Source: Alphaproteobacteria bacterium US3C007
Lineage (GTDB): Bacteria > Pseudomonadota > Alphaproteobacteria > Rhodobacterales > Rhodobacteraceae
Assembly: GCA_034423775.1 (NCBI GenBank)
Contig: CP139918.1
Location: forward strand, 3,534,001-3,598,000
Reading direction: 5' to 3'
DNA: 64,000 nucleotides
The notes beneath the pieces are model-generated. The model did not search any database and had not been told where the DNA came from. It saw only the letters and a list, made by a program, of their open reading frames with translations. Of this stretch, positions 1 through 64,000 are shown piece after piece. Position numbers and translations under genes: made by a program. Position 1 is the first letter of the stretch; every line of letters begins with the position of its first letter.

Positions 1-852
1 TTATGCTCAACATTTGTGGCGCTTGGCGTCGAGAAATTGCGCATCACCGGCGGGGAACCTTTGGTGCGAAGAAATATCATGTCTTTCTTCAACGCCATGT
101 CCCGCCATCTGGACAGCGGGGCGTTAAAAGAGCTGACGCTTACAACCAATGGCTCGCAATTAGAGCGCTTTGCACAAGATCTCTACGGCGCTGGCGTCAG
201 GCGCGTAAACGTTTCACTCGATACGTTAAACGACGAAAAATTTGCGAAGGTCACCCGTTGGGGGCGGTTGCCGCAAGTGTTGCGCGGAATTGATGCAGCC
301 CAGCGCGTCGGAATGCGCGTTAAGATCAACGCAGTGGCGCTGAAAGGCTTTAATCAGGAAGAATTATTCAGCATCACGGATTGGTGCGCGCAGCGCGATA
401 TCGACCTGACATGGATCGAAGTGATGCCCATGGGAGATTTGGGGGAAACCGACAGAGTTGGCCAGTATTGGGCGCTGAGTGATTTGCGCCAAGAGCTATC
501 GCAAAACTATGATTTGATCGACTTGCCCGAGCGCACCGGAGGACCAGCCCGCTATGTTGAATTGCGCCAGACAGGGCAAAGAATTGGATTCATCACACCA
601 TTAACGCATAATTTTTGTGAAAGTTGCAACCGCGTCAGACTGACCTGCACAGGGGAGCTGTTCATGTGTTTGGGTCAAGAGGATAACGCGGATCTAAGGG
701 CGCCATTGCGCGCTGATCCTAGCGATAATGGCCCTTTAATTCGCGCCATTCACTCTGCCATAGGGCGTAAACCAAAGGGCCATGATTTTGATTATTCACG
801 CCAAGAAATCACCGGACAGATGACCCGCCACATGAGCCATACTGGCGGATAA
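1..852 (+). CDS. moaA: GTP 3',8-cyclase MoaA, 5' end cut off by the window
   Basis: Radical-SAM enzyme that makes the first molybdenum-cofactor intermediate from GTP, together with MoaC. The reading frame is open from base 1, so the N-terminal part with the CxxxCxxC cluster site is outside the window. The visible part starts near the family motif [12 protein letters not shown]. The C-terminal second Fe-S cluster motif [20 protein letters not shown] (residues about 201-220 of the visible part) is complete, and the protein ends in the Gly-Gly tail that is functionally important in MoaA. A GTG at base 16 could be read as a start but lies inside the conserved domain, so the gene is simply truncated by the window edge. 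The identification is firm. Confidence 0.96.
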
Positions 853-965
853 GAATTATACTTAAAGCATTAGAAACAATATTTTAGCGTTTGTTCGCAA
901 TGCGCAAGAGGATGTATTAATGCGTGATGAAACTGGTCTGTTTCACCGTATGGCTCAGAATAATT

Positions 966-1766
966 TCAGCCGAACTCTGCGCCTAAATCTTTTTTAGAGC
1001 GCTCAACCCAATGCTCTTGCAACCAATCACATGCCAAAGACCAGCGCAGCAGTGATCCGCGATATCCTGCCAAAACTTCGGGCATTTTCGGGCGGCCATG
1101 AAAGCAGACAACGCGGGCATTTTGCGGCAAACGGGGCTGGCGCAAGTAATTCATCGGCGGCAGATCCAAACAATCATGTTTGAAGCTCAGAACAAGCTCA
1201 TTTGGGATATAGGCAAAATCATCATTATCCATCGCCTTATGAGAGGTATAGCGCTGCTCAGAACCTCGCGCTTTTTCAACCTCTGCATAGGGATTTTTCG
1301 CCAAATCCTCGTATAGATATCCATGTCGGGCGGGATCAAATCGAAAAACCGAGCCATGCCCGGTTGGGCGGCCTTTGCGCGCCTCGATCCAATCATGGCG
1401 CATGGCAATTTTATCGGCCGGCATTTGCCAAATTTCATTCAAGGACCCGGTGACAACAACATCAAGGTCGAAACCTAAAATGGGGCCCTCAAGATCACGG
1501 ATTAACCCCGGCTTGAACAAAGAGGTTTTGCGCATCGCGCCTTGCCGGTTGGCAACAGCCAATGCCGCGTTCATCGGCTCTAAAAACGGCTCATTCGGCA
1601 AGTCTAACACTTCGATATCAGGATGAAAACCAGCGCTGTTTTCTGTCATGCACAAAAAGCGAATATCCGCATCAAGATTGCGCCTGACGCCAGAATAGAG
1701 CCGGTTCACATATTCAGGGCCGAAGAGCGTACCCCATTTAATACAAACGATATTTGCAACGGCCAT
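966..1766 (-). CDS. Glycosyltransferase-like protein (nucleotide-diphospho-sugar transferase fold), 266 aa
   Basis: A soluble protein with no signal peptide or membrane segment. The N-terminus MAVANIVCIKWGTLFGPEYV, the spacing of hydrophobic strands and the motif GFDLDVVVTGSL (a DxD-type metal/sugar-nucleotide site, residues about 97-108) suggest a GT-A-fold glycosyltransferase of the kind widespread in Rhodobacteraceae. The acceptor and sugar cannot be read from the sequence. It lies 68 bp downstream of the hipO-like gene on the same strand and could be read from the end of the peptide-scavenging operon, but nothing links it functionally. It converges on moaA. Family-level call only. Confidence 0.7.
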   Translation of the reverse strand: MAVANIVCIKWGTLFGPEYVNRLYSGVRRNLDADIRFLCMTENSAGFHPDIEVLDLPNEPFLEPMNAALAVANRQGAMRKTSLFKPGLIRDLEGPILGFDLDVVVTGSLNEIWQMPADKIAMRHDWIEARKGRPTGHGSVFRFDPARHGYLYEDLAKNPYAEVEKARGSEQRYTSHKAMDNDDFAYIPNELVLSFKHDCLDLPPMNYLRQPRLPQNARVVCFHGRPKMPEVLAGYRGSLLRWSLACDWLQEHWVERSKKDLGAEFG

Positions 1767-1834
1767 CCGTTATCCTTTTTTGCGCTTTCGTGCTGGTAGC
1801 GCCTTTGGTCTTTGAAGAAAAGGCTGATTTAAAC

Positions 1835-2998
1835 TTATACCGCGGGCATACCCTGCTCGATCAGTTCAACCCACCAGCTGCATCCGGCTGTAATCGCCTC
1901 ATCATTGAAGTTATATTCAGGATGATGCACCGGCGCGCTGTCACCATTGCCAATCAAGATATAGGCCCCTGGTCTCTCATTCAGCATGAACGAAAAATCC
2001 TCGCCTCCCATGACCAAATCGGCCGGAGCGCAATCCCCGGAAACTCGGCGTGCCATATCGGCTGCAAATTCGGTTTCGACCTCATGATTAGCCATCACGG
2101 GATAGCTGCGTTTATATTGCAATTCTGCCTCGGCGCCATAAGCGGCCGCGGTTCCCCTTGCAATATCGCCAATCCGCTCTTCGGCCAAATCTTGGAGCGG
2201 GGCGGCCAAGCTTCGAACAGTGCCGCGCAACCGTACGTCTTGTGGAATAACGTTAAACGCCGTTGAGGATGTTTCAAAAGAGGTGACCGACACAACCAGT
2301 TGCCCAACCGGATCCGCATTGCGGCTGACGATGGATTGCAGCGCCAAAACAACATGGCTGGCCACCAAAGTGGGATCCACCGTGATATTGGGCTTGGCCG
2401 CATGCCCGCCCCGGCCCTTAATGGTCAGTTCGAACATATCCGTAGCTGCAAAAAAAGCACCAGAGCGAATGGCGAATTCTCCGGTCGGCATTTGCGGCCA
2501 ATTATGCATGCCATAGACCTGTTGGATCCCAAAACGCTCCATCAACCCATCTTCGCACATTTCTCGGCCACCACCGCCGCCTTCTTCTGCGGGCTGAAAA
2601 ATCACCACTGCAGTGCCGTCAAAATTCCGCGTCTCGGCGAGGTATTTTGCAGCCCCCAGCAACATCGCCGTATGCCCATCATGCCCGCACGCATGCATAG
2701 CGCCTGCGGTTTTGCTCGCATAGTCAAGGCCCGTCTCTTCTTGAATGGGCAGCGCGTCCATATCCGCGCGCAACCCTATCACCCGGCCCGAGGTTTGTCT
2801 GGCACCGCGGATCACACCAACCACCCCAGTGCGCCCCAAACCTGTGACAACCTCATCAACCCCAAACTCGCGCAGCTTTTGCGCGACAAACGCTGCTGTT
2901 CGGTGCGTTTCAAACAGCAATTCGGGGTCAGAATGAAGCGCTTGGCGCCAAGCTGCGATTTCTGGCTGCAACTCAGCGACAGCATTTTTAAAGGGCAT
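1835..2998 (-). CDS. M20-family amidohydrolase (HipO / N-acyl-amino-acid hydrolase type), 387 aa
   Basis: Zinc-dependent amidohydrolase of peptidase family M20D, which cleaves N-acyl, hippurate-type or related amide bonds in the cytoplasm. Family motifs are clear: WRQALHSDPEL near residue 17, GLRADMDALPIQEETG (about 75-90), HACGHDGHTAMLLGAA (metal-binding, about 100-115) and PAEEGGGG with the catalytic acidic pair. Length is normal for the family. The start lies 3 bp after the stop of the ArgE-like gene, so the two are cotranscribed with the peptide ABC ATPase. The natural substrate is unknown; an N-acylated amino acid or dipeptide brought in by the neighbouring transporter is a reasonable inference. 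Confidence 0.88.
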   Translation of the reverse strand: MPFKNAVAELQPEIAAWRQALHSDPELLFETHRTAAFVAQKLREFGVDEVVTGLGRTGVVGVIRGARQTSGRVIGLRADMDALPIQEETGLDYASKTAGAMHACGHDGHTAMLLGAAKYLAETRNFDGTAVVIFQPAEEGGGGGREMCEDGLMERFGIQQVYGMHNWPQMPTGEFAIRSGAFFAATDMFELTIKGRGGHAAKPNITVDPTLVASHVVLALQSIVSRNADPVGQLVVSVTSFETSSTAFNVIPQDVRLRGTVRSLAAPLQDLAEERIGDIARGTAAAYGAEAELQYKRSYPVMANHEVETEFAADMARRVSGDCAPADLVMGGEDFSFMLNERPGAYILIGNGDSAPVHHPEYNFNDEAITAGCSWWVELIEQGMPAV

Positions 2999-3001
2999 AT
3001 T

Positions 3002-4171
3002 CTATCCTTTTTCCAGCATATTCAAAAGGTCCCGCATGAACTGATGGCCTTTGTCAAATTGCGCAATCTCGATATATTCGTTGGGCTGATGGGCTTGCGC
3101 AATATCGCCCGGTCCGCAAATGACCGCAGAATACCCTGCTTGTTGGAATTGCCCCGCCTCGGTGCCATAGGAAACAACATGCGTTTCATTATCGCCCGTG
3201 AGTTGCCGCGCCAAAGTTTCAGCCAAAGCAGTCGGTTCGGGGCGAAGCGCCGGAACATAAAACCGTTGCTTTAAACTGATCGCCGCTTCGGGGCGCGTTG
3301 CCTGCATTTCGGCTTCGAGCGCCCGCGCAGTGGCTTTGTATTTTGCCGTCCAATCCGCTTCCTGTTCATCTGCAACAACCCGAAAATCCATGCTAAACCA
3401 ACAATCCTTCGCAGTAATATTATGCGCGGTTCCCCCCGAAATCATTCCCACATGGGCTGTGGTATAGGGGGGATCAAACATCAGAGCGATTTCGCTGGCA
3501 GATTTGGCCCTATTCTCAGAATTCACATCATTTGCCCAATCGATCAGCTTCGCCCCCGACATAATTGCGCTAACGCCTTGATCAATCAAAGAAGAATGTA
3601 CTTCAAACCCGCTTACATGCGTTTCAAACCCGATCCCGCCCTTATGCCCCGTGACCGTTTGCATCATCGAAGGTTCTCCAACGATCACCCGCTCGGCAAA
3701 GGGTAAGCTTGCGCGCATCGCCTCAATCATTGAAGGGGCGCCCAAACAGCCAACTTCTTCATCATAGCTGAGCGCAAGCTGCAAAGGTTTTTGCAAGTCT
3801 GCATAGCGCGCCTCGACAAGCGCCCAAATCGCCAAGGCCACAAATCCTTTCATATCACAGGTGCCACGCCCGTAATATCGGTTGTCTTTCTTCAGCACCG
3901 TCCAAGGATCTTGTTCCCAAAGCTGCCCCGCAACGGGCACCACATCGCTATGTCCTGATAACACAACCCCACCCGCGGTTTCAGGCCCGACATGCGCAAA
4001 AAGGGCAGCTTTGTCCTTTTCGCCATTATAGCATCGATGGGGAGTGATGTGATGGCTTTTTAAATATGTTTCAACCCAGTCAATCAGGGGTAGATTACTG
4101 TCTTTGCTTACTGTTGGAAAGGCAACCAAATGGCACATAATATCAAAAGGCGATAATCTCTGAGACGTCAT
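3002..4171 (-). CDS. argE: Acetylornithine deacetylase-like M20 peptidase, 389 aa
   Basis: M20A-type deacetylase, the family that releases ornithine from N-acetylornithine. Motifs: LSGHSDVVPVAGQ (first metal ligand, about 71-83), GRGTCDMKGF (about 100-109) and YDEEVGCLG with the catalytic Glu pair (about 133-141), followed by the dimerisation domain. The start is 3 bp from the stop of the upstream ABC ATPase gene and the end is 3 bp from the start of the HipO-like gene, so all three form one tightly packed operon. That context, rather than arginine biosynthesis, suggests a catabolic deacylase acting on imported N-acyl amino acids or small peptides. The symbol reflects family resemblance; the physiological substrate is not proven. 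Confidence 0.82.
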   Translation of the reverse strand: MTSQRLSPFDIMCHLVAFPTVSKDSNLPLIDWVETYLKSHHITPHRCYNGEKDKAALFAHVGPETAGGVVLSGHSDVVPVAGQLWEQDPWTVLKKDNRYYGRGTCDMKGFVALAIWALVEARYADLQKPLQLALSYDEEVGCLGAPSMIEAMRASLPFAERVIVGEPSMMQTVTGHKGGIGFETHVSGFEVHSSLIDQGVSAIMSGAKLIDWANDVNSENRAKSASEIALMFDPPYTTAHVGMISGGTAHNITAKDCWFSMDFRVVADEQEADWTAKYKATARALEAEMQATRPEAAISLKQRFYVPALRPEPTALAETLARQLTGDNETHVVSYGTEAGQFQQAGYSAVICGPGDIAQAHQPNEYIEIAQFDKGHQFMRDLLNMLEKG

Positions 4172-4174
4172 TTT

Positions 4175-6004
4175 TTAATATCCACAATGGGTTTGCAGCA
4201 CGAAATGATCGCGCGTGATTTCTGTGTAAACTGAGGGTTCAGGGATGTAGTCTAAGGCATGAATAGGCGAGGGAATCGCCTTGAATTGCAAATCACGATC
4301 CAGTTGTTTTTTAGCAGGATCTGCGATCGGAACCGCTTTCATCAAGGCTTTCGTGTAAGGGTGTTGCGGGGTTTCAAATACTTTTTGGCGCGGTCCGATT
4401 TCAACAATGCGCCCCAAATACATCACCGCCACATCATGGCTTACCCGTTCAACAACCGCCATATCATGGCTAATGAATAGAAACGAAAGGCCCAGATTAG
4501 CCTGCAGCCCCATCATCAGGTTTAAAACCTGCGCTTGCACAGACACATCCAGCGCACTGACGGCTTCATCCGCCACAATCAGCTGTGGATTCAACGCTAA
4601 GGCGCGGGCAATCGCCACGCGTTGACGTTGCCCCCCGGATAGCTCATGCGGATACCGTCCTAAAAAGCTGCGGGGCAATTCAACCTGATCGAACAGCTCG
4701 GACACCCGGTTTTGAAGCGCAGCCCCTTTATGCGTGCCAAAACTGCGCAAAGGCTCTGCAACCTGCGCCATCAGCGTCATTTGCGGATTGAGCGAGGCAA
4801 AGGGATCCTGAAACACCATTTGCATTTTGGCGCGCGCGCGGCGCAAATCGGCAGCGCTCATATCGCCTAAAATCTCACCATCAATCTCAACTTCCCCGGA
4901 ATGCGGCTCAACCAAGCGCAACAAAGAACGCCCAACGGTTGATTTGCCGCACCCTGATTCGCCTACCAAAGATAAGGTACGACCCTTTTGAAGCGTGAAT
5001 GAAACATCTTCTACGGCGTGAACCCTCGCCACCGTGCGGCGAAAAAATCCACCCGACACATCGAACCGCGTCACCAAATTTTTCACTTTTAACAGAGGTG
5101 CATCGCTGCCAATAATTGGCTCCACCGCTTGCGCTTTCGCACCCAAAAGCGGCAGCGGCTGCGGATAAGATGTGCCGCGCATATCGCCCAATCTTGGCAC
5201 CGCTGCAAGCAGCGCTTTGGTATATTCATGCTGGGGCGCTTGAAAAATTTGGTCAACCGGACCTTCTTCCACTTTGCGCCCACGATACATCACCACGACC
5301 CGGTCCGCCATCTGGGCAACCACCGCCATATCATGCGTGATAAACATAACCGCCGCACCGGTTTCCTGCTTCAGTCGATCAATCAGCGATAAAATCTCTG
5401 CTTGAATGGTAACATCCAGCGCCGTTGTCGGTTCATCCGCAATCAACAAGCGGGGCCTGCAGGCAAGCGCCATGGCAATCACCACGCGCTGGCGCATTCC
5501 GCCAGAAAGTTCATGCGGATATTGTTTCAAGCGCCGCTCGGGTTCGGGAATACGCACTTGCTTCATCAACTCGAGCGCGCGCGCGCGGGCAGCCCCCTGC
5601 CCCAACTGAAGATGCAGCTTCAACCCTTCCACCAATTGCCGCTCAATCGTGAACACAGGGTTAAGCGCCGTCATTGGCTCTTGAAAAATCATGCCTATAT
5701 CGTTGCCGCGCACTTTGCGCATTGTGGCAGGCTGAGCGTTCACCACATCGAACTGCCCGCCTTTTTCAGGCCTAAGCCGCAATTGGCCGCCAGCAAGCGC
5801 TCCGCCTCCAAATTCCACCAACCGCATCATAGAGAGCGCGGAAACTGATTTTCCTGAGCCGGATTCTCCAACCACGCAGACGGTTTCGCCTGGATTGATT
5901 TGAAAAGAAAGGTCCTCAACCCCAATAACTTCGCCAGCTTTGGTCTGAAAAGTCACCCTTAAGTTCTGAAACTCAGCAATCGGCTGCACGGCATCATCTA
6001 ACAT
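4175..6004 (-). CDS. Peptide ABC transporter, double ATP-binding protein (DppD-DppF / GsiA type), 609 aa
   Basis: Two complete nucleotide-binding domains in one chain power a dipeptide/oligopeptide/nickel-type importer. The first has Walker [13 protein letters not shown], signature [15 protein letters not shown] and Walker [14 protein letters not shown]; the second has [30 protein letters not shown] and [13 protein letters not shown]. Each is followed by the oligopeptide-transporter C-terminal segment (HPYTKAL type). I chose the ATG at 6004 because AAAGAG precedes it at normal spacing; a GTG at 6043 gives 13 extra, poorly conserved residues. The gene is divergent from the binding-protein and permease genes and heads the operon with two M20 hydrolases. 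The second Walker B has Glu-Ala in place of Glu-Pro, which still leaves the catalytic Glu. Confidence 0.93.
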
Positions 6005-6267
6005 TAAAAACACTCTTTTACGGCTGGTCCACGCTAGCGGCACCCTTTGCCGCTTGTCAAATCAATCATAATAAACCGGTCAAATTTCTAAAAAACATTG
6101 CTTTTCGCGAAAACTATGTTTCCATGCTCATACGAAACCCAATGACCAATACCATTTGGGTCTTTTATTTGAGTAGAGCGAATGCGCGACGCGTAAACGC
6201 CGCTGCGTTTCTATGTGAAGTAAGAGAGGGGAATGTTGCTCCCCACCAACCATTAAGGAATAGTAAA

Positions 6268-7968
6268 ATGCAAACACATTCACTGGTAATACTGGCCTTG
6301 TCGGCGCTTGGACTGTCTTCGCCAAGCTTTGCTGATCGCGGAGGCGATGGAAATGTCAGCATAATTTATTGGCAAGCCCCCTCGATTTTAAACCCCTACC
6401 TGACCGGCGGCACAAAAGATTTGGAATCCTCTTCATTGGTCGTTGAACCTTTAGGCCGCTATGACAATACGGGCGCTTTGGTGGCCTATCTCGCCGAAGA
6501 AATTCCGACGGTTGGCAATGGCGGTGTCAGCGCCGATCTAACCTCGATCACGTGGAAGCTGAAACCTGGGCTGTTATGGTCTGATGGCAGCGCTGTGACC
6601 TCCGAAGATGTTAAGTTTTCAGCTGATTATTGCTTGCACCCAGATATGGGCTGCGCCTCGTTATCCTATTTTGCGGGGGTTTCCAGCGTAGATATTGTAG
6701 ATGACCTTACGGTCACGGTAAATTTTGACGCGCCAAAACCCAACCCCTACGGGCCTTTTATGGGCTATACAGCCCCGATCATTCAAAAAGCCCAATTTGA
6801 AAATTGTATGGGCGCCAAAGCCCCCGAATGCACCGATCAAAATTTCTACCCGATTGGCACCGGGCCCTTTGTTGTAACCGATTTTCGACCCAATGATGTG
6901 ATTCAAATGAAGGCAAATGATCACTATCGTGATCCCGCAAAGCCAGCCTTTGCGACCGTTACATTTAAGGGTGGCGGAGATGCCAGCGCCGCCGGACGCT
7001 CCGTGCTGGAAACCGGCGAATTTGATTACGCTTGGAATCTGCAACTGGCGCCCGAAGTGATCGCGAATATGGAAAGCGCCGGTAAAGGCAAAGCGATTGC
7101 TGGTTTTGGGCCTTTGGTCGAACGGATCGAGATGAACCTTACCGATCCTTCGCCCGAGCTGGATGCCGATACGCGCTCTACCCGCAAAGCGCCACATCCG
7201 TTTTTATCAGATATCAACGTACGCAAAGCCCTTTCCATGGCGATTGACCGCCCCTTATTGGTAGAAATCGGTTATGGCAAGGCCGGCAAAGTAACCTGTG
7301 ATCTGGTGCCCGCGCCGGATTTATATGCAGCCAAAAATGATTATTGCGTGGCACAAGATATCGCAGGCGCCAATGCGCTGCTTGATGCAAGCGGTTGGGT
7401 TACAGGTGGCGACGGGATCCGCAGCAAAGACGGCATGCGTTTGTCCATTCTCTATCAAACCTCAACCAATGCGGTGCGCCAAGATTTCCAAGCCTTAATC
7501 AAAGAATGGTGGGGCCAAATCGGCGTGGAAACCGAATTGCGCAATTTGAATGCCTCGGTGTTTTTCGGCGGCGACCCCGGCTCACCGGATACGTTCCAGA
7601 AATTCTATGCGGATGTGGAAATGTACGCGAATACCTTTAGCGGCACAGACCCACAATCCTATCTGGCGCAATATCTGTGTGGCACAGAGCCACGCCCAGA
7701 ATCGCAATGGCAAGGTGAGAATATCAACCGCTTTTGCGATCCAGCCTATGACGCGCTTTACGCCGAATTGACCAAAACCGGTGATTTAGCCCGGCGCGGA
7801 GAAATCGGTATCGCATTGAACAATATGCTCACCAAAGACAGCTATACGATCGTGCCCTTGGTCCATCGTGGCCGCGTGTCTGCACATGCGAATTCTTTAG
7901 GTGGGGTGATCCTGAACACCTGGGATTCCGAGCTTTGGAATATTGCCGATTGGTATCGCATTAAGTAA
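6268..7968 (+). CDS. Peptide ABC transporter substrate-binding protein (SBP family 5), 566 aa
   Basis: Periplasmic receptor of the peptide/nickel transporter family. An N-terminal signal peptide (LVILALSALGLSSPSFA, likely cleaved before DRGG) has no lipobox cysteine. The mature part has the family-5 pattern: ITWKLKPGLLWSDGSAVTSE near residue 95, GTGPFVVTDF and INVRKALSMAIDRPLL. The open frame reaches back to 6124, but the ATG at 6268 follows AAGGAATAG at proper spacing and begins the signal peptide, so it is the better start. It is followed by the two permease genes and is divergent from the ATPase gene; together they make a complete importer. At least six cysteines in the mature part are unusual for this family. 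The ligand cannot be read. Confidence 0.92.
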   Translation: MQTHSLVILALSALGLSSPSFADRGGDGNVSIIYWQAPSILNPYLTGGTKDLESSSLVVEPLGRYDNTGALVAYLAEEIPTVGNGGVSADLTSITWKLKPGLLWSDGSAVTSEDVKFSADYCLHPDMGCASLSYFAGVSSVDIVDDLTVTVNFDAPKPNPYGPFMGYTAPIIQKAQFENCMGAKAPECTDQNFYPIGTGPFVVTDFRPNDVIQMKANDHYRDPAKPAFATVTFKGGGDASAAGRSVLETGEFDYAWNLQLAPEVIANMESAGKGKAIAGFGPLVERIEMNLTDPSPELDADTRSTRKAPHPFLSDINVRKALSMAIDRPLLVEIGYGKAGKVTCDLVPAPDLYAAKNDYCVAQDIAGANALLDASGWVTGGDGIRSKDGMRLSILYQTSTNAVRQDFQALIKEWWGQIGVETELRNLNASVFFGGDPGSPDTFQKFYADVEMYANTFSGTDPQSYLAQYLCGTEPRPESQWQGENINRFCDPAYDALYAELTKTGDLARRGEIGIALNNMLTKDSYTIVPLVHRGRVSAHANSLGGVILNTWDSELWNIADWYRIK

Positions 7969-8042
7969 TAGCAGCACAGGTCTGTGCCGCGGTCATCGCG
8001 GCGCAGATCACGGTATAATTTACCGAAGTAAAAGGTTTTTAA

Positions 8043-9050
8043 ATGTTTACTTTTGCGATGCGGCGGCTGGCAATCGCCATACCGACGCTTTTATTCATTT
8101 CGCTCATCGTATTTTTGTTGCTGAACTTGGCGCCCAATGACCCGATGGCGCAGGTGCCCTTAACGGTTCCCCCAGAAGTGAAACAGAAAATGCGCGAAGC
8201 GCTTGGCTTGGGGCAACCTCTGCATGTTCAATATTTCAAGTGGTTGGTGCAATTTTTCTGGATTGAACCGCAAGTGCTCATCGACCATCTGTTCAACACA
8301 CAATTTTCAAAAGACGATCTACGCGTCATCAGCTGGCAAACCCGCAGCCCCGTAATGGATGTGGTGGTTCAGCGGCTTCCGCAAACGCTTTGGGTGGTAG
8401 GTATGGCCTATCTGGTGGGTATTTTGATCGCGCTGCCAATCGGCATTTATTCTGCCTATCGCCAATATTCCGTTTTTGATCAAGTTGGTACTTTCGTAGC
8501 GATGATCGGTTATTCAGTTCCGCCATTTTTCAGCGGCGTCGCGGTGATCGTTTTATTCGCCGTGCAATTGGGCTGGTTGCCCTCTACCTATAACACGTTG
8601 CATGAGGTGGTCAGTTGGGACAGCTTTATTATTCAGCTTAAACAAATGGTCTTGCCAGTTATGGTGCTGGCCTTGCAAACAACAGCCCAGCTCAGCCGCT
8701 TTATGCGGGCCTCAGTTCTGGATAACTTAAATCAAGATTATGTACGCACCGCACGGGCGAAAGGCTTGAATGAATGGACCGTGGTGATGGTGCATGTGCT
8801 GCGTAATTCAATGATCCCGGTCGTTACGGTGATCGCTTTGAACGTGCCCTCAATTTTCGGCGGTGCGATTATCACCGAACAGGTTTTTAAAGTGAACGGA
8901 ATCGGCCAACAGCTTATTCTTGCGATTTACGCCAATGATCTTCCAACCGTGCAGACGCTGGTGTTTATTTTCACCATTCTAATCATTTTTTTCAATCTGC
9001 TTGCAGACTTGATTTACGGGGTTTTAGACCCGAGGATTCGCTATGACTGA
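8043..9050 (+). CDS. Peptide ABC transporter permease (DppB/OppB type), 335 aa
   Basis: First membrane subunit of the importer. It begins with the typical segment FAMRRLAIAIPTLLFISLIVFLL and has about six membrane spans. The EAA coupling loop that docks on the ATPase is at YVRTARAKGLNEWTVVMVHV (about residues 236-255), followed by LRNSMIPVVT. There is an inserted segment of about 40 residues between the first span and the next (around residues 55-110), as in many large alphaproteobacterial DppB-like proteins. The stop overlaps the next permease start by 8 bp, giving translational coupling. It follows the binding-protein gene by 74 bp. Confidence 0.93.
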   Translation: MFTFAMRRLAIAIPTLLFISLIVFLLLNLAPNDPMAQVPLTVPPEVKQKMREALGLGQPLHVQYFKWLVQFFWIEPQVLIDHLFNTQFSKDDLRVISWQTRSPVMDVVVQRLPQTLWVVGMAYLVGILIALPIGIYSAYRQYSVFDQVGTFVAMIGYSVPPFFSGVAVIVLFAVQLGWLPSTYNTLHEVVSWDSFIIQLKQMVLPVMVLALQTTAQLSRFMRASVLDNLNQDYVRTARAKGLNEWTVVMVHVLRNSMIPVVTVIALNVPSIFGGAIITEQVFKVNGIGQQLILAIYANDLPTVQTLVFIFTILIIFFNLLADLIYGVLDPRIRYD

Positions 9051-9954
9051 GCCCATAGAGCAAACAGCCTTCACCCAATCCCATGGCAAATGGGCCGATA
9101 TCTGGGCGCAGTTTAGGCATCATAAAGGCGCGTTGTTTGGCGGCGTCTTATTCATCTTAATTGTTGCACTCGTTATGCTTGGGCCATTATTTTGGCATCT
9201 TGAAGCCAATACGATCGATATTCGCGCGCGCAATCAAGGTGCCAGCTGGGCGCATCCATTGGGCACAGACCAATTGGGCCGTGATACGTTCGCGCGGCTG
9301 ATTGCGGGGGGGCAGACATCTATTTCTGTGGGCTTAACCGCCATGATTTTATCCCTTTTTTTGGGCAGTTTAATTGGCGTTTTGGCGGGGTTTTACAAAC
9401 GGCTTGATGGGCTATTGATGCGCATGACCGATATGTTTCTCTCGCTGCCATTGCTGCCCTTATTGCTGGTTATGATGCTGCTGTTTCGCGATCTGCTGAG
9501 CCAAAGCTTTGGGCCGGAACGTGGCATGTTTATTTTGATCGTTTTTGCGATCGGTATAACCAGTTGGATGCCAACCGCGCGCATTGTCCGGGCCGATGTG
9601 TTGGCCATCAAAGAGCGCGAATTTATTTTGGCCGCGCGCTCGGTTGGATTGGGCGATGCCGCCTTGATTCTGCGCCATATTCTACCGAATGTTTTTTCAC
9701 CAATAATGGTATCTGCCACGCTGGGCATCGCCAACGCGATCATCACCGAAAGCGCGCTTTCTTTTCTTGGACTAGGGTTTCCCCCCGATTTCCCCACATG
9801 GGGCCGCCTTTTGAACGATGGAGTCGAATATCTACAGCTTTATCCCGGCCGCGCAATATGGCCCGGCTTGGCGATCTCGCTAACCGTTTTGAGCGTCAAT
9901 TACCTGGGCGATGGCTTGCGCGATGCATTAGATCCCAGAAGCCGTGAAAGATAA
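9043..9954 (+). CDS. Peptide ABC transporter permease (DppC/OppC type), 303 aa
   Basis: Second membrane subunit. It has the OppC-type N-terminal domain with one span followed by the periplasmic segment HPLGTDQLGRDTFARLIAGG, which is diagnostic for DppC/OppC proteins, then five spans and the EAA loop (AARSVGLGDAALILRHILPN, about 196-215). The ATG lies inside the end of the upstream permease gene (8 bp overlap). A short GC-rich inverted repeat (TGCCCCT/AGGGGCA at 9964-9983) follows the stop but has no T run, so termination there is uncertain. Confidence 0.93.
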   Translation: MTEPIEQTAFTQSHGKWADIWAQFRHHKGALFGGVLFILIVALVMLGPLFWHLEANTIDIRARNQGASWAHPLGTDQLGRDTFARLIAGGQTSISVGLTAMILSLFLGSLIGVLAGFYKRLDGLLMRMTDMFLSLPLLPLLLVMMLLFRDLLSQSFGPERGMFILIVFAIGITSWMPTARIVRADVLAIKEREFILAARSVGLGDAALILRHILPNVFSPIMVSATLGIANAIITESALSFLGLGFPPDFPTWGRLLNDGVEYLQLYPGRAIWPGLAISLTVLSVNYLGDGLRDALDPRSRER

Positions 9955-10018
9955 CCGCATCCCTGCCCCTTATCACAGGGGCAAGCCTCTCACAGTTAAA
10001 AAATGCCAACTAGCTTAG

Positions 10019-11299
10019 CTACTCAATGCGCTTGCGGATGCGCCGAATGGCCCACCAAACCAGCAGCACCACCGGCAGCGTGACGGTGGCCTTCAACGAA
10101 TTTGCGCTGATCGCAAGTGGGCTTGCTAAGGGTGACATCAAATATCCGGCCAAAGACACGGCATAATAGCTGATCGCCACCACCGATAAACCCTCAACCG
10201 TTTTTTGCAAACGCAACTGAAGATCGGCGCGCGCATTCATACTTTCCAAGAGCGATTGGTTTTGAGCAGACCGTTCAACATCTACGCGGGTCCGCAATAA
10301 ATTCCCCGCCCGCATCGCGCGATCCGCCATCGCTGACAGTCGCCGCTCAGAGGCTTTAACCGTGCGCATCGCTGGATCATATCGCCGCATCATAAATTCG
10401 CCAAACGTCTGCCGGCCCGTAAAGCGCTCTTCGCGCAACACTTGGATACGTTGATTGACAATCGCCTCATAAGCGCCCGTGGCGCCAAAGCGAAACGCAA
10501 CTTGCGCTGATAAGTTTTCCAATTCAGCGGAAATTTTCAACAACGCGTCCAATGTGCGTTCGGGGGATTTTTGTGCCTGAGTCATATCAGCCATCAATTC
10601 GCTGAGCTCTGCATCAATCTGCGCCATGCGCGGCGATATGCTGCGCGCCGTTGAGAACCCCAACATCGACATGCTTTTATAGGTTTCGATCTCGCAAATC
10701 CGCTGGATAACGCGGCCTATGCGCCTGGGCCCCGTTTCGGCTGCGACAAATAACGCAAAACGCTGATGGCCCGATGCATCTACACGAAAATCACCCGCCA
10801 CCACGGCCGATTTATCCAAAACTTCGCTGACCGTTAGGCTTTCGGGCACAAACCACTCGGCTAGTGATTGGCTGATCTCATCATCTGAAATCCGCGTTTC
10901 AACGCGTAAATTGATCGACGTGATGCGTTCGGCAGTTACCGATTGCAGCCAGTCCTCGGGGAAAGCTTCAAATTCGGCCGGATCAAACGGGCGCTCGGCA
11001 CCGCCGGTGCTGAACAAGCTATAGGTGACAAACTCAGTATGTTGCTCCCATTTAAGCTGATGCCGGCCCAAAGCGCCAAAATAATGCGTTGCATCGGGTT
11101 GCGGATGGGTTTCACCAAAGCGGTCTAACAACGCGATCAATTGGTCGCGGGCGTTTAAGCGGCTGTGGTCCCCGCCCTCAGTATTTTGCGTGAAGGCAAG
11201 ATAGGCCACACGACCCGGCGCGTCTAAAGATGGAAACGGACGCGCGTGCAGTTCATTGGCCAGCTCATAACGCAACGGGTGATCTTGGATAGCAGACAT
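10019..11299 (-). CDS. DUF3422 family membrane-anchored protein, 426 aa
   Basis: Recognised by the N-terminal block HPLRYELANELHARPFP and overall length of this mostly proteobacterial family, whose function is not established. The N-terminal half is soluble, the middle (about 200-350) is predicted helical and charged, and the C-terminus has two hydrophobic stretches (VVAISYYAVSLAGYL and TVTLPVVLLVWWAI) ending in a basic tail, so the protein is probably anchored in the inner membrane. The frame is open to 11365, but the ATG at 11299 has GAGG six bases upstream and starts where family members start. It converges on the peptide transporter operon and lies beyond the pntAB terminator. No function is proposed. 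Confidence 0.85.
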   Translation of the reverse strand: MSAIQDHPLRYELANELHARPFPSLDAPGRVAYLAFTQNTEGGDHSRLNARDQLIALLDRFGETHPQPDATHYFGALGRHQLKWEQHTEFVTYSLFSTGGAERPFDPAEFEAFPEDWLQSVTAERITSINLRVETRISDDEISQSLAEWFVPESLTVSEVLDKSAVVAGDFRVDASGHQRFALFVAAETGPRRIGRVIQRICEIETYKSMSMLGFSTARSISPRMAQIDAELSELMADMTQAQKSPERTLDALLKISAELENLSAQVAFRFGATGAYEAIVNQRIQVLREERFTGRQTFGEFMMRRYDPAMRTVKASERRLSAMADRAMRAGNLLRTRVDVERSAQNQSLLESMNARADLQLRLQKTVEGLSVVAISYYAVSLAGYLMSPLASPLAISANSLKATVTLPVVLLVWWAIRRIRKRIE

Positions 11300-11415
11300 G
11301 CGGCCCTCATGGATAGATGAAACGGTGCTGTAGGCGGGATGTATATCAGTTTTCAAAGAAGGCAAAGCCTACAGCGACCTCAAAGCGCCTTGGTGAACGC
11401 AGGCATCGAACAAAA

Positions 11416-11448
11416 AAAAGGCCCCTGCACCTGTGGCAGGGGCCTTTT
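11416..11448 (-). terminator. Rho-independent terminator of pntAB
   Basis: A perfect 13-bp inverted repeat, AAAAGGCCCCTGC (11416-11428) and GCAGGGGCCTTTT (11436-11448), with a 7-nt loop. Read on the minus strand it lies 22 bp after the pntB stop and runs into a T tract (complement of the A run at 11412-11419). The plus-strand reading has only four T residues, and no plus-strand gene ends here. Confidence 0.93.
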
Positions 11449-11470
11449 CCAAAATCACTGCCCAGACGGG

Positions 11471-12904
11471 TTAATCGATCATCCCAAGAAGTTTATCAAG
11501 AGACGCTTTTGCATCACCATAAAACATCCGCGTATTTTCTTTAAAGAAAAGCGGATTTTCAATGCCCGAATAGCCCGTACCCTGGCCACGCTTAGACACG
11601 AAAACCTGCTTTGACTTCCAACATTCCAGCACCGGCATACCGGCAATCGGGCTGTTCGGGTCATCTTGCGCCGCTGGGTTCACAATATCATTTGAACCAA
11701 TCACAATAGACACATCTGTTTCCGGAAAATCTTCGTTAATCTCATCCATTTCCAAAACGATGTCATAGGGCACTTTGGCCTCGGCGAGCAAAACATTCAT
11801 ATGGCCAGGAAGCCGCCCAGCAACGGGGTGAATCGCGAACCGCACCGTTTTGCCTTTGGCAATCAACCGTTTTGTCAGCTCGCTCACCGCCTGTTGGGCT
11901 TGCGCAACAGCCATCCCGTAACCTGGAATGATAATAACGCTATCGGCCTCTTCCAAAGCGGCGGCCACGCCATCTGCCTCGATCGCCACTTGCTCACCCT
12001 CGACTTCCATCTGGGGACCAGATGTACCACCAAAGCCGCCCAAAATAACGCTAACGAATGAACGGTTCATCGCCTTACACATGATATAAGACAGGATTGC
12101 ACCGGATGAGCCGACCAGTGCCCCGACCACGATTAGCAAATCATTACCAAGGCTAAACCCGATCGCTGCAGCCGCCCAACCCGAATAGGAATTCAGCATC
12201 GACACCACCACGGGCATATCCGCGCCGCCAATCCCCATGATCAAATGATAGCCGATAAACAGCGCCATCAGCGTTAGGATCAAAAGCGGCAGCAACTCGC
12301 CGGAATTTAGATACCAAATCAAACAAATCACCGAGGCCAAGGCAGCGCTGGCATTCAGCGCATGACCGCCGGGAAGTTTGGTCGCCGCCGAGGTCACTTT
12401 GCCAGCTAATTTTCCATAAGCAATCACCGATCCGGTGAAGGTCACAGCCCCGATCCAGATCCCTAAAGACGCTTCAACGCGCAAGATATTGATTTCAACG
12501 CCTGATTTCTTCGCCAGCAGCGCCGCGAAGCCATCAAGCGTTTTTTTAGCAGCGTCATCCATCGCCATTACGTTGACCAGCTCGAAATGCGCGTTAAAGC
12601 CCACGAATACGGCCGCAAGCCCAACCAGAGCATGCATCCCAGCTACCAGCTCGGGCATCTGCGTCATTTCAACTTTTGACGCTAGTTGATACCCGATCAA
12701 ACCGCCCGCAGCGATCAACAGTGCAGACAGCCACCAAAGCCCAGCGCCTGGGCCAATCAACGTGGCGAGGACGGCAAGGCCCATCCCCACGATCCCATAC
12801 CAAACGGCGCGCTTAGCGCTTTCCTGCCCAGATAGACCGCCAAGTGACAGAATAAAAAGCACAGCCGCAACAACGTAAGCGGCAGTCGTAAAACCCAATT
12901 CCAT
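11471..12904 (-). CDS. pntB: NAD(P) transhydrogenase subunit beta, 477 aa
   Basis: Membrane subunit of the proton-translocating transhydrogenase that makes NADPH from NADH at the cost of proton-motive force. The N-terminal half has about eight to nine membrane helices; the C-terminal soluble domain III binds NADP(H), with the motif [13 protein letters not shown] and the conserved [20 protein letters not shown]. The start at 12904 is set by a near-perfect ribosome site (TAAGGAGG, 8 bases upstream); an upstream in-frame codon at 12940 falls inside pntA. It lies 13 bp after the pntA stop. The two subunits form one operon ending at a strong terminator. Confidence 0.97.
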
Positions 12905-12917
12905 AATCACGACCTCC

Positions 12918-14489
12918 TTAAGATTTCTGGAACATGGCAAGCATGCGCCGTGTTACAAGAAAGCCGCCAAAGATATTAATTCCGGCAAAGAATACCGAAA
13001 TCGCAGCCAAGAGGATAACCAAGAAACTGCCAGACCCAATCTGCAGCACCGCCCCCAGAATAATAATCGACGAAATGGCATTGGTCACCGCCATCAACGG
13101 CGTGTGCAGCGAATGGCTGACATTCCAAATTACCTGAAAGCCCACAAATACTGAAAGCACAAACACGATAAAATGCTGCATGAAACTGGCCGGTGCATAG
13201 GCCCCGACAAGCAGCATCAATGCGCCACCAACAGCCAATAAAGTGACTTGGTTCTTCGTCTGCTGCTGAAAGGCAGCCGCCTCTTCGGCGCGGCGTTCTT
13301 CGGGTGTTTTTTCCGGAACCGTTTCTTTTGGCTTTGCTGCGATCGCCTGCACTTTTGGCGGTGGCGGTGGGAACGTTACCGCGCCCTCATGCGCAACCGT
13401 GGCACCACGGATCACGTCATCTTCCATATTATGATTGACCTGCCCGTCTTTTTCCGGCGTCAGATCCGTCATCATATGGCGGATATTCGTTGCATAAAGC
13501 GTTGAAGATTGCGCCGCCATCCGGCTTGGGAAATCTGAATATCCCACAACCGTTACGCCGTTCTCGCTCACTATTTTTTCGTCTGGGACGGTTAAATCAC
13601 AATTGCCACCGCGTTCAGCGGCCAGATCAACCACAACAGAGCCCGGTTTCATGGCAGCGACCATATCGGCAAGCCATAATTTTGGCGCATCGCGCCCCGG
13701 AATTAAAGCGGTGGTGATCACAATATCCACATCCGGAGCCAATTCACGAAACTTAGCCAGCTGCTTTTCGCGAAACTCTGGGCTTGACGGCGCAGCATAG
13801 CCCCCCGTCGCTGCACCATCTTGTTGAGCTTCTTCAAAATCAAGATACACAAATTCCGCACCCATGGATTCGATCTGCTCTGCCACTTCGGGGCGCACGT
13901 CAAACGCGTAGGTTATCGCGCCCAATGATGTTGCTGTGCCAATGGCAGCAAGTCCGGCCACTCCGGCCCCAACCACCAGCACTTTCGCCGGCGGAACTTT
14001 GCCTGCAGCCGTGATCTGTCCCGTAAAAAAGCGCCCAAAATTATTGCCCGCTTCGATCACAGCGCGATATCCTGCGATATTCGCCATCGAGCTGAGCGCA
14101 TCCATCTTTTGCGCCCGGCTGATACGCGGCACCATATCCATCGCAATTACGCTGGCACCTTTGCCTGCTAGTAATTCCATCTGCTCGGTATTTTGCGCCG
14201 GATAGAAAAACGAAATCAAAAGCTTCTCATCGGTCAAGCGTTTCGCTTCGGTTGCATTGGGTGGGCGCACTTTGGTGATAATATCTGCGGCTTTCCATAA
14301 AGCTGCGGCCGTTTTTACCACCTCAACGCCGGCCTCTCGATACAGCGCATCCGCAAAACCCGCCGCCACTCCGGCGCCGCTTTCAACAACGCATTCATAG
14401 CCAAGCTTTTGCAATTGCAAAGCGCTGTCTGGTGTCATTGCTACACGGGCCTCGCCCGCGCTTACCTCTTTGGGTGTTCCGATTTTCAC
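12918..14489 (-). CDS. pntA: NAD(P) transhydrogenase subunit alpha, undivided form, 523 aa
   Basis: Carries domain I (NAD(H)-binding, related to alanine dehydrogenase, residues about 1-370; [20 protein letters not shown] is the Rossmann motif) followed by a linker rich in Pro, Lys and Glu (about 375-410) and four membrane helices at the C-terminus. This is the fused form; many alphaproteobacteria split it into pntAA and pntAB. The start is GTG with AGAGGAG nine bases upstream, and the product begins MKIGTPKE, exactly as expected. A small palindrome lies in the leader at 14521-14539. Confidence 0.96.
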
Positions 14490-15032
14490 GTCTCACACTC
14501 CTCTAACTCTTTATTTTGAAGCTCGAAGATATTTCGAGCATAGGATGCGCCCTTCACGGTGAAGCCAAAAAGCATTTGGGCTGGCTAGCCAAACGTAGCG
14601 CCCCAAAAAGCACCGTCCAGTAGCCGAAGCAGAAACACGTGAAAGCGATGCCGTTGGTTTACCGACTGTTTTCCTGACGTCTACCCTAAAATGCGCTTTT
14701 CTGCGCTAAGCCGTCCAAAAACTTCCTTTTGAAAGCGGTAACAGCGCTGAAAATAAGGTTTTCAGCCACTTCCCTTCGATAAATTGAACCAAAAGGCGAA
14801 AATAGCGCGAAGGAACGAGCGATAAAAATCCGTTTCATCGCGCAAAAATAATTGCGGCATATCCGATGTTCTGCGGTGAGAACAAACCGAAACCCCTAGG
14901 CCCAGATGCGGCGGAACAAAGCAGATCTAGGATCGGTTTGCCGCAGAGGTAAAATGCACACTCAGCTTGGCTTAACCCGGAATAATGCCTAGATTGGCAA
15001 CGAGCACGGCCGAAGGAGCAAGGATAACCGCC
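14490..15032. other. Divergent intergenic region, pntA / SDR
   Basis: 543 bp with no credible gene. Near pntA there is a 7-bp inverted repeat (GCTCGAA/TTCGAGC, 14521-14539) and a shorter one (CTTCAC/GTGAAG, 14552-14564). On the plus side, just before the SDR, two purine-rich ribosome-site-like motifs occur (AAGGAG at 15013 and AAGGAT at 15020). The central 350 bp show no hairpin with a T run and no recognised regulatory RNA. Confidence 0.5.
14521..14539 (-). promoter_or_regulatory. Palindrome in the pntAB leader
   Basis: GCTCGAA and TTCGAGC separated by five bases, 31 bp upstream of the pntA start codon. Its position would suit a repressor site overlapping the transcription start or a leader hairpin. 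No regulator can be named. Confidence 0.35.
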
Positions 15033-15776
15033 ATGAATTTGCAGGGAAAGCACGCATTGATCACCGGCGGGGGCAGCGGCATTGGGCTGGCGATCGCGCA
15101 AAAGTTAGCCGCGCAGGGCGCGCAGGTCACGATCACTGGGCGGCGCAAAGCCGTGCTGCAGGCCGCTGCGGGCAAAGGCATATTTCCAGCAGAAATGGAT
15201 GTGACCGATGAAGCCGCGCAAAAAGAGGTGATCGCAAACGCGGTAAAACAACACGGGCCCGTGCAAATATGCGTGGCGAATGCCGGTATAGCAGAAGGAC
15301 GAACCTTGCAAAAAACACAAATGGAGTTGTGGCGCAAAATAATGGCAACCAATCTTGATGGCGCCTTCATCACCATTCGCGAAGCGATGTCTTCAATGAC
15401 AAGCACAGATTGGGGGCGGGTGATCGCGATTTCCTCGATCGCGGGCTTGCGCGGCTTGAAGGGGGGCGGCGCCTATGCGGCAAGCAAACATGGTGTGATC
15501 GGTTTGATCCGCTCTTATGCGGCTGAACATTTGGGCGGGCCGATTACCTTCAATGCGATCTGCCCCGGCTATGTGCAAACGCCGATTATCGATCAAAACC
15601 TAGAAGCCATCCAAAAGCGCGGATTCACCCAAGAGCAGGCGCTGGAAATGATGGTCAGCGCCAACCCCCATAAACGGCTGATTGAGGTTAATGAAATCGC
15701 AGAAACGGCTATTTGGCTCTGTAATTCTGCCTCAGGAAGTGTAAACGGACAGGCAATCGAAATTTCAGGTGGCTAA
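15033..15776 (+). CDS. Short-chain dehydrogenase/reductase, 247 aa
   Basis: Classical SDR: cofactor motif TGGGSGIG (residues about 10-17), NAG in VANAG, the catalytic Ser in ISSIAG and YxxxK as YAASK, and the C-terminal PGYVQTPI loop. GRR after the second strand favours NADP(H). The overall pattern is close to 3-hydroxybutyrate / 3-oxoacyl reductase-type SDRs, but the substrate cannot be fixed. The ATG at 15033 follows AAGGAT and begins the Rossmann fold; an earlier start at 14985 adds nothing conserved. Its stop is 2 bp from the kynureninase start, so the two are coupled, which suggests a role near tryptophan/kynurenine breakdown. Confidence 0.88.
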   Translation: MNLQGKHALITGGGSGIGLAIAQKLAAQGAQVTITGRRKAVLQAAAGKGIFPAEMDVTDEAAQKEVIANAVKQHGPVQICVANAGIAEGRTLQKTQMELWRKIMATNLDGAFITIREAMSSMTSTDWGRVIAISSIAGLRGLKGGGAYAASKHGVIGLIRSYAAEHLGGPITFNAICPGYVQTPIIDQNLEAIQKRGFTQEQALEMMVSANPHKRLIEVNEIAETAIWLCNSASGSVNGQAIEISGG

Positions 15777-15778
15777 AA

Positions 15779-16975
15779 GTGAGCGATATTTTTCAAAAAA
15801 CCAAATCTCTCTTCGACCTGCCCGACGGCATTCTTTATCTTGATGGCAATTCCCTCGGGCCTCTGCCCAAAGCAGCGGCGGCGCGGGTTGAGGCCGTGAT
15901 GAAGGCCGAATGGGGCCAGATGTTGATCACGGGTTGGAACAAAGCCGGTTGGATGGCGCAACCCAATGCGGTTGGCGACCGTTTGGCGCGCCTGATTGGG
16001 GCACAAAGCGGGCATGTTGTTGTCGGAGACACCTTATCGATTAAAGTCTATCAAGCGCTAGATGCTGCGCTGCAATTGCGCCCGGATCGCAAAGTGATCT
16101 TGTCTGATAGCGGAAATTTCCCATCCGATCTTTATATCGCGCAAGGGTTGATCCAAGCGCTTAATCAAGGCCATGAGTTGCGCCTTGTTGCCCCCGAAGA
16201 TCTGCACAATCACATCACAGAAGAAGTCGCTGTGACGCTGATCACGCAAGTCGATTATCGTACTGGCCGCCTGCATGATATGTGCAGTATTACCGAAACG
16301 GCGCATCAAAACGGCGCCTTATGCATCTGGGACCTTGCCCATTCTGCAGGCGCCATAGAAGTAGAGCTTGCCAAAGCCAAAGCAGATTTTGCCGTCGGCT
16401 GTACTTATAAATACCTCAATGGCGGGCCAGGATCGCCCGGCTTTATCTATGTAGCGCCGCATCTTATTGATAATATTGAACCAACCTTATCAGGTTGGCT
16501 GGGCCATGCCGCGCCATTTGCCTTCGCGCAAGGCTATGAGCCAGGAAACGGCATTGACCGCATGCGGGTGGGAACGCCGCCGGTTCTGGCGCTGGCCAGC
16601 CTCGAAGCCGCACTTGATGTTTGGGATATGGTCGATATGGCCGAGTTGCGGGCGCAGTCTATTGCGCTCAGCCAATTGTTCATTGCTGAAATTGAAAATA
16701 AATGCCCGATGTTAAAATTGGGCTCTCCGCGGGATCCAAATAAACGCGGCTCTCAAGTGGCGTTTCATTTTCAAGAAGGCTATGCCGCAATGCAAGCGCT
16801 GATCGAGCGCGGGGTAATTGGGGATTTTCGTGCGCCTGACACAATGCGCTTTGGATTCACGCCGCTTTACATCGATCAACAAGACGTAAGAGCGGCCACC
16901 GATATCATTGCCGATGTAATGCAAAACCGCCTGTGGGACGCTGACGCCTATAAAATTCGCGCCGCCGTAACCTGA
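15779..16975 (+). CDS. kynU: Kynureninase, 398 aa
   Basis: PLP enzyme that splits kynurenine (or 3-hydroxykynurenine) into anthranilate (or its 3-hydroxy form) and alanine. The N-terminal motif YLDGNSLGPLPKAA is diagnostic, and the PLP-binding Lys is K211 in GCTYKYLNGGPG; the aspartate pair in WDLAHSAG and RMRVGTPP are also in place. The start is GTG, 2 bp after the SDR stop, so translation is probably coupled. No tryptophan 2,3-dioxygenase or kynurenine formamidase gene lies in the window. The chrA gene converges from the other side, 39 bp away. Confidence 0.95.
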   Translation: MSDIFQKTKSLFDLPDGILYLDGNSLGPLPKAAAARVEAVMKAEWGQMLITGWNKAGWMAQPNAVGDRLARLIGAQSGHVVVGDTLSIKVYQALDAALQLRPDRKVILSDSGNFPSDLYIAQGLIQALNQGHELRLVAPEDLHNHITEEVAVTLITQVDYRTGRLHDMCSITETAHQNGALCIWDLAHSAGAIEVELAKAKADFAVGCTYKYLNGGPGSPGFIYVAPHLIDNIEPTLSGWLGHAAPFAFAQGYEPGNGIDRMRVGTPPVLALASLEAALDVWDMVDMAELRAQSIALSQLFIAEIENKCPMLKLGSPRDPNKRGSQVAFHFQEGYAAMQALIERGVIGDFRAPDTMRFGFTPLYIDQQDVRAATDIIADVMQNRLWDADAYKIRAAVT

Positions 16976-17014
16976 AGAGGCCAATCAAGCTTAAAAGCGT
17001 GGCCGATCTGGATT

Positions 17015-18361
17015 TCAAACCAGTAAGTCAAACAGCAAGCCGAACCCGGCAGCGCCCATCAGCACCCAGCCCAGCGCAAGCTTAAAGCGCCAGATTAAAA
17101 TGGCACTAAGCGTTGCGATAACGATCACTCTTAAATCGACCGAGGCGAGTTGCGGCAACCAAAACGTTAAAAGCCCCATGCGCAACTCTAAAACCGTTCC
17201 GAAGCTTACCTGAAGCGCAAACCAAACCGACAGGTTCAAGATGACCCCAACAACCGCCGCCGTCACCGCACCCAGCGCGCCCCATAACCTTGGCTGGCTT
17301 GACAGGCGTTGAAAATATGGCGCGCCGAGAAAAATCCATAAAAAGCAAGGCACAAAGGTCACCCAAAGCCCAAGCGAGACGGCCATCAAAGCCAAGGCAT
17401 AGCCACCTTGCTGGAAACCGGCGACAAAGGCCACGAATTGCGTGACCAAAATAAGCGGCCCGGGCGTGGTTTCGGCTAATCCCAAACCGTCTAGAACTTG
17501 CGCCGGATTAAGCCATCCATACGCCCCTACCACATCCTGCGCCATATACGCCAAAACGGCATAGGCCCCGCCAAAGGTGACCAAGGCAAGTTTGCTGAAA
17601 AACCAACCAAGCTCAGCCAGAAATGGAACGCCAACACCCCAAAACACGATGACCAGTGGGCACAGCCAGAGACAAAGCCCCACCCCAAGCGTTATCGCAA
17701 ATCGCCCGAAAGAAAACGCAGACAACTCGGAAATCTGAGCATCTTCTGGCGATAGAATTTGCGGGCGTTTGTGATATGCGCTTAAGAAAAAAGCGCCATA
17801 CACCCCAGAGGCAATCACAATAACCGGATAAGGCAGATTGAGAAAAAACAAACCGACAAAAGCAGCTCCGGAAATCACATAATGCTGGATCTGCGTCAAA
17901 GCACGGCGGGATAAAGTTATTAAGGCATGCACCACCACCACTAAGATCGCGGCTTTTACCCCCAAAAAAATTCCAGATAACACCGGCGCTCCAGAAAAGG
18001 CCACGTAACTGATCGATAAAGCCAGCATCACCACGGCGCCGGGTATTACGAATAGGCTGCCAGCGATTAAGCCACCGGAAACGCCGCGCAGGCGCCAGCC
18101 GGCGAAGGTTGCCAATTGCATCGCCTCCGGGCCAGGAAGCAACATACAAAAATTCAGTGCATTCAGAAACGACTGCTCATCCAGCCATTCTTTTTCTTCA
18201 ACAAGAATGCGATGCATCAATGCAATTTGGCCAGCTGGTCCCCCAAAGGACAACAAGCCGATTTTGACAAAAACCCAAAATATATCCCTTAGCCGCGCGG
18301 GCTTGGATGCGGTGGATATCTTTGCCTCATCGGTTGCTGAAACAGCCATTTTCTCAGGCAC
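17015..18361 (-). CDS. chrA: Chromate transporter ChrA, long-chain form, 448 aa
   Basis: Inner-membrane CHR-superfamily protein with two homologous halves. The first half carries FVKIGLLSFGGPAGQIALMH and LNFCMLLPGPEAMQLATF; the second repeats the pattern as FSKLALVTFGGAYAVLAYM and GLAETTPGPLILVTQF. About ten to twelve membrane spans are expected. Such proteins export chromate, but many homologues are annotated by family only. The start is GTG at 18361, with an in-frame ATG at 18349 as an equally plausible start. No chromate-sensing regulator lies next to it. Confidence 0.92.
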   Translation of the reverse strand: MPEKMAVSATDEAKISTASKPARLRDIFWVFVKIGLLSFGGPAGQIALMHRILVEEKEWLDEQSFLNALNFCMLLPGPEAMQLATFAGWRLRGVSGGLIAGSLFVIPGAVVMLALSISYVAFSGAPVLSGIFLGVKAAILVVVVHALITLSRRALTQIQHYVISGAAFVGLFFLNLPYPVIVIASGVYGAFFLSAYHKRPQILSPEDAQISELSAFSFGRFAITLGVGLCLWLCPLVIVFWGVGVPFLAELGWFFSKLALVTFGGAYAVLAYMAQDVVGAYGWLNPAQVLDGLGLAETTPGPLILVTQFVAFVAGFQQGGYALALMAVSLGLWVTFVPCFLWIFLGAPYFQRLSSQPRLWGALGAVTAAVVGVILNLSVWFALQVSFGTVLELRMGLLTFWLPQLASVDLRVIVIATLSAILIWRFKLALGWVLMGAAGFGLLFDLLV

Positions 18362-18670
18362 CTTTCAAAGTCATCCTTATCTGTCTTAAACATTGCGACC
18401 CGTTGCGTGACATCCCTACGTCGCAGGCAGCCCATGCTACGTCAAGGCTTTGCAAGCGCAGCGCTGGGGGCATCAAAAAAATTATCAGGGCTGGGCAAGC
18501 CGAGCTGCCCGCAAATCAAACCGACGCCTGAGATTGTCAATTGGTAACCAAAAAACGATCCGAAAGCTCAACCTCTTGCTCAAAGAAACGCGGCCTCAAC
18601 CGAAAGCATCGCTGACATCAATTAACCGGCAAATACCTTTGAACGTTTAGACCTGCATATCGCGCTGGCC
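18362..18670. other. Intergenic region without a supported gene
   Basis: 309 bp between the chrA start and the end of the PuuD-like gene, both on the minus strand. Open frames here are short, arginine-rich and unlike any family I know. No convincing terminator is seen for the PuuD-like gene. The chrA promoter must lie in the part nearest 18362. Confidence 0.4.
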
Positions 18671-19444
18671 TCATCCTGCACGCTCAACCTGCAAAGACCG
18701 ACCCGCCCAGTGATAGACCGCCTGACCGAAAGCCTGAAACAAAGGGCGCGAGACATCATCTTGAGCGGCTTGCCATTCAGGATGCCACTGCACGGATAAA
18801 GTGAACCCCGGAGCATCCTTAATATAAAGCGCTTCGGGCGTGCCATCTTTGGCAACCCCATCGATCACAACGCGCGGCCCGGCTTGGTCAATCCCCTGCC
18901 CGTGCAGCGTATTTGTAGAGACCTCGCGCGCCCCTAAAAGGCGGTGGAACGGGCCATTTGAGGTCAGTTTAACGCTATGCCGATGGGCAAATTTTTCATC
19001 GAGCGATCCCTCTGGGGGCATTCTATGATTCATCCGGCCCGGCAAATCGCGTATTTCGGGGTGCAGCGTGCTGCCCATCGCAACCGCCACCTCTTGAAAG
19101 CCCCGACAAATGCCAAAAATTGGCTGACCCGAGGCAATACACGCCCGAATAAGCGGCAGCACCAATGCATCCCGCGCCCGATCAAAACTGCCATGCGCGG
19201 GGGTTTCAGCATGGCCATATTCTGCGGGGTGAATATTGGGCCGGCCTCCAGTGAATAAAAACCCATCGCAGCACGCTTGCAGGTCTTGCACCGACACCTG
19301 CTGCGGGTCTGCTGGAATAAGCATAGGAAGGCACTGAGCAACTTGCGATATCGCCTCACCATTGATGATACCCGATGCGTGCGCCGGATATTCATCATTG
19401 ATCATATAGTGATTACATATCACCCCAACTATTGGACGTACCAT
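18671..19444 (-). CDS. Gamma-glutamyl-GABA hydrolase-like class I glutamine amidotransferase, 257 aa
   Basis: Peptidase family C26, which includes PuuD of the putrescine pathway. The nucleophile is C113 in PIFGICRGFQE, and the His-Glu partners are H221 and E223 in VQWHPEW. The oxyanion region GFLFTGGRPNIHPAEYG is typical of PuuD-like proteins. It acts in the cytoplasm on gamma-glutamyl amides. No other puu genes are nearby, so a role in polyamine breakdown is only an inference. Confidence 0.88.
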   Translation of the reverse strand: MVRPIVGVICNHYMINDEYPAHASGIINGEAISQVAQCLPMLIPADPQQVSVQDLQACCDGFLFTGGRPNIHPAEYGHAETPAHGSFDRARDALVLPLIRACIASGQPIFGICRGFQEVAVAMGSTLHPEIRDLPGRMNHRMPPEGSLDEKFAHRHSVKLTSNGPFHRLLGAREVSTNTLHGQGIDQAGPRVVIDGVAKDGTPEALYIKDAPGFTLSVQWHPEWQAAQDDVSRPLFQAFGQAVYHWAGRSLQVERAG

Positions 19445-19506
19445 CGCTTACCCCGTGATTGATAGACGCAGTATAGGGGCGAAACTCAAAGATTGACAAT
19501 AATCGC

Positions 19507-19935
19507 TTATGCTTCTGCAGTCAGGTTGGTCGCTTCTACACCGGCGATGGCACAAATTTCATCATTATCAGATAAATCGCCCGTCACACCAACAGCTCCA
19601 ACGACGTTTAGTTTAGCATCGCGGATTAAAACGCCACCCGGAACCGGCACGACCTGCCCTTGCAAGGCACCATTCACCGCCTGCATGAAATAAGCCTGCT
19701 GCTCAGCGCGCGCCATCTGCGCGCGCCCCGCCATACCCAACATAACCGCACCATAGGCCTTGCCTGTCGCAATCGCGACCCGTCCTGGCGCGGCGCCATC
19801 GCTGCGCTCAAAGGCGATCAAATGCCCGCCCGCGTCCAATACTGCCACGCTCAAAGGCTTGAAACCAAGTTCTTTGCCTTTTTCCAAGGCTTTACGGATG
19901 ATCATCTTGGCCTTACGCAAGGTTAAATCGTTCAT
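19507..19935 (-). CDS. glcG: GlcG / HbpS-like protein (DUF336), 142 aa
   Basis: Small single-domain protein of the GlcG family: N-terminal helix LTLRKAKMIIRKALEKGKEL, then LSVAVLDAGGHLIAFERSDGA and the Gly-rich QVVPVPGGVLIRD. Relatives bind haem or corrinoid, or are encoded with glycolate or diol catabolism genes; the biochemical role is unsettled. It lies 42 bp downstream of malate synthase G on the same strand, repeating the glcG-glcB association of glycolate-using bacteria, so a shared operon is likely. Confidence 0.88.
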   Translation of the reverse strand: MNDLTLRKAKMIIRKALEKGKELGFKPLSVAVLDAGGHLIAFERSDGAAPGRVAIATGKAYGAVMLGMAGRAQMARAEQQAYFMQAVNGALQGQVVPVPGGVLIRDAKLNVVGAVGVTGDLSDNDEICAIAGVEATNLTAEA

Positions 19936-19977
19936 TCTTTGATCCTAAACTGTCTTATTTTCTTTGGTTTTTTTCGC

Positions 19978-22152
19978 CTATGCGGCAGATGCTGCGTCAA
20001 CCGCCGCGGCAGCTTGCGCAGCTTTCACTTCAAGGCGGCGCGTATGCAGCACTGGCTCTGTGTAGCCCGAGGGCTGTATCCGCCCTTTAAACACCAAATC
20101 GCACGCGGCTTGAAACGCCAACCCCGTAAACTCGGGCGCCATCGGCCTATAGGCAGCATCCCCTGCATTCTGGCGATCCACAACTGCTGCCATTTTGTGC
20201 AATGCGGCCATGACCTGCGCGTGGCTTACAACCCCATGATGCAGCCAATTGGCCAAGGCTTGCGAAGAAATCCGGCAGGTTGCCCGATCTTCCATCAATC
20301 CAACATCATTGATATCGGGCACTTTTGAGCACCCCACACCTTGATCCACCCAGCGCACCACATAGCCTAAAATGCCCTGTGCGTTATTCTCAATCTCGGT
20401 TTGTATTTCTTGATCCGAGAGATTGCGGCCGCGCAGAACCGGCACTGTCAACAGATCCTTTAGTGTCCCACGGGGGCCGGCTGCGGCGAGCTCGTTTTGG
20501 CGCTGCTTCACGTTCAACTTATGATAATGCGTGGCGTGCAGGGTGGCCGCCGTGGGAGATGGCACCCAAGCACAATTGGCTCCGGCCTCTGGATGGCCCA
20601 TTTTCGCCGCAAGCATGTCGCCCATACGGTCCGGCATAGCCCACATGCCTTTTCCAATCTGGGCCTTTCCCTGCAAGCCACACTTCAGCCCAATATCAAC
20701 ATTGCGATCTTCGTAAGATTTTATCCAAGGCGTGGTTTTCATATCGCCCTTGGGAAGAAATGCACCCATTTCCATACTTGCATGAATTTCGTCACCCGTG
20801 CGGTCTAAAAACCCCGTATTTATAAACGCCACGCGGTTTTTTGCAGCGCGAATGCATTCTTTCAGATTGGCAGAGGTACGGCGTTCTTCATCCATAATGC
20901 CCAATTTCACCGTATGATGCGGCAGGCCCAGAATATCCTCTACACGGCTGAAGATTTCATCCGCAAAAGCCACTTCTGCGGGGCCATGCATCTTCGGCTT
21001 CACCACATAGACCGAGCCATGCATCGCGTTGCCTTGGTCTGAATTAAGATCATGCATCGCAATCATCGTGGTGCACAGAGCGTCAAGTAAGCCTTCCCCT
21101 ATCTCTGCGCCATCTTGATCCAGCACTGCCGGTGTGGTCATCAAATGCCCCACATTGCGCACCAGCATCAAGCTGCGCCCCTTTAAATGCGCTGGCAAAC
21201 CTTGCGCAGTGGTGTAGGCGATGTCCGCGTTTAATCTGCGGGTAAAGGTCTCAGAGCCCTTTACGATTGCTTCGCTCAAATCCCGCTTCATCAACCCCAG
21301 CCAATTGCGATAGGCTAGGGTCTTGTCTGCGCCATCCACCGCGGCCACGCTGTCTTCGCAATCCATAATGGTTGAAATCGCCGACTCCATCCGAATATCA
21401 GAAATTCCGGCCCGATCCGCAGCCCCAATCACACTGGCAGAATCGACATCAACAATGATGTGCAAGTCATTGTTCTTAAAAATATATCCACCCAAACTAT
21501 CGCCGTCGCCAACCCGCCCGATGAATTGCTCTGGATGCGTCAACCCGATATCATCCGCGCAGAAGCCGTCTTTGGTTTGAGACATACAAGACACGTCCGA
21601 CCAAGACCCCTTCGCCAAAGGCAGGCTGTCGTCCAAAAATGCCCGCCCCCAAGCAACCACGCGGTCGCCACGCGCTTGGTCATACGCCCCCGCTGGCGGT
21701 AAATCCCCCATCGCGTCGGTGCCGTATAATGCATCATACAAGCTGCCCCAGCGCGCATTGGCTGCGTTTAACGCAAAGCGTGCGTTCATTACCGGAACCA
21801 CAAGCTGCGGCCCTGCAATCTGCGCGATTTCAGGATCAATGCCCTGCGTTTCAATCTTAAAATCCGGCCCTTCATCCACCAAATAGCCGGTCTCTTTCAA
21901 AAAGTCCTGATAGGTTTCGAAGCTATAATCAACGCCCCGATGCGAGATGTACCAATTGTCTAGCTGCGTCTGGATCTCCTCGCGCGTCTGTAAAAGATCG
22001 CGATTTTTAGGCCCTAATTCTGCAACAAGCGCCGCGAGCCCTGCCCAAAATTGGGTCGCCGTTATGCCGGTGCCCGGCAAGGCGTCTATTTCGATGAATG
22101 CCGCCAGTTGATGCGCGACGCTTAAACCTTCTCGTGATACCCGCTCCGACAC
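19978..22152 (-). CDS. glcB: Malate synthase G, 724 aa
   Basis: Condenses glyoxylate with acetyl-CoA to malate, feeding glycolate or C2 carbon into the TCA cycle. Length matches the monomeric G form (about 720 residues) rather than the A form. Motifs include [28 protein letters not shown] and [11 protein letters not shown], with the catalytic-region stretch [18 protein letters not shown]. The start is GTG at 22152 with GAAGGGG about seven bases upstream. A strong inverted repeat lies 73-95 bp upstream and may be an operator. It is followed by glcG. Confidence 0.97.
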
Positions 22153-22224
22153 AGAACACCCCTTCGCTTGATTCCAACTCAGATATCATCTGCTTTAGGG
22201 AAAAAGTTTCCTATATGCAATTAT

Positions 22225-22247
22225 TTTGGTAAAACTATTTTACCAAA
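22225..22247 (-). promoter_or_regulatory. Perfect 10-bp inverted repeat between DUF2256 gene and glcB
   Basis: Arms TTTGGTAAAA and TTTTACCAAA with a 3-base spacer. It sits 73-95 bp upstream of glcB and 1 bp after the DUF2256 stop. There is no T run after it on the minus strand, so an operator for glcB-glcG is more likely than a terminator. The half-site contains TGGT/ACCA but the spacing differs from FadR/LldR-type sites, so no regulator is named. Confidence 0.5.
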
Positions 22248-22248
22248 G

Positions 22249-22410
22249 CTAGATTTTTCCAGATGGTTCCTGCGCAATATTCTTATTTCGTCGGCATTTC
22301 TCGCTGCAATATTGAACATGCTCCCAGTCTTTTTCCCATTTTTTACGCCATAGAAAGGGACGTCCGCAGGTTTTGCAGAGCTTTTGCGGCAAATCGATTT
22401 TTTTTCGCAT
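22249..22410 (-). CDS. DUF2256 zinc-ribbon-like small protein, 53 aa
   Basis: A short gene reading [10 protein letters not shown]..., with [19 protein letters not shown] and then [11 protein letters not shown]: the four cysteines C12, C15, C35 and C39 and the Trp/Lys-rich centre are the hallmark of DUF2256. A zinc ribbon is likely; function is unknown, although family members are often found beside photolyase/cryptochrome genes, which is not the case here. An ATG two codons upstream (22416) is also possible. It is divergent from pepN and precedes glcB on the same strand. Confidence 0.88.
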
Positions 22411-22645
22411 TTTCATTTTCAAGCCCTGATCTGAACGGTTGCAGACTTATGCAGCTCTGTGGTGCTTTTTTTACGAAGCACAACCGGGCGCTGGGTGTGA
22501 TATAGGCGCAGAGCAGCAGATCGCCAGCCCGCACATGAACCTATGGGCGGTTTATCCCTCCCAAAAAGGCAAAGCGCCCTTGCACTTTGCAAGCCGTGGT
22601 TTAGACCTAAATTTATCAAAAGAAACGATGCTTTGAGGATATGCC

Positions 22646-25195
22646 GTGAAAGATGCCAGCCCAACTACCATTTATCTCAAGGATTACGCGCCTTTCCCGT
22701 TTCGCGTCAAAAATGTACATCTGACGTTTCAATTAGACCCCCTCAAAACCAGAGTCATTTCTTTGGTTGAATTTGAGCCGATTGCAGGTTCATCGCAACG
22801 TGATTTGTTCCTACATGGTGAAGATCTACGCCTTATCTGGGCAAAAATTGATGGCGCGGCTGTATCTCCACAGATAACAAAAGGCGGCTTATCCGTTCGG
22901 GTTCCCAGCGCTAGCTTTGTTTGGGAATGTGAGGTTGAGATTGACCCACAAAACAACACATCGCTTGAGGGGTTATATATGTCAAACGGCATGTATTGCA
23001 CGCAATGCGAGGCGGAAGGCTTTCGAAAGATAACCTATTATCCCGACCGCCCCGATGTGATGGCGCAGTTTCACGTTCGGATTGAGGGCGATTTGCCCAT
23101 TTTACTATCAAACGGCAATCCAAAGGCGCAGGGTGAAAACTGGGCTGAATGGCAAGACCCTTGGCCCAAACCTGCCTATTTATTCGCGCTGGTGGCCGGC
23201 AGGTTGGTTGCCCATCGCGATACTTTCACCACCGCATCTGGAAATCATGTTGCGCTGAATATTTGGGTGCGCCCTGGCGACGAACACAAATGCGGCTTCG
23301 GCATGGAGGCGTTAAAAGCCTCGATGCACTGGGATCAGAATATCTATCAGCGCGAATATGATTTAGATGTCTTCAACATCGTGGCCGTTGATGATTTCAA
23401 CATGGGCGCAATGGAAAATAAGGGCTTAAATATCTTTAACAGTGCCTGCGTCTTGGCCAGCCCAACCACCAGCACAGATAAAGATTTTGAACGCGTCGAG
23501 GCGATCATCGCGCATGAGTATTTTCACAATTGGACCGGCAACCGCATTACCTGCCGCGATTGGTTTCAACTTTGTCTGAAAGAGGGGCTAACCGTTTTTC
23601 GCGACGCCCAATTCACATCAGACCTGCGCAGCGCCGCGGTAAAGCGGATCGAAGATGTGATCCGGCTCCGTGCGATCCAATTTAGCGAGGATGCTGGCCC
23701 GCTTGCGCATCCCGTGCGCCCTGACAGCTTTATCGAGATTAATAATTTTTACACGGCCACGGTTTATGAAAAAGGCGCTGAATTAATTGGCATGCTGAAA
23801 ACGCTTGTCGGCGATCAGGCCTATTACAAAGCTTTGGCGCTTTATTTTCAGCGTCATGATGGCGATGCCGCCACTATCGAAGATTGGCTACAGGTTTTTG
23901 AAGACAGCACCGGGCGCGATTTGAGCCAATTCAAAAACTGGTACACGCAAGCCGGCACCCCCGAAGTGAGCGTAACAGAAACCTATGCACAGGGTGAATT
24001 CCAACTTACTTTTTCGCAAAAAACCCCGGCAACGCCAGGACAAATAGAAAAAGATCCCAAAGTCATACCAATTGCCCTGGGCTTATTATCGCCTTGCGGA
24101 CAAGAGCTTTTGACCACGCAGATCTTCGAGCTTAACCAACCCCAACAAAGCTTTACATTTGCAAGCTCTGAACGCCCTATCGCCTCGATTTTACGCGAAT
24201 TTTCAGCCCCCATCCTGCTCAAACACACCCAGAACGACGCTACCAAAGCCTTTCTGCTTGCGCATGACTCCGATCCTTTCAACAAATGGCAGGCCGCCCG
24301 CACGCTGGCCGTTGAAAGTTTGAAAGAATTGGCGCAACACAATCAGGCTCCTGCGCTTGCGTTTTTGGATGCGCTGCAGGCTGTGGCCAGCGATGACGCG
24401 CTTGATCCGGCGTTTCGCGCCTTGGTGCTTGGCCTGCCATCGCAAGATGAAATAGCCCGGTCGCTCTACGCAGATGGCCTAACCCCCGAGCCACAGCGCA
24501 TTTTCGACGCGCTTGAAACCCTACATCAAACGCTTGCCCAGCATTTGCAAGATATCTGGCCGCAATTGCATGCCGCGCATCAGATACAAGAGCCTTATGC
24601 ACCAAACGCGCAGCAATCTAATGCGCGCGCGCTGGCCAATAGGGCTTTGGTTTATCTAACGCGGATTGATGCCGGCGAGGCCGCAAAAAAACAATTCGAC
24701 ACCGCCAATAACATGACCCAGCAGCAAGCCGCGCTCAGCGCGCTTTTATCGGTTGAAAAGGGCGCCGAACAGGCGCAGGCATTCTATCGTCAATGGAAAG
24801 AAGATCGGCTGGTAATCGATAAGTGGTTTGCCTTGCAGGTGGCTTTCGCGCCGCCGGAAAAAGCTGCAATTGTTGCAAAATCTCTTACGCAACATGAAGA
24901 TTTCAATTGGAAAAACCCCAATCGTTTTCGAGCGGTTTTTGGATCACTGGCGGGCAATATGGCAGGGTTCCATCACCTATCGGGCCAAGGCTATGAATTA
25001 ATGGTGCAGTGGCTTTCACGGCTTGATCAAATCAATCCGCAAACCGCCGCCCGCATGTGCGGAGCGTTCAAAACTTGGCGCCAATTTGATAAAGGTCGGC
25101 AAGCCCTATTGAAGCCGCTTTTGCAAAACATGTTAGAGATGGATGGGCTCAGCCGAGACTCGCGCGAGATGCTTTCAAGGATTGTACACGACTGA
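22646..25195 (+). CDS. pepN: Aminopeptidase N (M1 family), 849 aa
   Basis: Cytoplasmic zinc aminopeptidase for peptide turnover. The exopeptidase motif GAMEN is at residues 254-258 and the zinc site HEYFH-x18-E at H290, H294 and E313. The protein has the four-domain layout of the E. coli PepN branch, with the C-terminal helical superhelix beginning near residue 540. The start is GTG with TTGAGGAT upstream; product begins MKDASPTTIYLKDYAPFPF, matching the family. It is divergent from the DUF2256 gene. Confidence 0.96.
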   Translation: MKDASPTTIYLKDYAPFPFRVKNVHLTFQLDPLKTRVISLVEFEPIAGSSQRDLFLHGEDLRLIWAKIDGAAVSPQITKGGLSVRVPSASFVWECEVEIDPQNNTSLEGLYMSNGMYCTQCEAEGFRKITYYPDRPDVMAQFHVRIEGDLPILLSNGNPKAQGENWAEWQDPWPKPAYLFALVAGRLVAHRDTFTTASGNHVALNIWVRPGDEHKCGFGMEALKASMHWDQNIYQREYDLDVFNIVAVDDFNMGAMENKGLNIFNSACVLASPTTSTDKDFERVEAIIAHEYFHNWTGNRITCRDWFQLCLKEGLTVFRDAQFTSDLRSAAVKRIEDVIRLRAIQFSEDAGPLAHPVRPDSFIEINNFYTATVYEKGAELIGMLKTLVGDQAYYKALALYFQRHDGDAATIEDWLQVFEDSTGRDLSQFKNWYTQAGTPEVSVTETYAQGEFQLTFSQKTPATPGQIEKDPKVIPIALGLLSPCGQELLTTQIFELNQPQQSFTFASSERPIASILREFSAPILLKHTQNDATKAFLLAHDSDPFNKWQAARTLAVESLKELAQHNQAPALAFLDALQAVASDDALDPAFRALVLGLPSQDEIARSLYADGLTPEPQRIFDALETLHQTLAQHLQDIWPQLHAAHQIQEPYAPNAQQSNARALANRALVYLTRIDAGEAAKKQFDTANNMTQQQAALSALLSVEKGAEQAQAFYRQWKEDRLVIDKWFALQVAFAPPEKAAIVAKSLTQHEDFNWKNPNRFRAVFGSLAGNMAGFHHLSGQGYELMVQWLSRLDQINPQTAARMCGAFKTWRQFDKGRQALLKPLLQNMLEMDGLSRDSREMLSRIVHD

Positions 25196-25341
25196 CGCGC
25201 CGCGCAAACGGCCAAGCAGTCGCCCTGCTGGTGCGCAGAGCGCACTGCAACGAGAACGCGAATGAGGCGCAAAGAGATTGAAACCCGCAGCCGCATTGGC
25301 TAAACCGGCGCAAAGAAACCACGCCTTAAAGGACATGCACC

Positions 25342-26853
25342 ATGCTGGATCTGACATTTGAACCGCCCAAGATCAAAACCATCGCCGGTGCTAAATATGA
25401 CTGGGAATTGGTGATCGGTATGGAAGTGCACGCCCAAATTGCATCAAAAGCAAAGTTATTTTCTGGCGCATCCACAAAGTTTGGAAATGAACCAAATTCC
25501 AATGTTGCGTTCGTGGATGCTGCAATGCCGGGCATGCTGCCGGTAATAAATGAATTTTGCGTTGAGCAGGCGGTCAGAACTGGGCTGGGTTTGCAGGCCG
25601 AAATTAATTTATTCTCTGCCTTTGATCGAAAGAATTATTTTTATCCAGACCTTCCTCAAGGATATCAGATCAGCCAGCTCTATCATCCGATCGTTGGCGA
25701 GGGTGAAGTGATCGTTGATATGGCGCCGGGCGTTGCGCGCCGGGTCCGTATTGAACGCATTCATATCGAACAAGATGCCGGAAAATCGATCCATGACATG
25801 GATCCAAATATGTCATTTGTTGATCTGAACCGCACCGGAGTGGCGCTGATGGAGATCGTCAGCCGCCCCGATATTCGGGGCCCAGAAGAGGCCGCCGCAT
25901 ATATCGTGAAATTGCGTCAGATCCTGCGCTATTTGGGCACCTGTGACGGGAATATGCAAAACGGGAATCTGCGCGCCGATGTCAACGTCTCGATTTGCCA
26001 GCCAGGGCAATATGAAAAATATCTCGAAAGCGGAGATTTTTCGCATCTTGGCACGCGCTGTGAAATCAAGAATATGAACTCAATGCGATTTATTCAGCAA
26101 GCTATTGACGTGGAAGCACGGCGGCAAATTGCGATCGTAGAAAGCGGCGGAAGCGTCGATCAAGAAACCCGGCTTTATGATCCCGACAAAGGCGAAACGC
26201 GCTCTATGCGCTCCAAAGAAGAGGCGCATGATTATCGCTACTTCCCCGATCCGGATCTTTTACCTTTAGAAATCGAACAAGACTGGGTGGATGAGATTGC
26301 AGCCAATCTGCCAGAGCTGCCCGATCAGAAAAAAGCCCGCTTCGTTACAGATTTCAGCCTCTCGGAATATGATGCCAATGTCCTAACGGCAGAGCTTGAC
26401 TCGGCGGGTTATTTTGAAGAAGTGGCCAAGGGGCGAGATGGCAAATTGGCCGCAAATTGGGTGATTAACGAACTTTTTGGACGCCTCAAAAAAGATGATT
26501 GTGATATAAGTGAAAGCCCGGTCACCCCGGCGCAACTGGGCGGTATTATCGATCTGATTTCCAAAGGCGAGATCAGCGGGAAAATCGCCAAGGATGTGTT
26601 TGAAATTGTTTATAGCGAGGGCGGTGAGCCGGCGCAGATCGTGGACTCGCGCGGCTTAAAACAAGTAACGGATACAGGAGCGATCGAAGCGGCGGTGGAT
26701 CAAGTGATCGCAGATAATCCAGCACAAGTTGAAAAAGCCAAGGCCAACCCCAAGCTGGCAGGCTGGTTCGTCGGACAAGTGATGAAAGCCACAGGCGGCA
26801 AAGCCAATCCAAAAGTGGTGAATGAACTGGTTGCCACAAAATTGGCCCAATAA
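25342..26853 (+). CDS. gatB: Aspartyl/glutamyl-tRNA amidotransferase subunit B, 503 aa
   Basis: Part of GatCAB, which converts misacylated Glu-tRNA(Gln) and Asp-tRNA(Asn) to the cognate amides. The start region [20 protein letters not shown] and [20 protein letters not shown] are signature stretches, as is [10 protein letters not shown]. The C-terminal YqeY-like tail domain (about 360-503) is present. AAAGGA lies at good distance before the ATG. gatA and gatC are not in the window, so the operon is split. Confidence 0.97.
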
Positions 26854-26936
26854 ATACGATGGCAAGGCCCAGCGCGTGGCACCAGTTGGGTTTCAGCAAC
26901 AGGTGCGGGCCCTTTCAAGCGGTTAGAGGTTAAGGC

Positions 26937-27197
26937 TTAAGGGGTATCAAGTTCTAAAGCCAAAGCGTGAATCGCGCCGATCAACTCTGGCCCCAGCGCT
27001 GCATGCACCGCACGATGCCGCGCGATTCGCGATTGCCCTTTAAACTGCTCAGATTTCAGGCGGACGCGAAAATGGCTTTGCCCGCCTTCTGGCGCGCCGG
27101 CATGCCCACGGTGCTGATCGCTCTCATCTACGACCTCCAAAAAGCTTGATTGAAAAGAATTCTCAAGATTTTTGCGAATTTGTTCCACTCGGGTCAT
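26937..27197 (-). CDS. BolA family protein, 86 aa
   Basis: Small protein with the BolA fold: N-terminal helix RVEQIRKNLENSF, the conserved DESDQHRGHAGAPEGGQSHF region (His ligands) and the RIARHRAVHAALG helix. BolA proteins act with monothiol glutaredoxins in iron-sulfur handling. It is divergent from the J-domain gene, an arrangement common in Rhodobacteraceae. Confidence 0.93.
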   Translation of the reverse strand: MTRVEQIRKNLENSFQSSFLEVVDESDQHRGHAGAPEGGQSHFRVRLKSEQFKGQSRIARHRAVHAALGPELIGAIHALALELDTP

Positions 27198-27271
27198 ATT
27201 TTTTGTTTTCGCCTCTTCAAATTACCTGAGGAAAGCCTATGCTATCTGCCTTGAACAGAAAAGGTGAATTT

Positions 27272-27904
27272 ATGGCTGCCTCCGACCCATTTGGTTTTGA
27301 TATGTCTGTGTCTTCTTCGAAGAAGAAAAATCCGCGCGGGCGGCGCAGCATGTCTGGAGCCTCGGACACCTCGACCCGACTGTGCGAACATGATGGCTGC
27401 CAAGAGGCTGGAAAATTCCGCGCGCCAAAAGCCCCCGATGTGTTGGATGATTTTTTCTGGTTCTGCAAAGATCATGTGCGCGAGTATAATTTAAAATGGA
27501 ATTTCTTTAACGGCACCACAGAGGCCGAAATCAATGCCCAGCGCTCGAAAGACAAAGTCTGGGAAAGAGAAACCAAAGATTTCCGCGACACAGAAGCCCG
27601 TGCTTGGGCGCGGCTTGGGATTGAGGATCCGCATCAGGTTTTGGGCGAAAATGCCACCAAGAACCCAGGCAAATCTGGAGGCTCGGCTGGCAGTGGCCGA
27701 CGTCTACCGCCAACCGAGCGCCGCGCTTTGGAAATCTTAGAAGGCAAAGACAATTGGAGCAAAGCAGAAGTGCGCGGCGCGTATAAAGCGTTGATCAAAG
27801 TCTTACACCCAGATATGAATGGCGGCGATCGCAGCCAAGAAGAACAGCTACAAGAAGTGGTTTGGGCTTGGGATCAATTAAAAGACAGCCGAAACTTCAA
27901 ATAA
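27272..27904 (+). CDS. J-domain (DnaJ-like) protein, 210 aa
   Basis: A C-terminal J domain (about 145-205) contains HPD in VLHPDMNGG, the site that stimulates DnaK ATPase. The N-terminal half is family-specific, starting DPFGFDMSVSSSKKK, with a Cys/His cluster CEHDGCQ...FCKDH that may bind metal. This architecture is a conserved Rhodobacterales co-chaperone beside bolA. An earlier ATG at 27239 also has a purine-rich site (GAGGAAA), so the start is not certain; I prefer 27272 because of AAGGTG and the family start. Confidence 0.88.
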   Translation: MAASDPFGFDMSVSSSKKKNPRGRRSMSGASDTSTRLCEHDGCQEAGKFRAPKAPDVLDDFFWFCKDHVREYNLKWNFFNGTTEAEINAQRSKDKVWERETKDFRDTEARAWARLGIEDPHQVLGENATKNPGKSGGSAGSGRRLPPTERRALEILEGKDNWSKAEVRGAYKALIKVLHPDMNGGDRSQEEQLQEVVWAWDQLKDSRNFK

Positions 27905-27978
27905 TCAGGTCTGCACCCTAAAATCTACACATTGTTATGGCGGGCTGCTCTGTGAAACTCACAAAAGTGGGCTAGCCT

Positions 27979-28722
27979 GTGGCAATCACGCTGTTTATTG
28001 GCGATAAAAAATATTCAAGCTGGTCAATGCGGCCGTGGTTGGTGTTGCACGCTTTCGGCATTCGATTCACCGAAAAGCTCATTCCCTTCGACGGATTTTC
28101 TGAAAGCTCGCAGTTCAAACAAACCGTTGCCAAATATTCGCCAGCGGGTAAGGATCCCTTTCTGCAATGCTCAAACAGCGCCAGCCCGCAAGCTGACCCT
28201 TTGATCATATGGGAACCGCTGCCGATCATAGAATATCGTGTAGAGCAAAACCCTCAGTTTAAGATTTGGCCCCGAAACGTCGCCTTGCACGCTCAAGCGC
28301 GCAGCCTTTGCGCTGAAATGCAGAGTTGCTTTTTTGCGCTGCGCAGACATTGCCCAACGAATATTGACGCAGATCTTCTCCAGATTGGCCGATTGATCTG
28401 GCGAGACAAACTTTTGGTCCGCAAAGATATAGACCGTCTCAAGACTGCATGGCGCATTATTCTAACACTTTCTAAAGGTCCATTCTTGGCTGGAGAATTC
28501 AGCGCTTTAAATGCGTTTTACGCGCCCATTATCACACGTATTCAGACTTACGAACTGCCTGTTTCAGAAGATACAGCCCCTTATATGCAGCGTATCAGAC
28601 AGCACGTATCGGTAAAAAAATCCAGTAAAGACGCAATCGAAAACGCAGTTTTTCGCGATTTTGAAGAACTCTATCGGTTCAACTCGAAGGATATACCTGA
28701 TCCAGCAGAGTTTTTGGTTTAA
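27979..28722 (+). CDS. Glutathione S-transferase family protein, 247 aa
   Basis: The N-terminal thioredoxin-like domain reads FIGDKKYSSWSMRPWLVLHA, with the Ser-Ser-Trp-Ser stretch where the catalytic residue sits, and a helical C-terminal domain. In most relatives the segment after residue 50 reads KVPAL; here it is KDPFL, so the usual Val-Pro cis-loop is altered although Pro is kept. A GTG start at 27979 fits the family. The gene stands alone between the J-domain gene and cobS; substrate unknown. Confidence 0.82.
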   Translation: MAITLFIGDKKYSSWSMRPWLVLHAFGIRFTEKLIPFDGFSESSQFKQTVAKYSPAGKDPFLQCSNSASPQADPLIIWEPLPIIEYRVEQNPQFKIWPRNVALHAQARSLCAEMQSCFFALRRHCPTNIDADLLQIGRLIWRDKLLVRKDIDRLKTAWRIILTLSKGPFLAGEFSALNAFYAPIITRIQTYELPVSEDTAPYMQRIRQHVSVKKSSKDAIENAVFRDFEELYRFNSKDIPDPAEFLV

Positions 28723-28892
28723 GAAAGCAAAAAGTCCGGTTTTTTTGCGTGACCTCAAGATCGAAATACGCCGCCGCCATAAAAGAGCGGATAGAACTCT
28801 ATTTTGACTATTTTTGCCCTTCCCCTTGCCCTTAACCGCTTTATGTTGCACCAGAGCAGAGGTTAAAATTGGCAATTAAAGGAAACGCAAGT

Positions 28893-29879
28893 ATGGCTGA
28901 CGGCGGCAATACAATGGATGTAAAACCGACTGAGGATATTTCAGTGCGTGAAATGTTCGGGCTTGACACAGATATGGTTGTGAAAGGCTTTGCAGATCGC
29001 TCTGAGCGGGTTCCCGAAATTGACACGACCTATAAGTTTGATCCCGATACAACCATGGCTATTCTAGCAGGGTTTTCGCATAATCGACGGGTGATGATCC
29101 AAGGCTATCACGGAACGGGCAAATCAACACATATTGAGCAAGTGGCAGCCCGCCTGAACTGGCCCGCCGTGCGCGTTAATCTGGACAGCCATATCAGCCG
29201 TATCGATTTAATCGGAAAAGATGCGATCAAATTGCGCGATGGCGTTCAGGTCACCGAATTCCACGAAGGCATCTTGCCATGGGCGCTGCGCAACCCGGTG
29301 GCGATTGTTTTTGACGAATATGATGCCGGGCGCGCCGATGTGATGTTTGTGATCCAGCGCGTGCTCGAACATGATGGCAAACTTACCCTGATGGATCAAA
29401 ACGAAATTATCACACCGCATCCGCAGTTCCGGCTGTTTGCAACCGCCAATACTGTCGGTCTGGGCGATACCACCGGCCTCTATCATGGCACCCAACAAAT
29501 AAACCAAGCCCAAATGGACCGTTGGTCGCTTGTCGCTACCTTGAATTATCTGTCCATCGATGCCGAAACCGCAATAATTTTGGCAAAAGCCCCCCATTAT
29601 AACACGGAAAACGGGCGCAAAACGGTAAAGCAAATGGTAACGGTTGCAGATCTAACCCGTACCGCGTTTATGAATGGCGACCTGTCAACCGTAATGAGCC
29701 CGCGCACCGTGATCAATTGGGCGCAAAATGCAGAAATTTTCCGCAATATAGGCTACGCGTTTCGTTTGTCTTTCCTGAACAAATGCGATGAGCTTGAGCG
29801 TCAGACCGTGGCAGAATTCTACCAGCGCTGTTTTGACGAAGAACTGCCAGAAAGCGCTGCCAGCGTCAGCTTGGGCTAA
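28893..29879 (+). CDS. cobS: Cobaltochelatase subunit CobS, 328 aa
   Basis: AAA+ ATPase of the aerobic CobNST complex that inserts cobalt into hydrogenobyrinic acid a,c-diamide. Walker A is GYHGTGKST (71-79), and the Walker B-like stretch is [12 protein letters not shown]; the N-terminal [11 protein letters not shown] block is typical of CobS. The ATG at 28893 follows AAAGGAAA; a TTG at 28869 is an alternative. It is followed by cobT after 127 bp that contain a large inverted repeat. cobN is not in the window, and no cobalamin riboswitch is seen upstream. Confidence 0.97.
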
Positions 29880-29947
29880 AGTTTTAAGCCACAGCGCGCG
29901 CGCATTTTTGAATTTTCCAACCCTACAGGAAAGCGCGCGCTAAAACT
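29880..29947 (+). repeat. Large interrupted hairpin between cobS and cobT
   Basis: Outer arms AGTTTTA (29880-29886) and TAAAACT (29941-29947), inner arms GCGCGCGC (within 29894-29903, and 29933-29940), with a 7-base bulge on the left arm and a loop of about 30 bases. It begins directly after the cobS stop. It lacks a T tail, so it may stabilise the cobS message or lower cobT expression rather than terminate. Confidence 0.5.
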
Positions 29948-30006
29948 CAGGTTGCGGCATTGTAAACAGAGCTTGCATTATTCAAACGTTCAGCGAGACT
30001 TGCGTT

Positions 30007-31884
30007 ATGGGACCAAATTCAGATAACCCGGCCGATCCATTTAAAAAAGCTTTGGCTGAAGCCACCAAAGTGATGGCCAATGATGCCGATCTGTCGATCA
30101 CCTATTCCGTGGATCCGGCTGGCGTATCCGGCGATGTCATGCGCTTGCCCCAAATCAGCCGTAGAATGACCCATGATGAAGTTTTGGTGGCAAGAGGGAC
30201 AGCGGATGCTTTGGCCCTGCACCGCAAATATCACGATGATGGAACGCATACAAAATACGCCCCCCAGGGCAATATGGCGCGCGAACTTTATGAGGCGATG
30301 GAAGTGGCCCGCTGCGAAGCCGTTGGCGCACAAGATATGCCGGGTACGGCGGGAAATATTGATGCGAAAATTGGCGCGGATGCAGCCCGGCTTGGCTATC
30401 TTAATATCACCGACCGCTCTGATGCACCTTTATCGACCGCCGCTGGATACCTGATCCGGCATTTGGCCACGGGGCGCGATATGCCGCCCGCCGCGCAAAA
30501 CATTATGCAGCTTTGGCAGGGGTTCATCGAAGAGCAAGCCGGTGGCACTTTGGCAGATCTTCAGAGCAAATTGAAAGATCAAAGCGCGTTTGCGAAATTT
30601 GCCCGCCAAATCATTTCGGATCTAGGCTATGGTGACCAGCTGGGCGACGATCCTGATGATCTTGAAGATCAGTCTGACGAAGATCAGGATGAAGGTACGG
30701 AAGAAGATCAAGATCCCGACAGTACGGGCCAAGATGACAGCAATGAAGATGATACGGAAAGCACGCCTGAACAAAGCCAAGAAGAACAGCAAGATCCTTC
30801 AGCAGCACAAGTCAGCAGCGATGAAAGCGCTGAAGATGAGATGTCGGAAGAGACTGAACTGCCCGATGGCGATGCTCCAATGGAGCCCCCTGCTCCGCAA
30901 CCAATTTCGGATGCTGATCCGAATTACAACGTCTATGAAACCAAATATGATGAAGAGATCAAGGCAGAAGAGCTTGCCGATGCCGTTGAACTAGAGCGTC
31001 TGCGGGCCTATTTGGATCAGCAATTAGAGCCATTAAAGGGGGCCGTAAGCCGGCTGGCCAATAAGCTGCAACGCCGCCTGCAAGCCCAGCAAAACCGTTC
31101 TTGGCTGTTCGATTTAGAAGAAGGCATTTTGGACGCAGGGCGTTTGGCGCGCATCGTCGCGAACCCCACTACCGCGCTTAGCTTTAAAAGGGAAAAAGAC
31201 ACCGAATTTCGCGATACCGTGGTCACGCTCTTGCTTGACAATTCCGGCTCTATGCGCGGACGGCCCATTTCCATCGCGGCGATTTGTGCGGATGTTTTGG
31301 CGCGTACCTTAGAGCGGTGTAATGTCAAAGTGGAAATTCTTGGGTTCACCACCCGTGCGTGGAAAGGCGGGCAAAGCCGGGAAGATTGGCTGAATGAAGG
31401 GCGTCCGCAACAGCCTGGGCGGCTGAACGATTTACGCCATATCATCTATAAGGGCGCCGATGCGCCTTGGCGGCGCGTAAGATCCAATTTGGGCTTGATG
31501 ATGAAAGAGGGTTTGCTGAAAGAAAATATTGATGGTGAAGCGTTGGAATGGGCGCATCGTCGCATGGCTGGGCGCCCCGAGGCCCGCAAAATTCTTATGG
31601 TGATATCAGATGGCGCACCGGTTGATGACAGCACTTTATCGGTGAACCAAGCCAATTATCTTGAAAAGCATCTGCGCGACGTGATTGCGATGGTTGAAAA
31701 GCGCAAAGCGGTAGAATTACTGGCAATTGGCATTGGCCATGATGTCACCCGCTATTATGAACGCGCCGTCACGATCACGGATATTGAACAGCTTGCGGGC
31801 GCCATGACCGAACAATTGGCGGCGTTATTTGACAATGATCCGCGCGCGCGCGCACGCTCGACAGGTATGAGAAAAGTGAATTGA
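30007..31884 (+). CDS. cobT: Cobaltochelatase subunit CobT, 625 aa
   Basis: Partner of CobS in cobalt insertion. It has an N-terminal helical domain (1-205), a long acidic low-complexity linker rich in Asp, Glu, Gln and Ser (about 213-310), and a C-terminal von Willebrand A domain with the MIDAS motif DNSGS at 411-415. This layout is exactly that of CobT and parallels ChlD of magnesium chelatase. The ATG is at 30007. Its stop overlaps the region just before the aminopeptidase P start (5 bp gap). Confidence 0.96.
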
Positions 31885-31889
31885 GCCCG

Positions 31890-33695
31890 ATGAAAACAGC
31901 CCATTTCCAAAGCTTTATTGACGACTCTGAACCCGATGCGGGCCCCGCGCGCCTAACCGCGCTTCGCAAGGCCATCTCTGGGGCACAGCTAAACGGCTTT
32001 TTGGTCCCGCGCAGCGATGTGCATCAAGGGGAATATGTTGCGAAACGCGATGAACGCTTGGCTTGGTTAACCGGCTTTACGGGTTCGGCCGGGTTTTGCG
32101 CCGTTTTACCTGATGTTGCGGGTGTATTCGTAGATGGGCGCTACCGGGTTCAAGTGAAAGTGCAAACAAACGCCATCTTCACACCCGTTGACTGGCCCGA
32201 AACGAGCCTGCCCACATGGCTCCAAAAAAACTTACAAACGGGCACGATCGGTTTTGACCCATGGTTGCACAGTTGGGGCGAGATAAAAGCGCATCGCGCC
32301 GCGCTGGGCGAAAACGGCATTCAGCTGCGGCCAAATACCAACCTTATCGATCAAATCTGGACCGATAGACCAGATCCCCCCAACGCGCAGGCCTATGCCT
32401 ACCCCGATGATTATGCCGGTGAAACCCACAGTGATAAGCGCAAACGCCTTGCCAAAATGCTGCGCGACAACGCGCAAGACACAGCGATCCTAACGCTGCC
32501 AGACAGCATCGTTTGGTTGCTAAATATGCGCGGCAGCGATGTCACCCATGTGCCCTTGGTTCATAGCTTTGCATTTTTGCACGCCGATGCTTCAGTGGAC
32601 CTGTTCATTGCGCCTGGAAAAGCCGAACAGCTATCGGGGCATTTTGGCGCCGGGATACGCCTCTTCTCACAAGATCAATTCGACGCGCAACTGTCGCAAT
32701 TACACGGCAGAGTACGCGTTGATGCCGGGCATATTCCCTATGCCGTTGTCGATATTCTTCAAAAAGCACAGGTTGAAATCGCGTTTGAAGCAGACCCCGT
32801 CATCCTTCCAAAAGCCTGCAAAAACATTATAGAATTACAACATGCCCGCGTGTCGCATCAACGCGATGGCGCCGCAATGTGCGAGTTTTTGGCTTGGCTT
32901 GATAACGCGCCAATTGGCACCACAACAGAAATTGATGTGGTCATTGCGCTCGAAAGCTTTCGGCGCGCAAATTCAGAGCTTTTGGACATCAGCTTTGACA
33001 CTATTTCAGCCAGCGGCCCGAACGCTGCCCTGCCCCATTATCGGGTGAATGAAGCGTCAAACCGGCAGCTTCAAGCCGGAGAGGTCATGCTGGTGGATAG
33101 CGGTGGCCAATATCTGGATGGTACGACCGATATTACGCGAACCATCGCGATTGGCGCGCAACCGCACGAGGTTTGCGCCGCCTTCACGCGGGTTTTGCAA
33201 GGGATGATTGCGATTTCTCGCCTGAAATTTCCTTATGGCATTTCCGGGCGCGATCTGGACGCGTTTGCCCGCGCGCCACTTTGGGCTTCGGGGCAGGATT
33301 TCAATCATGGCACCGGCCATGGCGTTGGGCATTTTTTAAACGTGCATGAAGGCCCGCAGCGATTGTCGCGTGCCTCTACAGTGGTGTTGGAACCAGGCAT
33401 GATCCTATCGAACGAGCCCGGCTTTTACAAAGAAGGTGCGTTTGGAATTCGGATTGAAAACTTGCTCAGCGTTGGCGAGGCAGATCTGCCCGAAGCTGCC
33501 AATTTAACACGACTTTTGGAATTTGAAACGCTTACCTATGTGCCGATTGATCTTCGCATGGTCATCTCTGATTGGCTGGACCCAACAGAAAAAGCTTGGA
33601 TAAACGCCTATCACAAAAAATGTTGGGATCTGCATCAGGATCAGCTGAGCAGCAGCGCCACGCAATGGCTGGGCCAAGCCACAAAATCGCTCTAA
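31890..33695 (+). CDS. Xaa-Pro aminopeptidase (aminopeptidase P, M24B), 601 aa
   Basis: Three-domain M24B enzyme that removes residues N-terminal to proline, using two metal ions. The creatinase-like N-terminal domains begin LTALRKAISGAQLNGFLVPR; the catalytic domain has metal ligands in VDSGGQYLDGTTDITRT, GTGHGVGHFLNVHEGP and NEPGFYKEG/GIRIENL. Length near 600 identifies the long, eukaryote-like form common in alphaproteobacteria. The ATG at 31890 lies 5 bp after the cobT stop, suggesting cotranscription. Confidence 0.94.
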   Translation: MKTAHFQSFIDDSEPDAGPARLTALRKAISGAQLNGFLVPRSDVHQGEYVAKRDERLAWLTGFTGSAGFCAVLPDVAGVFVDGRYRVQVKVQTNAIFTPVDWPETSLPTWLQKNLQTGTIGFDPWLHSWGEIKAHRAALGENGIQLRPNTNLIDQIWTDRPDPPNAQAYAYPDDYAGETHSDKRKRLAKMLRDNAQDTAILTLPDSIVWLLNMRGSDVTHVPLVHSFAFLHADASVDLFIAPGKAEQLSGHFGAGIRLFSQDQFDAQLSQLHGRVRVDAGHIPYAVVDILQKAQVEIAFEADPVILPKACKNIIELQHARVSHQRDGAAMCEFLAWLDNAPIGTTTEIDVVIALESFRRANSELLDISFDTISASGPNAALPHYRVNEASNRQLQAGEVMLVDSGGQYLDGTTDITRTIAIGAQPHEVCAAFTRVLQGMIAISRLKFPYGISGRDLDAFARAPLWASGQDFNHGTGHGVGHFLNVHEGPQRLSRASTVVLEPGMILSNEPGFYKEGAFGIRIENLLSVGEADLPEAANLTRLLEFETLTYVPIDLRMVISDWLDPTEKAWINAYHKKCWDLHQDQLSSSATQWLGQATKSL

Positions 33696-33794
33696 CATGC
33701 GCCGCCAAAGCTCACGTTAAGGCCGCTAAAACGGCGATATCCCCCCCTCAAAGCTTAAAGGGCGCGGCGTGAAATTTGCGCCTCACAACCAAAC

Positions 33795-33823
33795 TTGTCA
33801 GATATGGCAAATGGCTGTAATAT
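33795..33823 (+). promoter_or_regulatory. Candidate sigma70-type promoter
   Basis: TTGTCA (33795-33800), a 17-base spacer, then TAATAT (33818-33823). It lies about 60 bases upstream of a 42-codon open frame with a TTG start and supports that frame being expressed. Confidence 0.45.
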
Positions 33824-33883
33824 CTGAGCAGCTCATTTGGGTCATGCAAAGCAGATGGCCCGCAACAAAGCGAGGTCATTACA

Positions 33884-34012
33884 TTGGGTAAAAACATTAT
33901 TGTTCCGGCAATTATCTTCGTTTTCTTGGTGGGGTTACTGGGCTATTCGATGATCTTTAAGCCCCGCAATGACCGCTTTGATGAAAGCGCCAGACGCGTT
34001 TTATCCAAATAA
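33884..34012 (+). CDS. Small single-span membrane protein, 42 aa
   Basis: An open frame with TTG start (GCGAGG about nine bases upstream): GKNIIVPAIIFVFLVGLLGY forms one membrane helix (residues about 4-24), followed by a charged cytoplasmic or periplasmic tail (SMIFKPRNDRFDESARRVL). The sharp split between a hydrophobic helix and a charged tail, the candidate promoter just upstream and the stop in a non-coding gap argue for a real gene. I do not recognise the family. The start codon choice is uncertain. Confidence 0.5.
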   Translation: MGKNIIVPAIIFVFLVGLLGYSMIFKPRNDRFDESARRVLSK

Positions 34013-34173
34013 AGATCACGCCTGATTTACGCCCTGCCTTACAGCGCCGAGAGCGGTGCATAAAAAGTTTGCTCTAAGGCACGCATTGGCTGAAAGCAAA
34101 GGCAAGTTATGCGCCTTTCTGGGCGCAAACGCTCCGGCCACTTACCCTTCACACCTTGTACAATAAATGCGCG

Positions 34174-34464
34174 CTACACCGCCTCAACATATCTAAATTC
34201 GCGCGTTGCCCCATCGCCCAACGCGGCAAGCGCCTCTTGATAGGCGGGGCTGTTATAGCCGGCTTGCGCCGCTTCAAGGCTTGCCCATTCAACCACCACT
34301 GTCCGCGTCATCTGACCGTCTTCTGCCACCGCAACCGGCACGCCGCGCGCCAAAAATACCCCACCGGCGGCTTGCATCGCAGGCCCGGCAAGCTTGGCAT
34401 AAGCCGCCAATTTCGCGTCATCTGAAATCGCGGTGTAAATAACCACCTGTAAAACCTTTGCCAT
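34174..34464 (-). CDS. DUF1330 family protein, 96 aa
   Basis: A small ferredoxin-like-fold protein of the dimeric alpha-beta barrel group. Typical stretches are KLAAYAKLAGPAMQAAGGVFLARG and VVVEWASLEAAQAGYNSPAYQ, as in DUF1330. The ATG at 34464 follows AAAAGGAT at good spacing; an ATG at 34473 has none. Function unknown. It stands alone and converges on the small membrane protein gene. Confidence 0.85.
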   Translation of the reverse strand: MAKVLQVVIYTAISDDAKLAAYAKLAGPAMQAAGGVFLARGVPVAVAEDGQMTRTVVVEWASLEAAQAGYNSPAYQEALAALGDGATREFRYVEAV

Positions 34465-34661
34465 CTTGAGCATCCTTTTCTAATTGTGCGTTTGACCACA
34501 GCTTATCAAATCACGCCCGGCTGAACAGCGCCAATCGTTAGAAAATTACAAAATCCTGGCTACACCGCGCAGGTCAACACGCTGTGATATCTGGCGCTTG
34601 GCAATAGACAAATCCAAAAACCGCTCTAGGCTTACCCCTGTTGGTCATAGAAAGGATCATT

Positions 34662-35438
34662 ATGCCCCAAATCACCCGTATCATCGCAGGTATGCGCAGG
34701 TTTTTTTATCTTTTTCTGGCTTTCGGTGTAAGCGCGCCGCTGTCTGCGGCCGAACTGGGCATAGACATCACGCAGAAAGGCAGTGGAGCAACCGCGCAAA
34801 ACGGCATGCAAGTCAGCGTGCATTATGAAGGCCGCCTGAGCGATGGCACCGTGTTTGACGCCTCGCGTCCGCGCGGCCAGGCGTTTCGCTTTGTGCTTGG
34901 CGCCGGACAAGTCATCCAAGGGTGGGAGCAGGGTATTTTGGGAATGAAGGAAGGCGAGCGCCGAATATTAACCATTCCGCCACAATTGGGATATGGCGCG
35001 CGCGGTGCTGGCGCGAAAATTCCGCCAAACGCCACCTTGCGCTTTGAAGTGGAACTGCTGAAAACAGCTTGGCCGCCAAAATTACAGCAAGCCAGCAATC
35101 AAGATATGCAAAAGGCTCAGAAAAACGGTACGCTGATCATCGATATTCGTCGCCCCGAGGAATGGGCGAAAACGGGTATTATCGAAGGGGCCGAATTGAT
35201 CACAGCATTTACAAAATCGGGCCAGCTTCACCCAGAGTTTCAACAGAAATTCATGTCGGTGATCACCGATCGCGATACCCCGATCATGCTCTATTGCCGC
35301 ACCGGCAACCGGACCACGAATTTGGGCAAGGCTTTGGTGGATCAATTGGGCTTTGCCAATGTCAGCCATCTGTCAAAAGGCATCACAGGCTGGCAGAAAG
35401 CCCAAAAGCCGGTGCAATCTTATAAGGCTTCGCAATAA
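34662..35438 (+). CDS. Exported FKBP-type peptidyl-prolyl isomerase fused to a rhodanese domain, 258 aa
   Basis: A signal peptide (MRRFFYLFLAFGVSAPLSAA, likely cut near residue 30) sends it to the periplasm. Residues about 34-135 are an FKBP domain with the conserved core VSVHYEGRLSDGTVFDAS, VIQGWEQGILGMKEGE and LGYGARGAG...IPPNATL. Residues about 145-250 are a rhodanese domain with the active-site loop CRTGNRT (C212), in which the catalytic Cys and Arg are intact. The ATG at 34662 follows AAAGGAT. Stand-alone forms of both domains are common, but this pairing is unusual; a combined folding and thiol/sulfane-sulfur role in the periplasm is inference. The gene ends at a hairpin with a T run. 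Confidence 0.88.
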   Translation: MPQITRIIAGMRRFFYLFLAFGVSAPLSAAELGIDITQKGSGATAQNGMQVSVHYEGRLSDGTVFDASRPRGQAFRFVLGAGQVIQGWEQGILGMKEGERRILTIPPQLGYGARGAGAKIPPNATLRFEVELLKTAWPPKLQQASNQDMQKAQKNGTLIIDIRRPEEWAKTGIIEGAELITAFTKSGQLHPEFQQKFMSVITDRDTPIMLYCRTGNRTTNLGKALVDQLGFANVSHLSKGITGWQKAQKPVQSYKASQ

Positions 35439-35460
35439 AACCGGCGAAAATCGGTTTTTT
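35437..35460 (+). terminator. Terminator of the FKBP-rhodanese gene
   Basis: AAAACCG (35437-35443) pairs with CGGTTTT (35452-35458), an 8-base loop, followed by further T residues. The left arm overlaps the stop codon. Confidence 0.65.
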
Positions 35461-35470
35461 AATTAAAAAA

Positions 35471-35499
35471 AGCGCGCCGGGTTTACCCGCCGGCGCGCT
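35471..35499 (-). terminator. Terminator of the flagellin operon
   Basis: A perfect 10-bp GC-rich stem, AGCGCGCCGG and CCGGCGCGCT, with a 9-base loop. On the minus strand it follows the flagellin stop by 24 bp and runs into TTTTTT (complement of the A run at 35465-35470). The plus-strand side has CTTTT, so it may work in both directions. Confidence 0.88.
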
Positions 35500-35522
35500 C
35501 TTTTGGATTTGATGACGTGGAG

Positions 35523-37460
35523 TTAACCGAGCAATTGCAGCACGTTTTGTTTCGCCGCATTGGCCTGCGCCATCATCGCGATCGAAGCTTGTTCCAAAAT
35601 TCTGCTTGTGGTCATTCTTGACGTTTCCGCTGCAAAATCAGCATCCTGCAAGCGCCCAAGACTCATTTCTGAATTCGCCGCCACATTCGATAGGTTCGAA
35701 ATCGACATATCAAATCGATTGCTTAAGGCACCAAACATAGCCCGGTCTGCACTTACCATCTGCATGGCGAGGTCGATCGAATTAATGGCTTTATGGGAAT
35801 CAGTTGCAGAGGCGACGCTTAAATTGCCGCCCAAAACAATATCAAAAGTACCATCGATATTGTCAGTCAAGTTTAAGCCGGTGATTCCTTCTGCTTGTAG
35901 CTTCGCTACTATTTGCTGTGCGGCGGCAGCAGGAGAGTCATAAGTTACGAGCTTAGCGTTTGTGGAGATGTACAAGCCATTTGCTTTTTCAATTACCGAA
36001 CCTGCTTCAAAATCCGAAGCTGTGCTGAAGACGGCAGTGGCCCCAGAAGCTGTTGCCATTGCAGTTGAAGAACCTACAAATGACTCGCCAGCAGTGAAAG
36101 TGGTTGATCCATAGGTCAAGGAACCCGCTGTAACTAAGTATGACTTTCCGCTTGTTATCGCAACATCTTCACCACTAGTAATATTATTGATACGGCTGTC
36201 GGTAGGCGAAGTTTCATTCGTATTAGAAACTGCAGTAATCTCTACCAGAGCACTAGAACCAGAAGCTGTAACGGTAGTTGTAGAAGCCGCCAAAAATGAC
36301 TGGCCCGCTGTAAATGTATCGCTTCCGTATACAAATGCGCCCTCAGTGACGAGATAGGTTTTGTCCTCTGTAATAGCAGTCGTATCTCCGCTCGCGACTG
36401 AAGTGGAGCCAAGGCTGGCATCGTAAAAAACAGATGAGTCATTGACCACCTTAAATTGCGTACCATCCGCAGCCGCATTAACATCCGCATCGGTTTTGAT
36501 CGCCTTGACGCGGCCCGTGCCTGTTAAAGATGTTGTATTCGATGCAACTGTGATTATCGAGCCAAGGCCATTGGCTCCATCGTTAGAATCCGCGATCGGA
36601 GAGTTAACCGACGCGCTGATACCGGAATTTGAGGTTGTAAAATCAGTCGTACCCATCGACGTGATATAGTATTCACCCGCGCTGAGCGCAGATGAGCCGT
36701 TAACCGCAATCGCGCCCGTATCAATAATATCGGTATCTGTCAGCGTTGTTTGTATCGACTGACCATTAATCGTCATGGTGATTTTATCATCCGCGGCAAA
36801 AGCACCACTTAAAGTTACTTTTCCATCGGTTGGGTTTATCGCAACGGCGCCACTGCCACCTGTAGCATATGTGGTTGCGATTGTTGGCACCGTTCCAGTG
36901 CCCTCAATATCCAAAGCCTCTGAGGTGATCGCATAGAAATTCACCGTGATGTTATCGCCATCATTTGGCGTCGAGCCAATTTGAAAGTTGGTTGTATACG
37001 CCTCGGTATGCGATGTTGCCAATTCATTGGCACCCCGGGCGCCGTTGAAAATGCTTTGCCCTGCCCATTGTGTACTTTGGGCAATCCGGTCGACTTCCAT
37101 CGTCAATTGATCAATTTCCAACTGAATCATATCTCTGTCTGTTGGACTATTGGTGCCATTCGCCGCTTGAATTGCCAATTCGCGCATGCGCTGAAGGATA
37201 TTGGTGATCTCAACCATAGCCCCCTCAGCCGTATTGATCATCGACTGCCCATCCGTGGCGTTACGAATGGCCATACGCATACCTTGAACGTCAGAATTAA
37301 TTCTTGTTGCCACAGCCACGCCAGCCGCATCATCAGAGGCTGAATTGATGCGCAATCCAGAGGTCAGACGCTCCATAGACTGATTGAGCGTAACGGTATT
37401 TCTTTCAGAACTTTTAGACGCCAGTAGAAAAGCTGTATCGGTTGCGATATTTAAGGCCAT
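35523..37460 (-). CDS. Flagellin with a long, repeat-containing variable region, 645 aa
   Basis: Filament subunit of the flagellum. The conserved D0/D1 ends are clear: SMERLTSGLRINSASDDAAG and TDGQSMINTAEGAM at the N-terminus (residues 1-150) and NLSNVAANSEMSLGRLQDAD to NVLQLLG at the C-terminus (about 555-645). The centre (about 160-550) is long for an alphaproteobacterial flagellin and contains two copies of a Gly/Ser/Thr-rich repeat (residues 362-404 and 434-476, 72 residues apart, 26 of 43 identical by eye). A further segment around 258-320 carries YYITSMGTTDFT. The start has AAGGGAG overlapping the stop of the upstream gene. No other flagellar structural gene is in the window. Confidence 0.96.
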   Translation of the reverse strand: MALNIATDTAFLLASKSSERNTVTLNQSMERLTSGLRINSASDDAAGVAVATRINSDVQGMRMAIRNATDGQSMINTAEGAMVEITNILQRMRELAIQAANGTNSPTDRDMIQLEIDQLTMEVDRIAQSTQWAGQSIFNGARGANELATSHTEAYTTNFQIGSTPNDGDNITVNFYAITSEALDIEGTGTVPTIATTYATGGSGAVAINPTDGKVTLSGAFAADDKITMTINGQSIQTTLTDTDIIDTGAIAVNGSSALSAGEYYITSMGTTDFTTSNSGISASVNSPIADSNDGANGLGSIITVASNTTSLTGTGRVKAIKTDADVNAAADGTQFKVVNDSSVFYDASLGSTSVASGDTTAITEDKTYLVTEGAFVYGSDTFTAGQSFLAASTTTVTASGSSALVEITAVSNTNETSPTDSRINNITSGEDVAITSGKSYLVTAGSLTYGSTTFTAGESFVGSSTAMATASGATAVFSTASDFEAGSVIEKANGLYISTNAKLVTYDSPAAAAQQIVAKLQAEGITGLNLTDNIDGTFDIVLGGNLSVASATDSHKAINSIDLAMQMVSADRAMFGALSNRFDMSISNLSNVAANSEMSLGRLQDADFAAETSRMTTSRILEQASIAMMAQANAAKQNVLQLLG

Positions 37461-37471
37461 TTCAAACTCCC

Positions 37472-38137
37472 TTAAGCGACGAGCTTATAGAATGTTTCGT
37501 CGACGCCGTGCTCCGTTGCGAACGGCATCATCAAATGTTCTAAAATCAGCTTCTCTTGCTCGGACATAAGGTCATATACGTTTTGATCAAAATATTTACT
37601 CATGATCTCATTGACCAAAACGACTTCAGATTCAAAAATTGCCTTGCGGTAAACAATCGCCAGAAAAGCTTCAGCAACATAAGTGGAAAAGGTGAAATGC
37701 TTCAATTTCGCGGCTTTCAAGGGGTCTTTACAGCTGCGATCTACGCGATAAAGCGTTTCAATCGCCTCATGCATCCATTCAACAGGATTGACCAATGTAA
37801 CGGCTTCTGTCGGATCTTCCTGAGGCGCAGCCTCAGTTTGAGAAAACGGCACAAGAAGGTTTTGAATGACTTCCTGATCATAATCGCTCAGGGCAGCAAG
37901 CAATTCATCGCTTAAATACTCTGTTACAACTTTATGGACCAGTTCAGCCTGCTCGGTCGTGATTGCTTTTGCAGCCAAAATAGCTTCAAACGCCTCAACG
38001 ACATAATGTGTGAACACAAACTTATTGAAGGTGATAGCTTCTTCCGAAGATTTTGCGCCTGCTTTGATCTTCTCAAGCGTGATCAAAGCCTCTTCCAACC
38101 ACTCTTTGGGGCGTACAATTTCGACGTCTTGCTTCAT
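37472..38137 (-). CDS. Protein of unknown family made of two tandem 94-residue domains, upstream of flagellin, 221 aa
   Basis: I do not recognise the family. Residues 5-98 and 113-206 align without a gap, with 30 of 94 positions identical by eye; shared positions include PxEW near each start, YV-EAF-AI in the centre and L-PF at the end. Both copies look fully helical and acidic, with no signal peptide or membrane segment. The ATG at 38137 follows GAGGAAG; a frame open to 38215 would run across the promoter. The stop overlaps the flagellin ribosome site (11 bp gap). Position and control suggest a role in flagellin expression, export or modification; it does not look like FlaF, FlbT or FliS. 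Function is inference only. Confidence 0.85.
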   Translation of the reverse strand: MKQDVEIVRPKEWLEEALITLEKIKAGAKSSEEAITFNKFVFTHYVVEAFEAILAAKAITTEQAELVHKVVTEYLSDELLAALSDYDQEVIQNLLVPFSQTEAAPQEDPTEAVTLVNPVEWMHEAIETLYRVDRSCKDPLKAAKLKHFTFSTYVAEAFLAIVYRKAIFESEVVLVNEIMSKYFDQNVYDLMSEQEKLILEHLMMPFATEHGVDETFYKLVA

Positions 38138-38175
38138 AATCTTCCTCGCAAATATCTTAGTGCTGGAGGATATAC

Positions 38176-38191
38176 AGCAAATTATATGCCA
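38176..38191 (-). promoter_or_regulatory. Sigma54-type -24/-12 promoter of the flagellin operon
   Basis: On the minus strand the sequence is TGGCATATAATTTGCT, which has the invariant GG and GC with the required 10-base spacing and matches TGGCA-N6-TTGCW in full. The expected transcript starts near 38165, leaving a leader of about 28 bases before the ATG at 38137. RpoN control of flagellins is known in Caulobacter and other alphaproteobacteria. Confidence 0.75.
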
Positions 38192-38336
38192 CAATGAGAT
38201 TGCATTTTGCTTCACTCAAATACTTTTCTAAAAGGCCCAAACCACAGGAAAACCTAATACCTTCTAAATAAATATCTAAGTGGTAAAAAAAAATTTTGCG
38301 CTTTAAGTTCTGATAATCGGATGGCGCGAAGCCCGG

Positions 38337-39533
38337 TTACTGAGAATGCCGCTTTATAAAGAACAGCGCACCAAGCCCCATGAGTATAAACAATGCCATG
38401 GCCGAAAATGATGTCCAACCGCCATAGGCCTCAGTGATCCAAGCGAATAGAAAAGGGCTTGAGGAATTCACGGACATACGGATAAACGCTATCCACCCCA
38501 ATCTTGCCCCAAACCCTTCTGGGCCAAATAGCGCCAAAGGCAACGTGCCCATGGTGATCGTTTTAATTCCATCGCCCATCCCGTAAAGCACAGCAAAAAC
38601 CATCAAACCGGCAAAGGTCGCGCCAAAGCCCAATAAGATAGAAAATCCGATCATCATCAAACCCAAAGAAATAAAACTTGTAATCAAAGGATGCAGCGCG
38701 CGGCCAAAGATCAATTCAAAAAACCGCCCCGCCGTTTTGGCTGGCCCAATCAACGCGCCCGCGCTCACGGCGACGGCAGCGCTGTGCCCCAATGCTTCCA
38801 CATTGCTCACCCAAAGCGACATCAAAGCCCCCATAATATATCCCGAAAAGGTAAAAGACAGCACCATCCAAATCATTGCCTGACGGCGGGCCGGGCCTTG
38901 TAATGGCGGCCAAGTCTCTGACCCTTCTTTGCGCTTCTCTGGGGGCGCGCAGGTTCCATTTTCCGTTCTTAGGCTGAACCAATGCGCCGGCACGCAAATA
39001 AGCAATACGCTGGCAGCATGGATTTGCCATGTCACTTGCCACCCATAAAGATTTGAAAGCGCCAGAGTCAGTGGCCAGTAAATGGTTGATGCCACACCTC
39101 CAAACAGCGTGATCCCCGAAATTGCCGATTGCGCCGCCGGCCCGGGGCGAAGTTTTGCAATTGATGCAAAAGCCACATCGTAAAGCACAAACATTGCCGC
39201 CATTTGGGTGAGCAATATCGCAACGGTTAATCCAATCGGCCCTGTCACTTGGCTTAACCCCCAAAGCCCGCCAGCCGAGGCCACCGAGCCAAGGCTCATC
39301 ACCCAACGCCCGCCGATGCGATCCACAGCAAACCCGGCCAGTATCGCGCTCAGGCCACCAAAAAAAAAGCCAATCGAGAGCAGCCCGAACACATCCGACA
39401 GGCCAAGGCCAAGCTCATCCGCCATTATGGGCAAGAGCACGGCATAAGAATAAAGCAACGTGCCATAACCCATAATCTGGGTGAGGCCCAAGCCGCAAAC
39501 CGGCATGTAATATTTCAAAGGCCGCGCCATCAT
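38337..39533 (-). CDS. Major facilitator superfamily transporter, 398 aa
   Basis: Twelve-span MFS permease. The loop 2-3 motif is GFAVDRIGGR (about residues 67-76), and the first span region reads GLTQIMGYGTLLYSYAVLLP, a pattern seen in monocarboxylate-porter-like MFS proteins. Substrate unknown. It lies 124 bp downstream of the uxuB-like gene on the same strand, so uptake of a sugar acid is possible but not shown. An ATG one codon later (39530) is an alternative start. Confidence 0.85.
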   Translation of the reverse strand: MMARPLKYYMPVCGLGLTQIMGYGTLLYSYAVLLPIMADELGLGLSDVFGLLSIGFFFGGLSAILAGFAVDRIGGRWVMSLGSVASAGGLWGLSQVTGPIGLTVAILLTQMAAMFVLYDVAFASIAKLRPGPAAQSAISGITLFGGVASTIYWPLTLALSNLYGWQVTWQIHAASVLLICVPAHWFSLRTENGTCAPPEKRKEGSETWPPLQGPARRQAMIWMVLSFTFSGYIMGALMSLWVSNVEALGHSAAVAVSAGALIGPAKTAGRFFELIFGRALHPLITSFISLGLMMIGFSILLGFGATFAGLMVFAVLYGMGDGIKTITMGTLPLALFGPEGFGARLGWIAFIRMSVNSSSPFLFAWITEAYGGWTSFSAMALFILMGLGALFFIKRHSQ

Positions 39534-39657
39534 ATCGCACAGCGCGTTTTTAGGGGGATAAAAGCCCAGTGCAGAAGGCGCGTCTGCCTTTCGAGAGTGC
39601 GTTTAATATCGTGTTCACCGAGCGCGCCGGCGTATTTTTGTGCTTCCTCTGCCCCTC

Positions 39658-41103
39658 TCAATTGGCTTTGCCCGCGTGCTGGCAGGCCAGCTCAACGCTT
39701 GCCAGCACACCAGAAATGCGAAGCCGGGCATAGGCCTGACGCACCCCCTGTTCAAATCGGGCATCTTGCTTCAAATCAGAGCCAAATATTTCAGCAATTG
39801 AAAGAACCGCCCCGACAGGATCCTGCTTTTGCGCGCAGGCGCTGCTCAGGCGGGGCTGCAAAGGATCGTTTATCACATAATGCACGCCTGCCTCGCTCTG
39901 CCCGTTCAAAAACAATATCCAAGCCGCAACAACCAAACAAAGCCCGTCAATCCGCCGGTTGGCAGCTAAATTAGTGCGCAGCGGCGCCAGCACGCGCTGC
40001 GGCAGCTTTTGGGATCCATCCATGGCAATTTGTAAAGTCGCATGCGCAATGGCTGAATTACGATACCGTCGCTCGAGCGCCTGCGTATAGGCTTTTAAAT
40101 CTTGGTCCGGGGGCGGCGTAAAACTGGGCCGCAATTCATGCTCCCATAAGCGCTTAATAAACGCCGCCAATGCCGTGTTTTGCATCGCATCAAAAACGGT
40201 TTCATGCCCTGTCAAAACACCAAGATACGCAATGGAAGAATGGGTTGCATTTAGCAAACGCAGTTTCATTTCTTCAAAAGAGCGAACCGAACTGGTAAAC
40301 TCTACCCCAACCAGTTCAAGGGGCGGGCGCGGCAGGTCGGCAAAATCCTCTTCAATCACCCATTGCCAAAACGGCTCATGCAAGACCGGTGCGGGATCGG
40401 GCCAGCAAGTCAATGCCGCAATATCTTCAACATCCTGCGCCGTCACGGCCGGAACGATACGATCCACCATGGTGGCAGGAAATCGTACGTTTTCTTTGAT
40501 CCATTGCGCAAGATCCGAGTCAATTTTTTGTGCAAATTCCAGCACAACTGTTTGCAAAACGCGCCCGTTTTCAGACAGATTATCGCAGCTCAGGCAGGTA
40601 AAGGCGTTTAGACCTAATGCACGCCTGTGTCGCAATGCCTGAACCAACAAACCAGGAACGGAAGACGGCGTTTCAGGCGTGATTAGATCCTGCCGAATTT
40701 GAGGGTGCTCCCAGTCAAGCCCGCTTAGCGCCGGTGAATAACAATATCCTTTTTCCGTAATCGTCAGCGTCACCATATTCAAATGCGGCAGCAGCAGCGC
40801 GTTCAACACCTCGCGGCGTTCATCTTCAAGAAAATAGACAGCTTTTAAAATGGTGATTTCTTCAACCAAACGGCGCGCTGCATCCATCTCAACCGCGTGA
40901 TATCGAAACCCGTTTTGCGCCAAGAGATCGCGCACCCCTGCGCTGCGCAAACTGATACCAATCACATCCCAACCAATCGCGTGATCTGCGCCAAGTTGCG
41001 CCTGCATCCTTTGCAGTTGCGGCAGCCCAAAAGCGCGAAAAAACGCGCCCAGCCCAAGATGAACGACGCCAACGCGATCAAAATCCTTGGTAAGATCACT
41101 CAT
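39658..41103 (-). CDS. uxuB: Fructuronate reductase / mannitol dehydrogenase family protein, 481 aa
   Basis: NAD-dependent polyol/uronate dehydrogenase with the N-terminal cofactor motif VVHLGLGAFFRAF and the family core FVKKRL-like region replaced here by the stretch EMKLRLLNATHSSIAYLG, which carries the conserved Lys-x5-His pattern. Its ATG overlaps the uxaC stop by 4 bp, so it is coupled to glucuronate isomerase; that makes D-fructuronate to D-mannonate reduction the most likely reaction. Mannonate dehydratase (uxuA) is not in the window. Mannitol or arabinitol oxidation is the alternative. Confidence 0.85.
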   Translation of the reverse strand: MSDLTKDFDRVGVVHLGLGAFFRAFGLPQLQRMQAQLGADHAIGWDVIGISLRSAGVRDLLAQNGFRYHAVEMDAARRLVEEITILKAVYFLEDERREVLNALLLPHLNMVTLTITEKGYCYSPALSGLDWEHPQIRQDLITPETPSSVPGLLVQALRHRRALGLNAFTCLSCDNLSENGRVLQTVVLEFAQKIDSDLAQWIKENVRFPATMVDRIVPAVTAQDVEDIAALTCWPDPAPVLHEPFWQWVIEEDFADLPRPPLELVGVEFTSSVRSFEEMKLRLLNATHSSIAYLGVLTGHETVFDAMQNTALAAFIKRLWEHELRPSFTPPPDQDLKAYTQALERRYRNSAIAHATLQIAMDGSQKLPQRVLAPLRTNLAANRRIDGLCLVVAAWILFLNGQSEAGVHYVINDPLQPRLSSACAQKQDPVGAVLSIAEIFGSDLKQDARFEQGVRQAYARLRISGVLASVELACQHAGKAN

Positions 41104-42503
41104 AAACGATAGGCCTTCTGGGCCAAAGAATACGCCAGGTCATAGGCCACCTGATGCGCTTCGTCTTCCTCCAGCATATGCGTGGCAACCAGGCCGGCTA
41201 GGAAACCGCAATCGATCCGACGTGCCATATCATGGCGCGCCGGGATCGTGCATAAAGCCCGGGTATCATCGTTAAATCCAACCGTGTTGTAAAACCCTGC
41301 CGTTTCCGTAACCAATTCGCGATAGCGCCGCATTCCTTCCGGGCTGTCATAAAACCACCAAGCCGGCCCCAATTTTAAGCATGGATAGGCCCCAGCCAAA
41401 GGCGCCAGTTCGCGCGACAGCGTGGTTTCATCCAAGGTGAAAAGGATAAGCGTGAAGTTTTTTTCATGGCCAAAGCGATCCAGCAAAGGCTTTAGCCCCC
41501 CCACAAAATCGGCTGGTTTGGGAATATCAAACCCTTTATCACGCCCGTAAGCGCTGAAAACAGTCGGAGAATGGTTGCGCCATGATCCCGGGTGCAACTG
41601 CATCACCATACCATCTTCTAGGCTCATCCGCGCCATCTCCGTCAGCATTTGCCCACGGAAGCGCTCGGCCTCTTGCGATGAAGCCTGGCCCCGCACAACT
41701 TTATCAAACAAATCTGCAGCATCCTGGCAAGAAAGATTTTCGGTGCGCGCGGACGGATGCCCATGATCGGTTGCCGTTGCCCCAAAACCGCGGAAATAAG
41801 CGCGGCGCAGGCGATGGGCTTGCAAATATCCCTGCCAATTCCGGGTGTCACATTCGGTTAAAATGCCCAGACGCTCTACATTTTGGACAAATCCCTTATG
41901 TTCTGGATCAATCACATTATCGGGGCGGTAGGTGGTGATAACGCGGCCCGTCCAACCGCTGCTATGAATGCTCTGATGATACGACAGATCATCCAGCGGA
42001 TCCTCTGTGGTGGCCAAAACCTCAATATTAAAGCGATCAAACAACGCCCGCGGCAAAAACGCCGGCTCAGCCAGCTTCTGAGAAATTGCATCATAAAGCG
42101 CATCGGCATTTTCAGCCGATGGGCGTTCGGTCAGGTCGAACAGTTTTTCGAATGCATATTCTAACCATACGCGGCTTGGCGTCGCGCGAAACAAGTGATA
42201 GCCGGCGCAAAACCGGCGCCAAATCGCCCGCTTATCCGCGTGTTGATGCCCGTCCTGATCGACAAGCCCCAACTCCGCCAGCGAAGTACCTTGCGAGACC
42301 AGCATCCGCAGCACATAATGATCCGGGCTTACAAAAAGATCAGTTGGATTTTTAAAAGGTTCATTCTTTGCAAACCAGGCGGGATCAACATGGCCGTGCG
42401 GGCTAATGATCGGCAGATCACGCACGCCATCATAAAGCGCGCGGGCAATGGCACGACGCGTAGGATCAGCGGGAAGCAGAATATTGGGATCATGTAAAGG
42501 CAT
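41100..42503 (-). CDS. uxaC: Glucuronate (uronate) isomerase, 467 aa
   Basis: Isomerises D-glucuronate to D-fructuronate and D-galacturonate to D-tagaturonate, the first step of hexuronate catabolism. The amidohydrolase-fold motif ISPHGHVDP (residues about 32-40), VLATTEDPLDDLSYH and QLHPGSWRNHS match the family. The ATG at 42503 gives the usual length and the usual start PLHDPNILLPADPTRRAIAR; a TTG at 42548 is less likely. Its stop overlaps the uxuB start. Confidence 0.94.
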   Translation of the reverse strand: MPLHDPNILLPADPTRRAIARALYDGVRDLPIISPHGHVDPAWFAKNEPFKNPTDLFVSPDHYVLRMLVSQGTSLAELGLVDQDGHQHADKRAIWRRFCAGYHLFRATPSRVWLEYAFEKLFDLTERPSAENADALYDAISQKLAEPAFLPRALFDRFNIEVLATTEDPLDDLSYHQSIHSSGWTGRVITTYRPDNVIDPEHKGFVQNVERLGILTECDTRNWQGYLQAHRLRRAYFRGFGATATDHGHPSARTENLSCQDAADLFDKVVRGQASSQEAERFRGQMLTEMARMSLEDGMVMQLHPGSWRNHSPTVFSAYGRDKGFDIPKPADFVGGLKPLLDRFGHEKNFTLILFTLDETTLSRELAPLAGAYPCLKLGPAWWFYDSPEGMRRYRELVTETAGFYNTVGFNDDTRALCTIPARHDMARRIDCGFLAGLVATHMLEEDEAHQVAYDLAYSLAQKAYRL

Positions 42504-42710
42504 CACAGCTACCGCAATTGTTTCAATGCTATATTGCGATTGTTCCAAAACCAGAGCAAGCCCCAGTTGCGCCTTTTCACTTCCGCTCGGCCGGCGCCCT
42601 GCGCAGGCGGATCAGAGCGGCCAATGCCGCACTGCAATAGGCGCAACCCGGTTTTCTCATTCTAACCGTGCCATCGCTTTCTAAACGACGCTCATCCGTT
42701 CTTTTGAGGC

Positions 42711-43202
42711 TTAGATCACATCCGCCAAGCGCGCGCGCACCAGCCCTGTATTCACGCCATATTTGCCCAATTCGCCGCTTAACCTTTGGTGCTCCATTTT
42801 TGGGCAGAGATCCTGAACCACGTCAATGCCGCTTGCCTGCGCTTTGCAAGCAGTTGCTTCATGTTTCACGCCAATTTGCATCCAAATGGTTTTGAACGCG
42901 GGCCAGCAGGTCAACGCATCTTCATAAATGGCAGGCACCGCATCCGATTTTCGAAAAACCTGTACCATATCGATCGGTTGCTCAATTTGATCCATGCGCG
43001 CATACACCCGTTGCCCAAACAGCAGCTCGCCCTCATATCCAGGATTGACCGGGATAATCGTGTAACCACGCCGGCTTAAATAACGGGCCACGAAATAGCT
43101 AGGGCGAATGGCGTTAAGACTGACGCCTACCGAAACGATGACCTTGTTGCGCGCCAAAATCTTGCGCAGAAATGAATCAGAATAGGCGTGTTTGCTGTTC
43201 AT
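42711..43202 (-). CDS. CoA-binding protein (YccU family), 163 aa
   Basis: Rossmann-fold protein related to the CoA-binding domain of succinyl-CoA synthetase. Typical features are VIVSVGVSLNAIRPSYFVAR near residue 22, GYTIIPVNPGYEGELLFGQRV and IDMVQVFRKSDAVPAIYEDA. Stand-alone forms bind CoA but their role is unclear. The ATG at 43202 has GAGAG upstream. The gene stands alone, about 200 bp downstream of uxaC's 5' side on the same strand. Confidence 0.9.
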   Translation of the reverse strand: MNSKHAYSDSFLRKILARNKVIVSVGVSLNAIRPSYFVARYLSRRGYTIIPVNPGYEGELLFGQRVYARMDQIEQPIDMVQVFRKSDAVPAIYEDALTCWPAFKTIWMQIGVKHEATACKAQASGIDVVQDLCPKMEHQRLSGELGKYGVNTGLVRARLADVI

Positions 43203-43515
43203 GATGCTCTCACTCAGTGGCCGTGCTTCCAGCATCTAACAGGGCAGATGCAGCATAGGGTAATGAATGTTGCATCTTCCAGTTTGCATGCAATTGCAAC
43301 CAAAAACCGGCCTCATCACCAAGGCCAAGGGTAACGCAATAAACCTGGCAGGCTCTATCTTACCGCGCAAACACTGCGCAGCTTGCGCAAAGCACTAGCC
43401 CTCGATAATTCTTCATAGACCCAAATCACACCAGCGTGAAATTTAACTTGATTGTCTTTTCTGGAAAAATTAGGCCTTTATTCAACCCCAGAACAAAGCC
43501 CAAAGGACCAATAAA
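43203..43515. other. Divergent intergenic region, CoA-binding gene / ABM-like gene
   Basis: 313 bp without a gene. Near the CoA-binding gene it holds an 11-bp inverted repeat (43246-43277). A further small palindrome TTGCATGCAA lies at about 43284-43293. Just before the plus-strand gene the ribosome site AAAGGACC is clear; an AT-rich stretch at 43440-43490 probably holds its promoter. Confidence 0.45.
43246..43277. repeat. 11-bp inverted repeat upstream of the CoA-binding gene
   Basis: AGATGCAGCAT and ATGTTGCATCT pair over 11 positions with one G-T wobble and a 10-base loop. There is no T run on either side, so it is either an operator or a leader hairpin. Confidence 0.4.
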
Positions 43516-43818
43516 ATGAAAATGATGAGTATCGTCGCGGTGACACCCAAAGAAGACGCCATAGATGAAATTGCAGCGCTGATCACAGAAAGTCGCAAGG
43601 ACGGCGTCGCCGGTTTAGACGTCTATAGCATTGTCCACACCCGAGACGACGAGTTGGTTATTGTAAATCAATGGGCCTCGTTGGATGCGTTTATGGATTA
43701 CGTGAATGGGCCGCATAATATGATCGAATTGATTGAACATCTCTGCCTGCGATACGATGAAGAAAATGTTTGCCGCGCCTATTCGGGGGCAATCCTTGCC
43801 CAGCACAGTCAAGCCTAA
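43516..43818 (+). CDS. Antibiotic-biosynthesis-monooxygenase-like small protein (dimeric alpha-beta barrel), 100 aa
   Basis: The pattern MKMMSIVAVTPKEDAIDEIA, GVAGLDVYSIVHTRDDELVI and VNQWASLDAFMDYVNGPH is that of the ABM / quinol monooxygenase-like fold: an N-terminal strand, a helix, and a WxSxxAF motif before the last helix. Such proteins bind quinones, haem or polyketides, or have unknown roles. The ATG follows AAAGGACC. It stands alone. Confidence 0.75.
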   Translation: MKMMSIVAVTPKEDAIDEIAALITESRKDGVAGLDVYSIVHTRDDELVIVNQWASLDAFMDYVNGPHNMIELIEHLCLRYDEENVCRAYSGAILAQHSQA

Positions 43819-44020
43819 CCCCCCTGCGGTGTCTCCAGCAACCTACCGCAAAATGTGATCAGACAAACCCTGCGGCTGATCTCTTCACGGTTTAGCCAAC
43901 CCAGCCCCGAAAACAAAAAGCAAACCGGCCAGTAAATATTTGCGTAGCGCTGTATAAAAGACAGGTATTTGCTCTGCATCATGGCCGCGCAGCCCCAAAG
44001 CACTCGCGGTAGATTTCGGA

Positions 44021-44659
44021 TCAGAGCGGCTTTAAAACCACGAAAGTTGCATCCTGCGGCAGATCAGGGTGAACAAGCCTTTTCGTCGGGCCAAACCGCG
44101 CCACGCAATGCTCTAAAACCTGATCTGAATTTGCATAATAAATATGGCTCTGCGGCGAAATTCGCGCGCTCGGGGCCACTTGAAGATTGAAAATCATTGC
44201 CACCCGGGTGTGCGACCAACAGGCCTGTAAAGCATCGAACACATAGTTTTGCCAGAGCACGACATCGCGGGTAGCGGCCAAATTAAAAGGTCCGGACATG
44301 ACGGAGAAGTCTTGTTCTTGACGCGGCGCGGGGCTGCATATGAAGCTCGCCCACCTTTGTTCAAATCTGCGCTTACAGGCCGTAATCAATTGATCTGAAA
44401 TATCATAGCCAATATACGATGTAACAAAGCTAGCAGGCCGTTTGAGAAGATGATCAACCAAGGCGCCATAGCCGCAGCCAATATCCGCCAAGCTAAACCC
44501 CTCTGCCCCCGACAGCTTGTCAATTTCGCACAGAATGATTTCAAACCGAAGGGCTTGCCGCGCCTCTGTCGCCCAAAAGCTGCCTTGTGGCGTGGACCCA
44601 AATTGTTGAAAACGCTTCCAATAGATCTGACTGAGTGTGTTTTCAAAGGTTGAGTTCAT
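44021..44659 (-). CDS. Class I SAM-dependent methyltransferase, 212 aa
   Basis: The SAM-binding motif I is LADIGCGYGALVDHLL (about residues 56-71), with the acidic residue of motif II at SYIGYDISDQLI. The pattern resembles small stand-alone methyltransferases of unknown substrate. The segment after the Rossmann core (FNLAATRDVVLWQNYVFDAL) fits a substrate lid. The gene has no functional neighbour; the next gene upstream is 666 bp away. Confidence 0.85.
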   Translation of the reverse strand: MNSTFENTLSQIYWKRFQQFGSTPQGSFWATEARQALRFEIILCEIDKLSGAEGFSLADIGCGYGALVDHLLKRPASFVTSYIGYDISDQLITACKRRFEQRWASFICSPAPRQEQDFSVMSGPFNLAATRDVVLWQNYVFDALQACWSHTRVAMIFNLQVAPSARISPQSHIYYANSDQVLEHCVARFGPTKRLVHPDLPQDATFVVLKPL

Positions 44660-45325
44660 ACGCCGGGTGCTTTCTCCAGTGCCAGCATATCAGCCAAAGC
44701 GCCGAATGCCAGCCACCAAAAATCCAGCTTCACCCAGCGAAATCACGCGCTTAAGTCTCAAACTTAGCATAAGGATGCAGTAGCAATTAGCCCTAATTTT
44801 CCAGCGCCATGCCACCCAATCTGGCTTTATAAAACTTAGAAGGCTTCGCTGGTTAGCTTTTGATTTAAGGATATCGAAAAATCTTTGCCCGAGCGTTGGC
44901 AATCCGTATTTCCCATCCGAGCGGGTGTTTTTTTCTGCGCATCGCGGCTTTGTTTTGAAATGCGGCGCGTTTTAAGCGGTGCTGGTCGTGCAATAGCGGC
45001 TTGATAAGCCGCCCATTGAAAGGTGGAAGATGGATGAGTAACCTGCATTCTAACCCTCCGCTCGCTGATCGCTTCACAAATGAATACGGCGCATTTGGCA
45101 ATTTGTTTAAGGAAGCGGCGCTGGTAAAAAGGGGCCTTTAAGCGCAAGGCTTGAAGACAATCGGCACAAGCTGCGCTGGCTGTACGAAGACAGCACTTAT
45201 TGACTAACACCTAAAACAGCATCCATCCGTGATAATAAAATCAAATGTCAGCATAAGGGGCGCTGCGCCCGAGCACACTGGCCACTGCTAAAAATGCCCT
45301 AACGTAAAATTTCGCGTTTGCGATT
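44660..45325. other. Gene-poor gap between the methyltransferase and the flavoprotein gene
   Basis: 666 bp with no recognisable domain on either strand. The only frame with a good ribosome site is a 70-codon basic frame at 44836-45048 on the minus strand. The rest is AT-richer than the flanks, with no hairpin plus T run and no mobile-element ends. It may be a decayed gene, but no parent can be named. Confidence 0.4.
44836..45048 (-). CDS. Possible small basic protein, 70 aa
   Basis: Frame starting at an ATG with GGAGGG six bases upstream. The product begins MQVTHPSSTFQWAAYQAAIA and continues Lys/Arg/Gln-rich; it has no membrane segment and matches no family I know. The same frame is open further upstream (to 45210), and codon use looks unlike the neighbours, so this could be a remnant or chance frame. 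Confidence 0.3.
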   Translation of the reverse strand: MQVTHPSSTFQWAAYQAAIARPAPLKTRRISKQSRDAQKKTPARMGNTDCQRSGKDFSISLNQKLTSEAF

Positions 45326-45997
45326 TTAAAAAACTGATAACACCTCACCAAGGGGCTTTTTAACCTTGGCGGCAGCAGGGATTTCAGCGTTTTTTGCAGC
45401 ATAGCCGACCGGTAAGATCATCATTGGTTTTTCATTCGCCGGGCGATTACAGAGCTGATTTAAAAAAGCCATTGGATTAGGAGTATGCTCCAAACAAACC
45501 AACCCACTTTGGTGCAGCGCTGAAATTAAAAACCCAATTGCGATACCAACGCTCTCAGTCACATAATAATGCTTAAAACGCGCGCCATCTTCGGTTAGCC
45601 CATAGCGCTGCGCGAACACAACAATCAGCGCAGGGGCCTCGGATAAATGAGCTTTTACAGAATGCGTGCCAATCGGTTCTAAGGCAGAAATCCAAGCATC
45701 TCCTGCCATTCCGGCATAGAATTTTTGTTCTTCTGCTTCGGCGGCCAAGCGGATTTTCATTTTCATGGCCGGGTTTTTGACAATCACGAAATGCCAAGGT
45801 TGTTGATTGGCACCAGAGGGCGCAGATGCGGCAACAGAAATCGCGTTAGACAGTAAAACGTCTGAGATAGGGGCGGTGTCAAAATGCCGTACAGAATGCC
45901 GCCGGCGCATCTGCGCTAAATATGTAGCCGACACCTCTTCGGCTTCTTGCGCCGTCAAAAGGCTTCGGTCTGGAAGCGGGATTGGGCGGTAGGTCAT
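45326..45997 (-). CDS. Nitroreductase-family flavoprotein resembling iodotyrosine deiodinase, 223 aa
   Basis: FMN protein of the nitroreductase fold: RRRHSVRHFD (31-40) and SAPSGANQQPWHFVIVKNP (58-76) bind the flavin. The C-terminal half, with GLVCLEHTPNP, RPANEKPMMILPVGY and VKKPLGEVLSVF, follows the iodotyrosine deiodinase (IYD) subgroup closely. The lid residues that grip the zwitterion of halotyrosine in IYD appear at the right spacing: E90, Y94 (4 later) and K115 (21 later). A reductive dehalogenase acting on halogenated tyrosine or a similar phenol is a reasonable inference. It lies 91 bp downstream of the HxlR regulator gene on the same strand. Confidence 0.85.
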   Translation of the reverse strand: MTYRPIPLPDRSLLTAQEAEEVSATYLAQMRRRHSVRHFDTAPISDVLLSNAISVAASAPSGANQQPWHFVIVKNPAMKMKIRLAAEAEEQKFYAGMAGDAWISALEPIGTHSVKAHLSEAPALIVVFAQRYGLTEDGARFKHYYVTESVGIAIGFLISALHQSGLVCLEHTPNPMAFLNQLCNRPANEKPMMILPVGYAAKNAEIPAAAKVKKPLGEVLSVF

Positions 45998-46088
45998 AAT
46001 GTCATCTTTTTTGCAATTTCACCGCATCAGTGTTGCCGCGATATCAGTCTTTGCCAAGCCAAAAGCCCAGCCAGAACGCTTAAAAAGG

Positions 46089-46433
46089 CTATTCCTGCAG
46101 CGGATTTTCTGCCGTATCGGCCCTATCATTGTATTTTTCGCCCCATTTATACAATTCGACCAGAACCGGCACTAAATCTTGAGCTTTTTCTGTAGGTGTA
46201 TAAATTTTTGACCGTCTATTCTCTAAATCCACAGAACAACAGAGCAGGCTTTCCTGTTGCAGGGTTTTCAACCGATTTGACAATATATTGGTCGAAATTT
46301 TTTCTGGAGAGGCGAGCAGGTCATTAAAATGCCGCTTTTTGCCAAAGATTACATCCCGCAACACGATTAAGGACCATTTATCCCCTAAAACGCCTAATGC
46401 TTGTGCAATTGGACAACAGTTTTTTCGCTTCAT
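46089..46433 (-). CDS. HxlR-family transcriptional regulator, 114 aa
   Basis: Winged-helix regulator with the family pattern CPIAQALGVLGDKWSLIVLR at the start, FNDLLASPEKISTNILSNRL as the recognition region, and YTPTEKAQDL in the wing. Two cysteine pairs, C6-C7 and C65-C66, stand out: in the YodB/HypR branch an N-terminal Cys senses quinones or disulfide stress. It is divergent from the RND operon and upstream of the IYD-like gene, with palindromes in the gap. Confidence 0.92.
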   Translation of the reverse strand: MKRKNCCPIAQALGVLGDKWSLIVLRDVIFGKKRHFNDLLASPEKISTNILSNRLKTLQQESLLCCSVDLENRRSKIYTPTEKAQDLVPVLVELYKWGEKYNDRADTAENPLQE

Positions 46434-46454
46434 GGCCTTAACACGCTTGAAAAC

Positions 46455-46468
46455 TTACGTTTTCGTAA
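46455..46468. promoter_or_regulatory. Palindrome near the HxlR start
   Basis: TTACG-TTTT-CGTAA, 22 bp upstream of the regulator's start codon: a candidate autoregulatory operator. Confidence 0.4.
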
Positions 46469-46521
46469 AATTGTATGACAATGAGATTAAAAGCATTGCA
46501 GGTCGCTTTATAATCAGATAG

Positions 46522-46536
46522 CTTGCATTTTGCAAG
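46522..46536. promoter_or_regulatory. Palindrome upstream of the RND operon
   Basis: CTTGCA-TTT-TGCAAG, a perfect 6-bp inverted repeat, with another CTTGCA half-site at about 46550. It lies 83 bp upstream of the RND start and inside a longer open frame that I reject as coding. Candidate operator for the divergent HxlR regulator. Confidence 0.45.
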
Positions 46537-46618
46537 TGGTTTAGATAATGCTTGCATCAATAGATATGACATTAAACCCTGCAGTGATCTTGCTTGCGAT
46601 TTCAAAGGTATATTCAAA

Positions 46619-48967
46619 ATGGCACCCCAAAAAACATCCTATGGAGAGTTCCTCCTAAACAATCGGCTTATCGTTCTGGTTGCCTTGTTGACCCTCACGC
46701 TTGCTGGCACTTTTGGGGCGAAAAACCTGTATTTTGACAATGATTACCGCAGTTTTTTTGGTGAAACCAATCCCCAATTGGAAGCCTTTGAAAAACTCCA
46801 ACGCACCTATACAAAAATTGACAACGTTCAATTCGCGATTGATCCTCAATCGGGGAAAGCGAACTCTCCCAAAGTGTTGGCCGCCATTGAAGATCTGACG
46901 GATATGTCATGGCAAATTCCCTATTCCATTCGCGTTGACAGCCTTTCGAACTATCAGCACACCGAAGTCGAGGGCGATGATCTGATCGTGAGAGATTTGT
47001 ATTTTGACGCCGCGAATATGAGCGCTGATGAACAGAAACTCGTTGATCAAATCAGCTCAACCGAGCCAACGCTGGCGGGTAAAATTCACGATGCACAGCA
47101 TCGCAGCACATCCGTAAACGTTACGATCCAATTGCCCGGCAAAAACGCCGATGAAGTGGCAGAAGTTGCCGTTGTTGCGCGTGAAATAGTTGCCGAAATC
47201 GAAGCAAAGCATGATGTTAAAATCCGTACCGGGGGCATTATTTTCTTCAATAATGCGTTTCTAGAAGCCTCGATGAATGATATGGCCTCGCTGATCCCGG
47301 CGATGTATTTGGTCATTCTAGCGGTGTCTTACATATTGCTCCGCTCGCTCTATGCCACGGCAATGGTTTTGGTGATCATCGTCCCAAGTATTCTGGTTGC
47401 GATGGGTATTGGTGGCTGGATGGGGGTTGGATTAACGCCGCCCTCAGCAAGCGCGCCGACCATCATCACCACCTTGGCGGTGGCAGATTCGATCCACTTT
47501 TTGGTTACATTAATGAACCGAATGCGCGCCGGCCATAACCAACGCGATAGCATCATCTACAGTTTGAAAGTAAACGGAAAACCCATTTTCCTGACCAGTG
47601 TAACCACTGCTTTAGGGTTCCTGTCTCTTAACTTTTCAGACTCGCCCCCCTTCCACGATTTGGGAAATATCACAGCGGTTGGCGTGATTGCCGCTTGGAT
47701 CTACGCGGTCACCTTGCTGCCAATTTTGATCAGTTTTGTTACATTAAAGCCCAAAGCCACGATCGAGAAGCTCGACGGTGTTATGGGCAAATTGGGCGTA
47801 TTCATTGCCGCTCGCTATAAAACCGTGATGACGCTCAGCATCGCGGCGTCACTTGGATTATTAGCCTTGATCCCTTTGAATGAAATCAATGATGACTTCT
47901 TGAAATATTTCGATGAATCAATCCAGTTCCGAGAAGATTCGGAATGGATTGGACAGAATTTAACTGGCATCAATCAAATTCAGTTTGATCTAAGTTCCGG
48001 TGAACCAAACGGGATCAGCTCGCCCGATTTCATCAAGAAAATCGCAGCCTTTACCGATTGGGCGATGAATGAAGAACCCGTTACCCACGTGCAATCGATC
48101 TCTGACACGTTCAAACGTTTGAACCGTGATCTAAACGGCGGCGATCCGGCTTTTTACAAAATACCCGAAAGCCGCGAATTGGCAGCGCAATATTTGCTGC
48201 TATATGAACTGTCCCTGCCCTATGGGCTGGATTTGAACAACCAATTGGACATCAATAAATCGTCAACGCAGATTGTGATTACAATTGAAGATATGACCAC
48301 GAATGAAGTCAGGGCCTGGTTGCAACGCGCTGAAGATTTCCTCGCCAATGATCTGGGCATCAACACCTATGCGGTCGGTCCCACGGTGATGTTTGCCTAT
48401 ATCGCCGAGCGCAATATCAAAAGCATGCTATCGGGTACTTTCTTTGCGGTATTGCTGATCAGCGGTGTGATTTTGATTGCGCTTAAAAACGTGCGCCTCG
48501 GCGTCATCAGCCTCGTGCCAAATCTCTTGCCAGCGGGCCTTGCATTCGGCCTTTGGGGCTTACTTGTCGGGCAGGTCAACATGGCTGTTGCCGTGGTTGC
48601 GGGAATGGCTTTGGGCGTTGTGGTCGATGATAGCGTGCATTTTTTAAGCAAATATCAAATTGCGCGGCGCGATGAAAAGCTTTCACCTAAAGACGCGGTT
48701 ATCTTTGCGTTTACGGGGGTTGGAACCGCGCTTTTGGTTACGACCATCATTTTAGCGGCGGGCTTTTTTATTCTGGCGCAATCCAGCTTTGGTTTAAACA
48801 GCTATATGGCCAGTCTCACCGCCATCGCGTTGATCATGGCGCTGATCGCAGACTTGACTTTGCTGCCGGCGCTGTTGATTGCTTTAGATAAAGACACACC
48901 TTCAGAAGCTGCAGAGCACGCAGCCCATGATGGCCCAGAAACACCGGCAATGCAGCCAACATCTTAA
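46619..48967 (+). CDS. RND-superfamily (MMPL-type) exporter, 782 aa
   Basis: Inner-membrane transporter with two repeats of one span, a large periplasmic domain and a five-span bundle. The first span is NRLIVLVALLTLTLAGTFGA; the first bundle begins near residue 215 (MASLIPAMYLVILAVSYILL), the second near 620 (NIKSMLSGTFFAVLLISGVI). ITTLAVADSIHFLVTLMNRM and GMALGVVVDDSVHFLSKYQI are the paired Asp-containing helices of MMPL proteins. Related systems move lipids, hopanoids or sterols. The ATG at 46619 follows AAAGG; the open frame reaches back to 46523 across a palindrome. It is followed after 10 bp by a LolA-like gene and then a barrel gene. Confidence 0.9.
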   Translation: MAPQKTSYGEFLLNNRLIVLVALLTLTLAGTFGAKNLYFDNDYRSFFGETNPQLEAFEKLQRTYTKIDNVQFAIDPQSGKANSPKVLAAIEDLTDMSWQIPYSIRVDSLSNYQHTEVEGDDLIVRDLYFDAANMSADEQKLVDQISSTEPTLAGKIHDAQHRSTSVNVTIQLPGKNADEVAEVAVVAREIVAEIEAKHDVKIRTGGIIFFNNAFLEASMNDMASLIPAMYLVILAVSYILLRSLYATAMVLVIIVPSILVAMGIGGWMGVGLTPPSASAPTIITTLAVADSIHFLVTLMNRMRAGHNQRDSIIYSLKVNGKPIFLTSVTTALGFLSLNFSDSPPFHDLGNITAVGVIAAWIYAVTLLPILISFVTLKPKATIEKLDGVMGKLGVFIAARYKTVMTLSIAASLGLLALIPLNEINDDFLKYFDESIQFREDSEWIGQNLTGINQIQFDLSSGEPNGISSPDFIKKIAAFTDWAMNEEPVTHVQSISDTFKRLNRDLNGGDPAFYKIPESRELAAQYLLLYELSLPYGLDLNNQLDINKSSTQIVITIEDMTTNEVRAWLQRAEDFLANDLGINTYAVGPTVMFAYIAERNIKSMLSGTFFAVLLISGVILIALKNVRLGVISLVPNLLPAGLAFGLWGLLVGQVNMAVAVVAGMALGVVVDDSVHFLSKYQIARRDEKLSPKDAVIFAFTGVGTALLVTTIILAAGFFILAQSSFGLNSYMASLTAIALIMALIADLTLLPALLIALDKDTPSEAAEHAAHDGPETPAMQPTS

Positions 48968-48977
48968 GGAGAAAGAG

Positions 48978-49763
48978 ATGAAATTTTTACCCCTGATTTT
49001 GATTGCAGGCCTAACAGGCCTTAGCCTTCCCTCAACCGCGGCCGCCTCTCCTGAAAAGGGATTGGAGATTGCCACAGAACTTGACAAACGTGACACGGGT
49101 TTCAAAGATTCAACCTCTACAATGGTTATGGTTCTATCTGACCAACATGGCCAATCCACCCAACGCGCGATCAGAAACCGAACTTTAGAAGGGTCCAGCG
49201 AGGGCGATTTATCGCTGGTTATATTTGACTCGCCCGGGGACGTGCGCGGAACCGCCTTTTTATCACATACAAAAAAGGCAGGCTCGGATGATCAATGGCT
49301 GTTTTTGCCTGCGTTAAAGCGGGTGAAACGCATTGCCTCATCGAACAAAGCTGGGCCTTTCATGGGCAGCGAATTTGCCTATGAGGATATTTCGAGCCAA
49401 GAAATCGAGAAATACACCTATAATTATCTGCGCGATGAAAAGGTAAATGGGCTCGATTGCTTTTTGGTGGAATATGATCCGGTTGACCGGAAAAGCGGCT
49501 ATTCCCGCCAATTGGTATGGATCGATAAAAAAGAATACCGGCTGCAAAAGATCGAATTTTACGATCGGAAAAACAGCCTATTAAAAACACTCTCCTACGC
49601 AGATTATAATAAGTTTCTCGGAAAATATTGGCGGGCAGATACCCTGAGTATGGAAAATCATCAGACGGGCAAGAAAACCCAATTACAATTTTCGGACTGG
49701 GCCTTTCAAACCGGCATGACCGAAAAAGATTTTCAGAAAAACGCGCTTAAACGTATCAAATGA
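48978..49763 (+). CDS. LolA-like outer-membrane lipoprotein-sorting-type protein, exported, 261 aa
   Basis: A signal peptide (KFLPLILIAGLTGLSLPSTA) is followed by a LolA-like half-barrel fold of the kind encoded next to MMPL/RND exporters: DQWLFLPALKRVKRIASSNK and GSEFAYEDISSQEIEKYTYN are the diagnostic stretches, with RLQKIEFYDRKNSLLKTL in the C-terminal half. It would carry a lipid or hydrophobic cargo across the periplasm. AAGGAG precedes the ATG. Its stop overlaps the next ATG (ATGA), giving a coupled operon. Confidence 0.88.
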   Translation: MKFLPLILIAGLTGLSLPSTAAASPEKGLEIATELDKRDTGFKDSTSTMVMVLSDQHGQSTQRAIRNRTLEGSSEGDLSLVIFDSPGDVRGTAFLSHTKKAGSDDQWLFLPALKRVKRIASSNKAGPFMGSEFAYEDISSQEIEKYTYNYLRDEKVNGLDCFLVEYDPVDRKSGYSRQLVWIDKKEYRLQKIEFYDRKNSLLKTLSYADYNKFLGKYWRADTLSMENHQTGKKTQLQFSDWAFQTGMTEKDFQKNALKRIK

Positions 49764-50914
49764 AGCCGCTTAGTTTATCTTGGCCCACAGCCATATTACT
49801 GACCTGTGGGCCCGCCGTCTCGGGTGAAGTCAACCTGACCATATCCCCCCAAGTCAGCTATTTCCCAAGCCATGCTGAAGGAACGATTGAATATGGTAAA
49901 TCGGTTGAATTAAAGCTCGACGCGTATCATGATTTTGACGCCTATCGCGCAGAGCTTGAATTGATCGCGCGCGCAGATGCCGATGATAAGGGTCGTAGAT
50001 TGGTTGAGGCGCGCCAAGCCTATCTGCGCCGGTCCTTTAGCAATTTTGATCTTTATATCGGGCAGCGCCAAACCTTTTGGGGCAAAGCAGAAAGCAGAAA
50101 CGTTGTTGATGTTATCAACCAAAGCGACGCGGCTGCAAATCAGGGGAGCGAGGCAAAATTAGGCGCCCCATCGCTGTCGCTTGATGGCTATTTCGATTTC
50201 GGTGATCTGCAATTATGGTATATTTCGCGTTTTCGTGAGCGCACATTCAACGACGGCAACGGCCATCCAAGCAGTGGCTTAAATGTTACCACAAGCCTCT
50301 ATGAACGCTCTGAAGGCAAAGAGGCAGATGATATTGCGGCGCGGTTTTCTACCTTTTCGGGCGATTGGGATTTTGCAGTTAGCGGTTTCCAAGGCACAGC
50401 CCGCGAGCCACTTATAACACCAACCCAAGACAGTAGCGCGCTGAACGCGACCTACATGTTGCAGGAAACAATCGGGTTTGAAGCGCAATTTACCGGCGAT
50501 CCAACGCTTTTGAAATGGGAAAGCCTGCATGGAACACAATCGGGGGCAGGCTTCGACGCCGCGGTTGCCGGTTTGGAATATACGCTTTATGGCGCCTTCG
50601 GGCAGGTCTGGGATCTTGGACTTATCGCTGAGGGCCAATATGACACCCGTCCACAAGCAGCGGCCGAACGCTTTTACAGTGCAGGCTTACGCCTTGTTTT
50701 GAATGATGCCAAAGATACAAGCTTCTTGGCATTGATGTCACAGGACCAAAAGCAAGAGCAATCTTTGATTGCTTTTGAAGCATCGCGGCGGCTGAACGAT
50801 TGGTCCAGTTTGGAACTGCGCAGCCAATTCTATGACGCCAAAAAAAGCGGTTTGGCTTTCTCGGGCATTGCCGATGATGATGTGATTTCCCTCACCATAA
50901 ATATGTTTTTCTAA
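49760..50914 (+). CDS. Outer-membrane beta-barrel protein of the RND operon, 384 aa
   Basis: A short signal peptide (ending near PAVSG) precedes alternating aromatic/polar strands and the terminal aromatic residue expected for BAM-inserted barrels (ends LTINMFF). Stretches such as RSFSNFDLYIGQRQTFWGKA and LGAPSLSLDGYFDFGDLQLW resemble DUF1302-type barrels found beside RND/LolA-like genes, but I cannot assign the family firmly. Its start overlaps the LolA-like stop by 4 bp. It is probably the outer-membrane end of a three-part route. Confidence 0.8.
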   Translation: MKPLSLSWPTAILLTCGPAVSGEVNLTISPQVSYFPSHAEGTIEYGKSVELKLDAYHDFDAYRAELELIARADADDKGRRLVEARQAYLRRSFSNFDLYIGQRQTFWGKAESRNVVDVINQSDAAANQGSEAKLGAPSLSLDGYFDFGDLQLWYISRFRERTFNDGNGHPSSGLNVTTSLYERSEGKEADDIAARFSTFSGDWDFAVSGFQGTAREPLITPTQDSSALNATYMLQETIGFEAQFTGDPTLLKWESLHGTQSGAGFDAAVAGLEYTLYGAFGQVWDLGLIAEGQYDTRPQAAAERFYSAGLRLVLNDAKDTSFLALMSQDQKQEQSLIAFEASRRLNDWSSLELRSQFYDAKKSGLAFSGIADDDVISLTINMFF

Positions 50915-51037
50915 AACCGCAGGCTATGGGGCTGAACCACAGCGTTCTGAAATTTTGTTAACTTTGATCGCTGGCAGTCTTTTCGGAGAATGGAACTTTG
51001 GGCTAAGCTAAGGCGAACCCAGTAAGGAGGCAGCGCT

Positions 51038-52411
51038 ATGCGCCATGCCAAAACCCTAGAAGCCCTGTCGCAGCTTTTGCCCGGCCGCCTTAGCACATCA
51101 AAGTCGGATCGCAACCTTCATGGCCGCTCAGAAAGTTATTTTGATCTCATGCCGCCGGACGCTGTGGCCTATGTGGAAACCACGCAAGAGGTTCAAAACC
51201 TGCTCAAGATTTGTTCGCAATTTGAATGCCCCGTGATTGGATGGGGCACCGGCACATCGCTCGAGGGGCATACCTCGGCTCCACGTGGTGGGATCAGCGT
51301 CGATTTTTCGCGGATGAACAAACTATTACAACTTAATGCTGAAGATATGGATGTTCTTGTGCAGCCCGGGCTCACCCGCGAAGCGCTGAATATCGAATTG
51401 CGGGCCAGCGGGCTGTTCTTCCCCGTTGACCCAGGGGCCAATGCCTCATTGGGCGGCATGGCCGCAACGCGCGCCAGCGGTACAACCACGGTGCGCTATG
51501 GTGGCATGCGGGAAAATGTAAAAGCATTAGAAGTTGTTCTTGCGGATGGCCAAGTGATACAGACGGGCAACCGGGCGCGTAAATCTTCTGCCGGCTACGA
51601 TCTCACGTCGCTTTTGGTGGGATCCGAAGGCACGCTGGGGCTGATCACAAAGCTTACCTTGCAGCTGCATCCACAGCCAGAAGCCATAAGCGCCGGCATC
51701 GTAGCTTTTGACAGCATGCAGCAAGCGGTAAAGGCCGTGATCGCAACAATACAAATGGGCTTGCCCATGGCGCGTATAGAATTCGTTGATGGCGCAACCG
51801 CTCAAGCCTTTAACGAATATGCTGGCGCTGAAATGCGCATTCAACCACATCTGTTGTTTGAGCTGCATGGCAGCGATGCCAGCGTTGCTGAAAATGCCGA
51901 ATTATTTTGTGATATCTGTCAAGAATATGGCGGTGCCGGGTTCCAATGGTCCGCGCTGCCCGAAGAAAGAACCGCGCTTTGGACGATGCGCCATAATGGC
52001 TATTACGCCGTTCTTGCAAGCCGCCCTGGCGCGCGTGCAATCGTAACTGATATTTGTGTGCCAATCTCTGCTCTGGCGCACGCGGTAGAAGAAACCCATG
52101 CAGATATTGCCCGAAGCGCGATCAGCGGGCCTATTTTAGGGCATATGGGGGATGGAAATTTCCACGCGATTCTGCTGATCGATCCTGACAATGCATCCGA
52201 ATACAGAGCTGCAATGCAGATTTCCGACCGTATGGCCGAACGCGCACTGGCCTTGGGCGGCACCTGTACCGGCGAGCATGGGATTGGCATGGGCAAGCTG
52301 AAATTTATGGAGCAAGAGCATGGTCTAGCCTGGGAGGTTATGCGCGGCTTGAAACGCCAAATGGATCCCTTGAACATCTTAAATCCAGGTAAATTGTTAA
52401 GGCAGAATTAA
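51038..52411 (+). CDS. FAD-linked oxidase, D-lactate/glycolate dehydrogenase (Dld/GlcD) type, 457 aa
   Basis: The FAD-binding PCMH domain (about residues 35-215) has PVIGWGTGTSLEGHTSAPRG, VDPGANASLGGMAATRASGT and SAGYDLTSLLVGSEGTLGLI; the C-terminal oxidase domain carries GHMGDGNFHAILLID and CTGEHGIGMGKLKFMEQEHG. This is the pattern of D-lactate dehydrogenase (cytochrome) and of GlcD. The single-gene context (no glcE or glcF next to it) favours D-2-hydroxyacid dehydrogenase over glycolate oxidase. AAGGAGG lies just before the ATG. It converges on recN. Confidence 0.9.
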   Translation: MRHAKTLEALSQLLPGRLSTSKSDRNLHGRSESYFDLMPPDAVAYVETTQEVQNLLKICSQFECPVIGWGTGTSLEGHTSAPRGGISVDFSRMNKLLQLNAEDMDVLVQPGLTREALNIELRASGLFFPVDPGANASLGGMAATRASGTTTVRYGGMRENVKALEVVLADGQVIQTGNRARKSSAGYDLTSLLVGSEGTLGLITKLTLQLHPQPEAISAGIVAFDSMQQAVKAVIATIQMGLPMARIEFVDGATAQAFNEYAGAEMRIQPHLLFELHGSDASVAENAELFCDICQEYGGAGFQWSALPEERTALWTMRHNGYYAVLASRPGARAIVTDICVPISALAHAVEETHADIARSAISGPILGHMGDGNFHAILLIDPDNASEYRAAMQISDRMAERALALGGTCTGEHGIGMGKLKFMEQEHGLAWEVMRGLKRQMDPLNILNPGKLLRQN

Positions 52412-52418
52412 GGCGCCG

Positions 52419-52448
52419 GATCGCAGTACAGATCAACGCCCTGCGATC
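52419..52448. repeat. Hairpin between convergent dehydrogenase and recN genes
   Basis: GATCGCAG and CTGCGATC, a perfect 8-bp stem with a 14-base loop, spanning the recN stop region. No T run follows on either strand, so it is at best a weak terminator or a 3'-end stabiliser. Confidence 0.35.
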
Positions 52449-54085
52449 AGAGTCTGAGCCGCCACACGCGCGGCATCCGTAACCTGCGTTCCTGAAATCA
52501 TACGCGCAATCTCATCCACGCGCTCTTCGCGATCAAGCTGTTTGATCCGCGAGACAGTATGGCTATCTGTTTGATGTTTGCTGACTTGGAATTGTGCATC
52601 ACCTAATGCGGCAACCTGTGCAGAATGCGTGACCACCAGCACTTGCCCGGATTGCGCCAGCTCTGCCAAACGTCGGCCCACCGCATCGGCAGTGGCCCCC
52701 CCGACCCCGCGGTCAATCTCATCAAAAATCAAAGTTGCGTGCGAATTACCCGCATTGAGGCACACTTTCAGCGCCAATAAAAATCGGCTTAATTCACCAC
52801 CAGAGGCAATTTTCCCCAAAGGCCCCGCCGGCGCGCCTGGATTGGTGGCCACGCAAAAATCGATTTGATCAATCCCCTCAGGGCCTGCGGCGGCCGCGGT
52901 CAGTCTGGTTTCAAACACTGCCCGCTCCATTTTCAGCGGTGCCAATTCTAAGGCCATCGCTTGATCCAGCTTTTCGGCGGCAGCGCTGCGCGCAAGCTGC
53001 AACTCTGCTGCCTGCGCAGCATAGACGTTTTCAGCTTCGGCTTGCGCTGCCCGCAGGGCGTTCAAATTGTCTGCGCCGGCGTCCAAACGCAGCAAACGCG
53101 CTTCTAAATCGCCGGCTAAGTCAGCCAATGCATCGGCATGGACATCATGCTTACGCGCCAAGCCGCGCATCGCAAACAAGCGCTCTTCAAGCGTTTCAAG
53201 CTCATGTGGGTTAAACCCGATTGCGTCTAAACAGGCTTCAACCTCATTCAGCGTATCTTGCAAGTCATTCATCACGCGCGACAAACTGTCGAGCGGCGCG
53301 TCTAATTCATCGTTTAACTGTGCAGCAGCCTCTTGCAGCCAGCGCTGGGCATCATCCAGCAAAGCTTCGGCGCCCTCGCGCCCCAGTGCGTGATGGGCTT
53401 TAGACACATCTGCGCGCACCCGCGTCGAGGCCTGCATCAACCGCCGCTTCGCATCCAACGCATCCGCCTCGCCAGGTTTTGGATCCAGCGCGCTTAATTC
53501 AGCCACCGCATGGCGCAGAAACTCTTCTTCGCGGCGCAACTCTGTGACCGCTTCGCTTTCCAGTTCAACCGCTTTGCGAGCGCGCTCTTTTTCGCCCCAA
53601 GCTTTGGCGACCGCCGTTTTCAAAGCGCCATATTGGCCATATTCGTCTAATAAATTGCGGTGCCCTTTGGCGTTTAACAAGCCCCGATCATCATGCTGGC
53701 CATGTAGTTCAACCAAATGCTCGGACAGTTTGCGCAGCAATTCACCTGACACCCGGCGGTCATTGATCCAGGCAGTTTTACGCCCCTCTCGCCCGTTGAT
53801 ACGCCGCAATATCAACTCTTGCGAAACAGGCAATCCATGCTGCTCGAGTAAATCCAAAACCGGGTGGTCATCGGGCAAATCAAACCACGCGCTTACTTCG
53901 CCTTGCTCGGCCCCTTGGCGCACCAAATCAGATGGTCCGCGCCAGCCAAGTACGAAGCCCAAACTATCAAGCAAAATAGACTTTCCCGCCCCGGTTTCTC
54001 CAGTCAGCACGTTCAAGCCAGCCCTCAACGAAAGCTCAAGATGATCAATAATCAAAATATCGCGAATATCTAATCCTTTGAGCAT
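52433..54085 (-). CDS. recN: DNA repair protein RecN, 550 aa
   Basis: SMC-like ATPase for double-strand break repair. Walker A GETGAGKSILLDSLGFVLG is near residue 30; the coiled-coil middle runs from about 150 to 370; the C-terminal half has SGGELSRFLLALK and Walker B LIFDEIDRGVGGATADAVG. Length is standard. It lies 21 bp after bamD on the same strand, the usual Rhodobacteraceae order. Confidence 0.96.
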   Translation of the reverse strand: MLKGLDIRDILIIDHLELSLRAGLNVLTGETGAGKSILLDSLGFVLGWRGPSDLVRQGAEQGEVSAWFDLPDDHPVLDLLEQHGLPVSQELILRRINGREGRKTAWINDRRVSGELLRKLSEHLVELHGQHDDRGLLNAKGHRNLLDEYGQYGALKTAVAKAWGEKERARKAVELESEAVTELRREEEFLRHAVAELSALDPKPGEADALDAKRRLMQASTRVRADVSKAHHALGREGAEALLDDAQRWLQEAAAQLNDELDAPLDSLSRVMNDLQDTLNEVEACLDAIGFNPHELETLEERLFAMRGLARKHDVHADALADLAGDLEARLLRLDAGADNLNALRAAQAEAENVYAAQAAELQLARSAAAEKLDQAMALELAPLKMERAVFETRLTAAAAGPEGIDQIDFCVATNPGAPAGPLGKIASGGELSRFLLALKVCLNAGNSHATLIFDEIDRGVGGATADAVGRRLAELAQSGQVLVVTHSAQVAALGDAQFQVSKHQTDSHTVSRIKQLDREERVDEIARMISGTQVTDAARVAAQTLIAGR

Positions 54086-54106
54086 CGCCTTAGCCCGTCT
54101 GCTTCA

Positions 54107-54952
54107 TCACAGCCATTCGCCTTTTACAACTTGTCGGTAGACTTTGCTCAGCCATCCCGTACCCGATACTTTTGGAGAATAGCCCTTCGATTTAAGCAGC
54201 GCGAAACTGGCGCGATACCATTCGCTTGACTGATAATTATGCCCTAAAATCGCCGCCGCAGATTGGGCCTCATCCACCAAACCAAGCGAGAGATAGGCCT
54301 CCACCAATCGATGCAAAGCCTCGGGGGTTTGCGATGTGGTTTGAAAATCTTCAACGACCACTCTAAACCTATTCACCGCCGCGCCATAATGCCCAGATTT
54401 CAAATAATAGCGCCCAACTTCCATTTCCTTGGCGGCCAAATGGCTAAACGCCAGATCAAATTTCAATTTTGAGGGTTCAGCATAATCGCTTTCGGGATAT
54501 TGCTCAATCACAACGCGGAACGCTTCAAGCGCCTGCAATGTCAGCCCCTGATCGCGGCCAATATCCGAAATTTGATCGTAATAGCTTAACGCCAAAAGAT
54601 ATTGCGCATAAGCGGCATCTTCATCTGCTGGGAAAAAATCGACATATCGCTGGGCTGCGGCGCGGCTTTCATCATATTTCTTGCCTTGATGATAAACGAA
54701 TGCTTGCATGATCAAGCCGCGTTTGGCCCATTCAGAATAGGGATAGAGCCGCTCTATTTCACTGAAATATTGCGCGCCTTGATCATAGCGTTTCTTGTTC
54801 AGCTCTATTTCAGCCTTCTTAAAAATCTCTTCAGGGCTGAAATTTTCAAGATTTTCAGGCTCTTGGCTTTTAAAAGCATCCTCACATCCGGCCAATAAAA
54901 AAACGCCCAACAGCGCTGCGGCGATCCCGTGGCGAAACCCATATGCCTTCAT
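54107..54952 (-). CDS. bamD: Outer membrane assembly lipoprotein BamD (ComL), 281 aa
   Basis: Essential partner of BamA in inserting beta-barrels. It has a lipoprotein signal with lipobox LLAGC (C23 lipidated), then tetratricopeptide-like repeats: NKKRYDQGAQYFSEIERLYP, YPYSEWAKRGLIMQAFVYHQ and YPESDYAEPSKLKFDLAFSH. The C-terminal tail is longer than the minimal E. coli form. It sits between lpxC and recN. Confidence 0.95.
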   Translation of the reverse strand: MKAYGFRHGIAAALLGVFLLAGCEDAFKSQEPENLENFSPEEIFKKAEIELNKKRYDQGAQYFSEIERLYPYSEWAKRGLIMQAFVYHQGKKYDESRAAAQRYVDFFPADEDAAYAQYLLALSYYDQISDIGRDQGLTLQALEAFRVVIEQYPESDYAEPSKLKFDLAFSHLAAKEMEVGRYYLKSGHYGAAVNRFRVVVEDFQTTSQTPEALHRLVEAYLSLGLVDEAQSAAAILGHNYQSSEWYRASFALLKSKGYSPKVSGTGWLSKVYRQVVKGEWL

Positions 54953-55050
54953 TCGCGAACATCCCTTTTGTACAAATCACAAAGCCGCATCCTACTTGGC
55001 CTCATGGCGTTGTTGTAACATAAAAACAAGGGGATCAAAAAGAGCGATCT

Positions 55051-55971
55051 TTAAGACGCTGCGCGATATTCTTCTAAACAAGCCCCGATACCGGGCAATA
55101 TTTGCAACACATCATCGCTGCAAGACACGCGTTCAAAACTTCCAGGCGTGGCGAACAAAACGCATAAGAGGTTATTGGTGATCGCATGCCCGGCACGATG
55201 CCCGATATAATGCCCAATGATCGGAGCACCGCTTAAGGTTAAATCACCCAAAGCATCAAGCATTTTATGCCGCACGGCTTCATCGGCGTGCCGTAAACCA
55301 CCGGGGCTTAGCACTTTTGCGCCGTCAACCACCACGGCATTTTCCAAACTGCCGCCCCGCGCCAACCCATTCGCGCGCATCGTCTCAACATCCACGCTGC
55401 GGCAAAAGGTACGGCTGTCGCATAACTCGCGCACAAAAGAACCGTTTGACATATTAATCGATTTGCTTTGCACGCCGATCGCAGCGTCTTTAAAATCGAT
55501 ATGAAAGCTCATCTTGGGAACATCACTGGGAACCAAACGCGCCCAACCCTGATCGGTTTTAAATTCAATGTCTTTCAAAATCCGGATCGCCTCGACAGGC
55601 TGATCCAATTGCGTCAGCGGGTCTGCCAATATCTGGCGCACAAACGGAACCGCGCTGCCATCAAGAATGGGCACTTCAGGGCCGTTAATTTCAATCCGTG
55701 CGTTATGCACACCGCAGCCCGCCAGCGCCGAGAGCAGATGCTCTACGGTTGAAACAGATATACCCGCTTCATTCACCAGCTTTGTGCATAATGGAGATTG
55801 CTCAACCCTGTCCCAGCGGGCCGGAATAGCGCAATCCCCAATTTCTACATCGCTGCGGAAAAAACAGAGGCCGAAATTCGCGGGGGCCGGGCAAAGTTTA
55901 AGCTCGACCTCCTCACCGGAATGCAACCCAATGCCGCGAAAGACCAGAACCTTAGAAACAGTGGTTTGCAA
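55051..55971 (-). CDS. lpxC: UDP-3-O-acyl-N-acetylglucosamine deacetylase LpxC, 306 aa
   Basis: Zinc enzyme of the committed step of lipid A synthesis. Ligands and catalytic residues fall at H78 (STVEHLLSAL), H235 and D239 (RHKMLDALGD) and H262 (GHRAGHAITN), one to three positions from the E. coli numbering. The start appears to be TTG (MQTTVSKVLVFRGIGLHSG), with no better in-frame ATG; this weak start may keep synthesis low. It lies downstream of ftsZ, separated by 185 bp holding a hairpin. Confidence 0.96.
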   Translation of the reverse strand: MQTTVSKVLVFRGIGLHSGEEVELKLCPAPANFGLCFFRSDVEIGDCAIPARWDRVEQSPLCTKLVNEAGISVSTVEHLLSALAGCGVHNARIEINGPEVPILDGSAVPFVRQILADPLTQLDQPVEAIRILKDIEFKTDQGWARLVPSDVPKMSFHIDFKDAAIGVQSKSINMSNGSFVRELCDSRTFCRSVDVETMRANGLARGGSLENAVVVDGAKVLSPGGLRHADEAVRHKMLDALGDLTLSGAPIIGHYIGHRAGHAITNNLLCVLFATPGSFERVSCSDDVLQILPGIGACLEEYRAAS

Positions 55972-56109
55972 TTTAACCCCAAAACTCTTTTATGATTTGC
56001 AACGCTTCTACCTTAAATGGGCCAACAATCACAATTCAAACTTTGTTACGCACTGAAACATGGTCGCTCAAAACCAGCACGAATTTGCCCAATTATTTAT
56101 TGCGCGAGC

Positions 56110-56134
56110 GCATCCCCATCAAAAGAGGGGATGC
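56110..56134. repeat. Hairpin after ftsZ
   Basis: GCATCCCC and GGGGATGC pair perfectly over 8 bp with a 9-base loop, 23 bp after the ftsZ stop. The T run expected of an intrinsic terminator is absent, so it may only partly separate ftsZ from lpxC. Confidence 0.45.
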
Positions 56135-56156
56135 AATGCTTGACATATCGATGGAT

Positions 56157-57725
56157 TTAGTTCGCCTGACGGCGCAAAAAGGCGGGCACTTCGATCCGCT
56201 CTTGTTCTAAAGGCGGCTCTGCCGCTTCTGCTGTTGGAGCGCGCGAAACGGGTGTTTCTTGCGGCGCTGCAGGGGCTGTGGCCACGCTCGAACGATCACT
56301 TTCTGCACCCGACATGCGGTTGATAAGAGATCCAATTCCAAACCGCGGACGCTCGGAAGCCGCAGGTTCTTCTTCAACCTGACTTTGAGGTTGCGCCGAG
56401 GCGGGGGTGGTTTTCACCGCAGCCCGAAGGCGCGCCATCGCTTCATCGGTTGGCACACCGGCCGCAGAGACGCGCACCGCCGTATCTTCGCCCAATTGAA
56501 GCGGCGCGGCCGGTTGCCCTTGATAGGCAGGAGGCGGCAGGCTGTCATCCTGTCCCCCCAATCTCTCGTCATGCGGCGCAAGCGCCTCATCCACATCATG
56601 TGCGCTTCCGGCATCCGCGAATAAATCCGCCTCGGGCGCAGCAGGCACCGTCAGCTCTGGCTCGCGCTCTTGCGCCAAAGTAAGCTCGGCAGCCTGCTCA
56701 GCAGCGACCAAGGGCTCAGCCATTCTCCGGCGTGGTTGGGGAATTTCATTGCTGCTTTCGCTCACGTCAATGCCAGTGGCAACGACTGAAACCCGCATTT
56801 TACCCGCCATCTCCGTGTCCAACGTTGAACCGACGATGATATTGGCATCCGCATCCACTTCCTCGCGCACCCGATTGGCCGCCTCATCCAACTCAAACAA
56901 GGTTAAATCTTGGCCACCGGTGATGTTGATCAAAACGCCGCGTGCGCCGTTCAGACTGATTTCATCGAGCAGTGGATTGGCAATTGCTTTTTCAGCCGCC
57001 TGAATAGCGCGGTCTTCGCCCTCCGCTTCGCCTGTGCCCATCATCGCCTTGCCCATTTCATCCATTACGGCGCGGACATCGGCAAAGTCCAAATTGATCA
57101 AGCCGGGGCGCACCATCAGATCGGTGACGCCTTTGACGCCCTGATACAAGACGTCATCCGCCATGCTGAACGCATCTGTAAAGGTGGTTTTTTCATTCGC
57201 CAGACGGAATAAATTCTGGTTCGGGATGATGATCAGCGTATCAACCATCTTTTGCAGTGCCTCGACGCCCTCTTCAGCCTGACGCATCCGCTTGGCACCT
57301 TCGAACTGAAACGGCTTGGTAACAACCCCAACTGTAAGCACCCCAAGTTCGCGCGCGGCTTGCGCGATGATCGGTGCCGCGCCCGTGCCCGTTCCGCCCC
57401 CCATTCCGGCCGTGATAAAACACATATGCGATCCCGCCAAATTATCGACGATTTGTTCGATGCTTTCTTCGGCAGCGGCAGATCCAACCGACGCCCGTGC
57501 GCCCGCGCCCAAACCCTCGGTCACTTTCACACCCAACTGGATACGCGTGCTTGATTGGCTTTGCTGCAGCGCCTGTGCATCGGTGTTCGCAACGACAAAT
57601 TCAACGCCATCCAGCTCTTTGCTGATCATGTTATTCACCGCATTACCGCCAGCGCCACCAACGCCAAAAACGGTAATTCTGGGTTTTAGTTCATCATATT
57701 GGGGCACTGAAAGTTTCAATGTCAT
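56157..57725 (-). CDS. ftsZ: Cell division protein FtsZ, 522 aa
   Basis: Tubulin homologue that forms the division ring. The GTP-binding loop GGGTGTG is at residues 109-115; [14 protein letters not shown] and NTDAQAL are standard. A long, Ala/Glu/Pro-rich linker (about 325-505) typical of alphaproteobacteria leads to the C-terminal peptide [11 protein letters not shown] (512-522) that binds FtsA and other partners. I chose the ATG at 57725, which gives the family start [21 protein letters not shown]; an upstream frame to 57752 is unlikely. A 165-bp leader between ftsA and ftsZ may hold its own promoter. Confidence 0.97.
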
Positions 57726-57890
57726 GGTTAATCCGCCTGTGATTTGTCCCATTTTGGGAACATTTTTAATTATTACGTGAATGGTAGCTAAATAAATTCA
57801 AAAGGTCACGCAAAATTACGATCTACCCGCTAAATATGGGCGATTTTGTGCCCATAACACCCGATCTAGGCGCCAGCCTTCCGCTAAGCT

Positions 57891-59225
57891 CTACCAATTA
57901 TCTTTAAACCAGCGCATTGCTCGTTTCAAAGAGCGAGTCGGATAGCGCGCGGTTGTCATCTCAAAATCCCACCATTCATCTTGCGGATGGGCGGCAAAAA
58001 GACTTAATCCGACCAAACCGGCGCAATTGGCGCCCGCGTATGCTGGCGGCAATCCGTGGATGCGCAACGGTCTGCCCAAGCGCACTTGTTGGCCCAACAA
58101 CCGGCTGGCTAAATCATCTATACCCGGGATCTGGCTGCCACCGCCCGTCAGCACGATTTGCTGCGCGGGCAGATGATCAAACCCGGCAGCATCCAAGCAG
58201 GCTCTTATATCTTCAAAAATTTCTTCCATTCTTGGCCGTATAATACCGATCAACTCGGCGCGGCTGACCATCCGTCGATCCCGTTCCCAATCGCCGGTAT
58301 CGCCGCCCATTTCGATCATATCCCGGTCATCCATACCGGTGGCAATCAGCCCTCCATGCATGGTTTTAATCCGCTCTGCCAGCGCCATAGGAACTTGCAA
58401 GCCCATCGAGATATCCCGCGTAATATGGTCACCGCCTAGCCTGACCGTATCGGCGTAAATCATGTGCTTTTTCATAAAAATCGATACGCTTGACGTCCCG
58501 CCGCCGATATCAATACAGGCCCCGCCAAGCTCTTGCTCATCTTCGACCAAAGACGAAACCCCAGACACATAAGCAGAAGAAGCGACGCCCGCCAATTCAA
58601 GGTCGCAGCGCTTCACGCAATAGGCCAAATCATGAATGGCTTTTTCAGAAACGGTCAGCATATGCATATCCGCGCCCAACACGTTGCCAATTTGATCGCG
58701 CGGATCTGACAGGCCGCTGCGTTGATCCAAAACGAAATTCACCGGCTGCGCGTGCAAAACCTCGCGCCCCTCTCCAAATTCAGGGATATCACACGCTGCT
58801 AAAACGCGGGCCACATCTTGATCTTGAACGATTTGACTTTCCACGTTGACCTCGCCCGTCACGCCATAAGACCGCGGGGCGCCGCCTGAAAAGCAGGCAA
58901 TCACGTGATCCACATGCAACCGCGCCATTTTCTGCGCGGATTGTAAAACAGTGCGAATGGCGCGCTCGGCTTGCGGCATCGATATAATCTCGCCAAATTC
59001 CACACCGCGAGACTGGGTGGTTGCCGCGCCCACCACGCGAAACTCGGATTGCCCCGCCAACGAGCCGACCCCATCAAAGCCCTCAGAGGCCCCGCTGCCT
59101 TCAAAGCGCAGGATAAAACATCCAATTTTCGCAGTGCCCATATCCAAAACAGCGATCACTCCACGCTGCAATGCTGCTTTGCGCATCGCCCGCATAGCAC
59201 GTTGAGATTCATACAGCCCTGCCAT
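57891..59225 (-). CDS. ftsA: Cell division protein FtsA, 444 aa
   Basis: Actin-like protein that anchors FtsZ to the membrane. It has the phosphate-1 motif VIAVLDMGTAKIGCFILRFE near residue 23, the second phosphate loop GGACIDIGGGTSSVSIFMK, and LTGGGSQIPGI. The C-terminal end MRWFKDNW is the amphipathic membrane-targeting helix. Its start is 2 bp from the ftsQ stop. Confidence 0.96.
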   Translation of the reverse strand: MAGLYESQRAMRAMRKAALQRGVIAVLDMGTAKIGCFILRFEGSGASEGFDGVGSLAGQSEFRVVGAATTQSRGVEFGEIISMPQAERAIRTVLQSAQKMARLHVDHVIACFSGGAPRSYGVTGEVNVESQIVQDQDVARVLAACDIPEFGEGREVLHAQPVNFVLDQRSGLSDPRDQIGNVLGADMHMLTVSEKAIHDLAYCVKRCDLELAGVASSAYVSGVSSLVEDEQELGGACIDIGGGTSSVSIFMKKHMIYADTVRLGGDHITRDISMGLQVPMALAERIKTMHGGLIATGMDDRDMIEMGGDTGDWERDRRMVSRAELIGIIRPRMEEIFEDIRACLDAAGFDHLPAQQIVLTGGGSQIPGIDDLASRLLGQQVRLGRPLRIHGLPPAYAGANCAGLVGLSLFAAHPQDEWWDFEMTTARYPTRSLKRAMRWFKDNW

Positions 59226-59227
59226 CT

Positions 59228-60106
59228 TTAGTCTCCAGTCTTCATCTGTATCACGTCCTGAGATCCCAAAAGCGCCTCTTCTCCAAGGCGCAAGGTCATT
59301 CGGCTTTCAAGGCGCATATCCACCACTTCAATATCGCGGGCCAAAAGATCTTGCGCCTGATCCAAGCCAATGATGCGCTCTAAGGCTTGCACAGGATCGC
59401 GTTCGGGCAACATCAAGCGTTGATCGCGATCCAAGGCAACATCCCAGCGTCTCTGCCCCACGTAAACCATACCCCGCAACCGCTCGGCTAAGGGGCGCGC
59501 CGCAGCGTAAAGTGCCAAGGCTTGGGCCACATGTTGATCCGCCCCGGCGCCCGCGATCAAATTCAGCTGCGGGTAATCCAGCCGCGAAGACGCAGTGCGA
59601 ACATAGGCGCCAGTTTCATCCAGCAATTCAAGCGCCTCGCGGCGGCGCCAAATAATAGCCGGACGCCGCTCTTCTATCTCGATCTGGACCATCTCGCCCC
59701 AGTGTACATTCACCCGTGCTTCTTTTACAGGATCGAGGCCCAAGATCGTTTCGCGCATCTGCGCAGAGTCCAAATCAAAAGAACTGATCGGAAAATCAAT
59801 ATTCAAAACCTCGCGAATATCTTGCGCCACATCATCGCTGGCGCCGCTGATCGACATTAAATCAATCATGAATTCGGGTCGCTCGACAAACAGCGTAGCC
59901 GCCTGATTGTAAATCAAACGCACCGCATCCCGGCGCTGCTGATCGCCAAAATAAACCCCAAGCGCGGCCAGCATTAGACCGACGGGCAGCCCGTAAATCA
60001 CTGCAAATCTTAAGACCGGCCGCAGCATAATCCTGTGCAGACGATAGGCCAGCCGCGAGGGTGCAGGATCCTCTTGCCGCTTCGGCCTGCCAATCAGCGA
60101 TCGCAT
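59228..60106 (-). CDS. ftsQ: Cell division protein FtsQ, 292 aa
   Basis: Single-span divisome protein: a basic cytoplasmic N-terminus, one membrane segment (LRFAVIYGLPVGLMLAALGVYF, about 30-50), a POTRA domain starting near residue 70 (PEFMIDLMSISGASDDVAQD) and the FtsQ beta domain (VNVHWGEMVQIEIEERRPAI). The ATG at 60106 follows GGAGGA and overlaps the ddl stop by 13 bp. Confidence 0.94.
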   Translation of the reverse strand: MRSLIGRPKRQEDPAPSRLAYRLHRIMLRPVLRFAVIYGLPVGLMLAALGVYFGDQQRRDAVRLIYNQAATLFVERPEFMIDLMSISGASDDVAQDIREVLNIDFPISSFDLDSAQMRETILGLDPVKEARVNVHWGEMVQIEIEERRPAIIWRRREALELLDETGAYVRTASSRLDYPQLNLIAGAGADQHVAQALALYAAARPLAERLRGMVYVGQRRWDVALDRDQRLMLPERDPVQALERIIGLDQAQDLLARDIEVVDMRLESRMTLRLGEEALLGSQDVIQMKTGD

Positions 60107-61008
60107 CCAGCATCCTCCACGATACGCCGACACAGCGCCCCAAAGCCAATGCCAACGCTGGCAGCTTGTTCGGGGCTTAGCGAGGTGGGGGTCATGCCCG
60201 GTTGCGTATTTGTTTCGAGCAAGATCAACCCTTCTAGCCCTTTCGTTTCATCCCAGCGAAAATCGGTTCGGCTCAAACCGCGGCACCCCAACGCTTGATG
60301 CGCGCGAAGCGCATACTCCAAACAGGCAGCAGTGATCTCAGCCGGCACATCCGCTGGCACCACATGGCGGGACCCCCCCGGATGATATTTGGCGGCATAA
60401 TCATACCATTTTTCGGTGATAATATCCGTGACAGCCAAGGCTTGATCATCTAGCACGGTGGTGGTTAATTCACGCCCCGGCACGAACCGCTCTATCATAA
60501 CTAGATCGGGCAAGTCATCGCCAAGATCCGGCAAAACGTTAGCCCCGTCTTGAACGAAATATATCCCAACAGACGAGCCTTCATTATTGGGCTTGATCAC
60601 GTAAGGAGCGGGCAGCAAAAACTGGCTGGCGGCATCTGATTTTGCTACGATTTTACTGTCGACCACGGGCAGCCCCGCCTCAACAAACGCTTTTTTTGAG
60701 CGCTGCTTATCCATTCCCAAAGCAGAGGCCAAAACACCCGAATGCGTGTAGGGGATTTTCAACCATTCAAGAAGGCCTTGAACCGCGCCATCCTCACCCC
60801 AGCGACCATGCAGCGCATTGAACGCAACATCGGGGCGCAGATCCTCAAGCCGCTGGGCAAGATCTGCGCCAGCGTCCAGCTCAATTACCTCAAATCCTTC
60901 GCCCCGCAAAGCGGCAGCGCATTCGCGCCCGCTGACAAGAGAGACTTCGCGCTCGGCGGAAAGCCCCCCCATTAACATTGCCACTTTTTGGGTTGCCCTG
61001 CTCGACAT
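60094..61008 (-). CDS. ddl: D-alanine--D-alanine ligase, 304 aa
   Basis: ATP-grasp enzyme joining two D-alanines for peptidoglycan. Motifs: VAMLMGGLSAEREVSLVSG at the start, ALHGRWGEDGAVQGLLEW, PYVIKPNNEGSSVGIYFV (ATP-binding) and LLETNTQPGMTPTSL near the end. The end overlaps ftsQ by 13 bp, and the start is 58 bp after the murB stop. Confidence 0.96.
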   Translation of the reverse strand: MSSRATQKVAMLMGGLSAEREVSLVSGRECAAALRGEGFEVIELDAGADLAQRLEDLRPDVAFNALHGRWGEDGAVQGLLEWLKIPYTHSGVLASALGMDKQRSKKAFVEAGLPVVDSKIVAKSDAASQFLLPAPYVIKPNNEGSSVGIYFVQDGANVLPDLGDDLPDLVMIERFVPGRELTTTVLDDQALAVTDIITEKWYDYAAKYHPGGSRHVVPADVPAEITAACLEYALRAHQALGCRGLSRTDFRWDETKGLEGLILLETNTQPGMTPTSLSPEQAASVGIGFGALCRRIVEDAGCDR

Positions 61009-61066
61009 ACCCGCTTCGCCTTTACCCGGCCCTGTGAGCCGATTTGTTCGCGCCTGTTTTCAGGCG

Positions 61067-61993
61067 TCATTCCGGTTGATGATCACCAACCCGCATAATC
61101 TCCCACTCTAGCTGTATTCCGCTGGATTGGAAAACCTTTTTTCGCACCATTTCGCCCAAATCTTCTAAATCTTTGGCACTGGCATCTCCGGTATTGATCA
61201 TAAAATTTGCGTGCTGCGGGCTGATTTGCGCGCCGCCGATGCGCGCGCCGCGCAAGCCCGCCTCATCAATCACTTTCCATGCCTTTAAGCTGTGATCATC
61301 ATCAGGCTGCCCCGTGCTGGAGAACCCGGCCGGATTGCGAAACGTGCTGCCCGCGCTGCGCAGCTTTGTCGGTTGCGATTGATCCCGCCTGAGCAGCTGA
61401 TCTTGCATGCGCGCGGCCAAATCCTTTGGATGACCTGCCTTGGCGCGAAACGTGGCGGCCGTAATAACGCAACCCGCGGGAAGATCGCTAGCGCGATACC
61501 GCAAATTAAGATCTTTAGCGGGTAAGGTTTTGGACGCACCAGAGCGCAACACCACCTCAACGGTTTCCAAAACATCGGCCACATAGGTGCCATAACAGCC
61601 CGCATTCATTTTCACAGCGCCGCCAACCGCACCGGGTATGGTGCGCAAGAACGTCAGATCTAGCCCAGCTTGTGCCGCCTGTTTGGCAAGATGCGCATCC
61701 AGAACGGCCGCGCCAACCCTGATTTGATTGCCCGAAATTTCAATGTGATTAAACGCGCGCCCCAACCGTATGACAACAGCGCGCACCCCACCATCACGCA
61801 CAATCACATTGCTTCCAACCCCCATCGGAAAAACATCAATATGGCTGCATAAATCTTTGATAAAATGCGATAAATCTTCTTTGCTTTCTGGAAGAAAAAA
61901 GTAATCGGCGGGGCCACCAACGCGCATCCAAGTTAAATCGGCCAAAGGACGATTGGCCGTCAACTGGCCTTTGGGGGCGGGCATATTCACCAT
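61067..61993 (-). CDS. murB: UDP-N-acetylenolpyruvoylglucosamine reductase MurB, 308 aa
   Basis: FAD enzyme that completes UDP-MurNAc. Key features: [67 protein letters not shown] with the catalytic Ser region, and [18 protein letters not shown]. The start at 61993 has a strong ribosome site (AAGGAG, 6 bases upstream). murC, normally next to murB, is absent from the window; an ABC-F gene lies upstream instead. Confidence 0.96.
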
Positions 61994-62137
61994 TGCAGGC
62001 TCCTTGCAATTTCTTCGCATCATCCGTGATATCCGCGCATGGATGGTTTGTTCTGCAGCGGCAAAGCAATAAAGGTCAAGCTCAAACGCGCTTATTGGGC
62101 GCCGCGCGCCTTCTAAGATGAACGCAAACGCGGCAAG

Positions 62138-63947
62138 TCACCCCTGTGAGCGCTCTTCGAGCATTAGCCAGTCTTCTTCAGCCTCAGAAAGGGCGTTTTG
62201 ACGCTCGAGCAATGCTTGCGTTGCCTTTTCAAACTTTAACGGCGCAGCCGAGTACAGATCAGGCTCTGATAGATACGTTTCAAGCTTTACAATCTCGGCC
62301 TCAAGGCGGGCGATCAAGTCTGGAAGACTTTTTAAGCGGTGTTTCTCGGTAAACGATAAAGAATTTTCATGATTTTTATCAACGTCTTGCGCTGTATCTT
62401 TCATCTTTCTTTTTTCAGCGATCTCGAGAGGCTCGGTTTGCGGCTTGCGCTGTGATTGATAATCCGACCAGCCCCCTGCATAAAGCGTTGCCTGGCCATC
62501 CCCTTCCAGCGCAACCGTCATATTGACCGTGCGATCCAAAAAATCGCGATCGTGACTGACCAGCAAGACGGTCCCGTCATAATCCGCCAAGAGCTCCTGC
62601 AGCAAATCCAACGTTTCCACGTCCAAATCATTGGTCGGTTCATCCAACACCAAAAGATTGCTTTGCCGCGCCATGATTTTGGCCAAGAGCAAGCGGGCTT
62701 TTTCGCCCCCAGAAAGCGATTTCACGGGCGCGCGCGCGCGCTTCATCAAATAAAAACTCTTTGAGATATCCCACCACATGTTTGGGTTGACCGCGTACCA
62801 GAATTTGGTCGGCTTTTCCTGAGACGCGCATCTCTGGATCGCCGGTCAGACTGTCCCAAAGACTCATCTCAGGGTCTAACTGCGCGCGGGTTTGATCAAA
62901 CACAGAGACCAGCAGATTGGTTCCCAAGACGACGCTGCCTTTATCGGCGGGTAATTCACCCAATAAAATTTTCAGAAGCGTTGTTTTTCCCACCCCATTA
63001 GGGCCAACAAAAGCAACACGATCACCCCGTTGAATTTTGATGGAAAAATCTTTGAACAGCTCTTGATCCCCGAAACGCTTGCCGATTGCTTCTGCTTCGA
63101 TCACTTTGCGGCCCGATTTGCGCCCCGCCTCCAGTGCCATCGCCGCGCGATCCTGCCGTTTGATCATTGACGATCGCTCGCTGCGCAAATCTTGTAGGGC
63201 GCGCACCCTGCCCTGGTTGCGCTTACGCCGCGCGCTGATGCCCTCAACAGCCCAGCGCGCTTCCGATTTAATCTTCCGATCCAATTTATGGCGCTGGATG
63301 TCTTCTTCTTCCCACAATTTATCGCGCCAGGCCTCAAACCCAGAAAAGCCAACTTCATTGCGGCGCACCGCGCCACGGTCAATCCATAGGATTGCCCGCG
63401 TCAGACGCTCGAGAAACCGCCGGTCATGGCTGATCAGAACAAACGCCGCGCGGGTGCTGCGCAGCTCTTCTTCAAGCCATGAGATCGCCTCAATATCCAA
63501 ATGGTTGGTCGGTTCATCGAGCAGCATCAATTCGGGCGCTTCTGCCATCAGCTTGGCCAGCGCTGCGCGTCGACGCTCGCCACCTGACGCCGTCGCTACC
63601 GGGCGGTCCGGTTGAAACTTAAGCCCCTCTGCGGCGCGCTCCACGCGATAATAATCACCCGGCTCCAAACCGCTCATCGCAAAATCGCCCAAAGTGTCAA
63701 ACCCAGTCATTTGCGGATCTTGTTCCATATAGCCCACCGAGCTTGCCGGCGCCAAAACACGGTTGCCTCGATCGGCATCGACCAGACCGCTCATCACTTT
63801 CATCAAGGTCGATTTTCCAGATCCATTGCGCCCCACAAGCGCCACACGGTCGCCCGGTTGAACGATCAGATCCATCCCGTCAAAAATCGGATTGCCCCCA
63901 AAGGTCAGGGAAATATCTTTTAACTGCAAAAGCGGAGTACGTGCCAT
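62138..63947 (-). pseudogene. uup: ABC-F ATPase Uup, split by a frameshift in a GC dinucleotide tract
   Basis: Two overlapping frames together make one ABC-F protein. The first (63947 to 62640) has Walker A VALVGRNGSGKSTLM, signature SGGERRRAAL, LLDEPTNHLDIEAI, and Walker A of the second domain FVGPNGVGKTTLL, then leaves the family after FLFDEARARA with a nonsense tail. The second (to 62138) resumes with RAPVKSLSGGEKARLLLAKI, LVLDEPTNDLDVETL and the C-terminal coiled coil. The switch falls in a (GC)7 tract at 62728-62741; one extra GC unit would restore the frame. It may be a slipped-strand mutation, a phase-variable site or a sequencing error. ABC-F Uup proteins act on ribosomes or transposon precise excision; the product here lacks a complete second domain. 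Confidence 0.9.
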
Positions 63948-64000
63948 AGCCCGCCAGCTATGCGGCTTACTCTAAAAGGTCAAGAGAGCGCCCGCAAAAG

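Follow-up and report, generated by a model that had tools for sequence, protein, structure and literature searches.

FliS (PF02561), a small helical cytoplasmic protein, is an export chaperone for flagellin and binds its C-terminal D0 segment. D0 is formed by the flagellin ends; it is bound by export partners and is the part through which subunits pack against one another in the core of the filament. Type III export chaperones as a class are small, acidic, helical and cytoplasmic, and their genes lie next to those of their substrates. Flagellin chaperones are generally regarded as comprising a small number of old and widespread families (FliS, FlaF). FlaF (PF07309) is likewise small and encoded near flagellin, and according to excerpts of PMC7591256 it serves Caulobacter flagellins as a secretion chaperone, so there is precedent for chaperones of this kind. 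FlbT (PF07378) offers a different comparison, that of a flagellin-linked regulator, as it acts on flagellin translation in Caulobacter according to excerpts of PMC3930126 and PMC7591256. Lineage-specific flagellar proteins whose function is unknown have also been described, namely CP1-CP4, which an excerpt of PMC12363192 gives as universal in Rhodobacterales fla1 clusters and absent from other types. Among the papers listed by searches of open PubMed Central text for flagellin chaperones, no title or abstract opening describes a protein such as the one considered here.

The window, a 64-kb stretch of DNA, is from Ca. Thalassovivens spotae US3C007 (CHAB-I-5; 3,622,411 bases, one contig), which appears in Table 1 of PMC12075776; the parts of that paper available give flagella pathways, full or partial, as conserved and predict motility. 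Our gene of interest occupies 37472..38137 on the minus strand (ATG at 38137, TAA at 37474-37472), the strand being absent from the first-pass annotation, and a ribosome-binding site read from the sequence, GAGGAA, stands ahead of its start codon at 38142..38147 on the same strand. The product is a 221-residue protein of 25.3 kDa which is acidic in composition (pI 4.65; 39 D+E versus 20 K+R). An internal repeat had been claimed for it by eye and is borne out: residues 5-98 can be matched to residues 113-206 at 94 positions, with 0 gaps and 30 identities, and the ungapped half-versus-half BLOSUM62 score is 158, compared with -68 +/- 20 for shuffles (n=20,000; z ~11; best shuffle 16). The AlphaFold2 model of the protein alone, for which the input alignment was shallow (7 rows), also has two helical domains (mean pLDDT 74), so that alignment and predicted structure both uphold the claim of two tandem helical domains (~5-98 and ~113-206). 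Ten-residue block pLDDT is 75-91 across most of domain 1 and 65-88 across most of domain 2, and the linker between them, residues 99-115, is of low confidence; a single-domain model reached pLDDT 71 with core blocks mostly at 86-92. The claimed lack of a membrane span is also supported, as the top 19-residue Kyte-Doolittle mean of 1.42 suggests none. Pairwise dN/dS is ~0.01-0.04 (three comparisons, three genomes) and changed codons are mostly synonymous (18/19, 44/50 and 38/45 in the three genome pairs); the gene is therefore real and its protein under selection.

Directly downstream and co-directional is a gene for a 645-residue flagellin (35523..37460, minus strand; Pfam Flagellin_N 7e-39, Flagellin_C 6e-20), gene 2 of a presumed two-gene operon. 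The flagellin ATG follows 11 nt past the tandem-gene stop. The tandem gene is present in three of four genomes of the genus and adjoins the same flagellin, across an identical 11-nt gap, in every one, although the three copies are not independent because all come from one genus. Its being missing from the fourth genome (G198, a 2.7-Mb draft with one weak Flagellin_N match) is no evidence, since that draft is also without a long flagellin. The first-pass annotation had the stop overlapping the flagellin ribosome site and production coupled as a result. At the junction (37461..37474, minus strand) the TAA does run directly into the GGGAG ribosome site; coupled production itself is only plausible, and the two genes are probably co-transcribed.

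An arrangement of this sort could also belong to a FlbT-like post-transcriptional regulator, one that binds the flagellin message or flagellin and couples synthesis to export. Both the position of the tandem gene, ahead of flagellin and ending right at the ribosome site of the latter, and the translational role of FlbT in Caulobacter cited above would be in keeping with such a regulator, but the tandem protein had no FlbT match in Pfam, a true FlbT is encoded elsewhere in the genome, and a protein with a pI of 4.65 and without conserved basic residues should be a poor RNA binder. We consider a regulator of this kind a serious rival, if a rather unlikely one.

Searches of Pfam, NCBIfam, PHROGs, PADLOC and PDB sequences gave no accepted family match, in agreement with the view that the protein is undescribed as far as these libraries go. 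The only candidates for a known family were weak and chance-like, the best scores being 0.0042 in NCBIfam (16.9 bits against a cut-off of 230), 0.01 among PHROGs and 0.016 in Pfam over all 8 domain rows. It had further been claimed that the protein does not read like FlaF, FlbT or FliS, and none of the three was matched in Pfam; hhalign of the domain profile (A5, Neff 1.9) gave a probability of 0.2% against 13 FliS sequences of the order and 0.2% against FlaF, the latter represented by two near-identical rows only. Because the domain profile is shallow, such profile comparisons are low in sensitivity and a remote tie to FliS could be missed. There are further differences: FliS is encoded by a separate gene of the same genome whereas the window protein is a tandem, FlaF is in the other flagellar cluster beside the small flagellin and FlbT, and CP1-CP4, which are set apart by description only, are universal in their clusters whereas the present family was found in one genus only. 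With Foldseek there was nothing at E <= 0.001 in the PDB or among viral models. VIA-align placed the RmlT helical region top for both halves and for the paralog described below, at a score below the tool's trustworthy range for helical bundles; the fold families compared were the RmlT helical region, the GST C-terminal domain and MO25. FliS was not among the fold-search rows shown, which excludes nothing. Profile and structure searches thus gave no sequence match, and no clear fold match, of the tandem protein to a known chaperone.

We also considered that the protein might be an accessory for flagellin modification, for example the substrate-recognition part for a transferase, and we regard this as very improbable. 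As to a FlmG-type or other transferase itself, Pfam held no transferase or TPR match, and in the domain alignment of 8 rows (both halves from two genomes plus the paralog from four) none of the 18 invariant positions is polar or charged, which argues against an enzyme. The earlier statement that the protein is unlike a FlmG-type glycosyltransferase agrees with both results.

The domain occurs on its own in a paralog of 140 residues (G000:C1:3298593-3298898, minus strand, in US3C007), whose domain is 39% identical to the first half of the tandem protein and 25% to the second. New here is that this one-domain paralog is present in all four genus genomes, each time adjoining the same divergently oriented chemoreceptor gene (MCPsignal 5e-27, HAMP 3e-11; confirmed in 4/4, the match in strain SB2 consisting of two overlapping pieces). 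Its position tells against a strictly flagellin-bound family. The first-pass annotation had proposed a survey of whether homologs always precede flagellin genes, and held that homologs found mostly away from them would speak against a flagellin-specific role; they do not always precede flagellin, as four of the seven family members in the genus, all of them paralogs, are elsewhere, and to that extent the result goes against the proposal. The accompanying suggestion of one domain per flagellin end is likewise unsupported. Since the paralog stands by a chemoreceptor gene, the domain does not serve the window flagellin alone, and a broader motility or chemotaxis adaptor becomes a rival reading in which the domain would bind some component common to the flagella or receptors, with nothing but co-transcription tying the tandem form to this flagellin. 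Such an adaptor would account for the paralog being divergent beside the chemoreceptor gene, with a sigma-54 site, in 4/4 genomes. We nevertheless think it unlikely, as the tandem form adjoins the same flagellin in 3/3 of the genomes that hold it.

As far as tested, the family appears confined to this one genus. No accepted member was found outside it in samples of 198 genomes of the family, 390 of the order, 385 of the class and 398 of the phylum, or in the 36 nearest genomes; these samples overlap, so the counts are not additive, and one search round used a single protein query while the others used a profile. Two matches at E 0.007 were set aside, one (G445) because its frame (L049) reads by eye as a glyoxalase-like protein and the other (G548) because it has an internal stop. 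Plasmids, phages and viral contigs gave no match to the family. A contig scan that picks up close relatives only gave strain SB2 (LGRT01000010.1), a close relative, and one MAG contig end (L002, ~6001-6162), where a 54-residue gene piece with 89% identity fills the final ~160 bases; the other frames look unrelated, and we judge this a chimeric end, in which the piece was probably fused to unrelated DNA in assembly. An unfiltered domain-profile search of the regions around FliS in 19 relatives had no match (best row E 0.27). Upstream of the long flagellins of relatives we saw no convincing coupled gene in the eight of ten that could be parsed, two being missed by the motif.

Both members of the family are preceded by a sequence of the sigma-54 (-24/-12) promoter type. 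For the tandem gene this is TGGCATATAATTTGCT at 38176..38191 (minus strand), 38 nt upstream of the ATG; the site is identical in 3/3 genomes that carry the gene, and in one of them (G199) the DNA diverges from ~15 nt further upstream. The paralog has a strict site before its ATG in 4/4 genomes, at a distance of 45 nt in US3C007. A strict sigma-54 promoter ahead of each copy of both members, directly upstream and kept between genomes, is thus a second new observation. A loose form of the pattern, TGGC-N7-TTGC, occurs in the window 7 times against 7.6 expected by chance, so the weight rests on the strict form, its position and its conservation. The strict pattern has one occurrence in the window and 16 in the whole genome, compared with 3 for a reversed control pattern. 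Eight of the 16 shortly precede flagellar or family genes: besides the two family members, there are six sites <=115 nt before motA, rpoN, fliK, the flagellin at 2020948, a flgB-like rod gene and a flgF/G-like gene. None of the remaining eight precedes a recognized flagellar gene; they fall upstream of, or within, genes whose kind is different or unclear. The flagellar cluster of the same genome encodes rpoN and two sigma-54 activators. Given that strict sites are shared with six flagellar-type genes, both family members appear to belong to the flagellar sigma-54 regulon, and the tandem gene is probably under sigma-54 control.

Of the two flagellar systems in the genome, the first has a 278-residue flagellin together with FlaF and FlbT; the second comprises FliS, FlhA, rpoN, the two sigma-54 activators and longer flagellins (374-669 residues). 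Flagellin_N matched five proteins of the longer kind, the window flagellin included; a sixth, weak match (a 566-residue frame) is FlgL-like by its place after an FlgK-like gene, as judged by eye. FliS was found in 19 others among 380 genomes of the order. The N-terminus of the window flagellin had matches (E <= 1e-20) in 10 other genomes in a set of 196 from the order, and as 10/10 of these are among the 19 that are FliS-positive, this flagellin goes with the FliS system. Compared with its four paralogs it is 57-65% identical in the D1 N-terminal core, 19-32% in the ~30 residues before that core and 62-69% in the last 40, versus 65-79%, 59-95% and 85-100%, respectively, for the other four among themselves; the N-terminal values refer to 21-28 alignable positions, because two of the four paralogs are without an ATG. 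Between 85 and 40 residues from the end, the corresponding ranges are 39-48% versus 55-89%. The window flagellin therefore differs most from its paralogs over the first 30 residues and differs also near the C-terminus, but it is set apart outside the ends as well. Across the three genomes its own ends show two changes in the first 35 residues and none in the last 40. In a flagellin tree of 17 rows (4/21 lost by the motif parser) with weak forks (77/90) it is on a long branch, the only feature of that tree of which we make use. A special place in the filament may be an alternative cause of its D0 divergence.

We favor, if tentatively, the possibility that the domain is a lineage-specific, non-enzymatic helical module and that its tandem form is a dedicated cytoplasmic partner of the flagellin, most likely an export chaperone. 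The module would be a protein-binding part of the CHAB-I-5 flagellar sigma-54 regulon, and its single-domain form a motility protein. The tandem form, encoded at the head of an operon that it shares with a diverged flagellin, would act as the dedicated cytoplasmic partner of that flagellin and most likely hold its terminal (D0) segments until export, a role like that of FliS and FlaF, which hold the terminal segments of other flagellins. Our reasoning for this is that a small, acidic, helical protein in which no polar site is conserved, encoded behind a flagellar-type sigma-54 promoter and just ahead of a flagellin with diverged ends, is most simply seen as a dedicated partner of that flagellin. 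Consistent with this idea, the protein has the build of an export chaperone (25.3 kDa, pI 4.65, a helical model, no membrane span, flagellin 11 nt downstream), although being small, acidic, helical and encoded next to the substrate is not specific to chaperones. Our claim is limited to the protein working like a chaperone, not to its being a member of the FliS or FlaF family; that it binds flagellin, and that it does so as a chaperone rather than a regulator, are inferred. Counting against this reading are the FliS and FlaF/FlbT already present in the genome, the one-domain paralog that is not beside a flagellin gene, the lack of a sequence or clear fold match to a known chaperone, a flagellin divergence that is not exclusive to D0, and the eight strict sites away from recognized flagellar genes. 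The chaperone-or-regulator idea of the first-pass annotation thus comes through in part, strengthened by flagellin adjacency in three of four genomes and by a sigma-54 promoter shared with flagellar genes, and weakened by a family that is not always beside flagellin.

A bolder version, somewhat unlikely in our estimation, is that a new chaperone class was born within one genus from a new family of helical domains. The founding member would have been a motility protein of one domain under sigma-54 control; tandem duplication would have followed, and the two-domain product would have been matched to one flagellin, itself a duplicate, whose D0 ends drifted from those of its sisters. In a cell with five such flagellins and two flagellar systems, this one flagellin could then be exported through a partner of its own. 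More generally, a domain family seemingly confined to one genus, behind flagellar-type sigma-54 promoters and with its tandem form locked to one diverged flagellin, would illustrate how an increase in flagellin number can give rise to a private partner for export or assembly, in an abundant pelagic Roseobacter lineage.

Several further features of the flagellar loci came to light. G000:C1:567723-585140 (L034/L035) and G199:C1:3251555-3268918 (L046/L047) differ by the inversion of a 17.4-kb segment that includes fliS and flhA among its genes; the flanks are colinear, and the borders fall near the 5' ends, inside two flagellin genes that point in opposite directions. Either arrangement has one flagellin copy that retains the 200-nt upstream region and the ATG and a second in which similarity begins only 15-24 nt into the frame, with no ATG there. 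This looks like a flagellin switch by inversion, homologous or site-specific, in which the invertible piece would carry essential flagellar genes, and the ATG-less copies may use another start codon. Phage-type tyrosine integrases (L034 9877-11052 + and 18833-19999 +, the latter open at the locus end; L037 6272-7399 +) adjoin two ATG-less copies and the flagellin at 2020948, and could either belong to islands for which the flagellin 5' end serves as the integration site or form part of the switch. Between the flagellin copies, L034 14629-16227 - encodes a TPR and sulfotransferase protein (Sulfotransfer_3 6e-46), possibly a flagellin-modifying enzyme. In the FlaF/FlbT cluster (L039 5330-6977) a transposase-like frame adjoins a frame whose first part recurs by the same transposase in L005 and whose remainder looks by eye like the end of a flagellar gene, with no Pfam match; an insertion element may therefore have disrupted this cluster. 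SB2 and G198 had no FlaF match. Finally, a FliK-like protein of 808 residues (L036 8084-10510 -) has five similar 23-residue tandem repeats starting DLSKNNT, which could possibly make it a length-varying hook ruler.
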